Source: Selenomonas sp. AB3002
Lineage (GTDB): Bacteria; Bacillota; Negativicutes; Selenomonadales; Selenomonadaceae
Direction of reading: 5' to 3'
Assembly (NCBI RefSeq): GCF_000702545.1
Contig: NZ_JNIO01000008.1
Location: forward strand, 2,046,001 to 2,110,000
Length of the DNA stretch: 64,000 nt
The notes beneath the pieces were generated by a model, which saw only the letters and a list, made by a program, of their open reading frames with translations, had not been told where the DNA came from and ran no database searches. Each line of letters begins with the position of its first letter. Positions within the stretch are counted from its first letter, which is position 1. A program made the translations under genes and the position numbers. Below are positions 1-64,000 of this stretch, piece after piece.

Positions 1-404
1 TCGCACTCGTCCCCTTCCCGGAAGCCATTTTTGCCGCTGCCATAAGTAGAAGCAGAGGACGCATAAAGGAAGGGAATGCGGTGCTGGAGGCAGAAGTGCA
101 GCACAGACTTGCTGTACTCGTAGTTCACCTTCATCATGTAGTTCACATCATATTCCATGGTGTCGGAGCAGGCCCCCTCATGGAAGACCGCATCAATGTC
201 CGTGCCATCGAAATCATCGTCCTCGATGGTCTGGAGGAAATCATCCTTGTGCTGGTAGTCGATGAACTGGAGACCGCGAAGGTTCTTGTAGTTGCTGCCA
301 TCCTTCAGGTCATCCACAATGAGAATGTCCGTGCGTCCCCTGCGATTGAGCTCTTTGACAATATTGCTGCCGATAAAACCGGCACCACCTGTTACGATAA
401 TCAT
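1..404 (-). CDS. hldD: ADP-L-glycero-D-manno-heptose 6-epimerase, 3' part cut off by window edge
   Basis: The reading frame starts at the ATG at 402-404 and runs off the left edge, so about 134 N-terminal residues are visible. It opens with a Rossmann NAD(P)-binding motif ([13 protein letters not shown]) and carries the short-chain epimerase stretch ending in [13 protein letters not shown], close to the SSAATYG pattern of HldD. The enzyme converts ADP-D-glycero-D-manno-heptose to the L-glycero form used in LPS inner core. It is the last visible gene of a leftward heptose operon, 24 bp after a heptose kinase gene, and that context favours HldD over other sugar-nucleotide epimerases. The C-terminal half cannot be judged. 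Confidence 0.88.
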
Positions 405-428
405 TTATATTCTCCCCCCCGCAGTTGT

Positions 429-1415
429 TTACATAAGTTCTTTCAATACAGCCAGGAGTTCCTCCTGGCTCACAGCATAAGTACCAAGTTTCGCCACTAC
501 CACACTGGCAGCCAGATTAGCCAGGAAGGCGCCGTCATTTGCCTTCAGCCCTCCCGCCAGAGCCATAGCAAAGACGGCTATCACCGTATCGCCGGCACCT
601 GATACATCGAACACATCCTGTGCTCTGGTGGGAATGTGCTCCGTATCTGTTTCCCGCACCAGGCTCATGCCCTTTTCCGAACGGGTGACAATGACATTCT
701 TCAGCTTATACTTGCGCATGATGTAGTGGGCGGCTCTCTCCACCTGAGCGTCCTCGTTCTTGATCTTGTCAATGATGATCTCATTGACTTCCTTCACATT
801 GGGCGTAATGTAGTCAGCCTGGGCGTATTTCAGCCAGTTGATGCCCTTGGGATCCACCACCACGGGCACACCATGGTCATGGCAGGCCTTGATGATCATC
901 TGGCAGGCCGCCTCCGTGCAGGCTCCTTTGCCATAGTCAGAGATAATAACTGCATCCAGGCTCTCGGAGAGCTTCTGTTCTATGTAGTTCTGCAGCCGGG
1001 CCGCATAGTGGGCCTCAATGGGCTCATCTTCCTCGAAGTCCAGACGAAGCATCTGCTGATGCCCGCCAATAACTCTGAGCTTGGTAGTGGTGGGCCTGTC
1101 CGTAGTGACCAGCCCCTTGTAGTCGATGCCCCTGGCAGTCAGTTTGCCCAAAAGGCTTTCACAATGGTAATCATCCCCCACATAGCCTGCCAGGGAGGTC
1201 TGACACCCCAGGCGGGCCAGGTTGTGTGCCACGTTGGCAGCGCCGCCCAGAGTTTCTTTCTCGCTGGTAACATGGGTGATAGGGACAGGTGCTTCAGGAG
1301 AAATCCTTGTAACCTCACCATAGTAATACTTGTCCAGCATTACATCCCCTACTACCAGAATCTTGCATTTTGAGGTTCTCTCTGCTACGAAATCATATAG
1401 AGTCTGTATGTCCAT
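429..1415 (-). CDS. hldA: D-glycero-beta-D-manno-heptose-7-phosphate kinase (copy 1)
   Basis: A 328-residue PfkB/ribokinase-family protein equivalent to the N-terminal half of fused HldE (RfaE). The N-terminal part has GDVMLDKYYYGEVTRISPEAP and GGAANVAHNLARLG, typical of RfaE domain I. The C-terminal signature DVSGAGDT is at about residues 270-277, with Asp276 as the expected catalytic base. It phosphorylates heptose-7-phosphate at C1 on the way to ADP-heptose. It lies between a family 9 glycosyltransferase gene and hldD on the same strand. A second protein of the same type is encoded at 3111-4100, so the two may be redundant or act on different sugar phosphates. Confidence 0.88.
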   Translation of the reverse strand: MDIQTLYDFVAERTSKCKILVVGDVMLDKYYYGEVTRISPEAPVPITHVTSEKETLGGAANVAHNLARLGCQTSLAGYVGDDYHCESLLGKLTARGIDYKGLVTTDRPTTTKLRVIGGHQQMLRLDFEEDEPIEAHYAARLQNYIEQKLSESLDAVIISDYGKGACTEAACQMIIKACHDHGVPVVVDPKGINWLKYAQADYITPNVKEVNEIIIDKIKNEDAQVERAAHYIMRKYKLKNVIVTRSEKGMSLVRETDTEHIPTRAQDVFDVSGAGDTVIAVFAMALAGGLKANDGAFLANLAASVVVAKLGTYAVSQEELLAVLKELM

Positions 1416-1453
1416 CAGCTATTGCCTCTCTTTCCCTTGGAAAAAATATCCCC

Positions 1454-2590
1454 TTACGAGGGAGCAATACCATTTCCCAAATCTATGACCCGGCATTTGT
1501 AATCTCCGGGGTGAAGGGGCAGCTTATAGGCAGGCGCCCCGCCGAATTTCTCCAGCAGCTCATCCACATATTCCATCACTGTCTCCACGGGAATGTTCTT
1601 CATGCAGGCCATATGCTCCGCCCCCTCCTTGGGGCACTCGTGAATACGGCAGGGGTGGCAGGCTTCCGGGGTCTTCACCAAAACATCCTTGCCATCATAG
1701 GGGTAGAAACCTGTCACAGGAGAAGAACCAAACATGGTGACAATGGGCACATTCATGGCCACCCCCACGTGCATGGGGCCGGAATCAGTAGTGAGGAAGA
1801 GACAGCAACGCCTGAGCAGCCCTGCCAGCACCCCCAGGCTCACCTTGCCGGTGAAGACCTTGAGGTGATCGCTTTCTCTTTCCTCCATATCGTCAATACA
1901 GCTTTCCACCAAATCTATATCCATGGGACCACCAAAGAAGGCCACATGATAGCCCCGCTTTATCAGGCGGTCAGCGCACTGGGCAAAATATTCCTTGATC
2001 CACCGCTTAGTAAGCCAGCTGGCGCCAATGTTGAAAGCAACTACCTTGGCCTCTTGGGTGAAAGTCTCCTGCCAGAGGCGGTCAGCCTTGTGCTGTGCCG
2101 CTTCGGGGATAGTCATTTCCAGCCCCGCATCGTCGATCTTTTCGACTCCCAGGAACTTCCTCAGCACATCAAAATGGGCCTCCACCTGATGCTTGATGAA
2201 GTGCTCATTGGCCATAACCCCGTCAAACAACAGGGAGAACCCCGGCTTGGCATAACCCACTATCTGCCCGCCCCCGGAAAAGGCGGCCAAGGCCGAAGCC
2301 CTCTCGTTGCGGTGCAGGTTGATGACCAGGTCATAATGCCTGGCCCGCACTTTCATGATGAACTTGCAGAAGGCAAGCGGGTGATTGTCCTCCCCTTTTT
2401 TATCCAGCAGCAGGCACTCATCCAGGTGGGGATTGTACTCCACCAGATCCCTGAGCTTCTTGTCCGCCAGCAGGGTAATCCTGGCCTGAGGATAGTTGGC
2501 CCTGAGGGTGCGGAGCACTGGCGTTACCAGCATCAGATCCCCCAGGTGCATCAAATTGATGACCAGAATATTCCTGTACTCTTTCAGCAT
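1454..2590 (-). CDS. Glycosyltransferase family 9, LPS heptosyltransferase
   Basis: A 378-residue GT9 protein of usual length. The N terminus (INLMHLGDLMLVTPVLRTL) matches the RfaF/RfaQ/RfaC pattern in which the second short loop binds acceptor or phosphate. The C-terminal donor-binding motif is seen as TTDSGPMHVGVAM near residue 270. These cytoplasmic enzymes move L,D-heptose from ADP-heptose to the LPS inner core. Position between hldC and hldA supports a heptosyltransferase. Which heptose it adds (I, II or III/RfaQ) cannot be told by eye, so no symbol is given. A Cys-rich stretch near residues 310-335 (HPCRIHECP, then MACM) also occurs in many RfaQ-like members. Confidence 0.88.
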   Translation of the reverse strand: MLKEYRNILVINLMHLGDLMLVTPVLRTLRANYPQARITLLADKKLRDLVEYNPHLDECLLLDKKGEDNHPLAFCKFIMKVRARHYDLVINLHRNERASALAAFSGGGQIVGYAKPGFSLLFDGVMANEHFIKHQVEAHFDVLRKFLGVEKIDDAGLEMTIPEAAQHKADRLWQETFTQEAKVVAFNIGASWLTKRWIKEYFAQCADRLIKRGYHVAFFGGPMDIDLVESCIDDMEERESDHLKVFTGKVSLGVLAGLLRRCCLFLTTDSGPMHVGVAMNVPIVTMFGSSPVTGFYPYDGKDVLVKTPEACHPCRIHECPKEGAEHMACMKNIPVETVMEYVDELLEKFGGAPAYKLPLHPGDYKCRVIDLGNGIAPS

Positions 2591-2614
2591 CTCTTTCCCC
2601 TTACTCTCCCTGGC

Positions 2615-3106
2615 TCAGCAGCCCTTGTCTTCTGATATTTTCCTGATGACATTGGTGGTGGAACGCCCCTCCACCATCTTTACGAAATGCACGCTACCAC
2701 CGTAGGACTGCACTATTTTAGCCTCCGGCAGGGTATCCAGCGTATAATCGCCCCCCTTGACATAGACAGCGGGGCGCACCTTGGCTATGAGGCTTTCAGC
2801 GGTCTGTTCCCCAAAGAGCACCACATAATCCACGGACTTCAAGGCGCCCACTACCTCTGCCCTGTCAAGCTCGCTGTTGATGGGGCGCGTGGGCCCCTTC
2901 AGCCTTCTCACGGACTCATCAGAATTAAGGCCCAGCACCAGGCAGTCTCCTTGGGCACGGGCCTCCTGCAAATAACGCACATGGCCCGCATGGAGAATGT
3001 CAAAACAGCCATTGGTGAATACCACCTTCTGACCTGCCTCCCTGAGGGCCGCGCAAAAATCTTCTATTCTCTCAGCCGGTATCAGCACTTGTATACCTTC
3101 TTTCAA
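2615..3106 (-). CDS. hldC: D-glycero-beta-D-manno-heptose 1-phosphate adenylyltransferase
   Basis: A 163-residue nucleotidyltransferase matching the C-terminal half of HldE. It has [16 protein letters not shown], the class I HxGH ATP-binding motif (His39-Ala-Gly-His42), and [15 protein letters not shown], typical of RfaE domain II. It charges heptose-1-phosphate with ATP to give ADP-heptose. The start used is a TTG at 3104-3106 just after AGGA. The kinase and transferase domains are separate genes here, and hldC follows directly on the second kinase gene (stop at 3111), so the pair looks like a split HldE. Confidence 0.88.
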
Positions 3107-3110
3107 AATC

Positions 3111-4100
3111 CTATCGTTCCACGGCCCGCCGCAATTCCTCGACAGACACCGTGGCCGTGCCCAATTTCCGCACGGCTATGCCGGAGGCGATATTGCTGAG
3201 CTCGGCTGCCTTTTCAGGGCTGATGCCGGCAGCCAGCGCCAGAATCACCGTAGCCACACAGGTATCACCTGCACCTGACACATCGTAGACCTCGCTCTTA
3301 TCGGACACTGGGATCACATGGACAGCCCCGTCTTTTTCCACCAGGATCATGCCCAATTCCCCGCGGGTCACCAGCACACCTTCAGCAGAAAGCTCTGCCA
3401 GGAGCTCCTGGGCAGCCTCAATGACCGCTCCTTCATCCGACAGGCTCCTGCCCACAGCAGCGGCGAGCTCCGCATCATTCTGCTTCACATAGCCAATGCC
3501 CTTGAAGCTCTTCACATCATAGCGGGAATCAACCATGGTGGGAATGCCGTGCTCCCTGGCATATTTAATAAGTGCCTTCCGCAGTTTCGGCGTCACCGTG
3601 CCAGAACCGTAGTCGCTGAGGACAATGCCCTGCATCTGCGGCAAAACAGATTTGATATATTTCAAAAGTTCTTTTTCATGTGCTTCGGTAAGAGGCTCAT
3701 GGCACTCCTTGTCCACCCGCACAATCTGCTGGCTGACGGTAGCCCGTCCTCCGGCAATAATGCGTGTCTTGGAAATGGTGGGACGCGCTTCATCTGTAAG
3801 CAGGCCCTCAATATGGGCACCGTTCTTCTGCAGCACTTCCTTCAGGCCCTCCCCGCCGCTGTCATGGCCCAGGAGACCCACAGCAAAGACGCTTCCTCCC
3901 AAGGTGGCAATATTGTTTACCACATTGGCAGCGCCACCTGCCACAATGACCTCTTTCTGCTGCTCCAGCACCAGCACCGGTGCCTCCCTGGAAATGCGGG
4001 AAATCGTGCCCTGAAGGTAAATATCTGCCACCACATCTCCCAAAACCAGGATGCGGCGCCCCTCCAGTTCATCCAATATAGAAAGCAATTCCTCTTTCAT
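3111..4100 (-). CDS. HldA-type PfkB heptose-7-phosphate kinase (copy 2)
   Basis: A 329-residue PfkB-family kinase with RfaE domain I features: [22 protein letters not shown] at the N terminus, [15 protein letters not shown] near residues 55-70, and DVSGAGDT at about 273-280 with Asp279 as expected base. It is clearly diverged from the copy at 429-1415. It sits 4 bp upstream of hldC and so resembles the other half of a split hldE. It may be the principal heptose kinase, with the other copy specialised, or the reverse. Family assignment is firm; the exact substrate is inferred. Confidence 0.8.
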
Positions 4101-4115
4101 TTGCTGCTACCTCTC

Positions 4116-5669
4116 TTACCAGGGTGTGAACTGCCACCTGAACTTGACGGAATCCTTTTCATCCCTGTAATGCCTGTACTGAATGACAAATTGCGAGCAA
4201 TGCATGTCATGGAACCAATAGCAGTCCATCTTGTTGAATTTGAAGGCTCCATCGTCCATATTATAAGACGTACCCACCACAAAGCGATCCCTGTCACTGG
4301 CCTGGTAACTGATGCCAGCCCGGAACTGGCGGGTAAAATCATTTACACCGTAGTCAAAAAGGCTGGTTTCCTTGCTGTTCTTGGAATAGGCATAGGTGGC
4401 GTACATGGCCCAGCGTGAATCAAATTCCTTCACTGTGGACAGGCTCCAGCTGAGACCATCCAACTTGGAATGATCATACGACTCTCGGGTGATGGAGTAG
4501 GTGATGCTGGGGCTGATGTACCAGCCTCCTCCAAGGAAAATCGGATCCCGGCTGAGGGTCAGTCCATAGTACCTGTGGGTACTGGTAATGTCGTTCTCCT
4601 TCTTGTGCCAGCGCCCCCACTCCACGTCAAAAGAATAATTCAGATGAGTCTTGCCCAAGGGACGGGCATACTTATAGACAAAGCTGGGTTCCTTCTTGAT
4701 CCACTTGTCATCGCTGTCCTCGTAGCTGCCATAGCGCAACTCATAACTGGCGTTGCGGTTGTACCAGCCAATCTGTCCGTTGCTCTTGAGGCCCTCCTTG
4801 GTATTGGCATACAAATGAGCCTGGCCTTCCACATTCTTGAAAAGCGGCAAGCTGAAATCCTGGGATATCCACACCCCGTCATCCTTTGAATAGCCCACTC
4901 TGGGCAGTTCCAAATCGTTTTCTTTCTTCTTCAGATCCACTACATGGCTTTTCTTGGTGAATAAACAGGCATTCTTAAGCCAGGTGCCCACATGCTCCAT
5001 GACAATCTTGTCGTTAGGATAAATGGTCATCTTCCTGGCACTAAGGTGGTAGTCAGGGCTCTTGGCCCCACACTTGGTAGAGGTGCCATCATAGACCACA
5101 ATCCTGTCCGGGTAGAATTCAAAGCGCTTGCCCGTCACATACTGATGGTCAACCTTGCCTCTGGCCTCTCCCATAGTGCCCAGCTTGGTGCGATAGTTGT
5201 AAACTGTATTCACGCCGTCCAAAATCACCCGGCTCTGACCGGGAGTGAGCTGCAACATGTGTGCCTTGCCCGGTATCTCGATGTCATTAGTCTTAAGGTT
5301 GCCCTGCACCGGACCATCCGGGGCATCAAACTGATGGGCGTCAAGCTGGATGGCGTGCACCTTCCCCTTGGCCACAAATTCCCCTGTTTCCTCATTATAA
5401 GTGAGGTCATCCCCTTCAAAGGCCATAGGAGAAGCCTTAGTGGGGTCAACGGGATGACGCAGGTTTTCTGCCATTTCCTGAGTATCTGCCAGAAGCTTCT
5501 GCTGCTCATCCGTCAGCATATTTTCCCGCTCCAGACGGCGGCGGTTCTCGATGAAATCCAAGGCATCAGCCCCAGTCTCCGTGGTGGCCTTGTACATAGC
5601 CGTGGCCTGTGGAGGCAGCAGGGCAAGAAGCGACAAAAATGCCGCACAGGCTCTCCCTTTATTCTTCAT
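4116..5669 (-). CDS. lptD: LptD/OstA-like LPS assembly outer-membrane protein
   Basis: A 517-residue exported protein with a signal peptide ending near residue 24 (LLPPQATA). Residues about 85-190 form an OstA/LptA-like beta-jellyroll (FEGDDLTYNEETGEFVAKG), followed by many alternating aromatic/polar beta-strands up to a C-terminal FRWQFTPW, as expected for an outer-membrane barrel. LptD inserts LPS into the outer leaflet. It is much shorter than the roughly 780-residue proteobacterial form, and the LptD Cys pairs are not evident. It heads the heptose operon, 15 bp before the kinase gene, which supports an LPS role. It could instead be a related barrel with an OstA domain. Confidence 0.75.
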   Translation of the reverse strand: MKNKGRACAAFLSLLALLPPQATAMYKATTETGADALDFIENRRRLERENMLTDEQQKLLADTQEMAENLRHPVDPTKASPMAFEGDDLTYNEETGEFVAKGKVHAIQLDAHQFDAPDGPVQGNLKTNDIEIPGKAHMLQLTPGQSRVILDGVNTVYNYRTKLGTMGEARGKVDHQYVTGKRFEFYPDRIVVYDGTSTKCGAKSPDYHLSARKMTIYPNDKIVMEHVGTWLKNACLFTKKSHVVDLKKKENDLELPRVGYSKDDGVWISQDFSLPLFKNVEGQAHLYANTKEGLKSNGQIGWYNRNASYELRYGSYEDSDDKWIKKEPSFVYKYARPLGKTHLNYSFDVEWGRWHKKENDITSTHRYYGLTLSRDPIFLGGGWYISPSITYSITRESYDHSKLDGLSWSLSTVKEFDSRWAMYATYAYSKNSKETSLFDYGVNDFTRQFRAGISYQASDRDRFVVGTSYNMDDGAFKFNKMDCYWFHDMHCSQFVIQYRHYRDEKDSVKFRWQFTPW

Positions 5670-5706
5670 GGAATGCTTCCTCTCTGTCTAAATAATCCTA
5701 TCTCAT

Positions 5707-5735
5707 ATAGTACAACATCTGCAGTCTTTACGCAA
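5707..5735 (-). promoter_or_regulatory. Candidate sigma-70 promoter of the lptD-heptose operon
   Basis: On the minus strand TTGCGT (5730-5735) and TACTAT (5707-5712) are separated by 17 bp, 38 bp upstream of the lptD start. This is the only reasonable promoter seen ahead of the six-gene leftward run. Confidence 0.5.
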
Positions 5736-5748
5736 ATATATCATACAT

Positions 5749-5782
5749 CAAGGGCCCCCCAGTCACCCCTGGGAGGCCCTTG
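5749..5782 (-). terminator. Hairpin downstream of the 5804-6724 gene
   Basis: CAAGGGCC and GGCCCTTG form the outer stem of a GC-rich hairpin. No T-run follows on the minus strand, so termination would be weak or factor-assisted. It separates the secreted-protein gene from the lptD promoter. Confidence 0.45.
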
Positions 5783-5803
5783 CGTCCTCAGCTCTGCTTT
5801 AGC

Positions 5804-6724
5804 TTATTCTGCCACCGTGGCCACACCGTAGAGGCTTTCCTCATTTTCGGTCTGGATGTATAGTTCCGTGCCCTCCGGCAGGTCTATGTTCTTGCCCTTG
5901 ACAAAGGCACCGCCAATGACGCCGATGGGGCCCAGAAGCAGCATGCCTGCCACGCTGGCACCTGCGGCCATAGCCAGATGCTTCATTTCCTTCTTGGACT
6001 CTTCACCCACATAGGTGTCAACTTCCGTGCCATCGATGGACTTGGTCTTGTTGAAGTCAATCTGCACCTCGGCGCTGCGGCCGAAGTTCTTGGCCTGGCG
6101 CACCTTCTCCACGACGCCTTCCCCAGGCTCGCCCTTGGCAAAGATCAGGCTGCCGTCCACCACTACATCTTCAGCCACCTGATAGTGGATAATATCGCCA
6201 GCTTTCAGATTCTTGGCATTCACCCTGTCCACCAGCGCCACCTTGATGAGGGTGCTGGCAGGCACCTGCACTTTCTCCATAGGCAAAGTTTCTGCCCCGA
6301 AGGAAGCCTTGCCCAACTGCTCAGCACGGGCCTTGAAGGTGCCTTCCCCGGTCTTGCCCAAAAGACCAAGCTCCATATCAGCCAAGCGGGTCTCCACAGG
6401 CTTCATGCTCACTTTGTGGTCAATATTCCACTCGATGGCATTGAGCCTGGCCATCAGGGAAGGGCCGGAGCCATTGGTGTAGAGTTCCCTGTAGAGAGCA
6501 TCCACCCTGGCCATCAGGCTGCCAGAGCGATGGCTGCCATCGTAATCCTTTTCCAGCTTGTTGAGCCTGTCCATGACGGCTCCTGTCTGCTCACTGCCGT
6601 AGGTGTCCTCCTCCATGAGGGCCAGCTTACCCTGTACTGTCTCAGGCACAGCAGCTGCCGCCATGCCCATAGTCGTAATGAGCAGGGCTGCCGTCAAGAG
6701 CAGGCTGATAATCTTCTTTCCCAT
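5804..6724 (-). CDS. Secreted protein of unknown function with N-terminal repeats
   Basis: 306 residues with a clear signal peptide (MGKKIISLLLTAALLITT, cleavage near AAA). A good ribosome site (GGAGG) lies 7 bp before the ATG. Residues about 33-110 hold three degenerate repeats of about 32 residues, each ending in a helix-like block (MDRLNKLEKD, MARVDALYRE, MARLNAIEWN). Residues about 155-235 look beta-rich. A hydrophobic glycine-rich segment near 250-275 (GMLLLGPIGVIGGAFVKG) could insert in a membrane. No catalytic motif is seen. A periplasmic or cell-envelope structural role is plausible from its place beside LPS genes, but the function is unknown. Confidence 0.75.
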   Translation of the reverse strand: MGKKIISLLLTAALLITTMGMAAAAVPETVQGKLALMEEDTYGSEQTGAVMDRLNKLEKDYDGSHRSGSLMARVDALYRELYTNGSGPSLMARLNAIEWNIDHKVSMKPVETRLADMELGLLGKTGEGTFKARAEQLGKASFGAETLPMEKVQVPASTLIKVALVDRVNAKNLKAGDIIHYQVAEDVVVDGSLIFAKGEPGEGVVEKVRQAKNFGRSAEVQIDFNKTKSIDGTEVDTYVGEESKKEMKHLAMAAGASVAGMLLLGPIGVIGGAFVKGKNIDLPEGTELYIQTENEESLYGVATVAE

Positions 6725-6783
6725 GGTAATTCCTCCATTTCTCAGGGCTTTCCCCTTTTAATGATACCTCGTCTATAATAATC

Positions 6784-7728
6784 TTATGTATTGCAAGGAC
6801 TGGAAGAGTTGTTCTGCTTCGACTCCTCATACCGGCTCACCTTGTTTTCCGGTTCATGGAGCCCTGCAGGCTCCGGATGGATTACGATGTCGAAGCCGCC
6901 AAAAGCCTTTCTGATGCGTCCTTCCAACTCATCACAGACAGCGTGGACATGAGCCAGGTGCATATTGCCGTCAAAGAGCAGATGCACATCCAGCAGCCGA
7001 TAAGAGCCGGAACGACGGGTGCGCAGGCAGTGGAAACCCTTCACCTCAGGGGCGCTCTTCAGGATGCGCCCTATCTTTTCCTCATCCTCCTCCGGCAGGC
7101 TGGCATCCGTAAGTTCCAGGGCAGAAGCCCTTATCATGTGCCAGCCTTCCCGGAAGATGATGCCCGCCACGAAGATGGCGATGATGGCATCCATGGGAGC
7201 CCAGCCCGTGACCTCCATGGCAAAGAGGCCAATGAGCACGCCTACAGAGGTCCAGATATCGGCCCGCAGATGAAGCCCATCCGCTTCCAGCGCCTGGGAA
7301 TGGGTGATTTTAGCTACAGTAAGCAGCCGCCGGGACACCAGCAGGTTGACAATGATGGAAATCAGCATGATGACTACGCCGTAGCCCAGATTCTCAGGCA
7401 CACCGCCCCCCTCCAGCAGCCCCAGCACTGCCTCGTGGACGATGGCGGCTGCCGCAGCCACAATCAGCAGGGCCTCCACTGCTGCAGACAGGTTCTCAAA
7501 CTTCCCGTGTCCATAGTCATGCTCCGTATCAGGCGGCTCCACCGACTTCCTCACCGCCAGCCAGGCAATGAGGGCTGCCAGCAAATCTACCCCGGAGTGC
7601 AGGGCTTCAGAGATAAGGCTGACCGCACCGATATAAAGGCCGACCAAAAGCTTCATCAATACCAGGGCGCTATTGGAAATAATCGATAGATACGCCGTCC
7701 GCTGCTTCAGCCTGTCATTATCATCCAT
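6784..7728 (-). CDS. Cation diffusion facilitator family metal transporter
   Basis: A 314-residue CDF protein with six predicted membrane segments in the first ~210 residues and a cytoplasmic C-terminal domain. Metal-binding HxxxD pairs are visible as HSGVD (TM2) and HLRAD (TM5), with the conserved DYGHGKFE loop between TM2 and TM3. CDF proteins export Zn2+, Fe2+, Mn2+ or Co2+ against protons. The motif pattern does not fix the metal. It precedes the 5804-6724 gene on the same strand with a 59 bp gap. Confidence 0.88.
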   Translation of the reverse strand: MDDNDRLKQRTAYLSIISNSALVLMKLLVGLYIGAVSLISEALHSGVDLLAALIAWLAVRKSVEPPDTEHDYGHGKFENLSAAVEALLIVAAAAAIVHEAVLGLLEGGGVPENLGYGVVIMLISIIVNLLVSRRLLTVAKITHSQALEADGLHLRADIWTSVGVLIGLFAMEVTGWAPMDAIIAIFVAGIIFREGWHMIRASALELTDASLPEEDEEKIGRILKSAPEVKGFHCLRTRRSGSYRLLDVHLLFDGNMHLAHVHAVCDELEGRIRKAFGGFDIVIHPEPAGLHEPENKVSRYEESKQNNSSSPCNT

Positions 7729-7740
7729 AGGGATCCCCCC

Positions 7741-8175
7741 TTAATAAGATTTCCGATTGGCCCGCTCCTGTTCTGCTTTCCACTCATAGATGAAATTCAC
7801 GATGCCATTCATGGGGGAGGAGAACCCATAGTGACGGGGCAGACGCCCCAGATTGCTTTTCTCCAGCACCTCTTTGGTATCATAGGCCTGCACCTCAGAG
7901 CTGTAAATCTCGTAGGTCTCCTGTCTGCGATTGAAGCGTATCTGGTAGAGGTAGAGCCTGTTCCTGTCTGCCTTCACCACCGCCACCTGCGCCTCGACTA
8001 TATCTTCGGGGGCCGTATCCTGGGGAATCTCCCCCGTGCCAAAGGCAAGGCTGCTCACATCCACATAGTAGCCCGTGAAGCCCTCAGCATCCACAAAGCG
8101 CATATCCTCAGCTGCAGCCAAAGGGCTGAGGCCAAGCAGGCACGCTGCTGCCAGTCCGCAAATCTTCTTTCTCAA
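7741..8175 (-). CDS. Small secreted protein, surface-adhesin E-like architecture
   Basis: About 144 residues. I chose the TTG at 8173-8175 because GGGAGGT sits 7 bp upstream and a compact signal peptide follows (RKKICGLAAACLLGLSP). An ATG at 8194-8196 would add 7 residues but has no ribosome site. The mature part shows GFTGYYVDVSSL, then alternating strands with paired Arg/Tyr residues, resembling the layout of surface-adhesin E-like proteins and of the 10247-10990 product. The resemblance is by eye only. It ends 12 bp before the CDF gene and may be co-transcribed with it. Confidence 0.65.
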   Translation of the reverse strand: MRKKICGLAAACLLGLSPLAAAEDMRFVDAEGFTGYYVDVSSLAFGTGEIPQDTAPEDIVEAQVAVVKADRNRLYLYQIRFNRRQETYEIYSSEVQAYDTKEVLEKSNLGRLPRHYGFSSPMNGIVNFIYEWKAEQERANRKSY

Positions 8176-8273
8176 TCCCTTACCTCCCAATTTCATCACT
8201 ATAGGTAAACATTATACCCCTATGGGCATGATTTTTCCATTGGAAAAACATTAAATCTGCAATTATCAGGGCA

Positions 8274-8305
8274 AGAGAAAAGGCCTCTCCTGACAGAAAG
8301 GCCTC
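8274..8305 (-). terminator. Terminator after the GGDEF-EAL gene
   Basis: An inverted AGGCCT/AGGCCT pair (8281-8286, 8299-8304) followed on the minus strand by TTTTC lies 10 bp past the stop codon of the upstream gene. Confidence 0.6.
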
Positions 8306-8314
8306 ACCATAAGC

Positions 8315-10060
8315 TTATGGCAATGGAAGCGCTGTCACCGGCCCCAAGGGAGTCAGATTGTCTGCAATGAGCGCTATGGCAGACAGTTTTTTCTCCATAT
8401 TGCAGGACACACACTTGAGGCGCAGGGTGAAGATATGACCTCCCACGGATTGCTCTATCTGCTGTTCTTCTCCCGTCTTCACCGCCTCATTGATCAGGTG
8501 CCAGAAAACCTGAGCTGCCTGTTCATCCAAATGGGAAAGGGAATACAGAAGCTCCTGCATTCCCGGCACCCCCAGGCTGTGCAAGAGGCTCCGGAACGCC
8601 CCGTTGCTATAGAGGAAGGAAATCTCTCCATTCCTTACTTCCATGATGGCCAGGGGCACATCACTGATATGATCCCGCCTCTCCTCCGGAGGCAGGAAGG
8701 GGAATGTGCTCAGCACATTCACCATGCCCAGGTTGCGATAATAATCAGCCTCACCAAAAGGCTCGAAGGAAAGAGTAGCATGCTCCCCAGCATAGAAGGC
8801 CGCTGCATCCCTGAGGGGTGCAGGCCTGCCAAAGAGATACCCCTGCACCATCTCACAGCCAATGTCCCGCAGGAAAGCATATTGCTCCTCTGTCTCCACC
8901 CCCTCCACCAGAGTATGGATGCCCAGATCCTTCGCCAGCCCTATAATGCCCTTGATCATGGTCCTGGCCTTGGGATTATCCTTGAACATGCGCATGAACT
9001 GCATATCCAGCTTCACCACATCAAACTCATACTTGATGAGGTTGTTCAGAGAAGAATACCTGCTGCCGAAGTCGTCCATCCACACTTCATAACCGGCGGA
9101 GCGGAAGCGCTGGATGGTTTCCTGGAGCATCTCATCCTCAATGGCGCTCTCTGTCACCTCAATGTGCAGCTGCTCCCTCATGGTCCCTGTTTCTTCCCGG
9201 ATTTTTTCGATAGCCTCGAACATATCCTTCAGCTGGAAATCCACCCGGGAAAGGTTCACGGATATGCGGGCCAGGTTCCAGCCATCCCCGGCATGAGCCC
9301 GGACCTCAGCAAAGTCCTCACAAACCTGCCTTACAATAAAGAGGTCCAGCTTATCAGAAAGATGGGCTTCTTCCAGCACCTCCACGAAAATCCCCGGTGA
9401 GATCATGCCGTACACCGGGTCAATCCAGCGGGCCAGGGCCTCAAAACCACAGACCTGCCGGGTGAGCACCCGCACCTCCGGCTGGTAATAGACCCTGAGT
9501 TCCCCCCGGGCCATGGCCGACTCGAAACGGCTCACGATATACTGCCTGAGCTTTGCCCCTGACTCCATGGAAGTGTCAAAGTAACAATAGCTCTGGTCAT
9601 AGAGCCGCTTGATGCTTTCGCAGGCCAGCTTCGCCCTGTCCAGCACCACCGTCACATCCGCTGCATCCCCCTCAGAAACATAAATACCCGCCTTCATCCT
9701 GATGTCAACCTGCTGGGCAGAAGCCTGCACCCGCTCCTGCACCCGGAGCACACGGGACACGATATCCTCATTGACAATGGCTGCTACAAAGTGGTCTTCA
9801 TGCAGCCTTGCCAGTATCCCGTCCGGAAAAGTATCCCGCATGATATGGGCCACCTGTCTCAGGAATGTATTGCCCGCGTGAAAGCCATAGATCTGGTTGT
9901 AAGCCTTGAAATTCTCTATGTCAAAGTAGATGACAGCAAACTCCCCATCCTCTGAGCCCCGCAGAAGCACCGTAGCGTCCTCCAGAAAATGATTCATATT
10001 GAAGAGTCCGGTGATGTCATCTATTTGCCGCCTGTTATTTCTCTGATCCTGCAAGACCAC
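8315..10060 (-). CDS. GGDEF-EAL protein, probable c-di-GMP phosphodiesterase
   Basis: 581 residues. Residues 15-165 form a GGDEF domain whose active site is degenerate: RLHEDHF (85-91) replaces R-x-GGDEF, so cyclase activity is unlikely. Residues 175-425 form an EAL domain with every expected catalytic or metal residue: E207 (FEALARW), N269 (VNLS), E304 (VTES), D329/D330 (DDFG), K350 (VKLD), E386 (VEGVET), Q406 (QGYLF). About 150 further residues may be PAS-like. No membrane segment or signal peptide is present, so it is cytosolic. It should degrade c-di-GMP. The start is GTG at 10058-10060, with TTG two codons later also possible. Its upstream region holds the DnaA-box cluster. Confidence 0.9.
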   Translation of the reverse strand: MVLQDQRNNRRQIDDITGLFNMNHFLEDATVLLRGSEDGEFAVIYFDIENFKAYNQIYGFHAGNTFLRQVAHIMRDTFPDGILARLHEDHFVAAIVNEDIVSRVLRVQERVQASAQQVDIRMKAGIYVSEGDAADVTVVLDRAKLACESIKRLYDQSYCYFDTSMESGAKLRQYIVSRFESAMARGELRVYYQPEVRVLTRQVCGFEALARWIDPVYGMISPGIFVEVLEEAHLSDKLDLFIVRQVCEDFAEVRAHAGDGWNLARISVNLSRVDFQLKDMFEAIEKIREETGTMREQLHIEVTESAIEDEMLQETIQRFRSAGYEVWMDDFGSRYSSLNNLIKYEFDVVKLDMQFMRMFKDNPKARTMIKGIIGLAKDLGIHTLVEGVETEEQYAFLRDIGCEMVQGYLFGRPAPLRDAAAFYAGEHATLSFEPFGEADYYRNLGMVNVLSTFPFLPPEERRDHISDVPLAIMEVRNGEISFLYSNGAFRSLLHSLGVPGMQELLYSLSHLDEQAAQVFWHLINEAVKTGEEQQIEQSVGGHIFTLRLKCVSCNMEKKLSAIALIADNLTPLGPVTALPLP

Positions 10061-10096
10061 CCACTCCTTGTCGGGGCCAAGGCCCCCTTCCCTAAT

Positions 10097-10215
10097 TTAT
10101 CCACAGGTTTATCAACAATTTTTGTGGATAAACTCCCATTATCTGTGGATAACCTATTCTCTTGCGGGGATTATCCACAAAATCTGTGGATAATCCCTCA
10201 CTTCCCTGTTGATAA
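10097..10215. promoter_or_regulatory. Cluster of seven DnaA boxes
   Basis: Five perfect TTATCCACA boxes and two one-mismatch boxes lie within 119 bp: 10097-10105 (+), 10109-10117 (+, TTATCAACA), 10123-10131 (-), 10144-10152 (-), 10171-10179 (+), 10185-10193 (-), 10207-10215 (-, TGTTGATAA). Several face each other as inverted pairs. The cluster fills the gap between the GGDEF-EAL gene and the gene at 10247. It could be a DnaA-titration site, a DnaA-controlled promoter or part of an origin; the neighbours (no dnaA, dnaN, rpmH, parA) do not favour oriC. Confidence 0.85.
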
Positions 10216-10246
10216 CTGCCACAGTGTGCCCTCTGGCTGTAAATCA

Positions 10247-10990
10247 CTAGAGGGAGATGCGTAAAAAATCGTCCAGCGCATCTCTGACAGTCAAATTCTT
10301 GCCATGTTTGGTCATGCCGAATTTCTTGGAACGCTTAAGGTAGTCCACGGTCACCCGATAGATCTCATCCTCCACAGAGCCGGGCACCAGCCCCTCCCAA
10401 TTGGCAGGACTGTAGTCGCGCTCTTTGATGGCGTTCTGGGGTCTGCCCGTGACCTCCAGCTCGCAGAGAAACTGTATCTGCTGCCTGTCCGGCCTGATGT
10501 AATAGTGCTCCAGGAAATACGTCTGGGGATAGCTGTAATCTTCTTCGGAGGAAAATTCTCCCGCTCCATCCTGCACCAGCTTAACCCAGACATCAATGAT
10601 CTTTTCACTGGCAGAATAAGGCAGATAGCGCCACTTGGCCGTCTGGGTGTCAAGATAGTAGGTAAAACCGCTATCATCCTGGATGACCTTCAGGTAGCGC
10701 TCCTTGGCAGGCTTGCCCTTTTCCTCACGTTCCTGCCCTGAGGTTTCCTCCTCCGGACGCTCAAACCACTCATCTGCCCGGCTGTTGTCCGAAGGGCGGC
10801 GAGCCTTAGGCGCAGACCTGTTATACTGGGATTCCGCTTCCTGCTCGGCTTTCAGGGCCGCCTCATTCTTCTCGTCACCCTCTACCACAGAAACGATTTC
10901 ATCGGCGGGGTCATAAGCCTGCCCTGCAGCTGCAGGTACAAGCAGGGCCGCCCCCAAAAGGACTCCCGCCAAAAACTTTCCGTACCTCAT
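10247..10990 (-). CDS. Secreted protein with acidic linker, surface-adhesin E-like C-terminus
   Basis: 247 residues from the ATG at 10988-10990, chosen because AAGGAGG lies 9 bp upstream and a signal peptide follows (MRYGKFLAGVLLGAALLVP). Longer in-frame starts lack a ribosome site. Residues 25-110 are charged and low in complexity (Glu, Lys, Arg, Ser). The C-terminal ~140 residues read as a beta-rich domain with YYLDTQTAKW and a late W-x-x-L-V-PGS-x-E-D pattern, reminiscent of surface-adhesin E domains. The match is visual. Function is unknown; location is periplasmic or surface. Confidence 0.7.
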   Translation of the reverse strand: MRYGKFLAGVLLGAALLVPAAAGQAYDPADEIVSVVEGDEKNEAALKAEQEAESQYNRSAPKARRPSDNSRADEWFERPEEETSGQEREEKGKPAKERYLKVIQDDSGFTYYLDTQTAKWRYLPYSASEKIIDVWVKLVQDGAGEFSSEEDYSYPQTYFLEHYYIRPDRQQIQFLCELEVTGRPQNAIKERDYSPANWEGLVPGSVEDEIYRVTVDYLKRSKKFGMTKHGKNLTVRDALDDFLRISL

Positions 10991-11049
10991 GGGGTCACAC
11001 CTCCTTACTAGGATTATTCGCCCCATAAAGGATTTTTCCTTGTTGATAA

Positions 11050-11087
11050 AGGAAATAAATAAGCCCGCCCTCAAAACGGGCAGGCTT
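11050..11087 (-). terminator. Terminator of the sensing operon
   Basis: AAGCCCGCCC (11061-11070) pairs with GGGCAGGCTT (11078-11087) with one mismatch; the minus strand continues ATTTATTT. It follows the stop of the sugar-binding protein gene at 11106. Confidence 0.65.
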
Positions 11088-11105
11088 GGCAAGGTTTTGG
11101 ACTTT

Positions 11106-12422
11106 TCATCTTTGCAGATAGGCGTTGACTTCCTTCTGGAGTTTGTGCAGCCCCATGGACAGGGGGCGTTTCCCTGCATAGATTTCCTGGATGGCATTTT
11201 CCGCCATGATGATGGCGGCCCGATGGTCGCGGAACTTGGGGTGGCCGATGGCTTCGTCCATGACCCGGCTTATGGCTTCCAGATCCACGGACTCAGAACC
11301 TACGCTGCCCCAGCCCCACTGAGCCTTGGCAGCACTCAGCACCACCTCACGGCGCACGGGAAGGCCCTGGGATTTTTCCAGTACGGCCTGCTGCACTTCC
11401 GGGTCCATGGAAATCTTCTTCATGAGCTGCCAGGCCAGCCCCGGCTCTGCCGTGCGTTCACTCATGGCAATGAGCAGGGTGCTCACAGGAGAGACATTCT
11501 TGCCAGAGGGCCCTGCCGGCAGGCGCACGCAGTCCCACTCAGAATCAGAGAACTTCTTGATGCGCCAGGGGTAGGGCTTGTAAGTCTTGTACTCAGCGAA
11601 GGTGAAGGGGCGGAAAGCCACCTTGCCCAAATCCACCTCACGGCTGGTTACTTCATGTCCCTGCTGCAGCTTCTTCAGGCGCATGACAAATTGTACACAC
11701 TGCTCGATATTGGGAGAGGCAAAGAAACAGGCCCTGCGCGAGGGGTCGAAAAGGCCGCCCCCATTGGTGGTCACTGCCAGCTGCCAGTCATAATCATACA
11801 TGCCGAACTGGTCAAGATCCCCATCCCCGTTAGTATCCTTGGTAACCCTGGCGCAGATATCGTAAAAGTCCTGCCAGGTCCAGTCATCAGAGGGCATCTC
11901 GATACCCTCCCGTTCCAGCAGGGTCTTGTTCACGAACATCAGGGTAGGAGCGCACTCCACAGGCAGGGCATAGAGACTGCCGTCCTTCCTGCCGTACTCC
12001 AGCACCGCAGGATAAAAGCCTTCCTCGTCAAAGCCCTTATCCCGGGCTATGGTATCGGAAAGATTCCTGATGGCCCCCATGGAGGCATAGGCCTCGAAAT
12101 CATCATCGGGCATCAGGAACACATCCGGCTCTGTCCCGGCCAGGATCTGCTCTGCCAGCCACTCCTCATAATCCTCCGGCTTGATGCCGCTGACGTAGGT
12201 CACATCCACATCCGGATGCTCTTCCTCAAAGCTCTTGATGGCCGTGTCCATGACAGCGTAGCCGTCGCTGCTGGGCACATCCCAGGCGCTGCCTACGAAG
12301 GTCCCCACCCGCAGGTGAGTGCGGGCATGGGCCGCCTGCCAGCTCCAAAGGCCAAAAGCCGCCAACAGGATTATGACCAGCAGATGCCCTCCAAAGGAGA
12401 GTTTGCGTTTCATCCCCATCAT
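11106..12422 (-). CDS. Family 1 extracellular sugar-binding protein, membrane-anchored
   Basis: 438 residues of the SBP_bac_1 (MalE/UgpB) type. The N terminus has a strong hydrophobic segment (residues about 11-28) without a lipobox Cys, so it may be a signal peptide or stay as an anchor. The mature part has the usual two-lobe layout, with a DTNGDGDLD loop near residue 195 that could bind calcium. It is the last gene of a four-gene leftward operon and overlaps the response-regulator stop by 4 bp (ATGA). No ABC permease or ATPase gene is nearby. I infer a ligand-sensing role, perhaps with the kinase at 13092-14444; use with an unlinked ABC transporter is the alternative. Confidence 0.82.
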   Translation of the reverse strand: MMGMKRKLSFGGHLLVIILLAAFGLWSWQAAHARTHLRVGTFVGSAWDVPSSDGYAVMDTAIKSFEEEHPDVDVTYVSGIKPEDYEEWLAEQILAGTEPDVFLMPDDDFEAYASMGAIRNLSDTIARDKGFDEEGFYPAVLEYGRKDGSLYALPVECAPTLMFVNKTLLEREGIEMPSDDWTWQDFYDICARVTKDTNGDGDLDQFGMYDYDWQLAVTTNGGGLFDPSRRACFFASPNIEQCVQFVMRLKKLQQGHEVTSREVDLGKVAFRPFTFAEYKTYKPYPWRIKKFSDSEWDCVRLPAGPSGKNVSPVSTLLIAMSERTAEPGLAWQLMKKISMDPEVQQAVLEKSQGLPVRREVVLSAAKAQWGWGSVGSESVDLEAISRVMDEAIGHPKFRDHRAAIIMAENAIQEIYAGKRPLSMGLHKLQKEVNAYLQR

Positions 12423-13099
12423 CTTTCCACCGCTTCAGCGGCCAGCCCCGTCTGTACAGCCCAGATAGCCAGCTGGGTGCGATCACGGAGCCCCAGCTTT
12501 GAGAGCACGGAAGAAAGGCCATTGCGCACAGTGCCCTCGGAGAGCTTCAGCTTGTCAGCGATTTCCTTATTGGAAAGGCCGTGGCCCACCAGCAGGGCAA
12601 TATTCCTCTCCGTGCGTGTGAGGAGCTCCACTCCCCCCAGAGTTTCCACCGTGGAGGAAGAACTGCTGCCTTTCTGGGCCATCTGGCTGAAAAGCTTCAC
12701 CACTTTGGTGACCACCTCGGGATTGATCATGGCTCCCCCGGAAGCCACGGTGCGAATGGCATTGGACAGCTCCGACACAGACACACCTTTCAGCATATAG
12801 CCGCTGGCCCCGTACTTCAGGGCATTGTAAACATACTCATCATCATCAAAGGTGGTGAGGATAATGATGTGCACTTCAGGATACTTTTTCTTGATGATGC
12901 GGGTGGCCTGCACCCCGTCCACCTCAGGCATGCGCACATCCATTAGAATGACATCCGGCCTGTCCTGCTCCAGCATGTCCAAGCACTCCTGGCCGTCCGA
13001 AGCCAGGGCTGACACCTTCATATCACCGTTCTGCTCCAAAACTATCTTCAAGCTGTCCCGGATAAGCTCCTGGTCGTCAGCTATCATAACCTTAATCAT
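12419..13099 (-). CDS. NarL/LuxR-family response regulator
   Basis: 226 residues. The receiver domain covers residues 1-125, with acidic pocket Asp8/Asp9 and phospho-acceptor Asp54 (ILMDVRMPEVDG). A LuxR-type helix-turn-helix lies at about 155-215 (LTRTERNIALLVGHGLSNKE). It overlaps the kinase gene by 8 bp and the binding-protein gene by 4 bp, so all are translationally coupled. The likely target is a sugar-uptake promoter; the adjacent PTS operon is a candidate. Confidence 0.92.
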   Translation of the reverse strand: MIKVMIADDQELIRDSLKIVLEQNGDMKVSALASDGQECLDMLEQDRPDVILMDVRMPEVDGVQATRIIKKKYPEVHIIILTTFDDDEYVYNALKYGASGYMLKGVSVSELSNAIRTVASGGAMINPEVVTKVVKLFSQMAQKGSSSSSTVETLGGVELLTRTERNIALLVGHGLSNKEIADKLKLSEGTVRNGLSSVLSKLGLRDRTQLAIWAVQTGLAAEAVER

Positions 13100-14444
13100 G
13101 TCTTTCCTCCTTAGCCCCCTGGCCTACTGGTATCACAGCCTCCAGCTTGAAGCCCTTATCCGACTGGCAGGACAGGCTGCCGTGCAGGAGATCAAGCCGT
13201 TCCTGCATGTGCCGCAGGCCAAACCCCGGCACTGCCTCCTTGCAGCCCTGTCCGTTATCCACAATGGCAATAGTGAGCCTGCCTTCCTCCATTTGGAAAG
13301 TGACAGAAGCCTTAGTGGCATGGCCGTGACGATTGGCATTGGTAAGACCTTCCTGCACAATGCGGTAGATGACCTCCTCCACATCCTGCCGCATGGCCTC
13401 GGGCCAGCCCTCGATGGAGAGCTTCACTTCCATGGAGGTGGTATCAGCATATTCCTTCACCATGTGGGTCAGTGCCTCCCTGAGAGGCAGCCGCTCCAGA
13501 TCGTCCGGGCGCAGTTTCTTCACGGAGCGCCGCACATCCTTGAGGCCGTGCTTGGCCACATCCCTGAGCTTTTCCATCTGCTCCTTGGCCTTCTGGGGAG
13601 CCACATCCACCAGCACCATGCAGGCATCCATGCCCGCCGCCAGCCCTGTAAGGGTATGGCCCAAAGTATCGTGGATCTCACGGGCCAGACGGTTGCGCTC
13701 ACGGGTCTCTGCCGTACGCTCCGCCTCGGCAGCGTAGAGCCTGAGCTTCTCATTGGCAGACTCCAGCTGCTCATTGAGTGACTGTATGCGCTCCTTTTCC
13801 TGATGCTTGTTCTGTATCAGCATCACCAGATAGAGGGCAAAGAGCACCACATTCACCGAAGACAGGCCGCTCTTGAGGGCGGACAGCACACCGCGCACAG
13901 AACTGTTGTAATAGGCGGCATAGGCATCGAAAGGCTCCACTCCCCCCAAAAAGCCCAGCATATTGTAGTCAGCCAGGAAGAACAGCAAGAGCATGGCTCC
14001 CACCAGCAGGCCTCCTGTATTCTTGCCGTCATAGCGGTGCATGAGGTCGGCCACCACCAGCAGCACCAGCCCGTCATAGGACAGGCTCAGGGTGCGCATG
14101 ACCACCAGACAGGCAATAGTCTCTGCCAACAGGGCCAGATACCTGCCGCTCTGGGTGATATCCTGCCGGTGGTAGATCCTGCCACAGACAAAAAGCACCC
14201 CGAAGGACAGCCAGGAAAGGGCCACCACCTCATCAGCAGGCAACGGCAGCACCGGCAAAGCCTGCAAGAAGGAATGGGCGGTCATGGCCTCGATGATCTT
14301 ATGCTGGGTCACATAGTAAAAGCCGGAAAAGAGCACTACCACCATGCCGTTGTAAAGCCACAACAGCTGGTGCAGCCGCCCTGCCAGGCTCTTGGCCTTG
14401 AAAAGGCTGCGCCAGAGGAAAAAATCTATCTCCATCATTCCCAT
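13092..14444 (-). CDS. HisKA_3-type sensor histidine kinase with multi-span membrane input
   Basis: 450 residues. About six membrane spans occupy residues 25-210 with only short loops between them, then a coiled-coil (212-245), a HisKA_3 dimerisation helix with phospho-acceptor His258 (REIHDTLGHTL), and an HATPase_c domain (NANRHGHA N-box near 350, DNGQG G1 box, GFGLRHMQERL). With no large periplasmic sensor domain, the kinase probably reads its signal through a partner such as the flanking binding proteins. It overlaps the RbsB-like gene by 10 bp and the regulator gene by 8 bp. Confidence 0.9.
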   Translation of the reverse strand: MGMMEIDFFLWRSLFKAKSLAGRLHQLLWLYNGMVVVLFSGFYYVTQHKIIEAMTAHSFLQALPVLPLPADEVVALSWLSFGVLFVCGRIYHRQDITQSGRYLALLAETIACLVVMRTLSLSYDGLVLLVVADLMHRYDGKNTGGLLVGAMLLLFFLADYNMLGFLGGVEPFDAYAAYYNSSVRGVLSALKSGLSSVNVVLFALYLVMLIQNKHQEKERIQSLNEQLESANEKLRLYAAEAERTAETRERNRLAREIHDTLGHTLTGLAAGMDACMVLVDVAPQKAKEQMEKLRDVAKHGLKDVRRSVKKLRPDDLERLPLREALTHMVKEYADTTSMEVKLSIEGWPEAMRQDVEEVIYRIVQEGLTNANRHGHATKASVTFQMEEGRLTIAIVDNGQGCKEAVPGFGLRHMQERLDLLHGSLSCQSDKGFKLEAVIPVGQGAKEERHD

Positions 14445-15403
14445 CCTTCCCCATTGGACGCCTTCACATTCTCACGGGTAATCAGCACCGTAGGCAGCTT
14501 CACCAAGGGTTCCGGCTGCCCGCCGCCAAGCACCTTGTAAGCCTGCTCCACCGCCATGCGCCCCAGTCCCCGGGGGTCCTGGCCTGCCGTGGCCTGCATG
14601 TGACCCTGGGCAATGAGGTCACGGGTCTCCGTCACCCCGTCCACCCCGTAGACAGCCACCCCTTCCAAGCGTCCCGCCTGCCTGAGGGCGGCCATAGCTC
14701 CCATGGCCGCCGGGTCATTGAGGGCCATGACGATATCTATTTCCGGGTGGCGTCCAATCATCTTTTCCATGGCAGGCATGGCCGTTTCCAGCTGGCCCTG
14801 GCACTCTGCCTGATCAACTACCTGAAAAGCCGGATAATGGGCAAGGGTGTCCAAAAAGCCCTGTATGCGCTCCTGGGCCGAGCGGGCCTGGACATGGGTC
14901 AGGAGCGCCACCTTGCCCCCCTGCCTAGTGCCCACCAGATGCCGGGCGCACTGTTGCCCTGCCAGGTAGTTGTCGGACACCACCGTAGAGGCCACCAGAG
15001 ACTCGTCCTCCACATTGGTGTCAATGACAATCACTTGCACCCCTGCCCGCCGCGCCTTTTCTATGGCAGGCACGCACTTCTGCCAGTCCACAGGGTTGAT
15101 GAAGATGAGCTTCACCCCATCTTCGATAAGCTCCTCTATCTCCTCATTCTGCCGCTCCACGGACAGGGCCGGATCCCGGGAGATGAGCACATCACCCCGG
15201 TTCTCCACCGCTGTGCGGATTTCTTCGTCCACCACTTCATAAAAGGGATTGTTGAGGGTCATGTAGACGGCCCCCAGTTTCCGCCGTCCTTCTGTCTGGC
15301 GGGCAGAAAGATCCTGCCCCGCCAGGCGCATGAAGCCCAGGACTACCAGCGCCAAAGCCATCAGGACCATCAGGGCCCAGAAAGCATGCTCCCGCTTTTC
15401 CAA
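14435..15403 (-). CDS. RbsB-like periplasmic sugar-binding protein, probable sensor partner
   Basis: 322 residues of the type 1 periplasmic-binding-protein fold (Peripla_BP_4), similar to ribose/galactose-binding proteins: GAVYMTLNNPFYEVVDEEI at the first strand, FINPVDW, VIDTNVEDE, and MALNDPAAMGAMAAL near residue 215. The N terminus has one hydrophobic helix (residues about 9-26) with no clear cleavage site, so it may be membrane-tethered. The start is TTG at 15401-15403, with GGAGGT 7 bp before it. It is the first gene of the four-gene sensing operon. The layout recalls XylFII-LytS sugar-sensing pairs of clostridia. Confidence 0.85.
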   Translation of the reverse strand: MEKREHAFWALMVLMALALVVLGFMRLAGQDLSARQTEGRRKLGAVYMTLNNPFYEVVDEEIRTAVENRGDVLISRDPALSVERQNEEIEELIEDGVKLIFINPVDWQKCVPAIEKARRAGVQVIVIDTNVEDESLVASTVVSDNYLAGQQCARHLVGTRQGGKVALLTHVQARSAQERIQGFLDTLAHYPAFQVVDQAECQGQLETAMPAMEKMIGRHPEIDIVMALNDPAAMGAMAALRQAGRLEGVAVYGVDGVTETRDLIAQGHMQATAGQDPRGLGRMAVEQAYKVLGGGQPEPLVKLPTVLITRENVKASNGEGWE

Positions 15404-15490
15404 GAAAATACCTCCAGAAAACTTACGTTAAAGTTCAATATTTCTTATTATATGCTTTTAATGGTTGGATAGCTAGCCCCCTAATACGAG

Positions 15491-15615
15491 TTACGGCTGT
15501 TCATTTCTTTGGCGCAAAGAAAACGAACCCAAAGGTAAACATGCCGGTGGCATGTTTACGCGGACTGAAATCACATCGTGTGATTTCCGCGTCCGCGGGG
15601 CCCATCCATGGGCCC
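15491..15615. repeat. Mosaic hairpin repeat, copy 1
   Basis: Starts with CGGCTGTTCATTTCTTT and its partner AAAGAAAACGAAC, continues with a hairpin GGTAAACATGCC/GGCATGTTTAC, then further hairpins (CGCGGA, TCACATCGTGTGA), and ends in the palindrome GGGCCCATCCATGGGCCC. Related copies lie at 17461-17662, 20046-22108 (split), 27389-27518 and 49133-49240. It fills most of the 353 bp between the RbsB-like gene and the PTS terminator. Confidence 0.85.
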
Positions 15616-15616
15616 T

Positions 15617-15650
15617 GGGGTTCGAGGGGTTCGGGGGATGGGGGTTCGGG
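15617..15650 (+). other. G-rich tract with G-quadruplex pattern
   Basis: Five runs of three to five G (15617-20, 15626-29, 15633-37, 15640-44, 15648-50) are separated by 2 to 5 bases on the + strand, between mosaic repeat copy 1 and the PTS operon terminator. Confidence 0.55.
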
Positions 15651-15692
15651 AGTTCGGTTTTTTGGGGGCTCGGGAGTTTGACATTTTGCAAC

Positions 15693-15721
15693 AAAAAAAG
15701 GCTGCCGCAGATGCGGCAGCC
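15693..15721 (-). terminator. Terminator of the PTS gene cluster
   Basis: A perfect 10-bp stem GGCTGCCGCA/TGCGGCAGCC with a 2-base turn, followed on the minus strand by seven T, 36 bp past the IID stop codon. Confidence 0.9.
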
Positions 15722-15756
15722 GAGCAGAGAAACAATGGATTGTGAAAAATTGTATC

Positions 15757-16575
15757 TTATGCGAAGAGACCGATGGCGTAGCCACAGATGCCCAGCGCAA
15801 AGAGACCGATGATGATGATGAGGGGGTTCACGCCCTTCTTCAGGAGAGCCATGCAGGCGAAGGTCATGAGCAGGGGCACGATGCCAGGCATCAGGCTGTC
15901 CAGAATGCTCTGGACGGTAACCACTACCTGGTCTCCCTGGCTGTTCACATAGGAGGACATGACCAGAGGCATGTTGACCGTGGTCCACTTGGCCACCAAA
16001 GCACCCATGACCAAGAGACCCAGGACGCTGGCGCCCTCAGTGAGGTAACGCATGCGGTTGCCGCCCACTTCGTCCACCAGCTCCGTGCCCTTGTCAAAGC
16101 CGTACATAACGCCGTACCAATGAGTGAGCAGACGGATTGCATTGAAAGCGATGAAGAAGATCAAAGGACCGATGATGCTGCCGGTGAGGGCGATGCCTGC
16201 ACCGAGAGCTGCCAGCACCGGACGGAGAGTACCCCAGAAAATAGGATCGCCTACGCCGGCCAGAGGACCAATGAGACCGACCTTCACGCCGGAGATAGTC
16301 TGGTCGCTGATGTCAGCACCATTTGCGCGCTTCTCCTCCATAGCGGCAATAATGCCCATGATAGGAGTAGCAAGGAAGGGCTGGGTGTTAAAGAACTCCA
16401 GGTGACGCTTCAGAGCCTGGTTCAGCTCCTCGCCCTTGTAGAGCTTCTTGAGAGCCGGGATCATAGAGACGCAGAAGCCGATGGACTGCATACGCTCGAA
16501 GTTGAAGGAACCCAGCAGGAAGTTTGAACGAATAAAGATATTGATAAGGTCGCCCTTAGTAAGCTTCTTTTCCAT
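15757..16575 (-). CDS. PTS mannose/fructose/sorbose-family IID component
   Basis: A 272-residue IID membrane subunit of the Man-PTS family, starting KKLTKGDLINIFIRSNFL, with the typical LEFFNTQPFLATPIMGI and MEEKRANG blocks and C-terminal hydrophobic segments. Together with IIC it forms the sugar channel in the inner membrane. It lies 15 bp after the IIC gene on the same strand. The substrate cannot be set by sequence alone; mannose, fructose, sorbose and amino sugars are all used by this family. Confidence 0.92.
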   Translation of the reverse strand: MEKKLTKGDLINIFIRSNFLLGSFNFERMQSIGFCVSMIPALKKLYKGEELNQALKRHLEFFNTQPFLATPIMGIIAAMEEKRANGADISDQTISGVKVGLIGPLAGVGDPIFWGTLRPVLAALGAGIALTGSIIGPLIFFIAFNAIRLLTHWYGVMYGFDKGTELVDEVGGNRMRYLTEGASVLGLLVMGALVAKWTTVNMPLVMSSYVNSQGDQVVVTVQSILDSLMPGIVPLLMTFACMALLKKGVNPLIIIIGLFALGICGYAIGLFA

Positions 16576-16590
16576 ATTATGCTTTCCTCC

Positions 16591-17394
16591 TTACATGAGA
16601 TCGGAATCGTCAATGTCATCCACGGGGTTGCCACTGCGCACAGGGCCAGCAGCAGCGCTCTCCAGCTCACGCTGCAGGTTCTTGATGTGGAAGAAAGCGC
16701 AGATGAGGCCGATAGCACCGAAGCCGATGAGGTTGACGTTGGTGAACACAGCAATGAGGAAGCCCAGGAAGAAGTAAGGCATGAGGCTCTTGGCGTTCAT
16801 CATGTTGATGACCATAGCATAACCTACGACCACGATGAAGCCGCCGGAAACCTGGAGGCCGCGGGTGATGACTTCAGGAATGGAAGCCAGCGCGCTGTTG
16901 ACAGTGTCGGTACCAGCCACAGCAGCGATAGCCATGGCAGGCAGAGCCACGCGGAGAGCCTGAAGCAGCAAGCCGCCTACATGGCACATCTCAATAGCGA
17001 AGCAGTTGCCCTTGGCAGCAAAGCCGTCCGCAGCATGCTGGAAGAACACGGTGATGGTACGCACGAAGATGGTGAGCACCTGACCGGCAGCAGCGAGAGG
17101 CACGGCGAGAGCAATACCAGCGCCGATGCTCTGATGGCCCACGATAACCAGGATGGAAGAAACCACGGAAGCCAGAGCGGCATCAGGAGCCATGGCGGCG
17201 CCAACGTTCATCCAGCCCAGCGCCAGCATCTCCAGCGTACCGCCCAGGATAATGCCGGTGGTGATATCACCGAGAACAAGGCCAACCAGCGTGCAGGCCA
17301 CCAGCGGACGGTGGAACTGGCACTCATCCAGCACAGACCCCATGCCGGCCACAGCAGCCACGATAAACAGCATGATAAATTGCATTGTGGTCAT
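16591..17394 (-). CDS. PTS mannose/fructose/sorbose-family IIC component
   Basis: A 267-residue integral membrane IIC subunit with many hydrophobic helices, GSVLDECQFHRPLVACTLVGLVLGD near the N terminus and GGTLEMLALGWMNVGAAMAPDAALA, the hallmark of Man-family IIC. Transport is coupled to IIB phosphorylation. The C-terminal 25 residues are charged. The IIB gene lies upstream on the same strand, but the 330-bp gap between them is occupied by mosaic repeat copy 2, so the genes may be partly uncoupled. Confidence 0.92.
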   Translation of the reverse strand: MTTMQFIMLFIVAAVAGMGSVLDECQFHRPLVACTLVGLVLGDITTGIILGGTLEMLALGWMNVGAAMAPDAALASVVSSILVIVGHQSIGAGIALAVPLAAAGQVLTIFVRTITVFFQHAADGFAAKGNCFAIEMCHVGGLLLQALRVALPAMAIAAVAGTDTVNSALASIPEVITRGLQVSGGFIVVVGYAMVINMMNAKSLMPYFFLGFLIAVFTNVNLIGFGAIGLICAFFHIKNLQRELESAAAGPVRSGNPVDDIDDSDLM

Positions 17395-17460
17395 AAATTA
17401 GCACCCCTTTAAAATTCCCACATTTAATAAAAGATAAATCCCTAAAACACCTCAAACTAC

Positions 17461-17662
17461 AGCCCATGGATGGGCGTCCCGCGACCGTTGGCTTTCATGG
17501 ATGAAAGGCAAGGTCGCGCTTTCTTTCGCTACGAAATCTTGGCTATTTCAAGTCCGAAGGACTTGTAATCGCTTAGATTTCGTGCGAGGGCGTAGTGCGA
17601 CACGGTGTGTCGCACGCAGCTTGGTTCGTTTTCTTTACTATAAAGAAAATGAACAGCCGAAA
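17461..17662. repeat. Mosaic hairpin repeat, copy 2 (full-length, between PTS genes)
   Basis: The most complete copy. From left: GCCCATGGATGGGC palindrome; a GCGACCGTTGGC/GCAAGGTCGC hairpin; a long hairpin with CAAGTCC GAA GGACTTG at its tip and ACGAAATCT/AGATTTCGT at its base; GTGCGACACGGTGTGTCGCAC; and GTTCGTTTTCTTT/AAAGAAAATGAAC. It shows the unbroken order of the copy split by the IS at 20093-21973. It separates IIB from IIC. Confidence 0.88.
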
Positions 17663-17724
17663 CCTAACAAAGCGTTTGTCCCTAGACAGCCAGGGCAAAT
17701 CCCTACGCCCTGGCCAGTCACGAA

Positions 17725-18213
17725 TTAGAGCCCCTTGGCATCCAGAGCTGCGATGGCATCGCCCTTATTATCAGCCGGAGTCTTCTGGATCTCCACCTTG
17801 ATGCCCATCTGCACCAGCTCGCGGATAGCAGCTGCATCCTCCTTATTCACAGCCACAGCCGTGGAAATAAGGGTATCGCCTTCCTTGTAGCACATGCCGC
17901 CCAGGTTCACATAGGTAAAGGGAATCCCGCCCTTCACAGCACGAACCACATCGCCGGGCTTCGTGAAGAGGAAGAGAGTCTTGAAAGCTTCGTACTTCGG
18001 ATTCTTGTAAGCCTCTACAGCCTTGTCCACAGGCACCACATATCCCTTGAGTCCGGGAGGAACAACCTGCAGGAGGAGCTTCTTCCTCATCTCGTCCTTG
18101 GCCACCTCGTCACTGCAGCACATAATGCGGTTGCAGCCCGTAATCTTGCTCCAGGTAGTAGCAACCTGACCGTGAATCAAACGATCATCGATACGGCAGA
18201 ATGCGATTTCCAT
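17725..18213 (-). CDS. PTS mannose/fructose/sorbose-family IIB component
   Basis: A 162-residue cytosolic IIB subunit. The N terminus IAFCRIDDRLIHGQVATTW carries the phospho-acceptor His14 of the Man-family IIB motif RLIHGQV. It receives phosphate from a IIA domain and passes it to the sugar. No IIA domain is encoded in this protein or next to it, so IIA must be elsewhere. It is the first gene of the cluster and has a strong promoter upstream. Confidence 0.93.
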   Translation of the reverse strand: MEIAFCRIDDRLIHGQVATTWSKITGCNRIMCCSDEVAKDEMRKKLLLQVVPPGLKGYVVPVDKAVEAYKNPKYEAFKTLFLFTKPGDVVRAVKGGIPFTYVNLGGMCYKEGDTLISTAVAVNKEDAAAIRELVQMGIKVEIQKTPADNKGDAIAALDAKGL

Positions 18214-18310
18214 TTTGCATAAACCCCTTTCAATAAATCCCCAAAATCACAAATCATCCAAACTCAGTCACGAAAACTTCATCGCAGTTAATTATTTTCT
18301 GACTATACAT

Positions 18311-18397
18311 ATTATATTTTACAATCAATAAAAAGTCAGCTGAAAGCTGTCACAATCTGAAAGGATTTTGTATGACATTTGTCATAGTAACCGTTAC
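18311..18397 (-). promoter_or_regulatory. PTS promoter with two upstream palindromes
   Basis: On the minus strand, CTGACT (18334-18339) and TATAAT (18311-18316) have 17-bp spacing. Upstream of the -35 lie the perfect palindrome TATGACATTTGTCATA (18371-18386) and, touching it, GTAACCGTTAC (18387-18397), which resembles a LacI/CcpA-type operator. Their positions suggest activator or catabolite control sites. The rest of the 315-bp gap holds the next gene's terminator. Confidence 0.6.
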
Positions 18398-18446
18398 CAA
18401 TTCATATTTTTTTCAGCGAAAATCTCAAACAGCTTCACAGAACGTC

Positions 18447-18475
18447 AAAAAAAGCCAGCCCTCAAAGGACTGACT
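18447..18475 (-). terminator. Terminator of the AGCS symporter gene
   Basis: A 10-bp stem with two G-T pairs (18453-18462 with 18466-18475) and a 3-base loop, followed on the minus strand by seven T. Confidence 0.8.
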
Positions 18476-18528
18476 TCTTCATAATTATGCAATTTAATCA
18501 GAGCAAACAGGTAAGGCTTCAACTAATG

Positions 18529-19899
18529 TCAGTCCTGAACAGCACGTTCAGCACTGACTTCCTCATCCTTTCCCAAATAGTGCTCTGTCTCAGCCACTAC
18601 CACCCCGGACAGGGCGATCAGGGCAATCAGGTTCGGTATGGCCATGAGGCCGTTGACGATATCTGCCAGAATCCAGATGGCCTCCAGCTTCAGGAAAGCA
18701 CCGGAAGCAATGAGGGCAATGAAAATCAGGCGGTAGGGCAACACGCCCTTGGTGCCCATGAGGTAAATCACAGCACGCTCGCCATAATAGTTCCACCCCA
18801 GGATAGTAGTGAAAGCGAACAGCGCCAAAGCGATGGTCAAGAGCCAGGTGCCCACATCACCGTAAGCGGAAGCAAAGGCAGCACTGGTCATGGCTGCACC
18901 TGCATTTTCTCCCTGCCAGACACCCGTGAGCACGAGAGCCAGGCCCGTCATGGAGCAGATGATGATGGTGTCGATGAAAGTGCCCGTCATGGAGATAAGG
19001 CCCTGCTCAGCAGGTTCCTTGGTCTTGGCAGCCGCAGCTGCAATGGGAGCGGACCCCAGACCAGACTCGTTGGAGAACACGCCGCGGGCAATACCGTTCT
19101 GCATGGCCATCATGATGGTGGAGCCTGCAAAACCGCCAGCAGCAGCAGAACCGGTGAAAGCACTCTCAAGGATCAGGCCGATAGCCGCAGGCACAGCCTC
19201 GATGTTCATGAGGATCAAACCGAGACTTATAATAATGTACATAACCGCCATGAAGGGAATGACCTTGCCGGCCACTTTCGCAATGCTCTGGAGGCCGCCG
19301 ATGGTGATGGCGCCGATAAGCACAGTCAGGACAACGTCCGTAGCCAGCTTGGGCACCCCGAAGGAAAGCTCCACACTGTCCACGATGGCGTTCACCTGGG
19401 GGAAGGTGCCGATGCCCAGCCAGGCCACCAGCACCGTAGCAATGGCGAAGAAGGTAGCCAGAGGCTTGTACTTCTCGCCCATGCCGTTCCTGATATAGAA
19501 CATGGGACCGCCTGCAATCTCGCCCTTCTCATCCGTGGTGCGGTACTTCACAGCCAGGAGGCCCTCAGCATACTTGGTAGCCATGCCGAAGAAAGCCGCC
19601 ATCCACATCCAGAAGATAGCACCGGGGCCGCCCACTTTCACTGCGGTAGCCACACCGACAATGTTGCCCGTACCCACAGTAGCAGCAAGAGCCACGCAGA
19701 GAGCCTTGAAACTTGACACATCACCCTCGCCGTGGTTCTTGGCCTTGAAGATGAGGCCCAGAGCCTTGGGCAGGCGCATGACCTGAAGAAGCTTCAGCCT
19801 GAAGGTCAGATAAATGCCGGTACCCACCAGCAGGGTGATAAGGGGCGGGCCCCACATAAAGGAATCAATCGCGTCAAGTGCAGGTATAAGTCCTTCCAT
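18529..19899 (-). CDS. Alanine/glycine:cation symporter (AGCS family)
   Basis: 456 residues from the ATG at 19897-19899, picked because AGGAGG lies 6 bp upstream; a further 13 codons upstream are open but lack a ribosome site. It is a polytopic AGCS (AlsT/DagA) protein: GTGNIVGVATAV near residue 80, GPGAIFWMWMAAFFGMATKYAE, and NESGLGSAPIAAAAA in the middle. It imports alanine or glycine with Na+ or H+. It is monocistronic, with its own terminator and repeats at its promoter. Confidence 0.93.
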   Translation of the reverse strand: MEGLIPALDAIDSFMWGPPLITLLVGTGIYLTFRLKLLQVMRLPKALGLIFKAKNHGEGDVSSFKALCVALAATVGTGNIVGVATAVKVGGPGAIFWMWMAAFFGMATKYAEGLLAVKYRTTDEKGEIAGGPMFYIRNGMGEKYKPLATFFAIATVLVAWLGIGTFPQVNAIVDSVELSFGVPKLATDVVLTVLIGAITIGGLQSIAKVAGKVIPFMAVMYIIISLGLILMNIEAVPAAIGLILESAFTGSAAAGGFAGSTIMMAMQNGIARGVFSNESGLGSAPIAAAAAKTKEPAEQGLISMTGTFIDTIIICSMTGLALVLTGVWQGENAGAAMTSAAFASAYGDVGTWLLTIALALFAFTTILGWNYYGERAVIYLMGTKGVLPYRLIFIALIASGAFLKLEAIWILADIVNGLMAIPNLIALIALSGVVVAETEHYLGKDEEVSAERAVQD

Positions 19900-19934
19900 A
19901 TTGTCCTCCTCAGAATGATGTTTACACTCACTGT

Positions 19935-20002
19935 CCACAATATGCGGACATTAGTTTACCTCTCTCGAAGATGTTTCTTATATTACCACACTTGCGGACA
20001 TT
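19935..20002. promoter_or_regulatory. Paired direct repeats upstream of the AGCS gene
   Basis: CCACAATATGCGGACATT (19935-19952) and CCACACTTGCGGACATT (19986-20002) share TGCGGACATT, spaced 50 bp apart at matching bases, 36-103 bp ahead of the start codon. A weak TAATAT -10 lies between them. They look like binding sites for one regulator. Confidence 0.45.
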
Positions 20003-20045
20003 TGTCTTTAGGTTTCTCAAAAAAAATTTTATATTTCTTTTTCAT

Positions 20046-20092
20046 TTTCGGCTGTTCATTTTCTTTGGCGCAAAGAAAACGAACCAAACTGC
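20046..20092. repeat. Mosaic hairpin repeat, copy 3, left fragment
   Basis: TTTCGGCTGTTCATTTTCTTT and its partner arm AAAGAAAACGAACC end at the left edge of the IS element. The matching rest of the repeat resumes at 21974. Confidence 0.85.
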
Positions 20093-21973
20093 GGGGCTGT
20101 TGCATGAGTGTAATTCCACTTATGCACAGCCCCTTTTCCTTGTTGATGTATAAGAAGTTCCTATTCGTTGTAAAATCCACTAAAAATGAGCACAAGATAC
20201 CAGGCGGTCTAAAAATCGCCTTTTTTCTTGTGCTCTTATTTTGTATTCAGGCTGCGTTATTCACAGGGAACAGGTGCTGGCCTGCTCTGTCTGACTGGAT
20301 TTTGCAGTGCAGCTTTTGAATATTGTAAGCCATAGCCACCAGCATGATCTCAACAAGGACATTTGCTGTGCCGCGGCTCAGGAACCTTCGGAAATTCATG
20401 TCCGCCTTCATCATTGCAAATGCACCTTCTGCCTGTATGCTTCGGTTTATGCGCAGTTGTACTCCTTCTTTTGAGGTTATACGTTCCAAATCTTCCTGAC
20501 GTTGGCGCAGAAACTGTTTGGATACTTCAAAGTGCTTGGTTCTCTCCTCCAGCGGGGTCTTGCAATGGTTTCCGTGTATGCACTGGCTCTTCAGCGGGCA
20601 ATTGCCGCAATCCGCAGAACTGTAAAGGGTTATATTTCTTTTGAATCCTGTCCGGCTGCTGCGTACGAATTCCTTTGCAGCTGCAAGCTTCCTGCCCTGG
20701 GCGCATAAATAGGCATCTTCTTCTGGCAGATAGGTCATATTCTCCCTGCGCCCGATATCCTTTTTCCATTTTCTTGTCTTGCTCTTCTCATAATTGCTGG
20801 GCTTTATGAAGGCGCGCTGCCCGTTGGTCTCAAGATAGAGGTAGTTCTCTTCGCTTTCGTATCCTGCATCCGCAACCACATTGGGATAGCGGCGCTGCAG
20901 ATGTTTCTCCATATCCTGAAGGAAAGGAATGAGTGTGGTTGTATCTGTAGGCTGGGGACCGACCGATGCCCATGTGATGAATTCAGAGTCCGTACCGCAC
21001 TGGATGTTGTAGGCGGGCTTAAGCTGGCCGTTCTTCATGGCATCTTCCTTCATGCGCATGAAGGTGGCATCCGTGTCTGTCTTGGCAAAGCTATTGCGGT
21101 TGCCTAGAATGTGCAGATATGTATTGTATTTTTTGAGCCGGGCAATGAACTCGTCCAGCTGCTCCATTGTTTTCTGCAGGGCAGTCTTGCGCTTGCCCGT
21201 TCCCTTGACGAAGATGATGTCCTGCGCCTTCTGGCATGCCTTGAGCTTGCGGCGGAGCTTTTTGAGGTGCCTGACATGGATTTCATCGCCGTAATGCAGA
21301 GAAAGCGTGAACGCTTCCCTGGCTTTGCTGACAAAGGCAGGAAGCTTTGCCATGAGCTTGGCTTTGTTTTTAAGGACAGCCTTCTTCCAGACAAATTTAT
21401 ACTTGTTGGAGAAAGACTCAATCTTTGTTCCGTCAATGAAGATGTCTTTAAGGGAAATGACACCGAACTGTTCAAGCAGGAAGTCCATCTGGGCAAACAG
21501 TTCCTTGATGCAGGGGGCCAGATGTTTGGAACGGAATCTTGAGATGGTAACATGGTCAGGGGCCGGCTTGCCTTCCAGCAGGTACATGAAGTTGATGTCC
21601 CTTCGGCAGGCAGTCTCGATCCTGCGTGAGCTGAAAATATGGTTCATTCCGGCATAAACAAGGATGGCCAGCATCTGCCTGGGCGACGCCAGATTTCGAT
21701 CTATCCTTTGATAGGTCTCCTCCAGTGACTTTATATCCATACCTCCAATGCAGTGGCGAAGCAGGCGGACGGGGTCATCTTTGCTAACCTGAAATTCAAG
21801 ATTTAAGGGGAGAAACAGTTGATAATTCTCTCCTAAAGACGTATACTCTTTCTGTGAATTTGGTTTTTGCATACCTAAATTCTACACCTAATCCCGGGGC
21901 TTGAATGTCCCGGGATTATCTTTTTGCATAAAAAATGAGGCTGCTGCACGTTTGGATTACGTGCAACAGCCCC
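20093..21973 (-). mobile_element. IS1182-family insertion sequence, complete
   Basis: 1881 bp bounded by perfect 12-bp inverted repeats GGGGCTGTTGCA (20093-20104) and TGCAACAGCCCC (21962-21973). It holds one intact transposase gene. Each end is itself a hairpin: at the left GGGGCTGT pairs with ACAGCCCC 30 bp inward; at the right CTGCACGT pairs with ACGTGCAACAG, and a T-run follows on the minus strand, so the ends should block read-through. A further hairpin (GAGCACAAGA/TCTTGTGCTC, near 20188-20233) lies after the transposase stop. No target duplication is seen. It sits inside mosaic repeat copy 3. Confidence 0.9.
20247..21872 (-). CDS. IS1182-family DDE transposase
   Basis: 541 residues, the usual full length. 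The N-terminal DUF772-type region includes NRNLASPRQMLAILVYAG-like helices and CRRDINFMYLLEGKPAPDHVTISRFR. The catalytic core shows FIDGTKIESFSNKYKF (first Asp) and VADAGYESEENYLYLE (second Asp), and a C-terminal zinc-ribbon-like CGNCPLKSQC is followed by a region ending near RINRSIQAEGAFAMMKADM with the final Glu. No frameshift or early stop is present, so the enzyme may be active. Confidence 0.93.
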   Translation of the reverse strand: MQKPNSQKEYTSLGENYQLFLPLNLEFQVSKDDPVRLLRHCIGGMDIKSLEETYQRIDRNLASPRQMLAILVYAGMNHIFSSRRIETACRRDINFMYLLEGKPAPDHVTISRFRSKHLAPCIKELFAQMDFLLEQFGVISLKDIFIDGTKIESFSNKYKFVWKKAVLKNKAKLMAKLPAFVSKAREAFTLSLHYGDEIHVRHLKKLRRKLKACQKAQDIIFVKGTGKRKTALQKTMEQLDEFIARLKKYNTYLHILGNRNSFAKTDTDATFMRMKEDAMKNGQLKPAYNIQCGTDSEFITWASVGPQPTDTTTLIPFLQDMEKHLQRRYPNVVADAGYESEENYLYLETNGQRAFIKPSNYEKSKTRKWKKDIGRRENMTYLPEEDAYLCAQGRKLAAAKEFVRSSRTGFKRNITLYSSADCGNCPLKSQCIHGNHCKTPLEERTKHFEVSKQFLRQRQEDLERITSKEGVQLRINRSIQAEGAFAMMKADMNFRRFLSRGTANVLVEIMLVAMAYNIQKLHCKIQSDRAGQHLFPVNNAA

Positions 21974-22108
21974 TTCGCCCTCGCACGAAATCTAAGCGAT
22001 TACAAGTCCTTCGGACTTGAAATAGCCAAGATTTCGTAGCGAAAGAAAACGTGGCCTTGCCTTTCATCCTTGAAAGCCAACGGCCACAGAACGCCCATCC
22101 ATGGGCTG
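21974..22108. repeat. Mosaic hairpin repeat, copy 3, right fragment
   Basis: Resumes with CGCCCTCGCACGAAATCT, the CAAGTCCTTCGGACTTG hairpin tip, the GTGGCCTTGCC/CCAACGGCCAC hairpin and the GCCCATCCATGGGC palindrome, in the same order as copy 2 read in reverse. The GTGCGACA/TGTCGCAC module found in copy 2 is missing at the IS junction. Confidence 0.85.
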
Positions 22109-22133
22109 AAGATTGAATTGTCTTTAATGTGGT

Positions 22134-23960
22134 TCAGTAGATTATTCCTGCCATTTTCAGCAGGTATTGGGCATTGGTGGTGGTGCAGCGGCCTTCCTTC
22201 AGTTTGAAGTCAAATTTTATCTTGTCATCTTCGTAGTGCTCCTCGAAGTGGAAGTTGCGGAGGGGCTGGCCCTCCGGGCCTTGCAGTTCACACAGCTCGA
22301 AATCATGGGTAGTGATGAAGGCCAGGATATGGGGACGGGTCAGGTGCTCTATGGCAGCCCTGGCGCCTACGATGCGGTCGGCGCTGTTGGTGCCCTTGAA
22401 AATCTCGTCTATGCAACATAGCATGGGACGGCCCTGCCCTGCCGCCTCCACCATCTGGCGTACCCGCAGGAGCTCTGCGTAGAAGGTGGAGATCCCTTTG
22501 GAAAGGTCGTCGCTCACCTGTATGGAAGTGTAGATATCCATCAGTGACACCTCAAAACTCTCCGCCGGCACCGCCGCCCCGGCATAGGCCAGCACCGCTG
22601 TCCCTGCCAGAGTCCTTAAGTATGTAGTCTTGCCGCTCATATTGGAGCCTGTGATGATGATGCTCTCACCTGCGAAGTCTGCCCCATTGCCCACAGCCCT
22701 GCCCTCCTCTATCAGCAGGGATTCCGCCCCCCGGGCCCTGAGCCTGGGGGCACTGTCCTCCAGCAGGACAGGCAGGACGGTTTTCTCACGGGTCAGGGCG
22801 GGTACAGCCAGCGACAAGAGCATTTCCATCTCCTGCAGGGCCGAGAGCCAGCCAGAGAGCTGGCACCCTGCCCCCCGCTGCCACCTGAGGAAGCCTGCCG
22901 TCAGATGGCTGTCCATCAGGAAAAGGGCATTGAGCAACACGAAGGCCAGGATATTCTGCCGGTAAAGGAACAGCTCCGCCAGCCCTGCCAGCCTTGCCAG
23001 TCCCTCAGAAGCCTTCATCCCCCTGTCCTTGCCCTCTGTTTCCCCCAGGAAGTGGCGGCGCAGGTCTCTTAGGTAAAGGCTTTTGTTTTCCCTGGTTTCC
23101 AAAAAGGCAAAGACCCCCGCATAGCCTCTGAGGGCCTGCTGGATTTCCAGCAAAGGGGAGAGGATTGCCCCATGGGCCCCTGCCGCCCAAAGGGAAAGCA
23201 GGAGGTTAAGCCCCCAGAGATAAAAAGCAGCTTCCCAGGGCAGCCTGCCCGCCAGTGACAGGGCCAGAGCCAGCCAGGGCAGCAGGGGCAGGACATAGCG
23301 AAGTTTACCAAGGACTCGGCAGGGCAGGGCTTCCTCTGCCCCCTCCCCCTTTATTTTCTCCGCCAGAGGCCCCAGGTCATGCCCCTCCGGCACCGCCTGC
23401 AGCAGGCCGGCCAATTTCAGCGCCCCTTGCGGCTCTTTGGCCAGCTCCGCCACTGCCTCCTGCCGCAGGAGGATAACGTCCCGGCTGCCAGGAAAGGGAG
23501 AGAGCACCTCCGCCAACCTCTCCCTGCCCCCCAGTGTCCGGGCAAGGCAGAGATACTGAAAAAGCGAGGCCCTGCCAAAGAGGTGCAGGTCACGTCCCTG
23601 GGGCCGTTCCTCCTGCAAAAAATCTTCACCGTCCAAAACCAACTCCCGCCAGCTACCCTCCATGCGGGCAAGAAAAGCCTCCACCGCCTGCAAGCGCTCC
23701 TGAAGGGCGGCCATTTCCTGCCTGAACCTGCCGTGCCGTCTTATCAGCAGGACAAACAATGCCAGCAAGGCCGCTCCCGCAGCGTAACCAGCTAAATAAC
23801 CATCATACCCCGCCGCCAGCGCCAGCACCGCCAGCACGAAGGAGAGAGCGCGCCACAGACTCAGCCGGCTGTCAATCTTCCCAGCCTTGAGCAGGGCATC
23901 TCTGAGTTCTTTATGCTGTTTCTGAAAAAAAACTTTCTTATCCACTTGATTCATCCCCAT
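22134..23960 (-). CDS. Membrane-anchored MutS-like ATPase
   Basis: About 608 residues. The C-terminal 170 residues are a MutS-type ABC ATPase: Walker A GSNMSGKTT (near residue 438), Walker B CCIDEIFKGTNSADR (near 518) and the TTHD switch. The N-terminal mismatch-binding and connector domains of MutS are absent. Instead there are two membrane spans at about residues 38-80 and two more hydrophobic segments near 225-265. Such proteins are annotated as MutS family, but their role is unknown and mismatch repair is unlikely. The start (ATG at 23958-23960) is uncertain; a TTG two codons upstream and an ATG two codons downstream are also possible. Confidence 0.82.
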   Translation of the reverse strand: MGMNQVDKKVFFQKQHKELRDALLKAGKIDSRLSLWRALSFVLAVLALAAGYDGYLAGYAAGAALLALFVLLIRRHGRFRQEMAALQERLQAVEAFLARMEGSWRELVLDGEDFLQEERPQGRDLHLFGRASLFQYLCLARTLGGRERLAEVLSPFPGSRDVILLRQEAVAELAKEPQGALKLAGLLQAVPEGHDLGPLAEKIKGEGAEEALPCRVLGKLRYVLPLLPWLALALSLAGRLPWEAAFYLWGLNLLLSLWAAGAHGAILSPLLEIQQALRGYAGVFAFLETRENKSLYLRDLRRHFLGETEGKDRGMKASEGLARLAGLAELFLYRQNILAFVLLNALFLMDSHLTAGFLRWQRGAGCQLSGWLSALQEMEMLLSLAVPALTREKTVLPVLLEDSAPRLRARGAESLLIEEGRAVGNGADFAGESIIITGSNMSGKTTYLRTLAGTAVLAYAGAAVPAESFEVSLMDIYTSIQVSDDLSKGISTFYAELLRVRQMVEAAGQGRPMLCCIDEIFKGTNSADRIVGARAAIEHLTRPHILAFITTHDFELCELQGPEGQPLRNFHFEEHYEDDKIKFDFKLKEGRCTTTNAQYLLKMAGIIY

Positions 23961-23976
23961 GAACAAACTGCAAACA

Positions 23977-24118
23977 TTGACAAACCCGGATAATTTGCTA
24001 TAATTTTCATATAGAAAACATCAAAAATAGTGCTATCACCAAGGGAAATCAGCCCCGTTTTTGTAGCCATAGAAATGACCGTTTAGTTTGCGAGACTAGG
24101 GACGGTCATTTCTGTTTT
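23977..24118 (+). ncRNA. Candidate antitoxin RNA convergent with the small toxin gene
   Basis: A consensus promoter TTGACA (23977-23982), 16-bp spacer, TATAAT (23999-24004) faces right. Transcription from about 24011 would end at the stem AGAAATGACCGT/ACGGTCATTTCT (24071-24114) with a following T-run at 24116-24120. This gives an RNA of roughly 108 nt that overlaps the 3' end of the 35-codon gene on the other strand. This is the layout of type I toxin-antitoxin loci of the Fst/TxpA kind. Transcription is inferred. Confidence 0.65.
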
Positions 24119-24203
24119 TATTCAAGTCTTTGCCAATCATATAGCCAAGGCTAAAGATGGCTGCCGTAAAGCCCACAAGGGCCAACATCGACTCTAATGT
24201 CAT
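24096..24203 (-). CDS. Small hydrophobic holin-like peptide, putative type I toxin
   Basis: 35 codons: ATG at 24201-24203, TAG at 24096-24098, GGAGG 8 bp before the ATG. The peptide starts MTLESMLALVGFTAAI, has one hydrophobic helix (residues 6-24) and a charged tail rich in Lys, Asn and Arg, as in Fst/holin-like toxins that damage the cell membrane. An extended -10 (TGATATACT) lies about 120 bp upstream, giving a long structured leader. A convergent RNA covers its 3' end. A second locus of this type is at 42792. Confidence 0.7.
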   Translation of the reverse strand: MTLESMLALVGFTAAIFSLGYMIGKDLNKNRNDRP

Positions 24204-24340
24204 ACGACATCCCTCCTTCAGTACATATTTCCCTAAAGGGATTTCTATGTCATCGAAGGGTCACAGTCCCTCCGTAGAAGGGCCAACCGTCATCCCGTGC
24301 GATAGCACCATCATCAGTATATCACAACAACAGAAAGAAT

Positions 24341-24368
24341 AAAACCGCCACGGTTTGCCCGTGGCGGT
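24341..24368 (-). terminator. Terminator of the phosphohexomutase gene
   Basis: Perfect 10-bp stem ACCGCCACGG/CCGTGGCGGT (24344-24353, 24359-24368) with TTTT following on the minus strand, 19 bp past the stop codon. Confidence 0.88.
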
Positions 24369-24386
24369 TCTTTTGCGTTCACTTAC

Positions 24387-25891
24387 TTATTTATTGAAGA
24401 CGGAAAAATCCAGTGCATCGAAGCCTGCCAGGAGTTCCTGCACCTGGCCTGCAATCTCCTTGGCACCGCCAGCCTTGCGGCTCTCGATATTGAGCGGCAT
24501 CTGGGGGTCATGGAGGGAGAGGCGCAGGAGAGCCCAGCCCTGGGGGAACACCAGGCGCACGCCCTCGAAGGAAGGCTTGGCAGCCTTGATGCCCTTCTCT
24601 GCCGCGCGGTTCTCAAAGGCCTGCAGCACATTCTGCCCATATTCTTTGAAATCTTCACGGGCTATCTTCATGCGGTATTCCACCGCCTCCACCGGCTCGC
24701 CCAGCGTTGCCACCAGGCCCTCAAGCTTCTTGCCCTTGGCCTTGGCTTTGGCAGCAGCAATCAGGAGCTTCACAGCCAGATAGGCGCCGTCATCCAGATA
24801 GTAGTTCTCGGACAGGGCTCCGTGGCCGGAAGTCTCGATGGCCAGCGGGGACACAATGCCGCTGTGGTTCAGGCGGACACACTCGTCAATGACGTTCTTG
24901 TAGCCGCGCATATAGCGGTGATGCTTGAGGCCCAGCTCCTCCTTGAGGAAAGTGGTGAGCTCGTCAGAGGTCACGGAGTCCGTGACAATGGTGCTGCCGG
25001 GATAGTCCGGTGCCAGAATAGCGGCCATCATGGCAATGAGGGCATTGCGGCTGATTTCCTTGCCATTCTTCAGCACAGCGCTCATGCGGTCCACGTCCGT
25101 ATCGAAAATCAGGCCCAGGTCTGCCTTGCTCTTCAGCACGGCCTCCCTGATGGCGGCCATGGCCTGCTTGTTCTCGGGGTTGGGAATGTGATTGGGGAAA
25201 TGTCCGTCCGGCTCCAAGTAAATGCTGCCTGTGGTGTCAGCCCCCAGGCGGCCCAGAATCTGGCTGGCGAAGAAGCCGCCTGCGCCATTGCCTGCATCCA
25301 CTACCACGTGCATGCCCTTGAGGGGTTCATTCTCGCCCCCAGAGCCTGACGGATTTTCTTCCGCAGGTGATGGCAGTAGCGCTCCATCAGATCATACTGC
25401 TGGACCTTGGACAGATCGCCCTGGGCTACCGGCTGGCGGGCAGCAGCAGAGAGAATGGCATCGATATCCTCATGCTCCACGCCCCCGTCCTTGGTGAAGA
25501 ACTTCAGACCGTTGCGGTTATAGGGCAGATGGCTGGCGGTAATCATGATGGAGCCATCCATGCTGGTTTCCGGGAACACCGTGGACATGAACATGGAAGG
25601 GGTGGAAGCCATACCGCAGTCCACAGTGACACAGCCAGCGGCAGTCAGAGCCTCCAGCACAGCCTTCTTGAGAGCCGGAGCAGAAATACGGGAATCGTGT
25701 CCCACCGCCACACGCAGCTTCTTCTTCTCCTTGTCGGCCTTCTCAGCGAGGAATTCCAAAAAGCCTCCGGTAATGACATTAGCCGCCTCTACAGAAAGAG
25801 TCACCGGCTCATCGGGCACGCCTTCCACAGCTACCCCTCGCACATCACTGCCGTTGGCAAGTTTCTTGAGTATTTTTTCAGATACTAGCAT
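24387..25891 (-). pseudogene. Phosphomannomutase/phosphoglucomutase, broken by one frameshift
   Basis: Two overlapping frames make one alpha-D-phosphohexomutase of about 500 residues. The first (from 25891) has the phosphoserine loop ITASHLPYNRNG; the second (to 24387) has the metal loop DTDVDR, the sugar loop ETSGHGALSEN, and the C-terminal phosphate-binding domain. Continuity is lost at a run of five C at 25336-25340 (five G in the mRNA). One more G would read QALGGENEPLKGMHVVVDAG and restore the enzyme. The domain order and all visible active-site motifs are intact. It may be a sequencing error, phase variation or a recent mutation. It would supply mannose- or glucose-1-phosphate for envelope sugars. 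Confidence 0.85.
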
Positions 25892-25896
25892 AATAA

Positions 25897-25971
25897 AAAG
25901 CCCCCTACCATGATTTTTACGATTTACTGCTACTCATACAGTTTATCATAATTCCACGCCAAGGGGGCTTT
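25897..25971 (-). terminator. Inverted repeat spanning the gmhA-phosphohexomutase gap
   Basis: AAAGCCCCC (25897-25905) and GGGGGCTTT (25963-25971) are perfect complements 57 bp apart. On the minus strand the downstream arm contains the GGGGG that would serve as ribosome site for the mutase and runs into TTTTTATTATG, the last three bases being its start codon. Transcripts reading from gmhA could thus fold to end transcription or hide the start. Confidence 0.5.
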
Positions 25972-25988
25972 ATCCTGCTTATAAAGTT

Positions 25989-26648
25989 TTATTCTCCAAA
26001 GAATTCATTCTCTGCCGCAATGCAGAGCATGTGATAGACAGGCAGATGATACTCCTGAATCTTGAAAGTCTCGTCCTCAGGCACGCAGATGGTGATATCT
26101 GCCATGTTCTTCGCCTTGATCTTGCCGCCTGATTTACCGGTGAGGGCAATGGACTTCACGCCCTTGGCCCGGGCCATGTCCAGGGCATAAATGACATTGG
26201 TGGAGTTGCCGGAGGTGGAGATGGCCAGCAGCACATCACCCTCATCCCCCATGCCCAGAAGCTGCTGGGCAAAGGAAAGGTCCGGCGCCTGGTCGTTGGC
26301 AAAAGCGGTGTTGAGGGCCACCTGATTCACCATGGAAAGGGCAGGCAGGGCCCCCTGCAGATTCTCCATGAAGTAATCAGCAGAATCCGGGCAGACCTCA
26401 CGGAAGCGCTGCTCCATCTGCTTGTCCAGCTTGCGGGGCAGCAGAAAGCCCTTCATGAGCTCACCTACCACGTGCTCTGCATCTGAGGCGCTGCCGCCAT
26501 TGCCGCAGGCAATGAGCTTGTGACCTGCGCGGTAGCTTTCGCATACTGCCTCCACTGCAGCTGTCATATCCTCCTTGCAGACGGCAAGAGCAGGATAACG
26601 CTCAATGAGATCATCAACGGCTTTAAGTGTACTTGGTTTTACTGACAT
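25989..26648 (-). CDS. gmhA: Sedoheptulose 7-phosphate isomerase
   Basis: A 219-residue SIS-domain protein. ACGNGGSASDAEHVVGEL near residue 48 and LLAISTSGNSTNVIYAL near 140 are the GmhA sugar-phosphate motifs, and ADITICVPEDETFKIQEYHLPVYHMLC follows the usual C-terminal pattern. It turns sedoheptulose-7-phosphate into D-glycero-D-manno-heptose-7-phosphate, the first step to ADP-heptose, and thus feeds the kinases at 429-1415 and 3111-4100. GGAG lies 8 bp upstream of the ATG. It is 22 kb from the heptose cluster, next to the phosphohexomutase gene. Confidence 0.88.
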   Translation of the reverse strand: MSVKPSTLKAVDDLIERYPALAVCKEDMTAAVEAVCESYRAGHKLIACGNGGSASDAEHVVGELMKGFLLPRKLDKQMEQRFREVCPDSADYFMENLQGALPALSMVNQVALNTAFANDQAPDLSFAQQLLGMGDEGDVLLAISTSGNSTNVIYALDMARAKGVKSIALTGKSGGKIKAKNMADITICVPEDETFKIQEYHLPVYHMLCIAAENEFFGE

Positions 26649-26658
26649 TTATATCTCC

Positions 26659-27351
26659 TTACCTGTTCCTATATCTCTCAGCCATGGATTTGGCATCGTA
26701 CTCACCGCTGGAAATGCGGCTGATATCCTGATAAGCAGGACGTCCCTGACCATCCCGGGGAGTAACATCCACCGGCTCGGAAGGACGCTGCCAGCCGCCC
26801 CTGTCATAGGAAGGGCTGCTGCCCTTTCCACGGAACCTGTTCCAGGCCCAGCGAAGGAGCATGATCAAAGCCCCGAAAAGAATGACATTGGCCACCAGGC
26901 CCAAGATATCCCCCAAAATTCCGCCAGAGCCAATGAGGCTGGCCAACATGTGGCCCAGGAACATACCGCCTGCCAGAATGCCCACCTGCCTCAGAGCAGA
27001 GCCCCAGCCAGAAGAGCTTTGGGCAGCGGTGCCAGCAGCCGCCGCATTGCTTTTGGCTGCTGCATTAGTCCCCGGCGCATCCTTTTCCAGGCTCTTGGCA
27101 TCCTTGGACGGCTTGTAGTCCTTGCCATTACCGGACACGGATTTGGAATCAGAAGCCTTGCTGCTGGGGGAACTTGCCTTGGGAGCCGCCGGCTTCGGTG
27201 CCGGTTTCGGCGCCGAGAACTTGGCCCCGCCCTTGGCTGCCGCAGCCACAGAATAAACAGCCTGATTATCAAGAGCAACGCCTGCAGGCGCTGCAACAGC
27301 AATCATCGTACCAATCATCAGCGAAGCAAGGATTTTCCTAGCATTTACCAT
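26659..27351 (-). CDS. Exported low-complexity membrane protein, unknown
   Basis: 230 residues with a signal peptide (residues 1-25), a long Ala/Pro/Ser/Lys-rich stretch (40-115), one or two membrane segments with glycine spacing at about 120-165 (GILAGGMFLGHMLASLIGSGG and VANVILFGALIMLLRW) and a basic, Tyr/Arg-rich tail. The order resembles the N-terminal half of Tim44-like bacterial proteins, without the Tim44 domain. It lies 10 bp before gmhA on the same strand and has AGGAG ahead of its ATG. Function unknown. Confidence 0.7.
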   Translation of the reverse strand: MVNARKILASLMIGTMIAVAAPAGVALDNQAVYSVAAAAKGGAKFSAPKPAPKPAAPKASSPSSKASDSKSVSGNGKDYKPSKDAKSLEKDAPGTNAAAKSNAAAAGTAAQSSSGWGSALRQVGILAGGMFLGHMLASLIGSGGILGDILGLVANVILFGALIMLLRWAWNRFRGKGSSPSYDRGGWQRPSEPVDVTPRDGQGRPAYQDISRISSGEYDAKSMAERYRNR

Positions 27352-27388
27352 AAAAAATTCTCCTTCTGTCTATATAAGCAATTGTATC

Positions 27389-27518
27389 GGCGTCCATGGA
27401 TGGACGCCTCTGCGGCCCTTCGTGTTTGAGGATCAAACCGGGGCCGTTGTAAATATGCCACTGGCATATTTACCTTTTGGTTCGTTTTCTTTGCGCCAAA
27501 GAAAATGAACAGCCGAAA
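27389..27518. repeat. Mosaic hairpin repeat, copy 4
   Basis: Begins with GGCGTCCATGGATGGACGCC, then a GCGGCCCTT/CCGGGGCCGT hairpin, GTAAATATGCC/GGCATATTTAC, and ends with GTTCGTTTTCTTTGCGCCAAAG and AATGAACAGCCGAAA. Its GTAAATATGCC stem differs from the GTAAACATGCC stem of copy 1 by paired changes on both arms. Confidence 0.85.
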
Positions 27519-27521
27519 CTG

Positions 27522-27797
27522 TTATCCTTCGTAGGATTTGATATCGTCTTCAAAAGCGTAGATTTCACCCACAGTGTCCAATTCCCCGGACAGATACCTG
27601 TCGATATCATCCACATCAATGTAGAGCTTGCAGTCAATATCCAGATACCCCTGTTCCCGGCCGCCGGAAAGGTCACGTATGGCCATGAGCTTTTCCCTGA
27701 GCTTCAGGAGCTCCGTACGGGTGGCGTGGATATCCAGCTTGATCTGGGGCACACCGTATTCCTTCAATACCTCATCCATAGTCATGCGCTGGGACAT
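27522..27797 (-). CDS. Small hypothetical protein
   Basis: 91 residues from the ATG at 27795-27797, chosen because AGAGG lies 9 bp upstream; an ATG three codons earlier directly abuts the ribosome site. The protein is acidic and soluble with a central helix (ATRTELLKLREKLMAIRDLS) and an Asp-rich segment (YLDIDCKLYIDVDDIDRYL). No known motif. Mosaic repeat copy 4 begins 3 bp after its stop codon. Possibly in one unit with the 57-codon gene upstream (gap 69 bp). Confidence 0.6.
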   Translation of the reverse strand: MSQRMTMDEVLKEYGVPQIKLDIHATRTELLKLREKLMAIRDLSGGREQGYLDIDCKLYIDVDDIDRYLSGELDTVGEIYAFEDDIKSYEG

Positions 27798-27866
27798 ATC
27801 ATTCATCCTCTCTTTGACCTTTTGATGTTTAGTCTAACAAAGCAGTTTGTAAAATATCTGAAAGAC

Positions 27867-28040
27867 TTATTCCCCGGCATCATTACCATTCATATGGTCC
27901 AGTATGCTCTGGAGCTCCCTCTTCTGCCGCAGGTGGCTCTCATAATCCAAATCGTTGGAATCCACCCTCATGCGCCGCGTCAGCTCATCAATACGCGCCT
28001 GCAGGCGCCCCCTGATCTTGTCATCCATCTTAACTTTCAT
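27867..28040 (-). CDS. Small helical hypothetical protein
   Basis: 57 codons: ATG at 28038-28040, TAA at 27867-27869. The start could instead be the ATG at 28026-28028, which has GGGAAGGG 12 bp upstream. The product (MKVKMDDKIRGRLQARIDEL and on) is highly charged and should form one long amphipathic helix, with no membrane segment. Short length and steady coding character through 170 bp support it as a gene. Function unknown. Confidence 0.5.
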   Translation of the reverse strand: MKVKMDDKIRGRLQARIDELTRRMRVDSNDLDYESHLRQKRELQSILDHMNGNDAGE

Positions 28041-28066
28041 CCCTTCCCAAATAAATAACGTATTTA

Positions 28067-28210
28067 TTATAACGCCGTTGTTCCAGTTTTGCCATAGGCA
28101 AAACTTCCGCTTAGCGTTTCAACAGGCTTGTCCCGTTATAACGCAGTTGTTCAAATTTTGTCGACAGACAAAATCTGAACAATGACGGTTCAACATAGCT
28201 GTTATGTTAA
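28067..28210. repeat. Two tandem 69-bp hairpin units
   Basis: TTATAACGCCGTTGTTC (28067) and TTATAACGCAGTTGTTC (28136) start two units 69 bp apart. Each continues with a hairpin: GTTTTGCC/GGCAAAAC in the first, ATTTTGTC/GACAAAAT in the second, so stem bases changed in pairs. A third small hairpin follows. Confidence 0.65.
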
Positions 28211-28249
28211 CCGCGATAAAAAATATTGACCTCCACCGCTTGCGTGGGA

Positions 28250-28351
28250 GGGGGACCACCGAAGGTGGCGGAAGGGGTAATGAGTGGTCGAACCATGCCC
28301 TTCGAAGCCGCTTTCCCTCCTCGCCCCTTCCACCGGCTACGCCGGTCCCCC
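28250..28351. repeat. GC-rich MITE-like palindromic element
   Basis: The outer arms GGGGGACC...GGAAGGGG (28250-28277) and CCCCTTCC...GGTCCCCC (28324-28351) are inverted copies, with smaller hairpins inside each (CCACCGAAGGTGG, CCGGCTACGCCGG). It has no coding potential and, with the tandem units, fills the 363-bp gap. Confidence 0.65.
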
Positions 28352-28403
28352 TTCCCCGTTTCACGGGGCAGGTAAGGCCTCAAACATATTGCGCCTACTA
28401 TAT

Positions 28404-30203
28404 TTAGATTTCCTTTTCTTCCGCCACCTTTTTCGCCTCTGCCTGCTCTTTTTTCAGCGCCTTATAATCCTTCTCGGAAATCTCCTTCAGGTACTCCTCG
28501 GGGATTCTCCTGAAAGCCTTGGGGCGGAGCCTGTAAAGCTCCTTGTAATTCAGCAGGGCATTTTCCCCGTCTCCCATCTCCTCGTAAATCTGCGCCGTCA
28601 GCAGCCAGGCCACGGCATTCTTCTTGTCCAGGGACTTTGCCTTCTCGCAGTCGGAAAGGGCCGCCTCCCTATCCCCTCTCATGCGGCAGACATCGGCGCG
28701 GTTCAGGAAGTTGTAGATATTCTTGTCATCCATGGACACGGCCTTGTTGGCATCGGCAAGGGCACCTTCGTAGTCTCCCTCCACCGCCCGGGCACGGCCG
28801 CGGATGGCGTAGTTTTCCGCAGCATTATCCTGATTTTCTGCCGCGAAGGCGCGCTCCATCTGAAAGAGGGCGGCACTGCCCATGCCATAGTCACTGTAGG
28901 TATCGGCGTTTTCCCTCATCTTCTTCACCACTTTGGCAGGAGCGGCCAAGGCCTTTGCCTGCTCCTGCTGAAGCTCCTCACGGCGCTTTGCTTCTGCCAG
29001 CTTCATCTGCTCCCGGAAGCCCGTGGCCTTTTCCACTCTGTAGGCCTTGGTCACCATTTCCTGCAGGCGGGCGCCAGTGCCGGTCCTTGCCAGGAAGTCA
29101 TGGAGCACCTCATTTACCCGGTTGTCCTCCAGACAGGTCACGCCGCCTCTGCCGTCGCTGCGGAACTGCCACTCCTCCGGGCTGTCGTAGTCATGGAAAG
29201 CCCTGGACAGGGCCCCCGCCACATAGTAGGCATTTTCTGCCGTATTGTCGAACTCATCCCCTGTCCAGTCCACGGTGAGCAGCCATTCTCCATCTATATA
29301 GATATCCTTGCGCCCCTGCACCGTCACATGACCTGCCCCATAAGCACTCATGAGCTGTGAAAGCTTCGCCTCCCGCAGATCCGTATCAGGGTGGTCGTTG
29401 TAGTTCTCCTGCTCCTTGAGCTTGGGGTCAAGGTCCTGATACTCCATGACATTCTTTGTTTCATAAGTCAGGTAATAGCCCATGCGGTACATGGCCGCTG
29501 CTCCGCCGCCGGGATTGAAGCCGGCTGAGGCCATGAGGTAGAAGCCCCCTTCGTCAGCCTCATACTCCGTGGGCAGGGTCACATTCTTGGCAATGGAATA
29601 GTTCACCAGCGCGTTGAGCTTGTTCCAGTCCATAAGGCCTGCATCCATATTGAGGAAGGCCATGCCATAGTACTGGGCCACCGCCTTGGCATAATTGTGG
29701 GCGCTGTGCTGCCTGAGGCCGTGAGTCATCTCATGGGCCAGCACCGCCGCCAGCTCATCCCTGTCGCACTGGAGCCCCCGCACCAAGGCCCGGTTGATGC
29801 TGATGTAATTGGTGGGATAGCAGGCAGCATTGAAGTCATTGCTGTCATTGATGCTCCACAGGAAAGGCAGGGAATCGGCCTTCAGGGCATAATCCCCCTT
29901 CTCCACCAGCTGCTCCATGACTTCGTTCACTATGGCCCAGTCATGGTCATTCCTGTCCCTGCCATTGGCCCCCAAATCCTGAATCCGCCCGCTGATCTGG
30001 GCCCTGGGATCATTGCCCAGCAAGAGCACGCTCTTGAGACTGGATTTGTAGGCAGCATAGACACCCAGGGCCTGGGCAGCTGCCGCCCAGGGGTCTACGC
30101 CTGCCTCCACCCGGGCAGCAGGCAGCGCCACTCCCATGCCCATCAGAGCTGCCAGGCACAGGGACAGGGCCTTATGCTTTATTAAAGAAAGTTGATTTTT
30201 CAT
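28404..30203 (-). CDS. M48-family zinc metallopeptidase with C-terminal TPR repeats
   Basis: 599 residues from the ATG at 30201-30203 (GGAGG 7 bp upstream); 16 more codons are open upstream without a ribosome site. A signal peptide (residues 1-34, ending ARVEA) leads to the periplasm. The catalytic HEMTH is at residues 157-161 with the third zinc ligand in EYEADEGGFYLMASAGFNP near 212. A ~160-residue insert follows, then at least three tetratricopeptide repeats (about 440-570) and a Lys/Glu-rich end. This M48-TPR layout is that of BepA-like envelope proteases that control outer-membrane protein assembly, including LptD. Confidence 0.87.
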   Translation of the reverse strand: MKNQLSLIKHKALSLCLAALMGMGVALPAARVEAGVDPWAAAAQALGVYAAYKSSLKSVLLLGNDPRAQISGRIQDLGANGRDRNDHDWAIVNEVMEQLVEKGDYALKADSLPFLWSINDSNDFNAACYPTNYISINRALVRGLQCDRDELAAVLAHEMTHGLRQHSAHNYAKAVAQYYGMAFLNMDAGLMDWNKLNALVNYSIAKNVTLPTEYEADEGGFYLMASAGFNPGGGAAAMYRMGYYLTYETKNVMEYQDLDPKLKEQENYNDHPDTDLREAKLSQLMSAYGAGHVTVQGRKDIYIDGEWLLTVDWTGDEFDNTAENAYYVAGALSRAFHDYDSPEEWQFRSDGRGGVTCLEDNRVNEVLHDFLARTGTGARLQEMVTKAYRVEKATGFREQMKLAEAKRREELQQEQAKALAAPAKVVKKMRENADTYSDYGMGSAALFQMERAFAAENQDNAAENYAIRGRARAVEGDYEGALADANKAVSMDDKNIYNFLNRADVCRMRGDREAALSDCEKAKSLDKKNAVAWLLTAQIYEEMGDGENALLNYKELYRLRPKAFRRIPEEYLKEISEKDYKALKKEQAEAKKVAEEKEI

Positions 30204-30251
30204 ATCATATCCTCCGTGCCCCCATTGTACCACAAAGAAACCAGAATTCAA

Positions 30252-30653
30252 TCAAAAGTGGAAGAAGTTCAGGCACTTCATGGCCAGCTTCCTGCCCTCC
30301 TCCTCAGGGTGTGCCAAAATGTGCTCCAATGTGTACACGTAAAAAAAGGAAGATATGGGTACATAGCGGCGGCCCTTCACCATATCCGCCTCCCGCAAGA
30401 GCTTCTTGTAGGCTTTCATGAAATCTTCCTCCGTAGCCTGATATTTTTTTATGATTTTTTTCAGTTTCCGGTCACGGGCACAGTAGGCATATATCCGGGC
30501 AATGAGCTCCTGCCTCTTAGGGCCCGGAATTTCGCCTGCGTACTCATTTATTAACTCATTTGTCAAAGATGAGCGCTCCAATGACCTTTTCATCTCAAAA
30601 ACGAAAAGTGTGCACAAAGCAACAAGCACACCAACCAGCAATACATTCATCAT
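30252..30653 (-). CDS. Small membrane-anchored hypothetical protein
   Basis: 133 residues: one N-terminal membrane helix (residues 3-19) followed by a helical, Lys/Arg/Glu-rich cytosolic or periplasmic domain with EMKRSLERSSLTNELINEY and KKIIKKYQATEEDFMKAYKKL. GGAGGAG precedes the ATG. It lies 48 bp upstream of the M48 protease gene on the same strand and may be in its operon. No motif recognised. Confidence 0.65.
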   Translation of the reverse strand: MMNVLLVGVLVALCTLFVFEMKRSLERSSLTNELINEYAGEIPGPKRQELIARIYAYCARDRKLKKIIKKYQATEEDFMKAYKKLLREADMVKGRRYVPISSFFYVYTLEHILAHPEEEGRKLAMKCLNFFHF

Positions 30654-30770
30654 TCTCTCTCCTCCTCAGCAAACAGCCGCGCATTCATCTTTAATAATAA
30701 CAAACTTTTTGCTCATTTTGGCACTTGGTTACATATTTTTTTCATATTTCTCTGTTAGTATAATACCTGT

Positions 30771-30932
30771 CAGCGAGAGGGATGCCTTGTCAATCCCCTA
30801 GGTATTCGGAACTCTTGTTGATTTCCCTGCAAGGGGGTTTATCCCACCCTCCTTGTTATCCCATTTCTCAAACGCTTTATCATCCCTTCCAAGCGTTTGT
30901 CCCTCCTGGATCGTGCAGGAGGGACTTTTTCT
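30771..30932 (+). ncRNA. Candidate structured small RNA with its own terminator
   Basis: A TATAAT at 30759-30764 precedes ~160 bp that fold as consecutive stems: GAGAGGGAT/ATCCCATTTCTC enclosing AATCCCC/GGGGGTT with internal loops; AAACGCTT/AAGCGTTT; and a strong terminator GTCCCTCCTG/CAGGAGGGAC followed by TTTTT (30898-30932). No open frame with a ribosome site is present. The looped long first hairpin is somewhat like 6S RNA, but I could not confirm that. The -35 region is poor. Confidence 0.4.
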
Positions 30933-30963
30933 TTGCGCAAAAGAATTTTGTGCCCGTATCACA

Positions 30964-31008
30964 AACGCCCGGTGTGCACACTCGTCAAGTGTGCCACCGG
31001 GCGTTTTG
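30964..31008 (-). terminator. Terminator of brnQ
   Basis: A long stem, AACGCCCGGTG with CACCGGGCGTT around an inner CACACT/AGTGTG stem, 10 bp past the brnQ stop. T-runs on both strands make it possibly bidirectional. Confidence 0.8.
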
Positions 31009-31017
31009 TTCAACATA

Positions 31018-32373
31018 TCAGTTCATATCAACTGCCTGGGTGTCGTTTTTTACCGTTACTTCTCCCCGCAGAAAGGAAATGCCAAGACCAATCCCTGCAC
31101 CGATGATGGCCGGAATCAGCCAGCCCAGCATCAGGCTGTAGAATGGCACGTACTGGGCAAGGATGCCGTTCAGCACCGGCAGCTGGAAGCCAGCGGCATT
31201 CAGGGCATCCACCACAGCAAAGGCCAGAGTGAAATCAAGGGCCCAGCGATACACCGTACGGCGCTCGCCGATAACGCCATGGAACAGGGACAACACCACC
31301 ATCACAATCACCAGCGGATAGATACCCACCAGGAAGGGCACAGCCAGGGTGATAATCTGAGTTAGACCGATATTGGAAACCACGAAGCTGAACGCTACGC
31401 CGAAGCGGAGCAGATCCTTATAAGTTACCTTATTATTAAAGAGTTTGTTGAAGAACCAGGCAGTGCCGGAAATGACGCCGCAGCTGGTGGTCAGGCAGGC
31501 CAGGCCGATGATGACTGCCAGCAGGAGGTTGCCTGCAGGACCGAAGAAGATGCCCACTGCCTCAGCCAGCAACTGGCCGCCGTTGGCAGAATGGCCCAGG
31601 ACGCTGGCGCTGGTAGCACCCAGATAAGCCAGAGAACCATAGACAAGAGTCATGAGGAACAGGGCGATAAGGCCAGCCATCAGGCAGACCCGGCCAAGGG
31701 CTTTGGACCCCTCCACCCCACGGGCGCGCACGGCATTGACCACGAGAGTACCAATGGCGATGGAAGCCAGGAGGTCCATGGTCTGATAGCCGTCCTGGAA
31801 GCCCTGGGCAAAGGCGGACTCTACATAGGAACCGGTAGCGGGCATGATGTCACCCAGGGGTGCGCCGAAGGCCCGCAGGAACATAATCACCAGGAAAACC
31901 AGCAGCACCGGGGTCAGCATCTTGCCCACCCGGTCGATGAGCTTGCTGGGGTTCAGAGCCAGCCAGTAGGTGGCACCGAAGAAAAAGGCCGTGTAGATGG
32001 CCTGTCCCATAGTCATGGTATCTTCCGTGAGGAAGGGGCGGATACCGATCTCAAAGGACACAGCCCCCGTGCGGGGCACGGCAAACATGGGGCCGATGGT
32101 GAGATAGAGAATCACCAAAAGGGCCGTAGCGAAAGCCGGGCGGGTCATGCGGGAGATAAACTCAATGTACTTGCCTCCCTGCATGGCGATAGCGGCAATG
32201 CCCATAAGGGGCAGGCCCACGCCGGTAATGAGGAAGCCTGCCATGGCGGGCACCACATTATCCCCTGCTGCCTGTCCCAGCGCCGGCGGGAAAATCAGGT
32301 TGCCTGCGCCGAAAAAGATGGAAAACATCATGAGCCCCACACCCAGGAGCTCTCCTTTACTAAGGCTGTTCAT
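31018..32373 (-). CDS. brnQ: Branched-chain amino acid:cation symporter
   Basis: A 451-residue polytopic protein of the LIVCS family, starting with LSKGELLGVGLMMFSIFFGAGNLIFPP, the family's first-helix signature, with PRTGAVSFEIG and about 12 hydrophobic helices. It imports leucine, isoleucine or valine with Na+. GGAG lies 9 bp before the ATG. The leader is about 120 nt and contains a short hairpin plus T-run that might attenuate transcription. Confidence 0.93.
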   Translation of the reverse strand: MNSLSKGELLGVGLMMFSIFFGAGNLIFPPALGQAAGDNVVPAMAGFLITGVGLPLMGIAAIAMQGGKYIEFISRMTRPAFATALLVILYLTIGPMFAVPRTGAVSFEIGIRPFLTEDTMTMGQAIYTAFFFGATYWLALNPSKLIDRVGKMLTPVLLVFLVIMFLRAFGAPLGDIMPATGSYVESAFAQGFQDGYQTMDLLASIAIGTLVVNAVRARGVEGSKALGRVCLMAGLIALFLMTLVYGSLAYLGATSASVLGHSANGGQLLAEAVGIFFGPAGNLLLAVIIGLACLTTSCGVISGTAWFFNKLFNNKVTYKDLLRFGVAFSFVVSNIGLTQIITLAVPFLVGIYPLVIVMVVLSLFHGVIGERRTVYRWALDFTLAFAVVDALNAAGFQLPVLNGILAQYVPFYSLMLGWLIPAIIGAGIGLGISFLRGEVTVKNDTQAVDMN

Positions 32374-32433
32374 TCTGCACTCTCCTTACAACATCATACA
32401 TTGTGCGCTCGCAGTGTACATCTGATGACATAT

Positions 32434-32530
32434 AAAAAATCATGCCCCATGATGCCCGAGCACGACCGAACCCGTATGACTATTGATTTTTGCTGAAGTA
32501 ATTATAGCACAGGCCCATGTTACAATGCAA
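32434..32530 (-). promoter_or_regulatory. brnQ promoter and possible attenuator hairpin
   Basis: On the minus strand TTGCAT (32525-32530), 18-bp spacer and the extended -10 TGCTATAAT (TATAAT at 32501-32506). About 45 nt into the transcript, ATCATG GGG CATGAT is followed by five T (32434-32453). The stem is short and AT-rich. The remaining ~200 bp to the divergent acyl-CoA ligase gene is AT-rich and holds only that gene's promoter (TATAAA near 32681). Confidence 0.45.
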
Positions 32531-32742
32531 CACATGATGCAAGAAAATCTCTCTCCAAAGTACACAGCCAAAATTTTTACATCTTCCCTGAAAATAACTA
32601 TTTTTTCTTCATTAAGTGTAAACTTGACAGTCTTTTCCTTTCATCATTCTTCCATTGACTTTCTTTAGTACCTAGTATAAAATTCAATTTAAGTCATTTT
32701 ATTATGTTTCGAAGTCCATTTCTATAGAAAAGGATGTGCACT

Positions 32743-34224
32743 ATGCTGGTACATGAGCTTATCAATCAGGGCGCAGCGAGTGATCTTGCCATCATCGATC
32801 ATGAGCGCCGTTTCACTTATGCCGAATTGCAGGAAGCGGTAAAAAATTGCCGCAACCGCCTCTACGCTGAGGGCGTGAAGCCCGGCGACCGGGTTGCCAT
32901 CTTCTCCCGCAACAGCGCGGAGTTCGTCTTTGTCTACATGGCCGTGGCCTCCCTGGGCGCCATCTCCATCCCCATCAACTTCCAGCTGTCCAACCGTGAG
33001 ATTGCCTACATTATAAAAGACGCCGGCGCCCGCTTCCTGGTGACCTATGAACTCCTCAATCTGGTAGATGCCATGGCAGCCCTGCGCTGCGACATCCGCC
33101 TGAAGCAGATCGACACCAAGAACATCGGCACGAAAAAGGAAGGGCTGGAAGAAGCCCCCAGCTTCCCCTCCCATCTGGATGAGCACGCTCCCTGCGTCAT
33201 CATCTACACCTCAGGCACCACCGGCAACCCCAAGGGCGCAGTGCTTTCCCACCGCAATCTGGTAGCCAACTGCGAGCAGATTGTCTACATGGGCTGCAAG
33301 TCAGAGCACAATGTGCTCTGCGTACTGCCCATGTACCACTGCTTCGGCTGGACCTGCGCCGTGCTCTATCCCCTGCACTCCGGAGCCACCGTGGTTATCC
33401 TGGACTCTTTCACCCCGAAGGAAACCATCAAGACCATCCGGGAAGAAAAGGTCACGGATATGTACGTGGTGCCCTCCATCTGCTCCCTGCTGACCAAGCT
33501 GGCCACCAAGGAAGACATGGCCTCCATGCGTCTGGTGGTCTCCGGCGGCACTACCCTGCCCTTGAAGATTGCCGAAGACTTCATGGAGAAGTTCGGCCTG
33601 GAAATCTGCGAGGGCTACGGCCTCTCCGAAACCTCCCCGGTTGTCACCATGAACCCTCCCGGCGCTTCCAAGGTGGGCTCCAGCGGCGTGCCTGTGCATG
33701 ACATCGAAGTGCGCATCGTGGACCCCCAAAACAACGATGTGCCCCAGGGTGAACCCGGCGAGCTGATCTGCCGGGGCGAAAATGTGATGCTGGGTTACTG
33801 GAACCTGCCCGAAGCCTCAAATGAAGCCCTCAGGGGCGGCTGGTTCCACACTGCTGATGTAGCCCGCATTGACGAAGATGGCTATGTCTACATCGTGGAC
33901 CGCATCAAGGACATGATCATTTCCATGGGCGAGAACATCTATCCCCGTGAGGTAGAGGAAGTGGTCTATCAGTTCCCCGGCATCGCCGAGGCAGCCGTCA
34001 TCGGCATTGAAGACAAGCTGAGAGGCCAGGCAGGCGCCTGCTTCTACAGCCTTCACGAAGGTGCCAGCGTGAACATCCGTGAGCTGAAGAAATTCCTCCA
34101 GGAAAACCTGGCCCTCTACAAGATTCCCCGCGAATTCCACGAACTGCCCCACCTGCCCCGCACTTCTACGGGCAAGATTGCCAAGCGCATGATCTGGGAC
34201 GAGTTCCAGAAGAATAAGTCATAA
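32743..34224 (+). CDS. AMP-forming acyl-CoA ligase
   Basis: 493 residues from the ATG at 32743, selected because AAAGGA lies 8 bp upstream; the ATG at 32734 abuts that site. ANL superfamily: P-loop-like YTSGTTGNPKG near residue 158, SGGTTLP, EGYGLSETSP, and the hinge/adenylate motif DRIKDMIISMGENIYPREVEE with catalytic Lys in TSTGKIAKR near the end. It activates a carboxylic acid, likely medium- or long-chain fatty acid, with ATP and CoA. Substrate length cannot be read from sequence. Confidence 0.9.
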   Translation: MLVHELINQGAASDLAIIDHERRFTYAELQEAVKNCRNRLYAEGVKPGDRVAIFSRNSAEFVFVYMAVASLGAISIPINFQLSNREIAYIIKDAGARFLVTYELLNLVDAMAALRCDIRLKQIDTKNIGTKKEGLEEAPSFPSHLDEHAPCVIIYTSGTTGNPKGAVLSHRNLVANCEQIVYMGCKSEHNVLCVLPMYHCFGWTCAVLYPLHSGATVVILDSFTPKETIKTIREEKVTDMYVVPSICSLLTKLATKEDMASMRLVVSGGTTLPLKIAEDFMEKFGLEICEGYGLSETSPVVTMNPPGASKVGSSGVPVHDIEVRIVDPQNNDVPQGEPGELICRGENVMLGYWNLPEASNEALRGGWFHTADVARIDEDGYVYIVDRIKDMIISMGENIYPREVEEVVYQFPGIAEAAVIGIEDKLRGQAGACFYSLHEGASVNIRELKKFLQENLALYKIPREFHELPHLPRTSTGKIAKRMIWDEFQKNKS

Positions 34225-34238
34225 CTCAGACAGGATTC

Positions 34239-34299
34239 ATACCTCCTTCCGTCGAACTTATGCCGTAAGAGCAACCGCAAGTTCCCGCGAAGGAGGTAT
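34239..34299 (+). promoter_or_regulatory. Hairpin that hides the ribosome site of the 34304 gene
   Basis: ATACCTCCTTC (34239-34249) is the exact complement of GAAGGAGGTAT (34289-34299), which contains the ribosome-binding site 4 bp before the ATG. Inner arms AACTT/AAGTT (34255-34259, 34279-34283) extend the stem. When folded, translation of the downstream gene should be off. Confidence 0.65.
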
Positions 34300-34303
34300 T
34301 TTC

Positions 34304-34957
34304 ATGAGCAACAGCCGCAAGTTTCTGAGCCTGCGTCCCTTCCTGCTGGCCCTGTGCCTGATTTTCGCCGCCACCCTGCCTGCCAGCGCAGAAAAGACCA
34401 ACTGGGTGGACGATAGCTACGATTTCCACAAAATCCAGAAGGCCCTTATCTACGATATCGAGCTGACGGATACGGAGGAATTTGAAAGCGACCTATTGGA
34501 GCAGACCTTGCAGGAGGATTATTGGAAAAATGCCATGCGTCCCAAGTACCAGGTGCTCGACGCCGCCAAAGCCGCCCTGCTGTCGCCGGAAAATCCCCAG
34601 CTGGCAGCTGATGTCTACATCAAGGCAGAGCTTCTGAAATGGCACGATGACTCCTATGTGAAACCCGCCTACACTTCCTGGGAAACCCGGAAATCCACCC
34701 GCACCAAAAGGATGCCCAACGGAGAGAAAATAGAAGAGACCTACTATACAGAAGTACCGGTCTACCATCCTCCCCAGACTGTCTATACCTCCACTGTGCG
34801 CCTGCGCTTCGAGGTCTTTGACAGCAAGACGGGGAAGAAAGTCATGGCCCGGGACGAGCTGCGTCTGCGGGACGATTCCCACCACGGCCAGAAAGGAATT
34901 TTCGGGCGCATCTGCAAGTCCTTCTTTGACGACCTGAACAAAAAAATCACCAGATAG
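34304..34957 (+). CDS. Secreted hypothetical protein
   Basis: 217 residues with a signal peptide (residues 1-29, ALCLIFAATLPASA). The mature part has WVDDSYDFHKIQKALIYD, a Tyr/Pro-rich middle (TYYTEVPVYHPPQTVY) and a C-terminal beta pattern (VRLRFEVFDSKTGKKVMARDE), loosely like DUF4136-type lipoproteins without the lipobox. It follows the acyl-CoA ligase gene by 79 bp; the gap is the SD-hiding hairpin, so its expression is probably controlled at translation. Function unknown. Confidence 0.7.
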   Translation: MSNSRKFLSLRPFLLALCLIFAATLPASAEKTNWVDDSYDFHKIQKALIYDIELTDTEEFESDLLEQTLQEDYWKNAMRPKYQVLDAAKAALLSPENPQLAADVYIKAELLKWHDDSYVKPAYTSWETRKSTRTKRMPNGEKIEETYYTEVPVYHPPQTVYTSTVRLRFEVFDSKTGKKVMARDELRLRDDSHHGQKGIFGRICKSFFDDLNKKITR

Positions 34958-34979
34958 CCCCTCACGGCACCTGGCAGCA

Positions 34980-35243
34980 GGCAACCCCTTCACCGACGTT
35001 CCCCGGGAGCACTGGGCCTACGATGCCGTCGAGCAGCTGGCTGCAGACAACGTCATCGAGGGTTATGGCGATGACACCTACCGTGGAGACCGCCTCCTCA
35101 CCCGCTATGAAATGGCCCAGATAACAGCCAGAGCCATGAACAGGACCATGCTTCCCCCCATAGACCAGGTCCTGCTGAACTGCCAGAGGCTTCCTGGGAG
35201 AAGTGCGCTGCTACTTCTGATGACAATTCCACAGAAAAAATAG
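34980..35243 (+). pseudogene. Remnant of an SLH-domain outer-membrane protein gene
   Basis: The + frame reads NPFTDVPREHWAYDAVEQL, then VIEGYGDDTYRGDRLLTRYEMAQ, an unmistakable SLH domain as found at the N terminus of Negativicutes OmpM-type porins. There is no start codon, ribosome site or signal peptide ahead of it (the preceding gene's stop is 23 bp upstream), and after about 60 residues the frame is lost and ends at TAG 35241-35243. The barrel part is missing. It is a decayed fragment; an intact paralogue elsewhere is likely. Confidence 0.8.
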
Positions 35244-35300
35244 CCCGAAGGCTGTTGGACCGCTTCCCCTCAGGAAGCGCCACAGGCCTTCGGGCTTTCT
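35239..35300. terminator. Bidirectional terminator between SLH remnant and the 35317 gene
   Basis: AGCCCGAAGGC (35242-35252) pairs with GGCCTTCGGGCT (35285-35296) with an inner CGCTTCC/GGAAGCG stem. TTTCT follows on +, and TATTTTTT on the minus strand. Confidence 0.75.
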
Positions 35301-35316
35301 ATGCTTTCATGCAAAA

Positions 35317-35763
35317 TCAATCGCGCAGCTCGCACTTGATTTTCACGATAGTCCCATTCACTACTTTGAATTCCATTTTCTTGCTGTAATCGCTGCTGTA
35401 GTAAACGTACTCCGTATCATCGTAATCACGGTCTACCTTGTCTGCCCTGCCATACACATCAGACAGCACAGCTTCGCTCATGCCCACCGTGACACCGCCG
35501 GGAGTAGCGCCTGCACTATTAGTCTCGATTTCCTCCACCAGATTGGGGTTATGGTCAGCCACATCAATTACAATGCCATTGGGGAAGTAGATCTTGTCAC
35601 CGGCGACAGCGTCAGGAGTGCCCAGTTTCGCCCTGGCAGATTCTACGGTGGAGCCAGGAGCCACTCCATCGATGGCGATGCTGTCACTGGAAACGCTTGC
35701 CACACAAAAGGCTGAAGCCGTCAGCATAAGCCCTGCCAGCAGAGCTGTTACCTTCTTTTTCAT
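35317..35763 (-). CDS. Small secreted protein with BamE-like repeats
   Basis: 148 residues with a signal peptide (residues 1-23). The mature chain shows GVAPGSTVESARAKLGTPD and later GGVTVGMSEAVLSDVYGRAD, two copies of a G-x-S-x-x-x-(A/V)-x-x-x-L/Y-G pattern like that of SmpA/BamE folds, followed by an aromatic strand region (EYVYYSS) and a Cys near the end. AGGAGG lies 7 bp before the ATG. It is monocistronic between two terminator regions. The function is unknown; the BamE likeness is by eye. Confidence 0.7.
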   Translation of the reverse strand: MKKKVTALLAGLMLTASAFCVASVSSDSIAIDGVAPGSTVESARAKLGTPDAVAGDKIYFPNGIVIDVADHNPNLVEEIETNSAGATPGGVTVGMSEAVLSDVYGRADKVDRDYDDTEYVYYSSDYSKKMEFKVVNGTIVKIKCELRD

Positions 35764-35931
35764 CTCATTGCCTCCTAACTCACTTGAGCAATCTCTTCGT
35801 GTGCCGGATTATTTCTATAAAACCAACAAAAAATCCTGCCCCGGGCACTGTTCCTTAAGGCTCCTTTTATAAAAACCCCTTCAATAGTCTATACGATTGA
35901 GAAAGGAAAGCATTACAAGAAATTCAAAAAA

Positions 35932-36645
35932 TCACAGAGGTTTTTTCGTAGGCGTGCCCGCTTTCCTGGGATAGGCCTTCGGCGTGAGCTTCAATTTCTT
36001 CACCGTCACAATAGCCCGCTTGTCCTCAAGGCCCGGCAGGGCCACTTCCCGGCACTTGGAAGCAGACCCTCCCAGCAGGGCGAGGGCCCGAACTGCAGCC
36101 TCCGCTTCCTCCGCATATTTAGCCCCCTTGAGAGCCACCAGGAAGCCGCCTTTTTTCACAAAGGGCAGCGTGTACTCTGCCAAAACAGGCAAGGCCGCCA
36201 CGGCGCGGCTTACGGCAAGGTCGAACTTCTCGCGATAGGCCTTGTTCCGCGCCCCCTCCTCAGCCCGGGCATGGACACAGGCAACTTCCTGCAGGCCCAA
36301 TTCCTCCACCACTGCTTCCAGGAACCCCACCCGCTTCTGCAGGGAATCCATGAGGGTGAGCTTCAGGTCAGGCCGGTAGATTTTCAGCGGCAGCCCCGGG
36401 AAACCGGCTCCCGTGCCCACATCAATCACCGTTGCCCCCTCTGCAAAGAGCCCCGTCTCCAAGGCCGTCAGGCTGTCCACCATGTGCTTCACCGCCACTT
36501 CCTGCGCTTCCGTGATGGCGGTGAGGTTCATCTTCTCATTCCACTCTATGAGCATTTCATAATAACGGGTGAACTGCTGCAGCTGGTTATCACTTAACTG
36601 CAAACCTGCCGCCTCTGCAGCCTCTGCCATAAACTTTTGAAACAT
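35932..36645 (-). CDS. rsmG: 16S rRNA (guanine527-N7)-methyltransferase
   Basis: 237 residues from the ATG at 36643-36645 (GAGGT 7 bp upstream), the normal RsmG length. The SAM site VIDVGTGAGFPGLPLKIYRP near residue 74, LTLMDSLQKRVGFLEAV, and the motif RAVAALPVLAEYTLPFVKKGG are typical. It methylates G527 in the 530 loop of 16S rRNA. In many bacteria rsmG is beside the origin with mnmG and parAB; none of these is present here. Confidence 0.94.
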   Translation of the reverse strand: MFQKFMAEAAEAAGLQLSDNQLQQFTRYYEMLIEWNEKMNLTAITEAQEVAVKHMVDSLTALETGLFAEGATVIDVGTGAGFPGLPLKIYRPDLKLTLMDSLQKRVGFLEAVVEELGLQEVACVHARAEEGARNKAYREKFDLAVSRAVAALPVLAEYTLPFVKKGGFLVALKGAKYAEEAEAAVRALALLGGSASKCREVALPGLEDKRAIVTVKKLKLTPKAYPRKAGTPTKKPL

Positions 36646-36835
36646 TTTGTCTACCTCTTGCACACTAATATACTTATTACAAGCAAGTTTCCATACTTGC
36701 AAACTAGCGAAAACTCCTTATGAAATCAGTATAGATTGCCCCTCTTGCTCTGTCAATGTACCCATTGTTTATGATTACTTTTGTCCTCTTATTAAAAACT
36801 ATAGTTTACAGTTATCATTCTATTCTTTTTAAATA

Positions 36836-36864
36836 TTGGCCTTTCTGTCAAAAATCATTATAAT
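36836..36864 (+). promoter_or_regulatory. Malic enzyme promoter
   Basis: TTGGCC (36836-36841), 17-bp spacer and TATAAT (36859-36864) start a leader of about 225 nt that contains the structured element at 36955-37057. The region from rsmG to here (about 190 bp) is AT-rich with no other signal seen. Confidence 0.65.
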
Positions 36865-36954
36865 AGGGAACATCACTATTTTACATAGTTGATATACCGG
36901 TAACATATATCATAGCATTTTGCCGGTCAGAGAAGAAATTTTTATCCTGTGCCC

Positions 36955-37057
36955 AAGTGAGTGAGGGGCACAGGTACAGCATAAGCGGAACGTGTGGAAT
37001 CTGGCTGCAGGCCGGAGTCCAAGTGAAGCGTCGCTGTACCTGTGAACCGAACGCCTT
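36955..37057 (+). ncRNA. Covarying structured RNA element, copy 1 (malic enzyme leader)
   Basis: A 12-bp perfect stem CACAGGTACAGC/GCTGTACCTGTG closes a conserved core that begins ATAAGCGGAACGTGTGGAAT and contains a second stem GGAATCTGGC/GCCGGAGTCC, then CCAAGTGAAGCG; CCGAACGCCTT follows the closing stem. The core is nearly identical in copy 2 at 38385-38483, while the closing stem is different in sequence but still fully paired. I do not recognise it as a known riboswitch class. Confidence 0.75.
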
Positions 37058-37095
37058 GGCGGGAATGGACCGGCCACACGGAAAGGATGTTACTT

Positions 37096-38361
37096 ATGAA
37101 AAAGGAAAATGTAAACCAAGCTTCTCTCGAGCTCCATCAGGAAAGCCAGGGCAAAATCGAAATCATGAGCAAGGTGCCCCTGAACACCCAGCGCGACCTG
37201 ACCCTGGCCTACAGTCCCGGGGTAGCAGCCCCCTGCCTGGCCATCAAAGACGAGCCAGAGAAGATTTACGACTATACTTCCAAGAGCAATCTGGTGGCAG
37301 TAGTCACCAACGGCACTGCCGTCCTGGGCCTGGGCGCCATCGGCGCAGGCGCAGGCCTGCCCGTCATGGAAGGCAAGGCCATCCTCTTCAAGGGCTTCGC
37401 AGGTGTGGACTCCGTCCCCATCGCCCTTGACTCCAAAGACCCCCAGGAAATCATCCGGGCCGTGGAAATGATGGCCCCCACCTTCGGCGGCATCAATCTG
37501 GAGGACATCAAAGCTCCCGAGTGCTTCGTCATCGAAAACGAGCTCAAGAAAAGACTTGATATCCCCGTCTTCCACGATGACCAGCACGGCACCGCCATTG
37601 TGGTAGCTTCTGCCCTCATCAACGCCCTCAGAGTGGTGAAGAAGGACATGGGCGCCATCCGCGTAGTAGTGAACGGCGCAGGCGCCGCCGGCCAGGCCAT
37701 CACCCGCCTGCTGGTCTCCCTGGGCGTGCAGGACATCCTGCTCTGCGACACCAAGGGTGCCATCTACGAAGGCCGTCCCGAGGGCATGAATCCCTTTAAG
37801 GACGACATCGCCAAGATCACCAACCGCCAGATGCACAAAGGCAGCCTTGCAGAAGTGCTGAAAGGCGCCGACGTCTTCGTAGGCGTCTCCGTGGCAGGCT
37901 GCGTCACCGAGGAAATGGTGCGCTCCATGGCAGATGATCCCATCATCATGGCCATGGCCAACCCCACCCCGGAAATCATGCCGGAACTGGCCCACAAGGC
38001 CGGCGCCCGCATAGTCTGCACAGGCCGCTCCGACTATCCCAACCAGGTGAACAACCTGCTGGCCTTCCCGGGCATCTTCCGTGGCGCTTTGGACGTCCGT
38101 GCCAAGGAAATCAATGAAGAAATGAAACTGGCAGCCGCCCATGCCATCGCCAGCCTCATTTCCGAGAAGGAGCTTGCTCCCAATCATGTCATCACCAGCC
38201 CCTTCGACCCGAGAGTGGCTCCCGCAGTAGCCAAGGCCGTGGCAAAAGCCGCCATAGAAACAGGCGTTGCAAGAAGCCACAACATGACTCCCACGGACGT
38301 AGCCGCCCACACCAGGGCACTGCTGGCAGGCATGAACAGAAAGCAGCAGGTCAGCGCCTAA
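37096..38361 (+). CDS. NAD(P)-dependent malic enzyme (oxaloacetate-decarboxylating)
   Basis: 421 residues from the ATG at 37096 (AAAGGA 9 bp upstream); longer open starts run through the leader element. Short bacterial-type malic enzyme: LAYSPGVAAPCLAI, catalytic Tyr/Lys regions, metal site FHDDQHGTAIVV near residue 160, Rossmann NGAGAAGQAITRLLVSLG, and AMANPTPEI. It converts malate to pyruvate and CO2 with NAD(P)+. The domain after the catalytic core is short, so the phosphotransacetylase extension of MaeB is absent. It is monocistronic and flanked by the two copies of the structured element. Confidence 0.93.
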   Translation: MKKENVNQASLELHQESQGKIEIMSKVPLNTQRDLTLAYSPGVAAPCLAIKDEPEKIYDYTSKSNLVAVVTNGTAVLGLGAIGAGAGLPVMEGKAILFKGFAGVDSVPIALDSKDPQEIIRAVEMMAPTFGGINLEDIKAPECFVIENELKKRLDIPVFHDDQHGTAIVVASALINALRVVKKDMGAIRVVVNGAGAAGQAITRLLVSLGVQDILLCDTKGAIYEGRPEGMNPFKDDIAKITNRQMHKGSLAEVLKGADVFVGVSVAGCVTEEMVRSMADDPIIMAMANPTPEIMPELAHKAGARIVCTGRSDYPNQVNNLLAFPGIFRGALDVRAKEINEEMKLAAAHAIASLISEKELAPNHVITSPFDPRVAPAVAKAVAKAAIETGVARSHNMTPTDVAAHTRALLAGMNRKQQVSA

Positions 38362-38384
38362 GCCATGCTTTACTAAGCGTATGT

Positions 38385-38483
38385 AAGTGAGGGACAGGGG
38401 CATGACATAAGCGGAACGTGTGGAATCTGGCCGCAGGCCGGAGTCCAAGTGAAGCGTTGTCATGCCCCTGCCCCGAACGCCTT
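38385..38483 (+). ncRNA. Covarying structured RNA element, copy 2 (downstream of malic enzyme)
   Basis: Starts AAGTGAGGGACAG, has the 12-bp closing stem AGGGGCATGACA/TGTCATGCCCCT, the same ATAAGCGGAACGTGTGGAAT core and CCGAACGCCTT end as copy 1. It lies 23 bp after the malic enzyme stop and before a bidirectional terminator, so it is in the 3' part of the same transcript and has no gene downstream in its direction. Confidence 0.75.
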
Positions 38484-38496
38484 AGAACACTAAACT

Positions 38497-38547
38497 AAAA
38501 AGCAGATGCACCATCATCCCCCAGATGAATGGTACATCTGCTTTTTT
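38497..38547. terminator. Bidirectional terminator between malic enzyme and trxB genes
   Basis: AAAAAGCAGATG with CATCTGCTTTTTT, plus inner CCATCAT/ATGAATGG pairing, gives T-runs on both strands between convergent transcripts. Confidence 0.85.
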
Positions 38548-38555
38548 AATGCCGC

Positions 38556-39434
38556 TCAGCTCTTGCCGCGCAAATACTTCACAGCCCCCAGCCCTGCCTC
38601 AGCGCCCTGATACACCGCCTTGGCAATCTGCAGGAGCCCGCCCGTGCAGTCACCTGCGGCAAAGATGCCGGGAACATTGGTGGCCCCATGCTCATCCGCC
38701 TTGAGGCTGCCATTCTCCAGCATCACTCCCATTTTCCGGGCCAGCTCCGTACTGCCCGCAGTGCCCAGAGCGATAAACAGGCCATCCAAAGGCAGCTCCC
38801 TGCCGCCCTCAAATACAGCTTTTTCCACCCGGTCCCCGCCTTGGAGAGAAGCGAGCCTTTCCCGGCAAACCTCAACACCGGCGGGGATTTTTTCTGCCTC
38901 CGGCTCCTCTCCATTGGTGAAAAGATACACCTTGGCCGCATGGGGCAGCAGGGCCTCCGCCTCGTGCAGGGCATATTCCCCCGCCCCCAGCACAGCCACA
39001 ATCCTGCCCCGGTAGAAAAAGGCATCACAGGTGGCGCAATAGCTCACCCCATGGCCCTCGAACTCTTTGATACCCGGCAGGGAAACAGTCTTGCGGGAGG
39101 CACCGGCAGCGATGATGACAGCATCTGCCGTATATTCAGCCTGAGGAGATTTGGCCTTGAAGCTCTTGAAGTCATCACCGTAAGCCAGCTCCACCAGCTC
39201 ATCCTCGACAAATTCAACGCCCAGGGCCCTGGCCCCCTCTATGCCGCGGCGCTCAAGTTCCGCACCTGAAACCGGCGTTTCCAGGCCATAGTAATTCTCT
39301 ATCAGTTCAGCCTTGCCCAAAGCGCCGGATTTCAGCCCTTTATGAATGACCATCACCTCAGCCCCGCCCCGTCGGGCATAAAGGGCCGCAGAGACACCAG
39401 CAGGCCCTGCTCCCAGAACCATCACCTTTCCCAT
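38556..39434 (-). CDS. Thioredoxin-reductase-like flavoprotein lacking the NADPH-phosphate motif
   Basis: 292 residues: FAD-binding GAGPAGVSAALYARRGG at the N terminus, redox pair CATC (YCATCDAFFYRG, near residue 135), second Rossmann motif GAGEYALHEA, and the C-terminal FAD motif GIFAAGDCTGG. The HRRxxxR motif that binds the 2'-phosphate of NADPH in normal TrxB is missing; the equivalent segment reads YLFTNGEEPEAEK. It may use NADH, ferredoxin or another donor, as in ferredoxin-dependent flavin thioredoxin reductases of anaerobes. The thioredoxin gene lies 12 bp upstream. Confidence 0.87.
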   Translation of the reverse strand: MGKVMVLGAGPAGVSAALYARRGGAEVMVIHKGLKSGALGKAELIENYYGLETPVSGAELERRGIEGARALGVEFVEDELVELAYGDDFKSFKAKSPQAEYTADAVIIAAGASRKTVSLPGIKEFEGHGVSYCATCDAFFYRGRIVAVLGAGEYALHEAEALLPHAAKVYLFTNGEEPEAEKIPAGVEVCRERLASLQGGDRVEKAVFEGGRELPLDGLFIALGTAGSTELARKMGVMLENGSLKADEHGATNVPGIFAAGDCTGGLLQIAKAVYQGAEAGLGAVKYLRGKS

Positions 39435-39446
39435 CCGGATCCCCCC

Positions 39447-39755
39447 TTATACCAGCAGGCTTTCCACCTGTGCCTTGGGCATCAGCCCCAGGGCCTCATT
39501 CACCTTCTTGCCATCCTTGAACACCACCAGAGTGGGTATGGACATGATGCCGAACTGCTGGGCCAAAGCCTGCTGCTCATCCACATTCACCTTGCCCACC
39601 TTCACCTCAGGGTGGTCAGCGGCCACTTCCTCGATGATGGGACCGAGAGCCCGGCAGGGACCGCACCACTCAGCCCAGAAATCCAGCAGCACCGTGCCCT
39701 TGGCCTGCAATACTTCCTCAGCAAAATTCTCACTGGTAATAACCTTCGTGCTCAT
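39447..39755 (-). CDS. trxA: Thioredoxin
   Basis: 102 residues from the ATG at 39753-39755, with GAGGAGG 9 bp upstream. Active site WAEWCGPCRAL near residue 30, cis-Pro segment SIPTLVVFKDG near 75. Normal length and fold. It reduces protein disulphides and is recycled by the flavoprotein encoded just downstream. An ArsR-type regulator gene precedes it, giving an arsR-trxA-trxB operon. Confidence 0.94.
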   Translation of the reverse strand: MSTKVITSENFAEEVLQAKGTVLLDFWAEWCGPCRALGPIIEEVAADHPEVKVGKVNVDEQQALAQQFGIMSIPTLVVFKDGKKVNEALGLMPKAQVESLLV

Positions 39756-39768
39756 AAGCAAATCCTCC

Positions 39769-40059
39769 TCACACATTCTTTTCTTCAAACATTATCTTCA
39801 ATATCTCTTCTATCAGCGGGTCCTTCAGTGAATAGCAGATTTCCAGTCCATTCCTCTCTCCCTGTATGATCCCCGCCTGCCGAAGCTTGCCCAGATGCTG
39901 GGAAACAGTGGACTGGGGAATATCCAGGCATTCCTGCATGAAAGTCACATTGCAGCAGCCGCGCCGCCACAGCCCCCGCACGATGCAAAGCCGCACCGGA
40001 TGGGCAATGACCTTCAGCTTCTCCGCCAGCTCAGTGAGCTGTTCTTTATCTTCAATCAT
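39769..40059 (-). CDS. ArsR-family transcriptional regulator of the thioredoxin operon
   Basis: 96 residues of the ArsR/SmtB winged-helix type: AHPVRLCIVRGLWRRG and the recognition helix QSTVSQHLGKLRQAGII. Cys residues occur in GCCNV and QECLD, at positions that could sense metal or redox state; the ELCVCDL metal box itself is changed. It is the first gene of the operon, 13 bp before trxA, and probably autoregulates it. Confidence 0.88.
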   Translation of the reverse strand: MIEDKEQLTELAEKLKVIAHPVRLCIVRGLWRRGCCNVTFMQECLDIPQSTVSQHLGKLRQAGIIQGERNGLEICYSLKDPLIEEILKIMFEEKNV

Positions 40060-40155
40060 ACTTGCCGATCACCTCCTGAAGCGCTTTCTTGTTTCTATAT
40101 TCATATATTACAATTCCTTAATATTAATGTCAAGAAATTTTTCTCGAAAAAAATG

Positions 40156-40184
40156 TTGACAGAAGCATTGCTCTGAGATATAAT
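40156..40184 (+). promoter_or_regulatory. Consensus promoter of tRNA-Arg
   Basis: TTGACA (40156-40161), 17 bp, TATAAT (40179-40184): a full consensus promoter about 50 bp before the tRNA. Confidence 0.88.
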
Positions 40185-40236
40185 TATTTCTGTTCTTAAG
40201 GGAACGTAGCAACCAGACAACTTCATAAATCATCAT

Positions 40237-40314
40237 GACTCAGTAGCTCAGCTGGATTAGAGTATTTGACTACGAATCAAAGGGTCGGGGGTTCGAGTCC
40301 CTCCTGGGTCACCA
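40237..40314 (+). tRNA. tRNA-Arg (anticodon ACG), CCA encoded
   Basis: 78 nt folding as a standard cloverleaf: acceptor GACTCAG/CTGGGTC with one G-T pair, D-arm AGCTCAGCTGGATTAGAG, anticodon stem TTTGA/TCAAA with loop CTACGAA (ACG at positions 34-36), T-loop GTTCGAGTCC, and ACCA at the end. The A at position 34 would be edited to inosine to read CGU, CGC and CGA. Confidence 0.96.
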
Positions 40315-40325
40315 TTTGAAATTGC

Positions 40326-40359
40326 AAGCCCTGTCACACCTAGTGTGGCAGGGCTTTTT
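40326..40359 (+). terminator. Terminator of tRNA-Arg
   Basis: AAGCCCTGTCACAC and GTGTGGCAGGGCTT pair around CTA, and TTTTT follows. Confidence 0.92.
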
Positions 40360-40397
40360 CGTACGTCAAAGATATCTCGAGGACTGAGCTTCCACAG

Positions 40398-40427
40398 CAA
40401 AAGAGCCGCTGCATCCGCAACGGCTCT
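40398..40427 (-). terminator. Terminator of sucCD
   Basis: AGAGCCGCTGC (40402-40412) pairs with GCAACGGCTCT (40417-40427), with TTTTGC following on the minus strand, 14 bp past the sucD stop. Confidence 0.85.
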
Positions 40428-40440
40428 CACTTTTATGAAC

Positions 40441-41346
<906 letters not shown>

Positions 41347-41361
41347 GATGATGTGACCCCC

Positions 41362-42552
41362 TCACGCCTGTGCTTCTTTGACCAGCTTGACAATCGTCTC
41401 TGCGCCGCCCTCCATGGTGGGGGCCATGATAACGTTCTCAATGGGCGTATTCTTGAGGATTTCACGACCCTGCTGGGCGTTGGTACCCTCCAGGCGCACC
41501 ACTACAGGCACCGGCAGGCTCTTGCCGTCCGGGGAGATGATCTTGGCAGCCTCCAGGATGCCCTGAGCCACCTGGTCGCAGCGGTTGATGCCGCCGAAGA
41601 TATTCACAAAAATGCCCTTGGACTGGCCGCCCTCCAGCATGATGTTGAAAGCCTTGGCAATCTTCTCGGGATTGGAGTCGCCACCTACATCAAGGAAGTT
41701 GGCCGGCTCGCCGCCGAAGTATTTGATGATGTCCACGGTAGCCATGGCCAGGCCTGCGCCGTTCACCATGCAGGCCACGTCGCCGCCCAGGTTGACATAG
41801 TTCAGGTCAGCTGCCGCTGCCTCCAGCTCCTTGGGATCTTCCTCGGTCTCGTCACGGAGCTCTACGATATCCGGATGACGGAACAGGGCGCTGTCGTCAA
41901 AGTTCAGCTTGGCATCAAGGGCCATGACATCATTGTCCCCGGTGAGCACCATGGGGTTGATCTCAGCCAAAGAACAATCCTTGCCTACGAAGGCATTATA
42001 CAGGCAGCCCATAAGCTTCTGGGCCGGGCGTACAGCCTCTTTGGGCAGGCCCAGCTTGTAAGCCATGCGACTGGTCTGGAAGGGCAGCAGCCCTACAGCC
42101 GGGTCAATGGTTTCCTTGAAAATCTTCTCCGGGGTCTCAGCGGCCACTTTCTCGATTTCCATGCCGCCCTCGGTGGAAGCCATCATCACCACTCTGGCAG
42201 TATTCCTGTCAATGACGAAGGAAAGGTAATATTCCTTCTTGATATCTGCTCCAGCCTCGATGAGGAGACGGTTTACTTTCTTGCCCTCGGGGCCGGTCTG
42301 GTGGGTCACCAGCACCTTGCCCAGAATCTCGGAAGCGTAGGTCTTGACCTCGTCCAGAGATTTCGCCACCTTGACGCCGCCTGCTTTGCCGCGGCCGCCG
42401 GCATGGATCTGGGCCTTCACCACGCACACGGGGGTGCCCAGTTTCTTGGCATTCTCCACCGCCTCTTCCACGGAAAAGGCCGGCAGCCCTTCCGGCACCT
42501 TTACGCCGTAGGACTTCAGAATCTGCTTGCTCTGATACTCATGGATGTTCAT
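41362..42552 (-). CDS. sucC: Succinate-CoA ligase, beta subunit
   Basis: 396 residues with an ATP-grasp domain: [17 protein letters not shown] start, [19 protein letters not shown] near residue 45, AEINPMVL, and the C-terminal ligase domain with [13 protein letters not shown]. It binds nucleotide and closes the reaction centre with SucD. GGGAGG lies before the ATG. First gene of the sucCD operon. Confidence 0.96.
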
Positions 42553-42791
42553 GTAGCACTGCCTCCCTTATGGGTAACTCCAGGCTGGGATTTCATCTTA
42601 ATTTATCCCAATTCATAGTTAAATTTTACCCCTTTGCCAGTAATTTGTCCACTATTTTCGCGCAATAATATCATTTTGTTTATTTATGGCAAAAATAATT
42701 GAAAGGTATCCAACCATGACAGACACAACAACACACTATTATGCTATACTATAGGCGCTGCCCCTTCATTCTACGGAAGGAGGTGAGTTTT

Positions 42792-42878
42792 GTGTCGTTC
42801 GAAGAATTCATGATGTCAGTGTTGGCAAGCTTGGTGGCTTCTCTGATTGTCCACCTTGTAAGCAAATGGTTAGAGTAG
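42792..42878 (+). CDS. Small hydrophobic peptide, putative Fst-like type I toxin
   Basis: 29 codons from GTG (42792-42794) to TAG (42876-42878), with GGAGGTGA 5 bp upstream. The 28-residue product has a short polar start (SFEEF), one membrane helix (MMSVLASLVASLIVHLV) and a Lys-Trp tail. An extended -10 (TGCTATACT, TATACT at 42745-42750) lies 42 bp upstream. A convergent RNA gene shares the terminator and repeats the toxin's first bases, the diagnostic layout of Fst/par type I systems. Confidence 0.72.
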   Translation: MSFEEFMMSVLASLVASLIVHLVSKWLE

Positions 42879-42900
42879 CAGCAATCTAGCCTCTCAAACA

Positions 42901-42947
42901 AAAAGGCCCCCAAGGGAGATTAGGCCCTCCCTTGGGGGTTCTTTTTG
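42901..42947. terminator. Shared bidirectional terminator of the toxin locus
   Basis: CCCCCAAGGGAG (42907-42918) pairs with CTCCCTTGGGGG (42927-42938); TTCTTTTTG follows on + and CCTTTTTG on the minus strand. Confidence 0.88.
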
Positions 42948-43018
42948 TTTGTGAGTAAGTGTCGTTTACTCGAAGAATTCTATGCCTTGATTATACCACC
43001 CATAATATACAAAAACAA
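42901..43018 (-). ncRNA. Candidate antitoxin RNA of the Fst-like locus
   Basis: Minus-strand promoter TTGTTT (43013-43018), 17 bp, TATAAT (42990-42995); transcription from about 42983 leftward to the shared terminator gives ~80 nt. The segment 42959-42980 (GTGTCGTT, four extra bases, CGAAGAATTC on +) repeats the toxin's 42792-42809, so the antisense RNA could pair with the toxin start as well as at the terminator. Transcription is inferred. Confidence 0.65.
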
Positions 43019-43026
43019 CAGTTTTA

Positions 43027-44160
43027 TCAATCCTTCAGAGCCACAGTGTAGATAGTCTGCGCCTGATACTTCTCGCCCTTCTTCAGGATAGGCTGGGGGA
43101 AGGAGGGATTAGCCAGGGCATTGGGGAAATATTGGGTCTCCAGGCAGAAGCCGCTGCGGCGGGGGAAGGTGACGCCATTCTTGCCCGCAAGATCTCCCCT
43201 GAGGTGGTTGCCGCTGTAGAACTGGATACCGGGCAGGGTGGTGAAGCAGGTCATGGTGAGGCCGCTTTCCTCGGACTCAACATAAGCAGCCTTCTTGAGA
43301 CCCCCTGCATTGTAGTCAATGGGGCAAGTTGGGTCATAGCCGAACATGCCGGGCTTCAGCTCGATTTCCACCGGCACGTCTCTGAGCACCCAGTTGTGGT
43401 CATAGCCGTGGCCCATCTGCAGTTCATCGAAGTCATCGTCAATGTGCAGCCCGATGGGAGTAGGCTCACGCAGGTCCATGGGGGTGCCCTCCACAGGCAG
43501 GATGCGGCCATCCGGCAGGGACTCGGCATCAGCCCAGGTGTAGCTGTCGGCAAAAATCTGCATCTTCTGCTTCATGGCAGCTTCTGCGCCTGCCTCGTAG
43601 CCGTCCAGGTTGAAATAGGCATGGTTGGTGAGGTTGCAGATAGTGTCTGCATCGCACTCTGCCTCGTACTTGATGGACAGCTCATTGTCATTGGACAGGG
43701 AATAGAGAGCCGTCACCGTCATGTTGCCGGGATAGCCGCCCTCGCCGTCCTTGGCATGATAGGTGAATTTCACGCCCTCAAAGAGCACCTCATAATCCCA
43801 GAGGTTCAGATGGAAGCCCTTGAAGCCGCCGTGGATATGGTTCTGCTTCTTAGAGCCGGTGTTCAGCTCCAGCTGGTATTCCTTGCCACCTATGACTGCC
43901 TTGCCCCCGGCAATGCGGTTGGCATGGCGTCCCACTACACCGCCCATGCTGGTGGTGTCCTTCTCGTAGGCCTCGGCGCTGTCATAGCCCAGGACGATAT
44001 CACGCTTCTTGAAGTCCTTGTCCCGCACGATATAGCTCACCAGCCGTGCGCCGTAGGAAGTGACCTTCACCTCCGTACCCTTGGTATTCCGCAGGGTGAA
44101 GAGGAATACCTCACGCCCGTCTGAAAGCTTGCCGAAAGATTCTTTTTTGATTTCTGCCAT
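43027..44160 (-). CDS. galM: Aldose 1-epimerase (galactose mutarotase)
   Basis: 377 residues, galactose mutarotase-like beta-sandwich. Seen motifs: GRHANRIAGGKAVIGG, NHIHGGFKGFHLNLWDYE (first catalytic His region), NLTNHAYFNLDG (second His), and YDHNWVLRD, with the catalytic Glu expected in the C-terminal part. It speeds alpha/beta interconversion of hexoses in the cytosol. GGAGG lies 8 bp before the ATG. It is a single gene. Confidence 0.93.
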   Translation of the reverse strand: MAEIKKESFGKLSDGREVFLFTLRNTKGTEVKVTSYGARLVSYIVRDKDFKKRDIVLGYDSAEAYEKDTTSMGGVVGRHANRIAGGKAVIGGKEYQLELNTGSKKQNHIHGGFKGFHLNLWDYEVLFEGVKFTYHAKDGEGGYPGNMTVTALYSLSNDNELSIKYEAECDADTICNLTNHAYFNLDGYEAGAEAAMKQKMQIFADSYTWADAESLPDGRILPVEGTPMDLREPTPIGLHIDDDFDELQMGHGYDHNWVLRDVPVEIELKPGMFGYDPTCPIDYNAGGLKKAAYVESEESGLTMTCFTTLPGIQFYSGNHLRGDLAGKNGVTFPRRSGFCLETQYFPNALANPSFPQPILKKGEKYQAQTIYTVALKD

Positions 44161-44295
44161 AATGATACCTCCGGGAAAGAACTTATTTTCTATGAATCGA
44201 CCTATATTTTAGTCAATTCTCTACTATTTGATACAATTCAACTTTACTCCTTCCTGATTGCTTTGTCAATAATTTGTTAAACGTTTACTATTAGA

Positions 44296-44330
44296 CAAAA
44301 AAATAAGAGAGGCTCTCCTGGAGCCTCCCA
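44296..44330 (-). terminator. Terminator of the ThrE-like exporter gene
   Basis: GAGAGGCTC (44307-44315) pairs with GAGCCTCCC (44321-44329); TTATTTTTTT follows on the minus strand. Confidence 0.82.
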
Positions 44331-44333
44331 AAT

Positions 44334-45662
44334 TCAGTCCTCGTCCCGCAGAGCCAGCAGCCTTGCCACCCGCTTCTGCTTGACTTTCTCAATATGGCGG
44401 TGATTGAAGATATTGGGAATCGCCACTCCCACGGCTATGCCTATGATGATGATGATAGCCTCCACCCCGCTCCTGATGCCGTCCAGCAGGGCCGCCGGGG
44501 TGATGGTGGAGATATTCAGCAGGGCAAAGAGCAGGCGGTAGAGCAGCACGCCGGGTATCATGGGTATGGCAGAAGGGATAGTCAGCACCACATTGGGGGT
44601 GTGGAAGATATGGATGGCCTTCAGGGCTATGATGCCAACCACCGCCGCCCCCAGGAAGGAGCCGAAGGCCTGGGAAGCCCCCAGTTCCATGACGCAGAAG
44701 TTTCTGAGCATCACCGTGATGACGCCCCCCACCCCCACCACAGGCAGGAGCCGCCGGGGAATGTTGAAGATGATGGAAAAGCCCATGGCGGAAATAGCCG
44801 CAGCCACAGCCTGCGCCAAGTAAAGGCTGTGGGGAGACAGGCTCACCTCCGTGAAATCTGCCACATTCCCCAGCCGGATAGCCAGCACGATGCCAAAGGT
44901 CATGCTGCCCACCACCAGCAGGGTGTGGATAGCCCGGGTCAGCCCGGACACTATGAAATTATTCAGGAAATCGTCTATGGCATTGATGAGCGGTATGCCC
45001 GGCACCAGAAAGAGGGTGCAGGCAATCAGCGGATACCAGTGCAGCTCTCCCAGGGGAAACTGGGTGGCCCAGGCCAAAGTAGTGGCTGCAAAAGAAGTGA
45101 TGGCGATGGCGGCATACTGGTTGAAAGCATAGGCATTGCAGAGCCGCCGCATGTAAAAGCCAAAGCAGGCACAGAGAGCCGTGAGGAAAAAATCCAGCAG
45201 ACTGCCGCCGAACAGCACGGCAAATCCCCCGCAGGCCGCCCCAGCTCCCAGAGCTGTCTGGCCCACGGTATAGGACTTGGGAATGCCCTGAATGCGCATG
45301 AGGTGACGCTCAAAGCTTTCCAAAGTATAATTCCGCGCCAGAGCTTTCCAGGTTAGCTTGGACACCGCCGACAAAGTAGTCATATTGATGCCGTGATTCC
45401 TGCACTTGCAAAACTCCGTGTAACTGTGCTGGTCGTCATTCACATTGAGCATCAGGGTGGTATACATGGTGTGCTGGTGGATGCGCTCAGGCGGTATGCC
45501 CATATAGGCCGCCGCCCGCTTCATATCCCGCACCGTCCTGTCCGTGTCCGCCCCGCTCTCCATGAGCGCCTTACCCACCTGCAGGAGCAAGTGCATCTTA
45601 TAGCCGATGCGGCTGAATGGCTCCTGCAGATAATCTATCGAGGATTTATTTCCTTCCTCCAT
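44334..45662 (-). CDS. ThrE-family threonine/serine exporter, fused form
   Basis: 442 residues from the ATG at 45660-45662 (GGAGGGG upstream). The N-terminal half is ThrE/DUF1212-like (KALMESGADTDRTVRDMKRAAAYMG, then five hydrophobic helices); the C-terminal half is ThrE_2/DUF3815-like (five more helices, IPSAIPMIPGVLLYR). Both halves in one chain make a complete exporter of the Corynebacterium ThrE type. Substrate is inferred; threonine or serine export is the family's known role, and some members act on succinate. Confidence 0.85.
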   Translation of the reverse strand: MEEGNKSSIDYLQEPFSRIGYKMHLLLQVGKALMESGADTDRTVRDMKRAAAYMGIPPERIHQHTMYTTLMLNVNDDQHSYTEFCKCRNHGINMTTLSAVSKLTWKALARNYTLESFERHLMRIQGIPKSYTVGQTALGAGAACGGFAVLFGGSLLDFFLTALCACFGFYMRRLCNAYAFNQYAAIAITSFAATTLAWATQFPLGELHWYPLIACTLFLVPGIPLINAIDDFLNNFIVSGLTRAIHTLLVVGSMTFGIVLAIRLGNVADFTEVSLSPHSLYLAQAVAAAISAMGFSIIFNIPRRLLPVVGVGGVITVMLRNFCVMELGASQAFGSFLGAAVVGIIALKAIHIFHTPNVVLTIPSAIPMIPGVLLYRLLFALLNISTITPAALLDGIRSGVEAIIIIIGIAVGVAIPNIFNHRHIEKVKQKRVARLLALRDED

Positions 45663-45741
45663 ATTTCCCCTCCTACAGTTTATCAATATATGTTATTTAT
45701 TATACACTTGTTTATTCATAAACCAAAGAGGCAATTATCTC

Positions 45742-47121
45742 CTAAACGTGCCTTTCCACCTCAAAGCGGTAGAGCTGCACTTTCTCCTTCTCCCCGATAT
45801 TGCCCTTGCGGCGTGCAATGGACACCTGCTGCTCCACCGTATCTACTCCCTCCAAATCCGGCAGCAGCAGCCCCCGGCGATTGCCTGACTGTACGATGAC
45901 GCCATAGCGGCGCACATCAAGCTTCGCAGGGCTGTCGATAGGCTCCGGCTCGGTCAGCACATCCACATCATAGACCAGTTCCCCTAGTTCCGCTTCTGTC
46001 ACCTGTGAAAAACGGGGGTCATTGAGGCCAGCGCTGACGGCGTTATAGATAATCTCCTGAGCCAGATTGTCACGGGTGGGCAGGAAGGTGCCGATGCAGC
46101 CACGCAGTGCCCCGTCCTTTTTGATGGACACAAAGGCCCCGTGACGGCCCTGCAGTTCCTCCGGCAAGTCCTTGGGCACCGGCAGGTACTCATGGTGCTT
46201 CACGAAATATTCCAGGGAAGCCCGGGCCAGAGACAAATGGGCATCTTCATTTGCCCTGAGTGCCGCAATCTTCTCCCGCTGTTCCTGTTCATAAAGGTCA
46301 AGGATAGCACGGCTTTCGTCCCGCTCCCCTGGCTCAAAGATGGCTGTGCCATAGCCCACGCCGAAGGGCCCTTCATAGGCCAGCAGCCTGGACTTAACCT
46401 GCCGCCTGTCCATAGCTCCCGCCATAATCCAGAAGGAGCGCAGGCCGCACTCCGCCGCGCTGTCTGCCAAAGCATTGGGGGTGGCAAGGAGCTTTAGGAA
46501 ATCCCCGTCACGGAAGCATTCCTGCATGCGCTCATCAAAGACAGGCCCGGCCGGGTCAAAGCCGTAAGGCCCTTCTGCCAGCAACTTATGGGAGAGGTCA
46601 CCGCTGGCCACCAATACCGTGGGGCGCTTCAGGAGCCGTGCAGTCTGGGCTATCATCTCTCCCAAGTGATAGTGATGGCGGCGGGATAGCCCGGACAGGC
46701 CTATGCGGATGACTTTCCCCTTGAAACCAGCCTCCTGCAGGAAATACAAAGGGATAAGGGTGGCATGATCCAGGGCCGCAGACTTCTCCCCCATGATGCC
46801 TGCAGGGAAGTCCTCCTTGTCCGCCAGGGCGCAGAGCTGCTTGCGGAAAGCCGCATCATACTCGACTGTGACCTTCACCTCCGGGGCACGGAAATTGCCA
46901 AAATCCCCTCTGGCCCCTTCACCCGGAGAGATATGGAAGTAGTCGCCATACATGACGCTATGAGGGCTGGTGACAACCACCGTCTCCGGGGCTTTTTCCA
47001 CCACCCACTTCGCTGCTTCGCGATAGGCATCAATAATAGGCTGAATCCCCTTCTCCTGCCCCCGGCCTACTTCCGGGATAATCAACGGCGGATGGGGTAC
47101 GGCAATAGCACCTAAAAGCAT
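45742..47121 (-). CDS. MEMO-AMMECR1 fusion (AmmeMemoRadiSam system protein)
   Basis: 459 residues. Residues 1-265 form a MEMO/LigB-type extradiol-dioxygenase-like domain (AIAVPHPPLIIPEVGRG, VVTSPHSVMYGD, VASGDLSHKL). Residues about 285-459 are AMMECR1 (GAFVSIKKDGALRGCIGTF, NAVSAGLNDPRFSQV). Such fusions occur with a radical SAM enzyme in the AmmeMemoRadiSam system of anaerobes; that partner is not in the window. The biochemical role is unknown. GGGAGG lies before the ATG. Confidence 0.9.
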   Translation of the reverse strand: MLLGAIAVPHPPLIIPEVGRGQEKGIQPIIDAYREAAKWVVEKAPETVVVTSPHSVMYGDYFHISPGEGARGDFGNFRAPEVKVTVEYDAAFRKQLCALADKEDFPAGIMGEKSAALDHATLIPLYFLQEAGFKGKVIRIGLSGLSRRHHYHLGEMIAQTARLLKRPTVLVASGDLSHKLLAEGPYGFDPAGPVFDERMQECFRDGDFLKLLATPNALADSAAECGLRSFWIMAGAMDRRQVKSRLLAYEGPFGVGYGTAIFEPGERDESRAILDLYEQEQREKIAALRANEDAHLSLARASLEYFVKHHEYLPVPKDLPEELQGRHGAFVSIKKDGALRGCIGTFLPTRDNLAQEIIYNAVSAGLNDPRFSQVTEAELGELVYDVDVLTEPEPIDSPAKLDVRRYGVIVQSGNRRGLLLPDLEGVDTVEQQVSIARRKGNIGEKEKVQLYRFEVERHV

Positions 47122-47185
47122 ATTAAGACCTCCCTTATATACTTAATCATTATAATTATACTGCAATTCTTGAAAAAACTTAAGC

Positions 47186-47222
47186 AAAAAAGCCATGAAG
47201 CCCTTTTAAGGCCTCATGGCTC
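47186..47222 (-). terminator. Terminator of glmS
   Basis: AGCCATGAAGCCC with GGCCTCATGGCT around TTTTAA; six T follow on the minus strand, 17 bp after the glmS stop. Confidence 0.88.
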
Positions 47223-47238
47223 AAATTTTCTATTCGCT

Positions 47239-49077
47239 TTACTCCACCGTCACGGACTTGGCCAAGTTCCTGGGCTTGTCTACATCGGTGCCGCGGGTGA
47301 TGGCGGCGTAGTAGGCCAGCAGCTGCAGGGGCACTACGGAGAGGATGGGGGAAAGGAGCTCGTCGGTAGCGGGGACCTTCATGACGTGGTCCACGTACTT
47401 CTCCAGTTCCTCATCACCTTCGGAAGCGATGCCGATGACCACAGCGTCACGGGCCTTGACCTCCTTGATGTTGGAGAGAGTCTTTTCGTAGACGCTCTTC
47501 TGGGTAGCCAGGGCGATGACGGGAATGCCCTCGGTGATAAGGGCCAGGGTGCCATGCTTCAGCTCGCCTGCGGCATAGGCCTCGGCGTGGATGTAGGAAA
47601 TCTCCTTCAGCTTCAGGGCGCCCTCCAGAGACACGCTGTAGTCAAGGCCGCGGCCGATGTAGAACACATCCTCGTTGAAGCCATAAGCCTTGGCAAAGGT
47701 CTTGATGGGATCAACGTCAGACAGAGTCTCAGAAATCTGGGCGGGAACCTTATGCAGGAGACCCACCAGCTCTGCAGCACGCTCCTGGGTGACAGTGCCC
47801 TTCATCTCAGCCATGTAGAGGGCCAGCATGAAGAACAGCACGATCTGGGTGGTGTAGGCCTTGGTGGAGGCCACGGCAATCTCCGGGCCAGCCCAGGTGT
47901 AGAGCACCTTGTCTGCCTCACGGGCAATGGAGGAGCCCACCACATTGGTGATGGCCAGGGTAGTTGCTCCCAGGCGCTTGGCCTCCTTCATGGCTGCCAG
48001 GGTATCAAGAGTCTCACCGGACTGGGAGACAGTGATGAACAGGGTGTTCTCGTCAATGATAGGCTCGCGATAGCGGAACTCAGAGGCCACATCCGTCATG
48101 ACGGGAATGCGGGCCAGCTTCTCGATATAATACTTGCCCACCAGACCTGCATGATAAGCAGTGCCGCAGGCCACGATGTAGACCCGGGTGAACTTGTCCA
48201 GATACTCCTTGTCCCACTTCAGCTCCTCCATCTGGATGGCCTTGCCATCAGAGGTGATGCGCTGGCTCATGGTGTCACGGACAGCCTTGGGCTGCTCGTT
48301 GATTTCCTTGAGCATGAAGTGCTCGTAGCCGCCCTTCTCGGCAGCCTCGGCGTTCCAGGTGACCTCGAAGACCTTCTTCGCTACCTTCTCGCCCTTGCGG
48401 TTGGTGACCTCTACGCTGTCAGCGGTGACAATGGCCAGCTCGCCGTCAGCCAGCACATAGTTCTTGCGGGTGTGGGCGATGATGGCAGGCACGTCGGAGG
48501 CGATGAAGTTCTCGCCTTCACCCAGGCCAATGATCAGGGGGTTGTCCTGCTTGGCGCAGATGAGCATATCCGGATGCTTGGCGCTCATGAACACCAGGGC
48601 GTAGCTGCCCTCGATGCGGGAAAGCACCGTGCGCACGGAAGCCACGAAATCGCCGTTGTAGACTTCCTCCAGCAGGTGTGCTACCACCTCGGTATCAGTC
48701 TCGCTCTTGAACTCATGGCCTGCCTCAATAAGTTCTTCCTTGAGGGTCAGATAGTTCTCGATGATGCCGTTGTGGACAATGACGAAATCCCCGGAGCAGT
48801 CAGTATGGGGATGAGAGTTCTTGTCAGACGGACGGCCATGGGTAGCCCAGCGGGTATGGCCGATGCCCAAAAATCCCTGAGGCATCTTGCCCTTGATCTT
48901 GTCCCGGAGAGCAGCCAGACGGCCTACGCTCTTCTCCACGCGAATCTTCTCGTTCTCCAGCACTGCAATGCCCGCAGAATCATAGCCGCGATACTCCAGC
49001 TTGGAAAGACCGTCCAAAAGAACATTCGCAGCCTTATCTGCCTTGTGTTTGCCAATGTAACCAACAATACCGCACAT
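47239..49077 (-). CDS. glmS: Glutamine-fructose-6-phosphate aminotransferase (isomerising)
   Basis: 612 residues. The N-terminal glutaminase starts MCGIVGYIGKH with nucleophile Cys2 and has GHTRWATHGRPSDKNSHPH. Two SIS domains follow (TVSQSGETLDTLAAM, and a second near residue 460), ending PRNLAKSVTVE. It makes glucosamine-6-phosphate, the first step to UDP-GlcNAc for peptidoglycan and LPS. AGGAGGT lies 7 bp before the ATG. Its mRNA leader carries a glmS ribozyme, which down-regulates expression when product builds up. Confidence 0.97.
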   Translation of the reverse strand: MCGIVGYIGKHKADKAANVLLDGLSKLEYRGYDSAGIAVLENEKIRVEKSVGRLAALRDKIKGKMPQGFLGIGHTRWATHGRPSDKNSHPHTDCSGDFVIVHNGIIENYLTLKEELIEAGHEFKSETDTEVVAHLLEEVYNGDFVASVRTVLSRIEGSYALVFMSAKHPDMLICAKQDNPLIIGLGEGENFIASDVPAIIAHTRKNYVLADGELAIVTADSVEVTNRKGEKVAKKVFEVTWNAEAAEKGGYEHFMLKEINEQPKAVRDTMSQRITSDGKAIQMEELKWDKEYLDKFTRVYIVACGTAYHAGLVGKYYIEKLARIPVMTDVASEFRYREPIIDENTLFITVSQSGETLDTLAAMKEAKRLGATTLAITNVVGSSIAREADKVLYTWAGPEIAVASTKAYTTQIVLFFMLALYMAEMKGTVTQERAAELVGLLHKVPAQISETLSDVDPIKTFAKAYGFNEDVFYIGRGLDYSVSLEGALKLKEISYIHAEAYAAGELKHGTLALITEGIPVIALATQKSVYEKTLSNIKEVKARDAVVIGIASEGDEELEKYVDHVMKVPATDELLSPILSVVPLQLLAYYAAITRGTDVDKPRNLAKSVTVE

Positions 49078-49132
49078 AATGTGTACCTCCTATAAATGGG
49101 TACACTACGCCCCTCTAAGATCATTCAAACTT

Positions 49133-49240
49133 CAGCCCATGGATGGGCGTCCCGTGGCCGTTGGCTTTCATGGATGAAAGGCAAGGCCACGTTTTCTTTT
49201 GGTTCGTTTTCTTTGCGACAAAGAAAATGAACAGCCGAAA
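49133..49240. repeat. Mosaic hairpin repeat, copy 5 (inside the glmS leader)
   Basis: Starts with CAGCCCATGGATGGGCG, then the GTGGCCGTTGGC/GCAAGGCCAC hairpin with a CTTTCATGGATGAAAG tip, and ends GTTCGTTTTCTTTGCGACAAAG and AATGAACAGCCGAAA. It lies between the ribozyme and the glmS ribosome site. Confidence 0.88.
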
Positions 49241-49290
49241 CCTTACAAAGAGGGCATAGTTCCCCTAACAGTACACCTGCTGTGTCCTCC

Positions 49291-49432
49291 ATCCCCTTTG
49301 TCTCCTTTCTCACGAAAGGGATTTAAGAGATTTCTCTCGACCGGACCGGCCGGAAGGCATCCGCTGAGTTCTCGACAACCTTCTCCTCGTCCTCTCATCC
49401 TTCACGTCCAGGATGAGAGCCTGCGCTAAACA
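49291..49432 (-). ncRNA. glmS ribozyme (GlcN6P-activated self-cleaving RNA)
   Basis: The minus strand reads TTTAGCGC, then a stem CTCTCATCC/GGATGAGAG, then GACGAGGAGAAGGTTGTCGA, then CAGCGGATGCCTTCCGGC and the terminal P3/P4 hairpins. These match the conserved core of the glmS ribozyme family in order and spacing. The expected cleavage is between A49427 and G49426 (before GCGC). It lies about 210 nt upstream of the glmS start, with a mosaic repeat between. Confidence 0.94.
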
Positions 49433-49512
49433 TTTCTGCTTTTCATTACCACCGGTACAGCAGGTTTTTACTTACACCGGATTTCCCTCGGGATTATCCC
49501 GATTACCCGCCT

Positions 49513-49541
49513 ATTGTAGCCTAAAGCAGAGACAAAGTCAA
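49513..49541 (-). promoter_or_regulatory. glmS promoter
   Basis: Minus-strand TTGACT (49536-49541), 17 bp, TACAAT (49513-49518). Transcription starts about 75 nt before the ribozyme cleavage site. A divergent extended -10 (TGCTATACT near 49567-49575) probably serves the permease gene. Confidence 0.75.
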
Positions 49542-49613
49542 CAACACCTTTTCTTTTATGTTCATTTTGCTATACTTAGGCATATGTTGTTTTTTATGGG
49601 AGGTTTCGCAAAT

Positions 49614-50369
49614 ATGATCTTTCTTGCCATGCTCATCATGGGTGCCGTCATCGGCTTTGTGGGGGCCGGCGGCGCCGGGGTCACCATCGCCCTGCTGACC
49701 CTGGCCTTCCAGGTGCCCATCCATACTGCCGTAGCCGTGGCCCTGGCCGCCATGACCTTCACCATGCTTTCCGGGGCCTACAGCCACTTCCGTGAGCGTG
49801 AAGTAGAAGTGCCTACGGGCCTTGCCATGGGCTTGGGCGGGGTCATGGGGGCCTTTATAGGAGCCAATGTGTCCAACCTCCTGCCCGCCCCCTTCCTCCG
49901 CACCATGACCGCCATCATGCTCTGCGCCAGCGCCCTGCTGCTCTACACCAAAGTCTACCAGGCAGAGTGGCTCAGCCGCCGCTTCCATCCCCGTCAGGAA
50001 CTGCTCACCGGCGGAAAGCTCTACAGGCTGGGCATCATCACCGGCATGGTCAACGGCTTCCTCTCCGGGGCCTTTGGCATCGGTGCCGCCGCCTTCATCC
50101 AGATCACCCTGATGGTGCTGTTCGGCGTCTCCCTCTTGAAATCCATCGGCACCTGCATGATGATAATCCTCCCCATGTCCGCCGCCGGTGGCCTGGGCTA
50201 CTTCTTCACAGGCCACCTGGATCTCTGGATTTTCATCCAGACCCTTACCGGCCAGGCCATAGGCGCCTGGTTCGGTGCCAAGTACACACATCTGGCACCG
50301 CTGCCTTTGCTGAGGTTCGCCATTGTAGCTACCCCCACCATTGGCGGGCTGTCGCTGCTATTGATGTGA
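49614..50369 (+). CDS. TSUP-family permease (TauE/SafE type)
   Basis: 251 residues from the ATG at 49614, chosen because GGGAGGT lies 9 bp upstream; longer open starts reach back into the glmS promoter. Eight hydrophobic segments with the paired glycine-rich repeats GFVGAGGAGVTIALLTL and GFLSGAFGIGAAAFIQI that mark the TSUP family. Members export or import sulphite, sulphoacetate or similar small anions; the substrate is unknown here. Confidence 0.88.
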   Translation: MIFLAMLIMGAVIGFVGAGGAGVTIALLTLAFQVPIHTAVAVALAAMTFTMLSGAYSHFREREVEVPTGLAMGLGGVMGAFIGANVSNLLPAPFLRTMTAIMLCASALLLYTKVYQAEWLSRRFHPRQELLTGGKLYRLGIITGMVNGFLSGAFGIGAAAFIQITLMVLFGVSLLKSIGTCMMIILPMSAAGGLGYFFTGHLDLWIFIQTLTGQAIGAWFGAKYTHLAPLPLLRFAIVATPTIGGLSLLLM

Positions 50370-50380
50370 CCCATGACAAA

Positions 50381-50426
50381 ACAAGCACCTCCATCTGCCA
50401 GCCACGGCGTCGATGGAGGTGTTTTT
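50381..50426. terminator. Bidirectional terminator between TSUP and flagellin genes
   Basis: CACCTCCATC (50386-50395) pairs with GATGGAGGTG (50412-50421); TTTTTC follows on +, and CTTGTTTTG on the minus strand. Confidence 0.88.
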
Positions 50427-50431
50427 CATGC

Positions 50432-53400
50432 TTACTGAAGCAAGGAAAGAACAGCACTATTATTCTGGTTGGCCTGAGCCAGCATGGACTGGGCTGCCTG
50501 GGCCAGGACATTGCTCTTAGTATATTCTGTCATTTCCTTGGCCATATCTGCATCCCGTATGGTTGATTCGGATGAAGTTGTGCTTTCCTGCTGGGTAATA
50601 ATGTTGTCATGAGTCGTTCCCAGACGGCTGAGCTGGGCACCTACCAAGGTATTGGCATCAGTCAGGTACTGGATAGCACGGTCCAGCAAGCCCTGCTCAT
50701 CCTCATTCACCATGCGGATGCCAGTAGCAGACATCTTCCCCCCTTGGTTGCCCAAAAGCTTTTCCCGATTTTCCCTGGTCAATACATTGTAATCTGTCCA
50801 GTCGCTAAGCCCTGGGATATAGTTGAAAAGATGGTCCATGGAGGTCTGGGGAATCTGCAGATGGATGTTCATGCTGGCTTTGTCCGTGTGGTGGATAACC
50901 AGGTCACGGACAAAGATACCCCGGGTAGCTTTCTGCACATCGTCCAGAACACCGTCTGCCAGCTTCGCCCCCATCTCCTGAACATAAGGATGCTTGCCAC
51001 TGGCGCGAAGGTCATACATTCTCTTGTCATAAACAGTAAGCGTACCCGCATCTGGGTCAGCTGCAAAGTGCAGCGTATGCGGCTGGCCATTCATGATATG
51101 TTCCAAAGCATCGCTGCCTTGATCATAAAGAGCCTGGACCAGTGATTTTACATCTGTGACATTGGCGATATCTATCAGAGTCGTCTTAAGATCAGCCCCA
51201 GACTGGCCACTAGCCGGCCTATCAGCATCTGATGGGTCAAGCTTCGACTTGAACTGGAAATTGAACCACTGGTCAGCGCAAGTAGCGCAGTAAAGACGGA
51301 ACCCCTTGCCATCCAGGTCATCGGGAATCGACAGGCCACTGCTTGCAAAATATGAATTGAAGTCTATGGTGTAAGAACTCATATTCCCCTTTATTATGCT
51401 TAGGGTCTCATTATTGCCAGCAAGCTCCGCATTTCGAGCCGTTACTCTCAAGGTCTTAGTCCCCGTCTCAGCACTGACATCACTATATCTATAATTATTT
51501 TTCATCAAGTTGATAAAGGCATCAGCAATGGTAGTACTCCCCCCTACAGTAGACCTCAAAATATTCAAATCCACCGTAGTAGAACCATCAAGCTGAGCCT
51601 GAGCATCAATGGAAGAAGGCACTTTTTTATCAATAAATTCTATATTGCTATAAGTATAATCATCAAGATTTTTATACTTATGCTTGATAGCCTTGCCCTT
51701 AAGATTCTCTATAAACTCCTCAAGCTTATCGCTGTCCGTTGTATCGTAGTCAGTCAGGTCAATATCATAGGTCGCACTCGGGCCAGTAGTCTTTGCTTTG
51801 CCCTCCTCAGTCACTTGAAACTTATTATCATCATAAGCTGTAACTGCCAAAAAATTCACCGTTTGCGTAGTACCCGAAGATGCTTCGGCCCCAGCCTCTG
51901 ATGAAAAACCGTCCGTAAGTCTTATGCTGGCTGACGAGCCAGTAGTAGTAGTGGTCAAAGTCAGTTGACCACCTGAAATTGACAGCTTTATCCCACTGGT
52001 AGATGTGTTATTAGGATTGGTAGTACTCCATGTGCCAAGAGTAACTGTTCCACTGGCATTCTTCCCAATCTCATAGACCCCCTTGGTTGATGTATCATGC
52101 GTAATGGAACTGCCTTCCACAAAGCGAACATAAGCGGTACCATAGGGACCTTGTAAAGCAAAGCCTGAGCCAGACGCTACAGAACTAATATCCAGCTGCA
52201 AACTTGCGGCAGTAGCAGGTGTCTGTCCTTCCCAATGCCCGGCTGAATGGTGAGTAGTAGTATCCGTAACCGGATCATACTCATCCCAGCTATCATCCAC
52301 CCAGGTCCCCTGCGACCCTGCCGACCCATAGGCCGTCTTATTTCCCAAGCCCGTAGCGGCAGCAGCATCACGCCCATACTGCTTCTGCGTGGCACCAATA
52401 GTTACGGGTGCTGACCCTGCACCTTGCGACCATCCTTTTACGGTTACATTCTTGCCGTAATTAGAGAGATATCCACCAGTTCTAGTACTTGCCTTAACCG
52501 TATTGCCCTCAACACTTGCACTGCCCACCACACCACTGCTATTGGTCTTAATAGCTGTTGCGACTGCAGCAGCTATCTTAGCCGAAGTATCGCAACCGCT
52601 TATATTGACATTCACCACATTATCAGAGTTGACATTACCATAGCGATAATTGTTGCCACTAGGATTATTTGTCAACACATATTTTACAGAGCTGTTTACA
52701 TTGTTGGTGCCCGCCACCCAAAAACCAAGACCCTCAGCATTAGCGTTGGTATAGCCGCTGAAATCAAGGGTAAACGTCGTAGGCTTTTCAGGCGTTCCTT
52801 CAGCTCCGCCAGACAGGTTGACCACTTCCGCACTGCCCAGAAGCACTTCTGCGGTTACCTGCTCAGTAGAATAAGCAGACAACACCGCAAAGGGCCCTGT
52901 CTCGTTATCCAAGGTCGCATACTGATCCTCAATAAGATTCAACCCATCGCTTTCCGGCACCGTCTCAGGATGATCAAGCACTCTCCAGGTATATATCTCA
53001 TCCACCTTGGTATCCCCCACCAGAAGCAGCTTGCCATTGTAATTGGTTTCATAAGCGATATCATGCACCTGCTCGAAGCCCTGGGAGATTTCTTTCTGGA
53101 TGGTAAGGCGGTCAAGATCTGTATTGGTGTCATTATTGGCATCAATGACTTTCGCCTTGATGGTCTTCATAATCTCCAGCTGTTCCTGAATGGCTCCTTC
53201 TGCCACCTTCAGCATAGACTGCCCGGTCTGGACATTAGAAGCATCCTGCTCAAGCGCCCTTTTCCTCACCCGCATCCGCTCGGAAATGACGTACTCAGAA
53301 GCGCCTTCTCCTGCACTGTCAAACTTGGTGCCTGTGGCAACTTTCTTCAGCTGCTTGCCCAGGGCAGAAACGTTCTTATTCAGTTCCCCCAAGGTCAGCG

Positions 53401-53434
53401 CCGCCGCTGTATTATTCAGGATTGTCATAGCCAT
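50432..53434 (-). CDS. Giant flagellin with large variable insert
   Basis: 1000 residues. The N-terminal ~150 residues (ILNNTAAALTLGELNKN, GQSMLKVAEGAIQEQLEIM) and C-terminal ~95 residues (QESTTSSESTIRDADMAKEM, ending NQNNSAVLSLLQ) are the D0/D1 domains that polymerise into the filament. Between them about 700 residues rich in Ser, Thr, Gly, Asn and Ala form a surface-exposed variable region, far larger than in ordinary 280-550 residue flagellins. The middle DNA is visibly poorer in GC than the ends. It is a single gene with a sigma-28 promoter and a strong terminator. Confidence 0.92.
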   Translation of the reverse strand: MAMTILNNTAAALTLGELNKNVSALGKQLKKVATGTKFDSAGEGASEYVISERMRVRKRALEQDASNVQTGQSMLKVAEGAIQEQLEIMKTIKAKVIDANNDTNTDLDRLTIQKEISQGFEQVHDIAYETNYNGKLLLVGDTKVDEIYTWRVLDHPETVPESDGLNLIEDQYATLDNETGPFAVLSAYSTEQVTAEVLLGSAEVVNLSGGAEGTPEKPTTFTLDFSGYTNANAEGLGFWVAGTNNVNSSVKYVLTNNPSGNNYRYGNVNSDNVVNVNISGCDTSAKIAAAVATAIKTNSSGVVGSASVEGNTVKASTRTGGYLSNYGKNVTVKGWSQGAGSAPVTIGATQKQYGRDAAAATGLGNKTAYGSAGSQGTWVDDSWDEYDPVTDTTTHHSAGHWEGQTPATAASLQLDISSVASGSGFALQGPYGTAYVRFVEGSSITHDTSTKGVYEIGKNASGTVTLGTWSTTNPNNTSTSGIKLSISGGQLTLTTTTTGSSASIRLTDGFSSEAGAEASSGTTQTVNFLAVTAYDDNKFQVTEEGKAKTTGPSATYDIDLTDYDTTDSDKLEEFIENLKGKAIKHKYKNLDDYTYSNIEFIDKKVPSSIDAQAQLDGSTTVDLNILRSTVGGSTTIADAFINLMKNNYRYSDVSAETGTKTLRVTARNAELAGNNETLSIIKGNMSSYTIDFNSYFASSGLSIPDDLDGKGFRLYCATCADQWFNFQFKSKLDPSDADRPASGQSGADLKTTLIDIANVTDVKSLVQALYDQGSDALEHIMNGQPHTLHFAADPDAGTLTVYDKRMYDLRASGKHPYVQEMGAKLADGVLDDVQKATRGIFVRDLVIHHTDKASMNIHLQIPQTSMDHLFNYIPGLSDWTDYNVLTRENREKLLGNQGGKMSATGIRMVNEDEQGLLDRAIQYLTDANTLVGAQLSRLGTTHDNIITQQESTTSSESTIRDADMAKEMTEYTKSNVLAQAAQSMLAQANQNNSAVLSLLQ

Positions 53435-53526
53435 AGCAAAAACCCCTCACTAACCTTCCATCTATTCCGTACCAAAGGGACCCCATCCTTGGCTTAAATC
53501 ACATAGTGATAAAACTGCTATTAATA

Positions 53527-53553
53527 TTATCGTAAATAAGCAGACTTTTCTTA
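53527..53553 (-). promoter_or_regulatory. Sigma-28 (FliA) promoter of flagellin
   Basis: On the minus strand TAAG (53550-53553), 15 bp and TACGATAA (53527-53534) fit the TAAA-N15-GCCGATAA pattern, about 93 bp before the ATG. There is no good sigma-70 alternative. Confidence 0.7.
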
Positions 53554-53573
53554 AGTCTAAAAAAGCACATAGC

Positions 53574-53602
53574 AAAAAGCCCCGCCGCAGCGGAGCCCTT
53601 TG
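53574..53602 (-). terminator. Terminator of the RND efflux operon
   Basis: AAAAGCCCCGC and GCGGAGCCCTTT form a stem with one mismatch; TTTTTGC follows on the minus strand, just past the RND stop. Confidence 0.75.
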
Positions 53603-53623
53603 ACATGTGAAATTGCTAGATAT

Positions 53624-56600
53624 TTACTCTTTCTCCACCCCATACACCGCAGCATACATGCTGGGCAGCACCAAAAGCGTCAGCACCGTAGCCGCCAGCA
53701 GGCCACTGGCGATGGCTACTGCCATGGGCCCCCAGAAATCGCTGGGCATCAGGGGCAGCATGCCCAGTATGGCGGCGGCCGCCGTCAGCATGATGGGACG
53801 GAAGCGCAGGATGGCAGAATCTATCAGGGCATCCCAGGGACTTTCCCCCTCAGCCATATGCTTCTGTATCTGGTCAATCAGGATGACCGAGTTGCGGATG
53901 ATCATGCCGAAGAGGGCCAGTACGCCCAGATAGGCCACAAAGCCCATGGCCTTGCCCGTCAGGAGCATGCCCCAGGCCACGCCTATGAGGCCCAACGGTG
54001 CCGTCAGCAAAGTCAGCAGCATCTGCTTGATGTCCCTGAGCTGGAACATCAGCAGGGTCATGATGATGAACACCATGGCGGGGATGGGCTTCACCAGATG
54101 CCGGAGGGATTTGGCACTGTCCTCCAAAGAGCCCGCGGGCTTGATGGAAGCTCCCAGAGGCAGGTCTTCCCTAAGGCCGGCGGTGGCCTCAAAGGCTTTT
54201 TTCGTGGCATCCACGGCCGTGCCGCTGTGGATATTGGCCTGCACCGTAATGGTGGGGCGCAGGTCCACGCGCTTGACCAGCCCCTCCTCACCCTCATAAG
54301 AGATTTTTGCAATCTGGGCCAGGGGCACATAGCCTGCCTGCCCCAGATAAATGGGCAGGTCTTTCAGCTTGTCCAGGCTCTGCCTGTCCTCCTCCGCCGT
54401 CCGCAGGTCTATGTCAATGGTGCGGTCGCCGGTGTAAAACTCGGCTGCCTTGGCACCAGTGATTTCCGTATGGAGCATCTTGGCCACATTCTGGCTGGAA
54501 AGCCCCAGAGCCCGCAGCTTGTCCTGGTCAAGCTCAAGGTGCATAACCCTGGACTTGTAGCCCCAGTTCTCATTCACATTGTAGACATTGGGGTCTTCTG
54601 CCACCAGCGCTGCGGTCTTGCGCGCCAGGTCCTTGGCCTCCTCCACCGTGCGGCCCGTGACCCGCAGCATCACGGGGTAGTCAGCAGGGGGGCCTGTCTG
54701 GATGGTCTGGATATTGGGCTGCACATCCGGGAAATTCTCTGCCAGTTCCTCCGTGAGCTCCTGCCTGAGCTTTTCCCGCTCCTCCGTGTTTTTCGTCACA
54801 ATGACGAACTGGCCGAAGTTATCTGAGCTTTCCTGGGGACTCACGGTGAGGACAAACCTTGGAGCGTACCTGCCCACATAATAGGAGTAGTTCTCCAGCC
54901 TGTCCTTGTGCTCATCCAGGAAGCTGGCCATGCGCTCCATTTCCCTGCCCGTGGCCTCCATGGAAGAGCCCTCAGGCAGTCTCATTTCCATCACCAGCTC
55001 GGGACGCAGGGAGCCAGGGAAAAATTCCTGCTTCACAAAGGTCAGGCCATAGAGGGACAGGACAAAGATGGCGGCAGTGGCGGCCAGCACCATCTTCCTG
55101 TGCAGCAGGCAATATTCCAGCACCTGCCGGAACCACTTGTAGAACTTGTTCTGATAAGGGTCTATCTCGCCATTCTCGTCACGCTGCACCTTGACGCGGA
55201 TAAGATAGGTGCCAAAGAGGGGCGCCGCCATGACGGAGACAATCCACGAAAGGACCAGGGCAATGAGTATCACGGGGAACAGGGCCCCGCAGAACTCAGA
55301 GGCCATGCCCTTGGAAAAGGCCACGGGAATGAAGCCGGAGCAGGTGATAAGGGTTCCTGTGAGCATGGGCTTGGCGGTGGCCTTGAAGGCGTAGCAGGCC
55401 GCCTCGAAGCGGCTGTGCCCCCGCTCCAGCTGGACGCTCATCATCTCGATGGCGATGATGGCATCATCCACCAGCAGTCCCAGGGAAATTATCAGCGCAC
55501 CCAGGGATACCTTGTGCAAATCAATGCCCAAGAGGTACATGCCCACAAAGACACCGGCCAGCACCAGCGGTATGCAGCAGGCCACCACCAAGCCTGTGCG
55601 CCAGCCCAGGGAGGCAAAGCTCACCAAAAGCACGATGAAGATGGCCTCGGTGAGAGTTTTCATGAACTCGTGGATGGATTCTTCCACCACCTGGGGCTGG
55701 TCAGAAACCTGATGTATCTCCAATCCCACGGGCAGGTCCCCGGAAATGGCTTTTATGGTCTTCTTCAGGTTTTTGCCCAGTTCAAGGATGTTGCTGCCAT
55801 CCTTCATGGAGATGGCCAGCCCCACGGCAGGTTCCCCGTTGAAGTACATTTCAGGGTCAGGAGGGGCGCTGTAGCGGCGCTCCACTTTGGCAATATCCCC
55901 CAGACGGAAAATCTGGCCGCCGGCTTTCACTGGCAGTTCCCTGATGGCCTCCACGTCTTGGAAATTCCCCGTGACCCGGAGGTACACGTTGTCCGATTCA
56001 GTCTCCACCTTGCCGGAGGGCATCATGGAAGCAGCCCCGGCCAGAGCATCGGAAATGGCAGTGGGCGGCAGGCCCAGACTGGCCAGCTTGTCCCTTGCCA
56101 CCTCCACATAGATTTTCTCCTTCTGCACACCCAGCAGCTCGATTTTCTGGATGGAAGGGTCGGAGGCCATCAAGAGGCGCCGGGCATCCTCGGCGTATTT
56201 CCTCAGCTCCTCATAAGAATAGCCGTCACCTGTGACAGCATAGACGGAGCCAAAGACGTCGTCAAAGCGGTCATTGAAATAGGGGCCGTAGACGCCATCG
56301 GGCAGCTCACCCTGGGATTTCAGGTCATTCACGAGGTTCCTGAGGTCCCGCCAGGTAGTGCGTATATCCTCCTTGGGCATGGTATCCTCAAGTTCGGCGT
56401 AGATGACTGTATTGCCCGGACGGGTGCTGCTGGTAATGCGGTACATCCCCGGCACATCCTGAAGCTTCCGCTCCAATTTGTCCGTCACCTGGTCCTGCAT
56501 TTCTGCAGCAGAGGCACCAGGCCAGAGGGCATTCACCACCATGATGCGGATAGTGAAGGTGGGGTCTTCCATGCGCCCCAGCTGCTGGTAGGCGAAGATG

Positions 56601-56677
56601 CCCCCGATGGCGGTCATGATGATGAAATACCAGACCAGCACGGAGTTTTTCAAGGAGACTTCACTGAGATTCCTCAC
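53624..56677 (-). CDS. RND-family efflux pump, inner-membrane permease
   Basis: 1017 residues with the twofold RND layout: 12 membrane helices, two large periplasmic loops (about residues 35-330 and 550-850), TM4 proton-relay Asp pair in LGLLVDDAIIAIEMM, and GTLITCSGFIPVAF. It resembles HAE1-type multidrug pumps more than CzcA metal pumps, although substrate is inferred. Start GTG at 56675-56677 (GGAGG upstream) overlaps the adaptor gene's stop by 4 bp. No outer-membrane TolC-like gene is in the operon. Confidence 0.92.
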   Translation of the reverse strand: MRNLSEVSLKNSVLVWYFIIMTAIGGIFAYQQLGRMEDPTFTIRIMVVNALWPGASAAEMQDQVTDKLERKLQDVPGMYRITSSTRPGNTVIYAELEDTMPKEDIRTTWRDLRNLVNDLKSQGELPDGVYGPYFNDRFDDVFGSVYAVTGDGYSYEELRKYAEDARRLLMASDPSIQKIELLGVQKEKIYVEVARDKLASLGLPPTAISDALAGAASMMPSGKVETESDNVYLRVTGNFQDVEAIRELPVKAGGQIFRLGDIAKVERRYSAPPDPEMYFNGEPAVGLAISMKDGSNILELGKNLKKTIKAISGDLPVGLEIHQVSDQPQVVEESIHEFMKTLTEAIFIVLLVSFASLGWRTGLVVACCIPLVLAGVFVGMYLLGIDLHKVSLGALIISLGLLVDDAIIAIEMMSVQLERGHSRFEAACYAFKATAKPMLTGTLITCSGFIPVAFSKGMASEFCGALFPVILIALVLSWIVSVMAAPLFGTYLIRVKVQRDENGEIDPYQNKFYKWFRQVLEYCLLHRKMVLAATAAIFVLSLYGLTFVKQEFFPGSLRPELVMEMRLPEGSSMEATGREMERMASFLDEHKDRLENYSYYVGRYAPRFVLTVSPQESSDNFGQFVIVTKNTEEREKLRQELTEELAENFPDVQPNIQTIQTGPPADYPVMLRVTGRTVEEAKDLARKTAALVAEDPNVYNVNENWGYKSRVMHLELDQDKLRALGLSSQNVAKMLHTEITGAKAAEFYTGDRTIDIDLRTAEEDRQSLDKLKDLPIYLGQAGYVPLAQIAKISYEGEEGLVKRVDLRPTITVQANIHSGTAVDATKKAFEATAGLREDLPLGASIKPAGSLEDSAKSLRHLVKPIPAMVFIIMTLLMFQLRDIKQMLLTLLTAPLGLIGVAWGMLLTGKAMGFVAYLGVLALFGMIIRNSVILIDQIQKHMAEGESPWDALIDSAILRFRPIMLTAAAAILGMLPLMPSDFWGPMAVAIASGLLAATVLTLLVLPSMYAAVYGVEKE

Positions 56678-57768
56678 GGCTCACCCTCCCTGCGCACTTC
56701 CTGCCCCTCCCGGAGCTTGTGGACACCGGCGGTGACCACAATGTCACTGGGGGAGAGCCCTTCCACCATCACAGTGCTGGAGCCAAAGCGCGTCACCGTG
56801 ATATTTTTCAGATGGACTTTCCCGTCCTCCACCAGCCACACCTGCGGCTGGTCTTCTGTCTGGTAGATAGCCGTGAGGGGCAGTTCCACCTCCGCCTTCT
56901 CTGCCGCCCCGGCATCAGCGAAGCTGACACTGGCGGTCATGCCCAGCTGCATTTCCTGGGGAGGATTGGGAATAGATACGCGTACTTTATAAGTCCTGGA
57001 AGCATTATCTGCAGCGGGGGAAATCTCCCGCACTACGCCCTTGGCGCTTCCCTTGAAGGCCCAGAAGGTGACATCTGCCTCCTGGCCTGGCTGAAGGCTG
57101 GCCACCCTGTCCTCAGGCACGGCAATCTCCACCTCCAACTCGTCAGTCTGCACCAATACCGCCACCGTCTGGCCGGCAGCCACCACCTGTCCTTCCTCGG
57201 CGCTGATAGAGGAAATCACCCCGTCAGCCCCGGCGGCCAGGTTGGTATATGACAGCACATTATGGCCCTGGGCCGACTGGGCCAGGGCTGCCTGATAATT
57301 CGCAAAGGCCGCATCGTAGTTGGTCTGATACTGGTCCAGGGTGGCCTTGGGCACTACATCCTGATGGTAGAGTTCCGTATAGCGGGCAAGGTTGCTCTGT
57401 GCCAGATTCAGCTGGGCACGGGCCTGGCTTACCTGGGCATCCCCGGCGTTTGCCTTCTGCACCGCATCCCGGGCATCGATGACCATGAGGGTGTCTCCAG
57501 CCTTCACCCGGCTGCCCGCATCAATGTTGCGGGAGAGAATCTGCCCACCTACCTGAAAAGAGAGATTTGTCTCGTAGCGCCCCCGCACAGTGCCGGAATA
57601 GCTTTCCGCGCTGAGGCCGGCCTTACCTGCCTGCTGTGTCCTGACCACAGGGGGCTTCTGGACAGGGTCCTCCTCCTTGCTGCAGCCCACCAGGGCTGTC
57701 ATTGCTAGTATAAAAAGGGCAGCTGTTGCTGCCCCCCAGAATTTACTTCTCTTTCCTCTCAAGCTCAT
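56674..57768 (-). CDS. RND efflux periplasmic adaptor (MFP), lipoprotein
   Basis: 364 residues from the ATG at 57766-57768 (AAGGAGG upstream). The lipobox LVGC places the lipidated Cys near residue 28. Lipoyl-like and alpha-hairpin segments (DAGSRVKAGDTLMVIDARDA, then a coiled-coil about 90-170) and beta-barrel domain (AVPEDRVASLQPGQEADVTF) follow the AcrA/MexA order. It bridges the inner-membrane pump and an outer-membrane channel. It overlaps the MarR gene by 26 bp at its start. Confidence 0.92.
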   Translation of the reverse strand: MSLRGKRSKFWGAATAALFILAMTALVGCSKEEDPVQKPPVVRTQQAGKAGLSAESYSGTVRGRYETNLSFQVGGQILSRNIDAGSRVKAGDTLMVIDARDAVQKANAGDAQVSQARAQLNLAQSNLARYTELYHQDVVPKATLDQYQTNYDAAFANYQAALAQSAQGHNVLSYTNLAAGADGVISSISAEEGQVVAAGQTVAVLVQTDELEVEIAVPEDRVASLQPGQEADVTFWAFKGSAKGVVREISPAADNASRTYKVRVSIPNPPQEMQLGMTASVSFADAGAAEKAEVELPLTAIYQTEDQPQVWLVEDGKVHLKNITVTRFGSSTVMVEGLSPSDIVVTAGVHKLREGQEVRREGEP

Positions 57769-58249
57769 GCTGCCAGTCCTCCTTGGAAAACTCCTCAGAT
57801 ATACCCTTGGCCAAATCCGGCAGAACTGCTTCACAGGCACGGTCCGTAAAATGCTGAAACAGTTTTTCCGTCTTGTCTATGTCTTTCTGCTTCATGCCCT
57901 CACAAAGATAATCCACCCAGCGCTTCAGCACATTGTGCAGGAAGGGATAGTAGCTTTCTGCTTCCACAGAAAGGTAAACATGCTTCACCCGCTTGTCCAG
58001 CTTGTCCTGGCTGCGCACGATGAACCCCTTCTGCTCCAATGCATTGATGGTGCGGGTAACCACTGCCTTGTCCAGGAACAGGACTTTGGCAAGATCATCC
58101 TGCTTCACTCCCGGTGTGTCATGAATCCGCAGCAGCAGGGTAAATTCGGAAAAAGTCAGGCCCATCTCCTGGCAGGCCTCCACAATGAACTGCTGGGAGC
58201 GCCTGTAGAGAATGGAGAACCAACGTCCCGCATTTACATAATTATCCAT
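57743..58249 (-). CDS. MarR-family regulator of the efflux operon
   Basis: 168 residues from the ATG at 58247-58249 (GGAGGGT 8 bp upstream); a GTG five codons earlier lies inside that site. Winged helix: GLTFSEFTLLLRIHDTPGVKQ, recognition helix KAVVTRTINALEQKGFI and wing DKLDKRVKHVYLS. First gene of the marR-mfp-rnd operon, so probably an autorepressor released by pump substrates. Candidate operators are described at 58276-58348. Confidence 0.92.
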   Translation of the reverse strand: MDNYVNAGRWFSILYRRSQQFIVEACQEMGLTFSEFTLLLRIHDTPGVKQDDLAKVLFLDKAVVTRTINALEQKGFIVRSQDKLDKRVKHVYLSVEAESYYPFLHNVLKRWVDYLCEGMKQKDIDKTEKLFQHFTDRACEAVLPDLAKGISEEFSKEDWQHELERKEK

Positions 58250-58275
58250 CTGAACACCCTCCACCCTGTCGAAAG

Positions 58276-58348
58276 ATTAAAATTACAAACGTTGCTTTTG
58301 TCAATAATTTTAACAAGAAGATGTAGAAAAGTCAATAAGAGCAACGCT
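58276..58348 (-). promoter_or_regulatory. Double promoter and inverted repeat of the efflux operon
   Basis: Two minus-strand promoters: TTGACT (58330-58335)/TAAAAT (58307-58312) and TTGACA (58299-58304)/TTTAAT (58276-58281), both with 17-bp spacers. AACGTTGCT (58288-58296) and AGCAACGCT (58340-58348) form inverted arms, one inside the second promoter's spacer and one next to the first -35, and GTCAATAA occurs twice between them. Confidence 0.6.
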
Positions 58349-58452
58349 TTTCCTGTATTTTCCATAAAATTAAGTTTATAATAGAATAAGCGGGGCCTCA
58401 ATGGCCCGGAATCCGTTATCTTTGGTCGACATGGTGGGAGGTTTTCCTTTTT

Positions 58453-59340
58453 ATGAATACTTCTGCTCCTCGCGTAGGGCATATAAATTTTCTCAACACC
58501 TTGCCGCTGTCTTATAGCTTCGCCAATGGCGGTGATGAAGGACTGGAAATCATCCGGGGCGTGCCTTCGGTGCTGAACAGCGACCTCATCAGCGGGCGTC
58601 TTGATGTGGCAGAGATTTCTTCCATCGCCTATGCCCGCCACGCAGAAGAACTCCTGGTCCTGCCCAAGGTCTGCGTAGCTTCTGACGGGCCGGTGCAGAG
58701 CATTGTCCTGCTTTCGCGGAAACCCATAGAAGCTTTGGGCAAAGACAAGGTTATACTTACGGCGAAATCCGCCACCTCCCACTGCCTGCTTAAGATCATC
58801 CTCAGGGGAGCCTACGGGGCCATCCCCAACTACTACACCCGCAACATCACTCCGGAGGAGCCCATACCGGCAGATGCCACCGCCTCCCTCTTTATCGGGG
58901 ACGACGCCCTCTGGCTTTACCATCACCCACCTGCAGGCCTCTACCTCTACGACATCGGCCAGGAGTGGAAGAACCTCACGGGACAGAAGATGGTCTTTGC
59001 CCTCTGGGCAGTGCGCCGGGAGTTTGCCAATAAGAATCCCGAGGGCGTAAAGCTCATCCAGGAGCGCGTCCACGGGGCATTCCTGAGTTTCATCCGCAAC
59101 GCCCTGCCGGGACCTGCGCGGCCTGCCGGCGGTCTTTCCTACCGGGAGACCATCATCCGCTCGGCCCTTGAGGACAAGCCCTTCACCTACGACCAGCTGG
59201 CAGACTACCTGGGACCTGCGGTGCGCTGGGACCTGACGGAAGATTATCTGCAGGGGCTCAGCACCTTCTATACCATGGCCCATGAGATGAATCTGATAGA
59301 GCACATGCCAAAAATAAAGTTTGCCAAAATAGACGAATGA
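58453..59340 (+). CDS. mqnA: Chorismate dehydratase-type menaquinone biosynthesis protein
   Basis: 295 residues of the MqnA/MqnD periplasmic-binding-like fold: VGHINFLNTLPLSYSF at the start, VPSVLNSDLISGRLDVAEISSIAYA, LTAKSATSHCLLKIIL and LFIGDDALWLYH. In the futalosine route MqnA turns chorismate into 3-enolpyruvylbenzoate. GGGAGG lies upstream of the ATG. It is a single gene divergent from marR. Menaquinone would serve fumarate respiration. Confidence 0.88.
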   Translation: MNTSAPRVGHINFLNTLPLSYSFANGGDEGLEIIRGVPSVLNSDLISGRLDVAEISSIAYARHAEELLVLPKVCVASDGPVQSIVLLSRKPIEALGKDKVILTAKSATSHCLLKIILRGAYGAIPNYYTRNITPEEPIPADATASLFIGDDALWLYHHPPAGLYLYDIGQEWKNLTGQKMVFALWAVRREFANKNPEGVKLIQERVHGAFLSFIRNALPGPARPAGGLSYRETIIRSALEDKPFTYDQLADYLGPAVRWDLTEDYLQGLSTFYTMAHEMNLIEHMPKIKFAKIDE

Positions 59341-59345
59341 GCATG

Positions 59346-59376
59346 AAAAAGGCGGCCCCAAAAGGCCGCTTTTTTC
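59346..59376. terminator. Bidirectional terminator between mqnA and the cytidylyltransferase gene
   Basis: AAAAAGGCGGCC and GGCCGCTTTTTT face each other around CCAAAA, giving T-runs on both strands. Confidence 0.85.
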
Positions 59377-59380
59377 GTGC

Positions 59381-60112
59381 TTAAAAACCATATATCTGCT
59401 GGGCTTCCATGGCCTCGTAGAGAGCCTTGTAGATGTAGAAGTCAGCCGGTTCCGTTATTTTCATGTTATTCCTGGTGCTGTGCAAGAGATGCATATGCCG
59501 TTTCTGGATTCCGTACAGGTGAGAAGAATCTATGGTCTGATATCCCGCCTGCTCCGCCTGCTCGTAGGCACCATACACTTCACCAAAGCGGAAGGACTGG
59601 GGGGCCTTGGCCACATACATGAAATCCCGGTTCGGCACCTGCTGGATATCCACACCGTTAGTGCTCATGACCACGCTTTCCCGGGCTGCCTCACAGGTGA
59701 TGGCATTGCCATACTTACGCACTGCATTGATATTGGCTTCAATCAACTCATCGGTGATGAGCGGTCTGACCCCGTCATGAATCAGCACGATATCCTGGTC
59801 ATCGGTGCTGCTGCGCATGGCCTTCAGGCCTTCCCAGATGGATTTGTGGCCAGTCTTGCCGCCGGGCACGATGATGGTGACCTTGCGGATGCCGAAGCGG
59901 TTCAGCATGCCCTTGAGCTCACTGATCCAGTTCTTGAGGCAGACAATGACAATCTCATCTATCATGTCATGATACTCAAAATGCTCCAGCGTATGTATGA
60001 TGACCGGCTTGCCATAGACCTGCAGGAATTGCTTGGGCAGGGAGCGGGCATTCATGCGACGGCCCGCTCCGCCTGCAAATATCAAAACTTTTACCTTCTC
60101 ATTAGCTGCCAT
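59381..60112 (-). CDS. IspD/TarI-family cytidylyltransferase
   Basis: 243 residues from the ATG at 60110-60112; a TTG three codons earlier is an alternative. The nucleotide-binding AGGAGRRMNARSLPKQFL and HDGVRPLI, VPNRDFMYVAKAPQSFRF and DSSHLYG match the MEP/ribitol-5-phosphate cytidylyltransferase family. It could make CDP-methylerythritol (isoprenoids) or CDP-ribitol/other CDP-polyol for glycan decoration. The altered PQ(S/T)F segment and the adjacent DUF4422 gene favour a cell-surface glycan role. Gap to the DUF4422 gene is 20 bp. Confidence 0.82.
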   Translation of the reverse strand: MAANEKVKVLIFAGGAGRRMNARSLPKQFLQVYGKPVIIHTLEHFEYHDMIDEIVIVCLKNWISELKGMLNRFGIRKVTIIVPGGKTGHKSIWEGLKAMRSSTDDQDIVLIHDGVRPLITDELIEANINAVRKYGNAITCEAARESVVMSTNGVDIQQVPNRDFMYVAKAPQSFRFGEVYGAYEQAEQAGYQTIDSSHLYGIQKRHMHLLHSTRNNMKITEPADFYIYKALYEAMEAQQIYGF

Positions 60113-60132
60113 ATTACCCAATATCCTTTCCC

Positions 60133-61221
60133 TCAGGTAAGCCAGACCTTCCTGGCGTGCATAATCTTCAAATCATCGTGGAGCATGAAATAAAGGGAGG
60201 TCAGGAGCTCTCCGATATGCCCCACAGGCCGGTCCAGTCCCATTCCCGGTCCTTCTCCCGCTCCAAAGATCTCTCCGGCCCGCTCCATGCGGGGGAAAAG
60301 CCAGGCAGCGTAGTCATCAAAGACCGCCTCTCTGGCCACTACCATATTGTAGTTATAGACCCAGGGCCCCCTCAGCTTTGCCATAGCGCGTCCGGCTTCC
60401 TCCGGCGAAAACTCCCTCAGAGCCTGCTCCATAGCCGCAAGGGCCAGGGGATGATTGTACCTGCCGTACTGGGCAGAGGCATCGGGCCAACCAATGTAGG
60501 GCGTGGGCAGGATGGCATCCACCGTTCCGGAGGCAAGCAGGCTGTAATCCTCCTGCCCCAGCACCAGGTAGCGGCGATAGTGGGCCAGCCCCTTGATTCC
60601 GGCCCTGCGGTTCTTCCAGCCCCAATAAGTGACAGTAAGTTCCGCATAGTCACGGTTCATGGCGGAGATATTCTCCCCCTCATCATCACGAAAGGCACTA
60701 TCCAAAGCCACACGATCCAGCGCGGCCCCTGCCTGCACATCGAAAAAAGGGGGCTGCAGGGGGAAGGCATTGCTCAGCGCCTTGTCCACGCCTGAGCGGG
60801 CCACATAGATTTCCACCTCCAGCGGCTCTGCCTTGCCCGCCGGGGCATAGTCTTCGGCAAATTTCAGGCCCCGTGTGCGGTAATAACTTTTCATCAGGGC
60901 AAATTCCAATTGCGAATCCATGGGCACGACCTGCTGGAACTCCCGTACGGCCAGCTCCGCCTTGATCTCCGGGTGCAGATACTCCGGCACAGACAGCAGG
61001 AATGCTGCCTCCTTGTCCCGTGGCACCTCATCGATGGTCCTCACGGCCACACCGTCCAGTGCATCAGGATTGCCCCGCCTGCTGGTCACCACATAAGCCT
61101 CGGGCTTGACCCCCAACGACCGCAGAGCCAGATTCGCCCCATAGGCTATGGGCTGGGCACCATAAATATAGACCTTCCTGCCCGCCAGAGCCGCCAGTGC
61201 ATCCGCCAGAACCTTCTCCAT
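60133..61221 (-). CDS. DUF4422 protein, probable surface-glycan glycosyltransferase
   Basis: 362 residues. Residues 1-110 resemble a nucleotide-binding half-domain (KVYIYGAQPIAYGANLAL), and residues 130-362 are DUF4422 (EIYVARSGVDKAL, LTVTYWGWKNRRAGIKGLAHYRRYLVL, NYNMVVAREAVFDDY). DUF4422 is common in capsule and LPS loci and is taken to be a glycosyltransferase. It precedes the cytidylyltransferase gene on the same strand and may add or pass a CDP-activated unit. The donor is unknown. Confidence 0.83.
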   Translation of the reverse strand: MEKVLADALAALAGRKVYIYGAQPIAYGANLALRSLGVKPEAYVVTSRRGNPDALDGVAVRTIDEVPRDKEAAFLLSVPEYLHPEIKAELAVREFQQVVPMDSQLEFALMKSYYRTRGLKFAEDYAPAGKAEPLEVEIYVARSGVDKALSNAFPLQPPFFDVQAGAALDRVALDSAFRDDEGENISAMNRDYAELTVTYWGWKNRRAGIKGLAHYRRYLVLGQEDYSLLASGTVDAILPTPYIGWPDASAQYGRYNHPLALAAMEQALREFSPEEAGRAMAKLRGPWVYNYNMVVAREAVFDDYAAWLFPRMERAGEIFGAGEGPGMGLDRPVGHIGELLTSLYFMLHDDLKIMHARKVWLT

Positions 61222-61494
61222 TGCTTCCCTTCCTCTGCCTTATCCTTGTTTAAAATCCTTTTTATTTTATCACAAGGAAGAATCTGCTTCAATCGGCCCC
61301 ATTTATATAAAGAAATAAAATATTCTCCAGCCTGTCTTTCGCTGCCCGTACCGTATTTTCCCAAAACTCACTCCTGGAAGATGATGCAAAAATCCACTTC
61401 TTCCATTTTCAGCTGGCAAAGCGTTAGAGTATGACGTAAAATATAGAATATGCTTTGTATTTTCACAACCACCTACAGAAAGTTGGTATAGATT

Positions 61495-63720
61495 ATGTTA
61501 GAAAAAGATATCCCCTCGGTGCTGGCGAAGGAGCTTTCCGTCACCCCGAAGCAGATTGAAGATACCATGACCCTGCTGGATGAGGGCAATACTGTGCCCT
61601 TCATCGCCCGCTACCGCAAGGAGGCCACAGGAGGGCTTGACGATGAGCAGCTGCGCCTGCTGTCCGAACGGCTGACCTATCTGCGAAACTTCGTGAAGCG
61701 GCAGGAAGAAATCCTCACCAAGATTGAGGAACTGGGCAAGCTCACCCCAGAGCTGAAGACTGCCATCGAGAAGGCCGCCAAGCTGCAGGAACTGGAGGAC
61801 CTGTACCTGCCCTATAAGCAAAAGAAGCGCACCCGGGCCATGGTGGCCAGGGAAAAGGGGCTGGCGCCCCTGGCAGAAATGATGCTGAAGCAGGAAGGCG
61901 TGCAGGGCACCGCACTGGAGGCTGCAGCTGCCTTCATTGACGAGGAAAAAGAAGTCGCCACCGCCGAGGAAGCACTGGCAGGGGCCAAAGACATCGTGGC
62001 CGAGCAGGTCATGGAGGAGGCCGCCCTGCGCCAGGAAATGCGCGACCACCTCTGGAAAAGCGCCCTGCTGGCCACTGAGACGAATCCCAAAGGCGACCCT
62101 GAGGAAGCCAAGACCTTCCAGATGTACGCCGAGTTCTCCGAGCCTGTAAGGACTCTCCCCTCCCATCGCGTGCTGGCCATCAACCGGGGGGAGAAGAAGG
62201 ACTGCCTGAAAGTTTCCCTCATCACCGACCACGAAGCCAATGTGCGCCGCATTGAACGCCGGGTCATGAAGAAGGGCCGCACTTCTCCCTTTGACGAAGC
62301 TCTCCATGAGGCCATCGAGGACGGCTACAAGCGTTTGCTGTTGCCCGCTTTAGAAAGAGAAATCCGCACCGCCCTCACCGAGGAGGCCGAAGCACAGGCC
62401 ATCAAGCTCTTCGGGGTGAATCTGAAGCAGCTGCTCCTGCAGGCCCCCCTTGCCGGCCATACAGTGCTGGGCCTTGACCCTGGCTTCCGCAACGGCTGCA
62501 AGTGCGCCGTGGTGGACAAGACCGGCAGGATTCTCGACCACGGCATCATCCAGGTGACCCAGAGCGAGGGCGCCAAAGCCAAGGCAGCCCAGACGGTTCT
62601 AGGCTGGATCAAGAAATACGGCGTAGACCTCATTTCCATCGGCAACGGCACAGCCAGCTATGAAACTGAGCAGTTTGCCGCCAAATTGATTGCGGACAAC
62701 AAGCTCACTGACGTCAATTACCTGATCACCAACGAGGCCGGGGCCTCCGTTTACTCCGCTTCCAAGCTGGCAGCCCAGGAGCTGCCGGAATACGGGGTGG
62801 AGGTGCGCGGTGCCGCCTCCATTGCCCGCCGGGTGCAGGACCCCCTGGCGGAATTGGTGAAGATCGATCCCCAGGCCATCGGCGTGGGCCAGTACCAGCA
62901 TGACGTGAACCAGAAGCAGCTGCAGGGCACTTTGGACGCCACCGTGGAGGACGCAGTGAACCATGTGGGCGTAGACCTGAACACCGCCTCCCCGGCCCTT
63001 CTTTCCCATATCGCAGGCATTTCTGCCGCCGTGGCCAAGAATATCGTAGCCTATAGGGACGCGAACGGCAGTTTCACCGCCCGCCGCCAGCTGCTGAAGG
63101 TGCCCCGCCTGGGACCTGCCGCTTTCACCCAGTGTGCAGGCTTCCTGCGCCTTTCACCCAAGGCCGCCAAGAATCCCCTGGACAGCACCAGCGTCCATCC
63201 GGAGTCCTATGAGCTGGCAGAGAAAATCCTGGGTGAGTTGGGCTTCTCTCCTGCCGACCTCCTGAAAAAGGAACAGCTGGAATTCCTTGCCGCCAAAGCC
63301 AAACTGGCTGACGTGAAGAAGCTGGCTGCCAAATTCGAGGCAGGCGAGCCCACCGTCAAGGACATTCTCGCAGCCCTGACCCGCCCGGGGCGTGACCCAC
63401 GCGAAGATTTGCCTGCCCCTCTCACCCGCCAGGCCATCGTGAAGCTGTCTGACCTGAAGGTGGGCACCATCATGCGAGGCACTGTGCGCAATATCACTGA
63501 CTTCGGCGCCTTTGTGGACATCGGCCTCCACGAAGCAGGTCTCATACATATCTCCGAGCTGAGCCATCGCCGGGTGAAGCACCCTCTGGACGTGCTGTCC
63601 GTAGGCGACAATATCGACACGGTTATCATCAAGGTAGACGAGGAACGGGGCCGCATCGGCCTTTCCCTGAAGCAGGTTGAAGAATACAGGAAGAAAGCCG
63701 CCGGAGGAGCTGGCAAATGA
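61495..63720 (+). CDS. tex: Tex-family S1 RNA-binding protein
   Basis: 741 residues, standard Tex length. Order: N-terminal helical domain (NTVPFIARYRKEATGGLDDE near residue 32), YqgF/RuvC-like domain (VLGLDPGFRNGCKCAVVD near 325), helix-hairpin-helix (LNTASPALLSHIAGI near 500), and a C-terminal S1 domain (GTIMRGTVRNITDFGAFVDIG near 658). Tex binds nucleic acids and affects transcription. No clear ribosome site precedes the ATG. It overlaps the next gene by 4 bp. The 273 bp upstream show no other feature. Confidence 0.95.
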   Translation: MLEKDIPSVLAKELSVTPKQIEDTMTLLDEGNTVPFIARYRKEATGGLDDEQLRLLSERLTYLRNFVKRQEEILTKIEELGKLTPELKTAIEKAAKLQELEDLYLPYKQKKRTRAMVAREKGLAPLAEMMLKQEGVQGTALEAAAAFIDEEKEVATAEEALAGAKDIVAEQVMEEAALRQEMRDHLWKSALLATETNPKGDPEEAKTFQMYAEFSEPVRTLPSHRVLAINRGEKKDCLKVSLITDHEANVRRIERRVMKKGRTSPFDEALHEAIEDGYKRLLLPALEREIRTALTEEAEAQAIKLFGVNLKQLLLQAPLAGHTVLGLDPGFRNGCKCAVVDKTGRILDHGIIQVTQSEGAKAKAAQTVLGWIKKYGVDLISIGNGTASYETEQFAAKLIADNKLTDVNYLITNEAGASVYSASKLAAQELPEYGVEVRGAASIARRVQDPLAELVKIDPQAIGVGQYQHDVNQKQLQGTLDATVEDAVNHVGVDLNTASPALLSHIAGISAAVAKNIVAYRDANGSFTARRQLLKVPRLGPAAFTQCAGFLRLSPKAAKNPLDSTSVHPESYELAEKILGELGFSPADLLKKEQLEFLAAKAKLADVKKLAAKFEAGEPTVKDILAALTRPGRDPREDLPAPLTRQAIVKLSDLKVGTIMRGTVRNITDFGAFVDIGLHEAGLIHISELSHRRVKHPLDVLSVGDNIDTVIIKVDEERGRIGLSLKQVEEYRKKAAGGAGK

Positions 63721-64000
63721 GTGACATCATGCAGGAAATATCAGCAGGGCTCACCTATGCAGAGGCAGAAGCCCTCTTGCAGGAAACCCTGGATAAAATT
63801 CTCTCTCAGGATATGGAACCTGCCATGCAGGCCATAGATAAGCTGGACAAGTCACTGGAGGGAGAGCTCCCCTCCTTGGGACGCCTGCCGCAGCTGCTGT
63901 TGGAATACCTCACCGCCCGTGGCAAAGACGAGGCTGAGGAACTGAAGCCCGCCACCTTCATCTTCTGCGCCGACCACGGCATTGCCCGGCAGGGGGTCAG
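63717..64000 (+). CDS. cobT: CobT-like nicotinate-nucleotide:DMB phosphoribosyltransferase, cut by window edge
   Basis: Starts at ATG 63717-63719 inside the tex stop (ATGA overlap) and runs off the right edge; 94 residues are visible. The last part reads ATFIFCADHGIARQGV, which is the CobT hallmark (ADHG-V-x-x-x-GVS). The enzyme activates 5,6-dimethylbenzimidazole for the lower ligand of cobalamin. The N terminus (YAEAEALLQETLDKI) is a helical extension common in Firmicutes forms. Coupling to tex is probably only positional. Confidence 0.75.
   Translation, partial: MSDIMQEISAGLTYAEAEALLQETLDKILSQDMEPAMQAIDKLDKSLEGELPSLGRLPQLLLEYLTARGKDEAEELKPATFIFCADHGIARQGV

Follow-up and report, generated by a model that had tools for sequence, protein, structure and literature searches.

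The two hairpins at the malic enzyme gene of Selenomonas sp. AB3002 are most probably copies of a dispersed, non-coding and apparently non-autonomous mobile repeat of the Selenomonas ruminantium group, REP- or MITE-like in kind (probability about 0.72). The window analysed here is the whole 64,000-nucleotide stretch that contains this locus, and its genome is denoted G000; five sister genomes of the genus are denoted G001 to G005.

Two hairpins at the malic enzyme locus

The first-pass annotation had described two elements of about 100 nt with a common core around the malic enzyme gene, whose stems differ in sequence and yet pair perfectly. Both observations were borne out. The elements are two 101-nt hairpins, both on the + strand, and perfect stem pairing could be read directly from the sequence (CACAGGTACAGC/GCTGTACCTGTG and CAGGGGCATGACA/TGTCATGCCCCTG). 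Their boundaries were set by comparison with other repeat copies. The features of the locus are as follows.

36922..37074, + strand: host leader hairpin with copy 1 in its loop, arms GCCGGTC (36922-36928) and GACCGGC (37068-37074), from sister-genome comparison
36957..37057, + strand: copy 1 of the hairpin repeat, short form of 101 nt, in the leader of the malic enzyme gene; covariance-model match of 104 bits, the copy being one of the 13 used for building the model
36965..36981, + strand: 5' arm of the variable main stem of copy 1, partner 37032-37048, from the fold and the model structure
37032..37048, + strand: 3' arm of the variable main stem of copy 1, from the fold and the model structure
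37096..38361, + strand: malic enzyme gene between the copies, host sequence outside the repeat (PF00390, 2.1e-29; PF03949, 7.7e-24)
38383..38483, + strand: copy 2 of the hairpin repeat, short form of 101 nt, just 3' of the malic enzyme gene; covariance-model match of 115.6 bits, this copy also being one of the 13
38391..38407, + strand: 5' arm of the variable main stem of copy 2, partner 38458-38474, from the fold and the model structure
38458..38474, + strand: 3' arm of the variable main stem of copy 2, from the fold and the model structure
38498..38547, + strand: terminator-like hairpin and T run 3' of copy 2, host sequence, from direct reading

The copy 1 region (36950-37065) showed a folding energy of −56.7 kcal/mol, compared with −37.8 ± 3.6 kcal/mol for its dinucleotide shuffles (z = −5.3). 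For the copy 2 region (38378-38490) the values were −55.6 kcal/mol and −33.4 ± 3.5 kcal/mol, respectively (z = −6.3). None of the shuffles folded as well as the real sequence, either for copy 1 (0/200) or for copy 2 (0/200). Copy 2 starts 22 nt past the last base of the malic enzyme gene, and copy 1 is the sole copy with divergent flanking genes among the 65 full copies described below.

Copy 1 was absent from the malic enzyme leader in all five sister genomes. The contig of G004 ends inside the malic enzyme gene, and in the four sister genomes that are readable on the 3' side copy 2 was absent from the 200 bases after the gene; whole-genome searches likewise gave no copy at this position on their contigs. 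Because the sister malic enzyme sites are without the repeat, both insertions are particular to G000 among the genomes compared. The special link of the pair to the malic enzyme gene that the first-pass annotation had implied was not upheld: the sister genomes lack both copies and the repeat is dispersed and found in this genus only, so the tie looks accidental. We attribute the bracketing of the gene to chance, the repeat being common in G000.

The leader hairpin into which copy 1 was inserted was present in all six genomes. Without the repeat, its arms are identical in G001, G002, and G003, read GCCAGTC/GACTGGC in G004 (a paired change), and are shorter in G005 (GCCGG/CCGGC). This hairpin may act as an operator or as an element of RNA control. 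In G001 and G003, too, the malic enzyme gene is followed by terminator-like hairpins, without the repeat.

The element had been described as a class that was not recognised, and the Rfam search agreed, giving no match above the gathering cut-off of any family. On the window, only glmS and a tRNA exceeded their cut-offs, both outside the hairpins. A permissive search of copy 1 alone gave rpfG as the best match, at 14.7 bits against a cut-off of 75.9; a group II intron or other known motif was rejected, no such family being among those listed in this search. The glmS ribozyme-riboswitch of the window is located at 49280-49438 (− strand) and scored 88.6 bits.

Distribution, placement and ends of the repeat

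A whole-genome pattern search allowing up to 3 mismatches found 31 core copies in G000, and the reversed control pattern gave 1 match. The covariance model, for which 13 short copies were used, gave 35 rows on G000, which are the same 31 places plus 4 opposite-strand matches to copies. Three forms occur in G000: the short one measures ~101 nt and the long one 141-167 nt, and a single copy (L030) is a 72-nt deletion form. In the long form an extra module and a variable tip lie between the outer parts common with the short form. In G000 a 3' end lies at most 220 bases from each of the 31 core matches. Matches to the 3' half number 34, of which 4 are without a core, two of these being partial copies (L107, L109). 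No gene-carrying longer version and no gene between the halves was found in G000.

The repeat was present in five of the six genus genomes. Full copies number 30 in G000, 22 in G002, 7 in G003, 4 in G001, 2 in G004, and 0 in G005. The G000 alignment (A1) held 30 of the 31 copies, L030 being left out, and the alignment of all 65 copies (A3) covered 54 of 62 loci at an E-value limit of 1e-14. Partial or diverged copies outside the 65 are L030, L098, L099, L100, L107, L109, L020:4950, L073:3316, L074:3288, and L076:3124. None of the 183 other genomes of the family showed the repeat, in searches with stricter filters than the genus search, which weak matches may escape; the 189 genomes of the family are also the order set, and the 5 positive ones all belong to the same genus. 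In a genome contig collection, a 21-base pattern matched 20 stretches; 17 carry Selenomonas titles (S. ruminantium, Selenomonas sp. or uncultured Selenomonas sp.), and for some of these the title indicates a rumen sample. A wider host range was rejected, as the three other stretches (Coriobacteriales, Clostridia, Spirochaetia) and two viral contigs gave no model match. Plasmid and phage records gave no match to copy 2.

Among the 65 copies, 30 were antisense, 21 sense, 7 convergent, and 1 divergent relative to the flanking genes, with gene positions taken from a simple script and no trained gene finder. The remaining six, at four loci with a 5S rRNA close by (L013, L019, L075, L077), had no called gene on one side. 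Overlap of a copy with a called gene never exceeded 20 bases. Among the 51 copies in same-direction settings, of either orientation, 42 had the stop codon closer to them than the next start, and the distance to the stop codon was at most 30 nt in 40 of the 51. We agree with the earlier remark that a simple 5' riboswitch is insufficient. Orientation relative to GC skew was left unused because it is confounded with gene direction.

Two copies in tandem were observed in G002 at L075, L077, L080, and L082 (the last being a half and a full copy), and at the first three of these loci a stretch like the left flank recurred between the tandem copies. L074 has a full copy at 3179-3279 (+) and, a short way after it, a diverged copy in the opposite orientation at 3288-3388 (−).

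Copy numbers were uneven among the sister genomes, and repeat-free orthologous sites exist beyond the malic enzyme locus. At two shared sites (L029/L083 and L026/L081) one genome showed the long form and the other the short form, which suggests that copies exchange their interiors or else that the site received two insertions. At a site common to four genomes (L023, L078, L092, L101) the 27 unpaired positions were identical in each of the six comparisons. In 18 orthologous pairs, hand-chosen from 41 and so not a random sample, identity was 402/432 (93%) at unpaired and 1197/1330 (90%) at paired positions, compared with 1666/1886 (88%, aligned columns only) in the adjoining spacer and 4743/6378 (74%) at third codon positions. 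As the element was kept about as well as the spacer, selection may be acting on some copies where they are.

The first four positions of the 65 copies are G in 50, T in 50, A in 45 (G in 17), and A in 65, and the 3' end has the consensus CCTTAGCATGC; the ends are inverted but carry conserved mismatches. A loose flank-word test for target-site duplication on the 65 copies gave a slight excess (2/300 shuffles as high), and a register scan of 51 copies, after 14 tandem, orthologous or duplicate rows were dropped, found no duplication above shuffles. The 3' tail CCTTAGCA or GAACGCCTTAG was repeated past the element after L022:3164 and L011:10465 (− strand). The Y1 transposase domain (PF01797) was found in five of the six genus genomes. 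G000, G001, G003, and G004 have both the domain and repeat copies, G002 has 0 despite its 22 full copies, and G005 has 1 with no copies. A Y1/RAYT transposase as mover was rejected, since its presence does not follow copy number.

Other repeat families were also observed. A related longer hairpin (L020:4940-5156, with relatives at L133:4734-4962, L012:3981-4149, and L093:3213-3381) has similar outer loops (GTAAGCGAAGGG; AAGCGAAGCG../..GTAGCGTTG) and a different interior. Its outer stems differ among its three distinct versions, and the L012 version adjoins a short copy. A second dispersed intergenic family of several consecutive hairpins (window 15489-15635 and 27449-27520; L020:396-560) occurred, among the matches listed, in G000, G002, and G003. 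A third dispersed family of ~142 bp (window 28061-28127; L020:11566-11722), with many members among the matches listed in G000-G004, contains an AAGTGGA..GGAAC arrangement resembling the loops of the hairpin studied here.

Pairing, covariation and closure of the loops

The element is a rod-like hairpin with conserved internal loops (AAGTGA../..GAACG outside, GCGGAAC../..GTGAAGC inside) and variable stems. By eye, tandem G.A beside GU/AC can be read at both the outer and the inner loop, reversed at the inner one, and from this pattern the two would be one motif. In 64 distinct rows, 95.5% of cells were paired, compared with 87.0% after shuffling of the 3' letters, and both sides had changed in 26 of 37 pairs, compared with 14.8 in shuffles (0/500 shuffles as high); the alignment was fitted to the structure, and these figures lean in its favour. 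When the partner was slid by 1-3 columns, pairing dropped to 27-48%.

In the main stem, G-U exceeded A-C by 61:21 cells, which are not independent of one another, and by 36.8:18.6 parsimony events (p = 0.02 on rounded numbers). For all pairs the ratios were 99:63 by such cells and 62.9:41.0 by events (p = 0.04). Transitions to Watson-Crick pairs, over all pairs, amounted to 25.1 events from G-U and 4.1 from A-C, and the parsimony count gave about 64 double changes. The main-stem ratio was 28:11 in sense, 22:5 in antisense, and 4:3 in the 7 convergent copies. Having the same sign in sense and antisense copies, the G-U excess does not track the host mRNA. The inner stem was reversed (11:30), 23 of its A-C cells being one column pair. 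Strand-symmetric arm correction alone does not predict the main-stem excess, and there is a weak to moderate indication that the element's own strand is selected to fold at some life stage, as RNA or DNA alike.

The outer loop reads GTGA/GAAC in 39 of the 65 copies. It was fully complementary in 9/65, by change of either arm, with complementarity scored in 63 of the 65 because two rows have unequal outer loops, and with the older loop state taken from the family majority. In L076, L012:7236, and L022 it was the 5' arm that had changed to complement the 3' arm, and in L020:2945, L087, L088, and L089 the 3' arm had changed to complement the 5' arm; the orthologues L079 and L094 have a closed loop GCAA/TTGC. 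Where both GA letters of an arm were replaced, they became TC in 7 cases (three 5' arms and four 3' arms) and TT in 3. The loop is closed in L087 as against open in its orthologues L010 and L104, and at the site of L020:2945, which has TCAC, a remnant in G001 shows GAGC. The inner tandem G.A loop was fully closed in no listed row. L025:3000 showed partial inner closure, in which the 3' arm changed from AA to TT and most of the loop was paired in the fold.

Template switching can fix existing stem pairing and explain multibase compensatory changes (PMC8794818, in excerpt). Two-letter changes to the exact complement, on either arm and in a family that is mostly mismatched at these positions, are the expected product of template switching between arms. 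The sequence comparison suggests that part of the matched pairing may stem from such arm correction in DNA. Exchange between copies could be a source of some closed loops. This bears on the first-pass claim that complete stem replacement around a fixed core is the signature of selected RNA structure. Its factual part stands, as the stems covary strongly. Stem replacement is not by itself such a signature, because the closing of the outer loop by change of either arm makes it an unclean proof of RNA function.

Competing explanations and comparison with known repeats

Under the mobile-repeat reading, copies would be moved in trans by an enzyme that reads the folded ends or the conserved loops. 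The arms may be kept complementary in good part by template switching between them during DNA replication, some selection on folding of the element's own strand would be added, and interiors would be exchanged between copies. After insertion, a copy probably becomes a 3'-UTR hairpin in the transcript of the gene whose end it adjoins, with a modest effect at most. Copy 1, which lies within a conserved leader hairpin loop, is the atypical insertion and would be the copy likeliest to alter the expression of its gene.

A functional class of structured RNA, transcribed and with its fold selected, for example as an mRNA-stabilising or protein-binding hairpin in the 3'-UTR, would explain the excess of double-changed and paired positions over shuffles, the main-stem G-U excess by cells and by events, the preponderance of G-U among transitions to Watson-Crick pairs, and the unpaired positions that stayed unchanged across four genomes at one orthologous site. 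However, the G-U excess has the same sign in antisense and sense copies and is nearly even in convergent ones, the inner stem shows the opposite bias (largely through one column pair), many copies are missing from sister genomes, and outer loops were closed from either arm; we regard this explanation as improbable. A ligand-sensing riboswitch or attenuator specific for malate or pyruvate has in its favour that copy 1 lies in the malic enzyme leader. With 29 other copies elsewhere in G000 and a leader without copy 1 in every sister genome, we give it next to no weight, and a malic enzyme riboswitch or regulator was ruled out by the distribution and the repeat-free sister genomes.

HUH-type cut-and-join has been proposed for REPs and is known for the ends of IS200/IS605 elements. 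A single-stranded-DNA element, one strand of which would fold in the course of replication for an HUH-type (Y1/RAYT-like) enzyme to cut and join, would fit the strand-specific G-U excess that is independent of gene orientation, the imperfect hairpin with conserved mismatches, the result that no fixed target-site duplication was found, and the REP-like placement beside stop codons (PMC3733652, in excerpt). Against it, the copy-rich G002 lacks the Y1 domain that the other five genomes have, G005 among them without any copy, and the 5' end is mostly GTAA/GTGA and not GTAG. We consider such an element possible but rather unlikely. A further reading, which we also consider unlikely, is a mobile structured nucleic acid with selection for folding of its own strand, either as RNA or as single-stranded DNA. 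The repeated tandem G.A loops between the stems of its rod would be read by a protein dedicated to this, from the host or from a mobile element; template switching would renew the arms, and copies would exchange interiors.

Compensatory stem changes are usually taken as proof of RNA function. The apparently mobile repeat described here offers a natural case in which such changes can be set, copy by copy, against traces resembling template-switch arm correction. Dozens of paralogous and orthologous copies in both gene orientations make the shares of mutation and selection in the covariation measurable. A practical caution is that RNA-motif searches in Selenomonas can catch such repeats.

REPs are dispersed imperfect hairpins near gene 3' ends, mostly between same-direction or convergent genes, and sometimes supply the stop codon (PMC3733652, in excerpt). 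The Selenomonas repeat is alike in form and in its placement near gene 3' ends, with 1 of 65 copies between divergent genes. It differs in size, as REPs have 20-40 bp and this repeat 101-167 nt with a nested core (the 72-nt L030 apart). REPs end in GTAG or CGTC, whereas the 5' end here is mostly GTAA/GTGA, and hosts of GTAG-class REPs mostly have a RAYT/Y1 transposase, whereas this repeat does not follow Y1. By these tested features the repeat is not a GTAG/CGTC REP. The main text of PMC3733652 does not mention Selenomonas, and no earlier description of the repeat was found in a narrow search of the open-licence PMC literature.

The bcr1-bcr18 repeats of the Bacillus cereus group are multi-copy and intergenic, some MITE-like and some with conserved RNA folds, and 40-51% of bcr copies were found in mRNA (PMC3446304, in excerpt). 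The Selenomonas repeat is likewise multi-copy and intergenic and differs in host, the comparison being one of description. Cozzuto et al. (2008) described repeated stem-loop families genome by genome, two thirds of them intergenic with a shared fold (PMC2267715, abstract level), and at that level of description the present repeat is alike as an intergenic repeated stem-loop. By its behaviour it belongs with the REP-, MITE-, and bcr-like intergenic hairpin repeats, of which it is, as far as seen, a new family.
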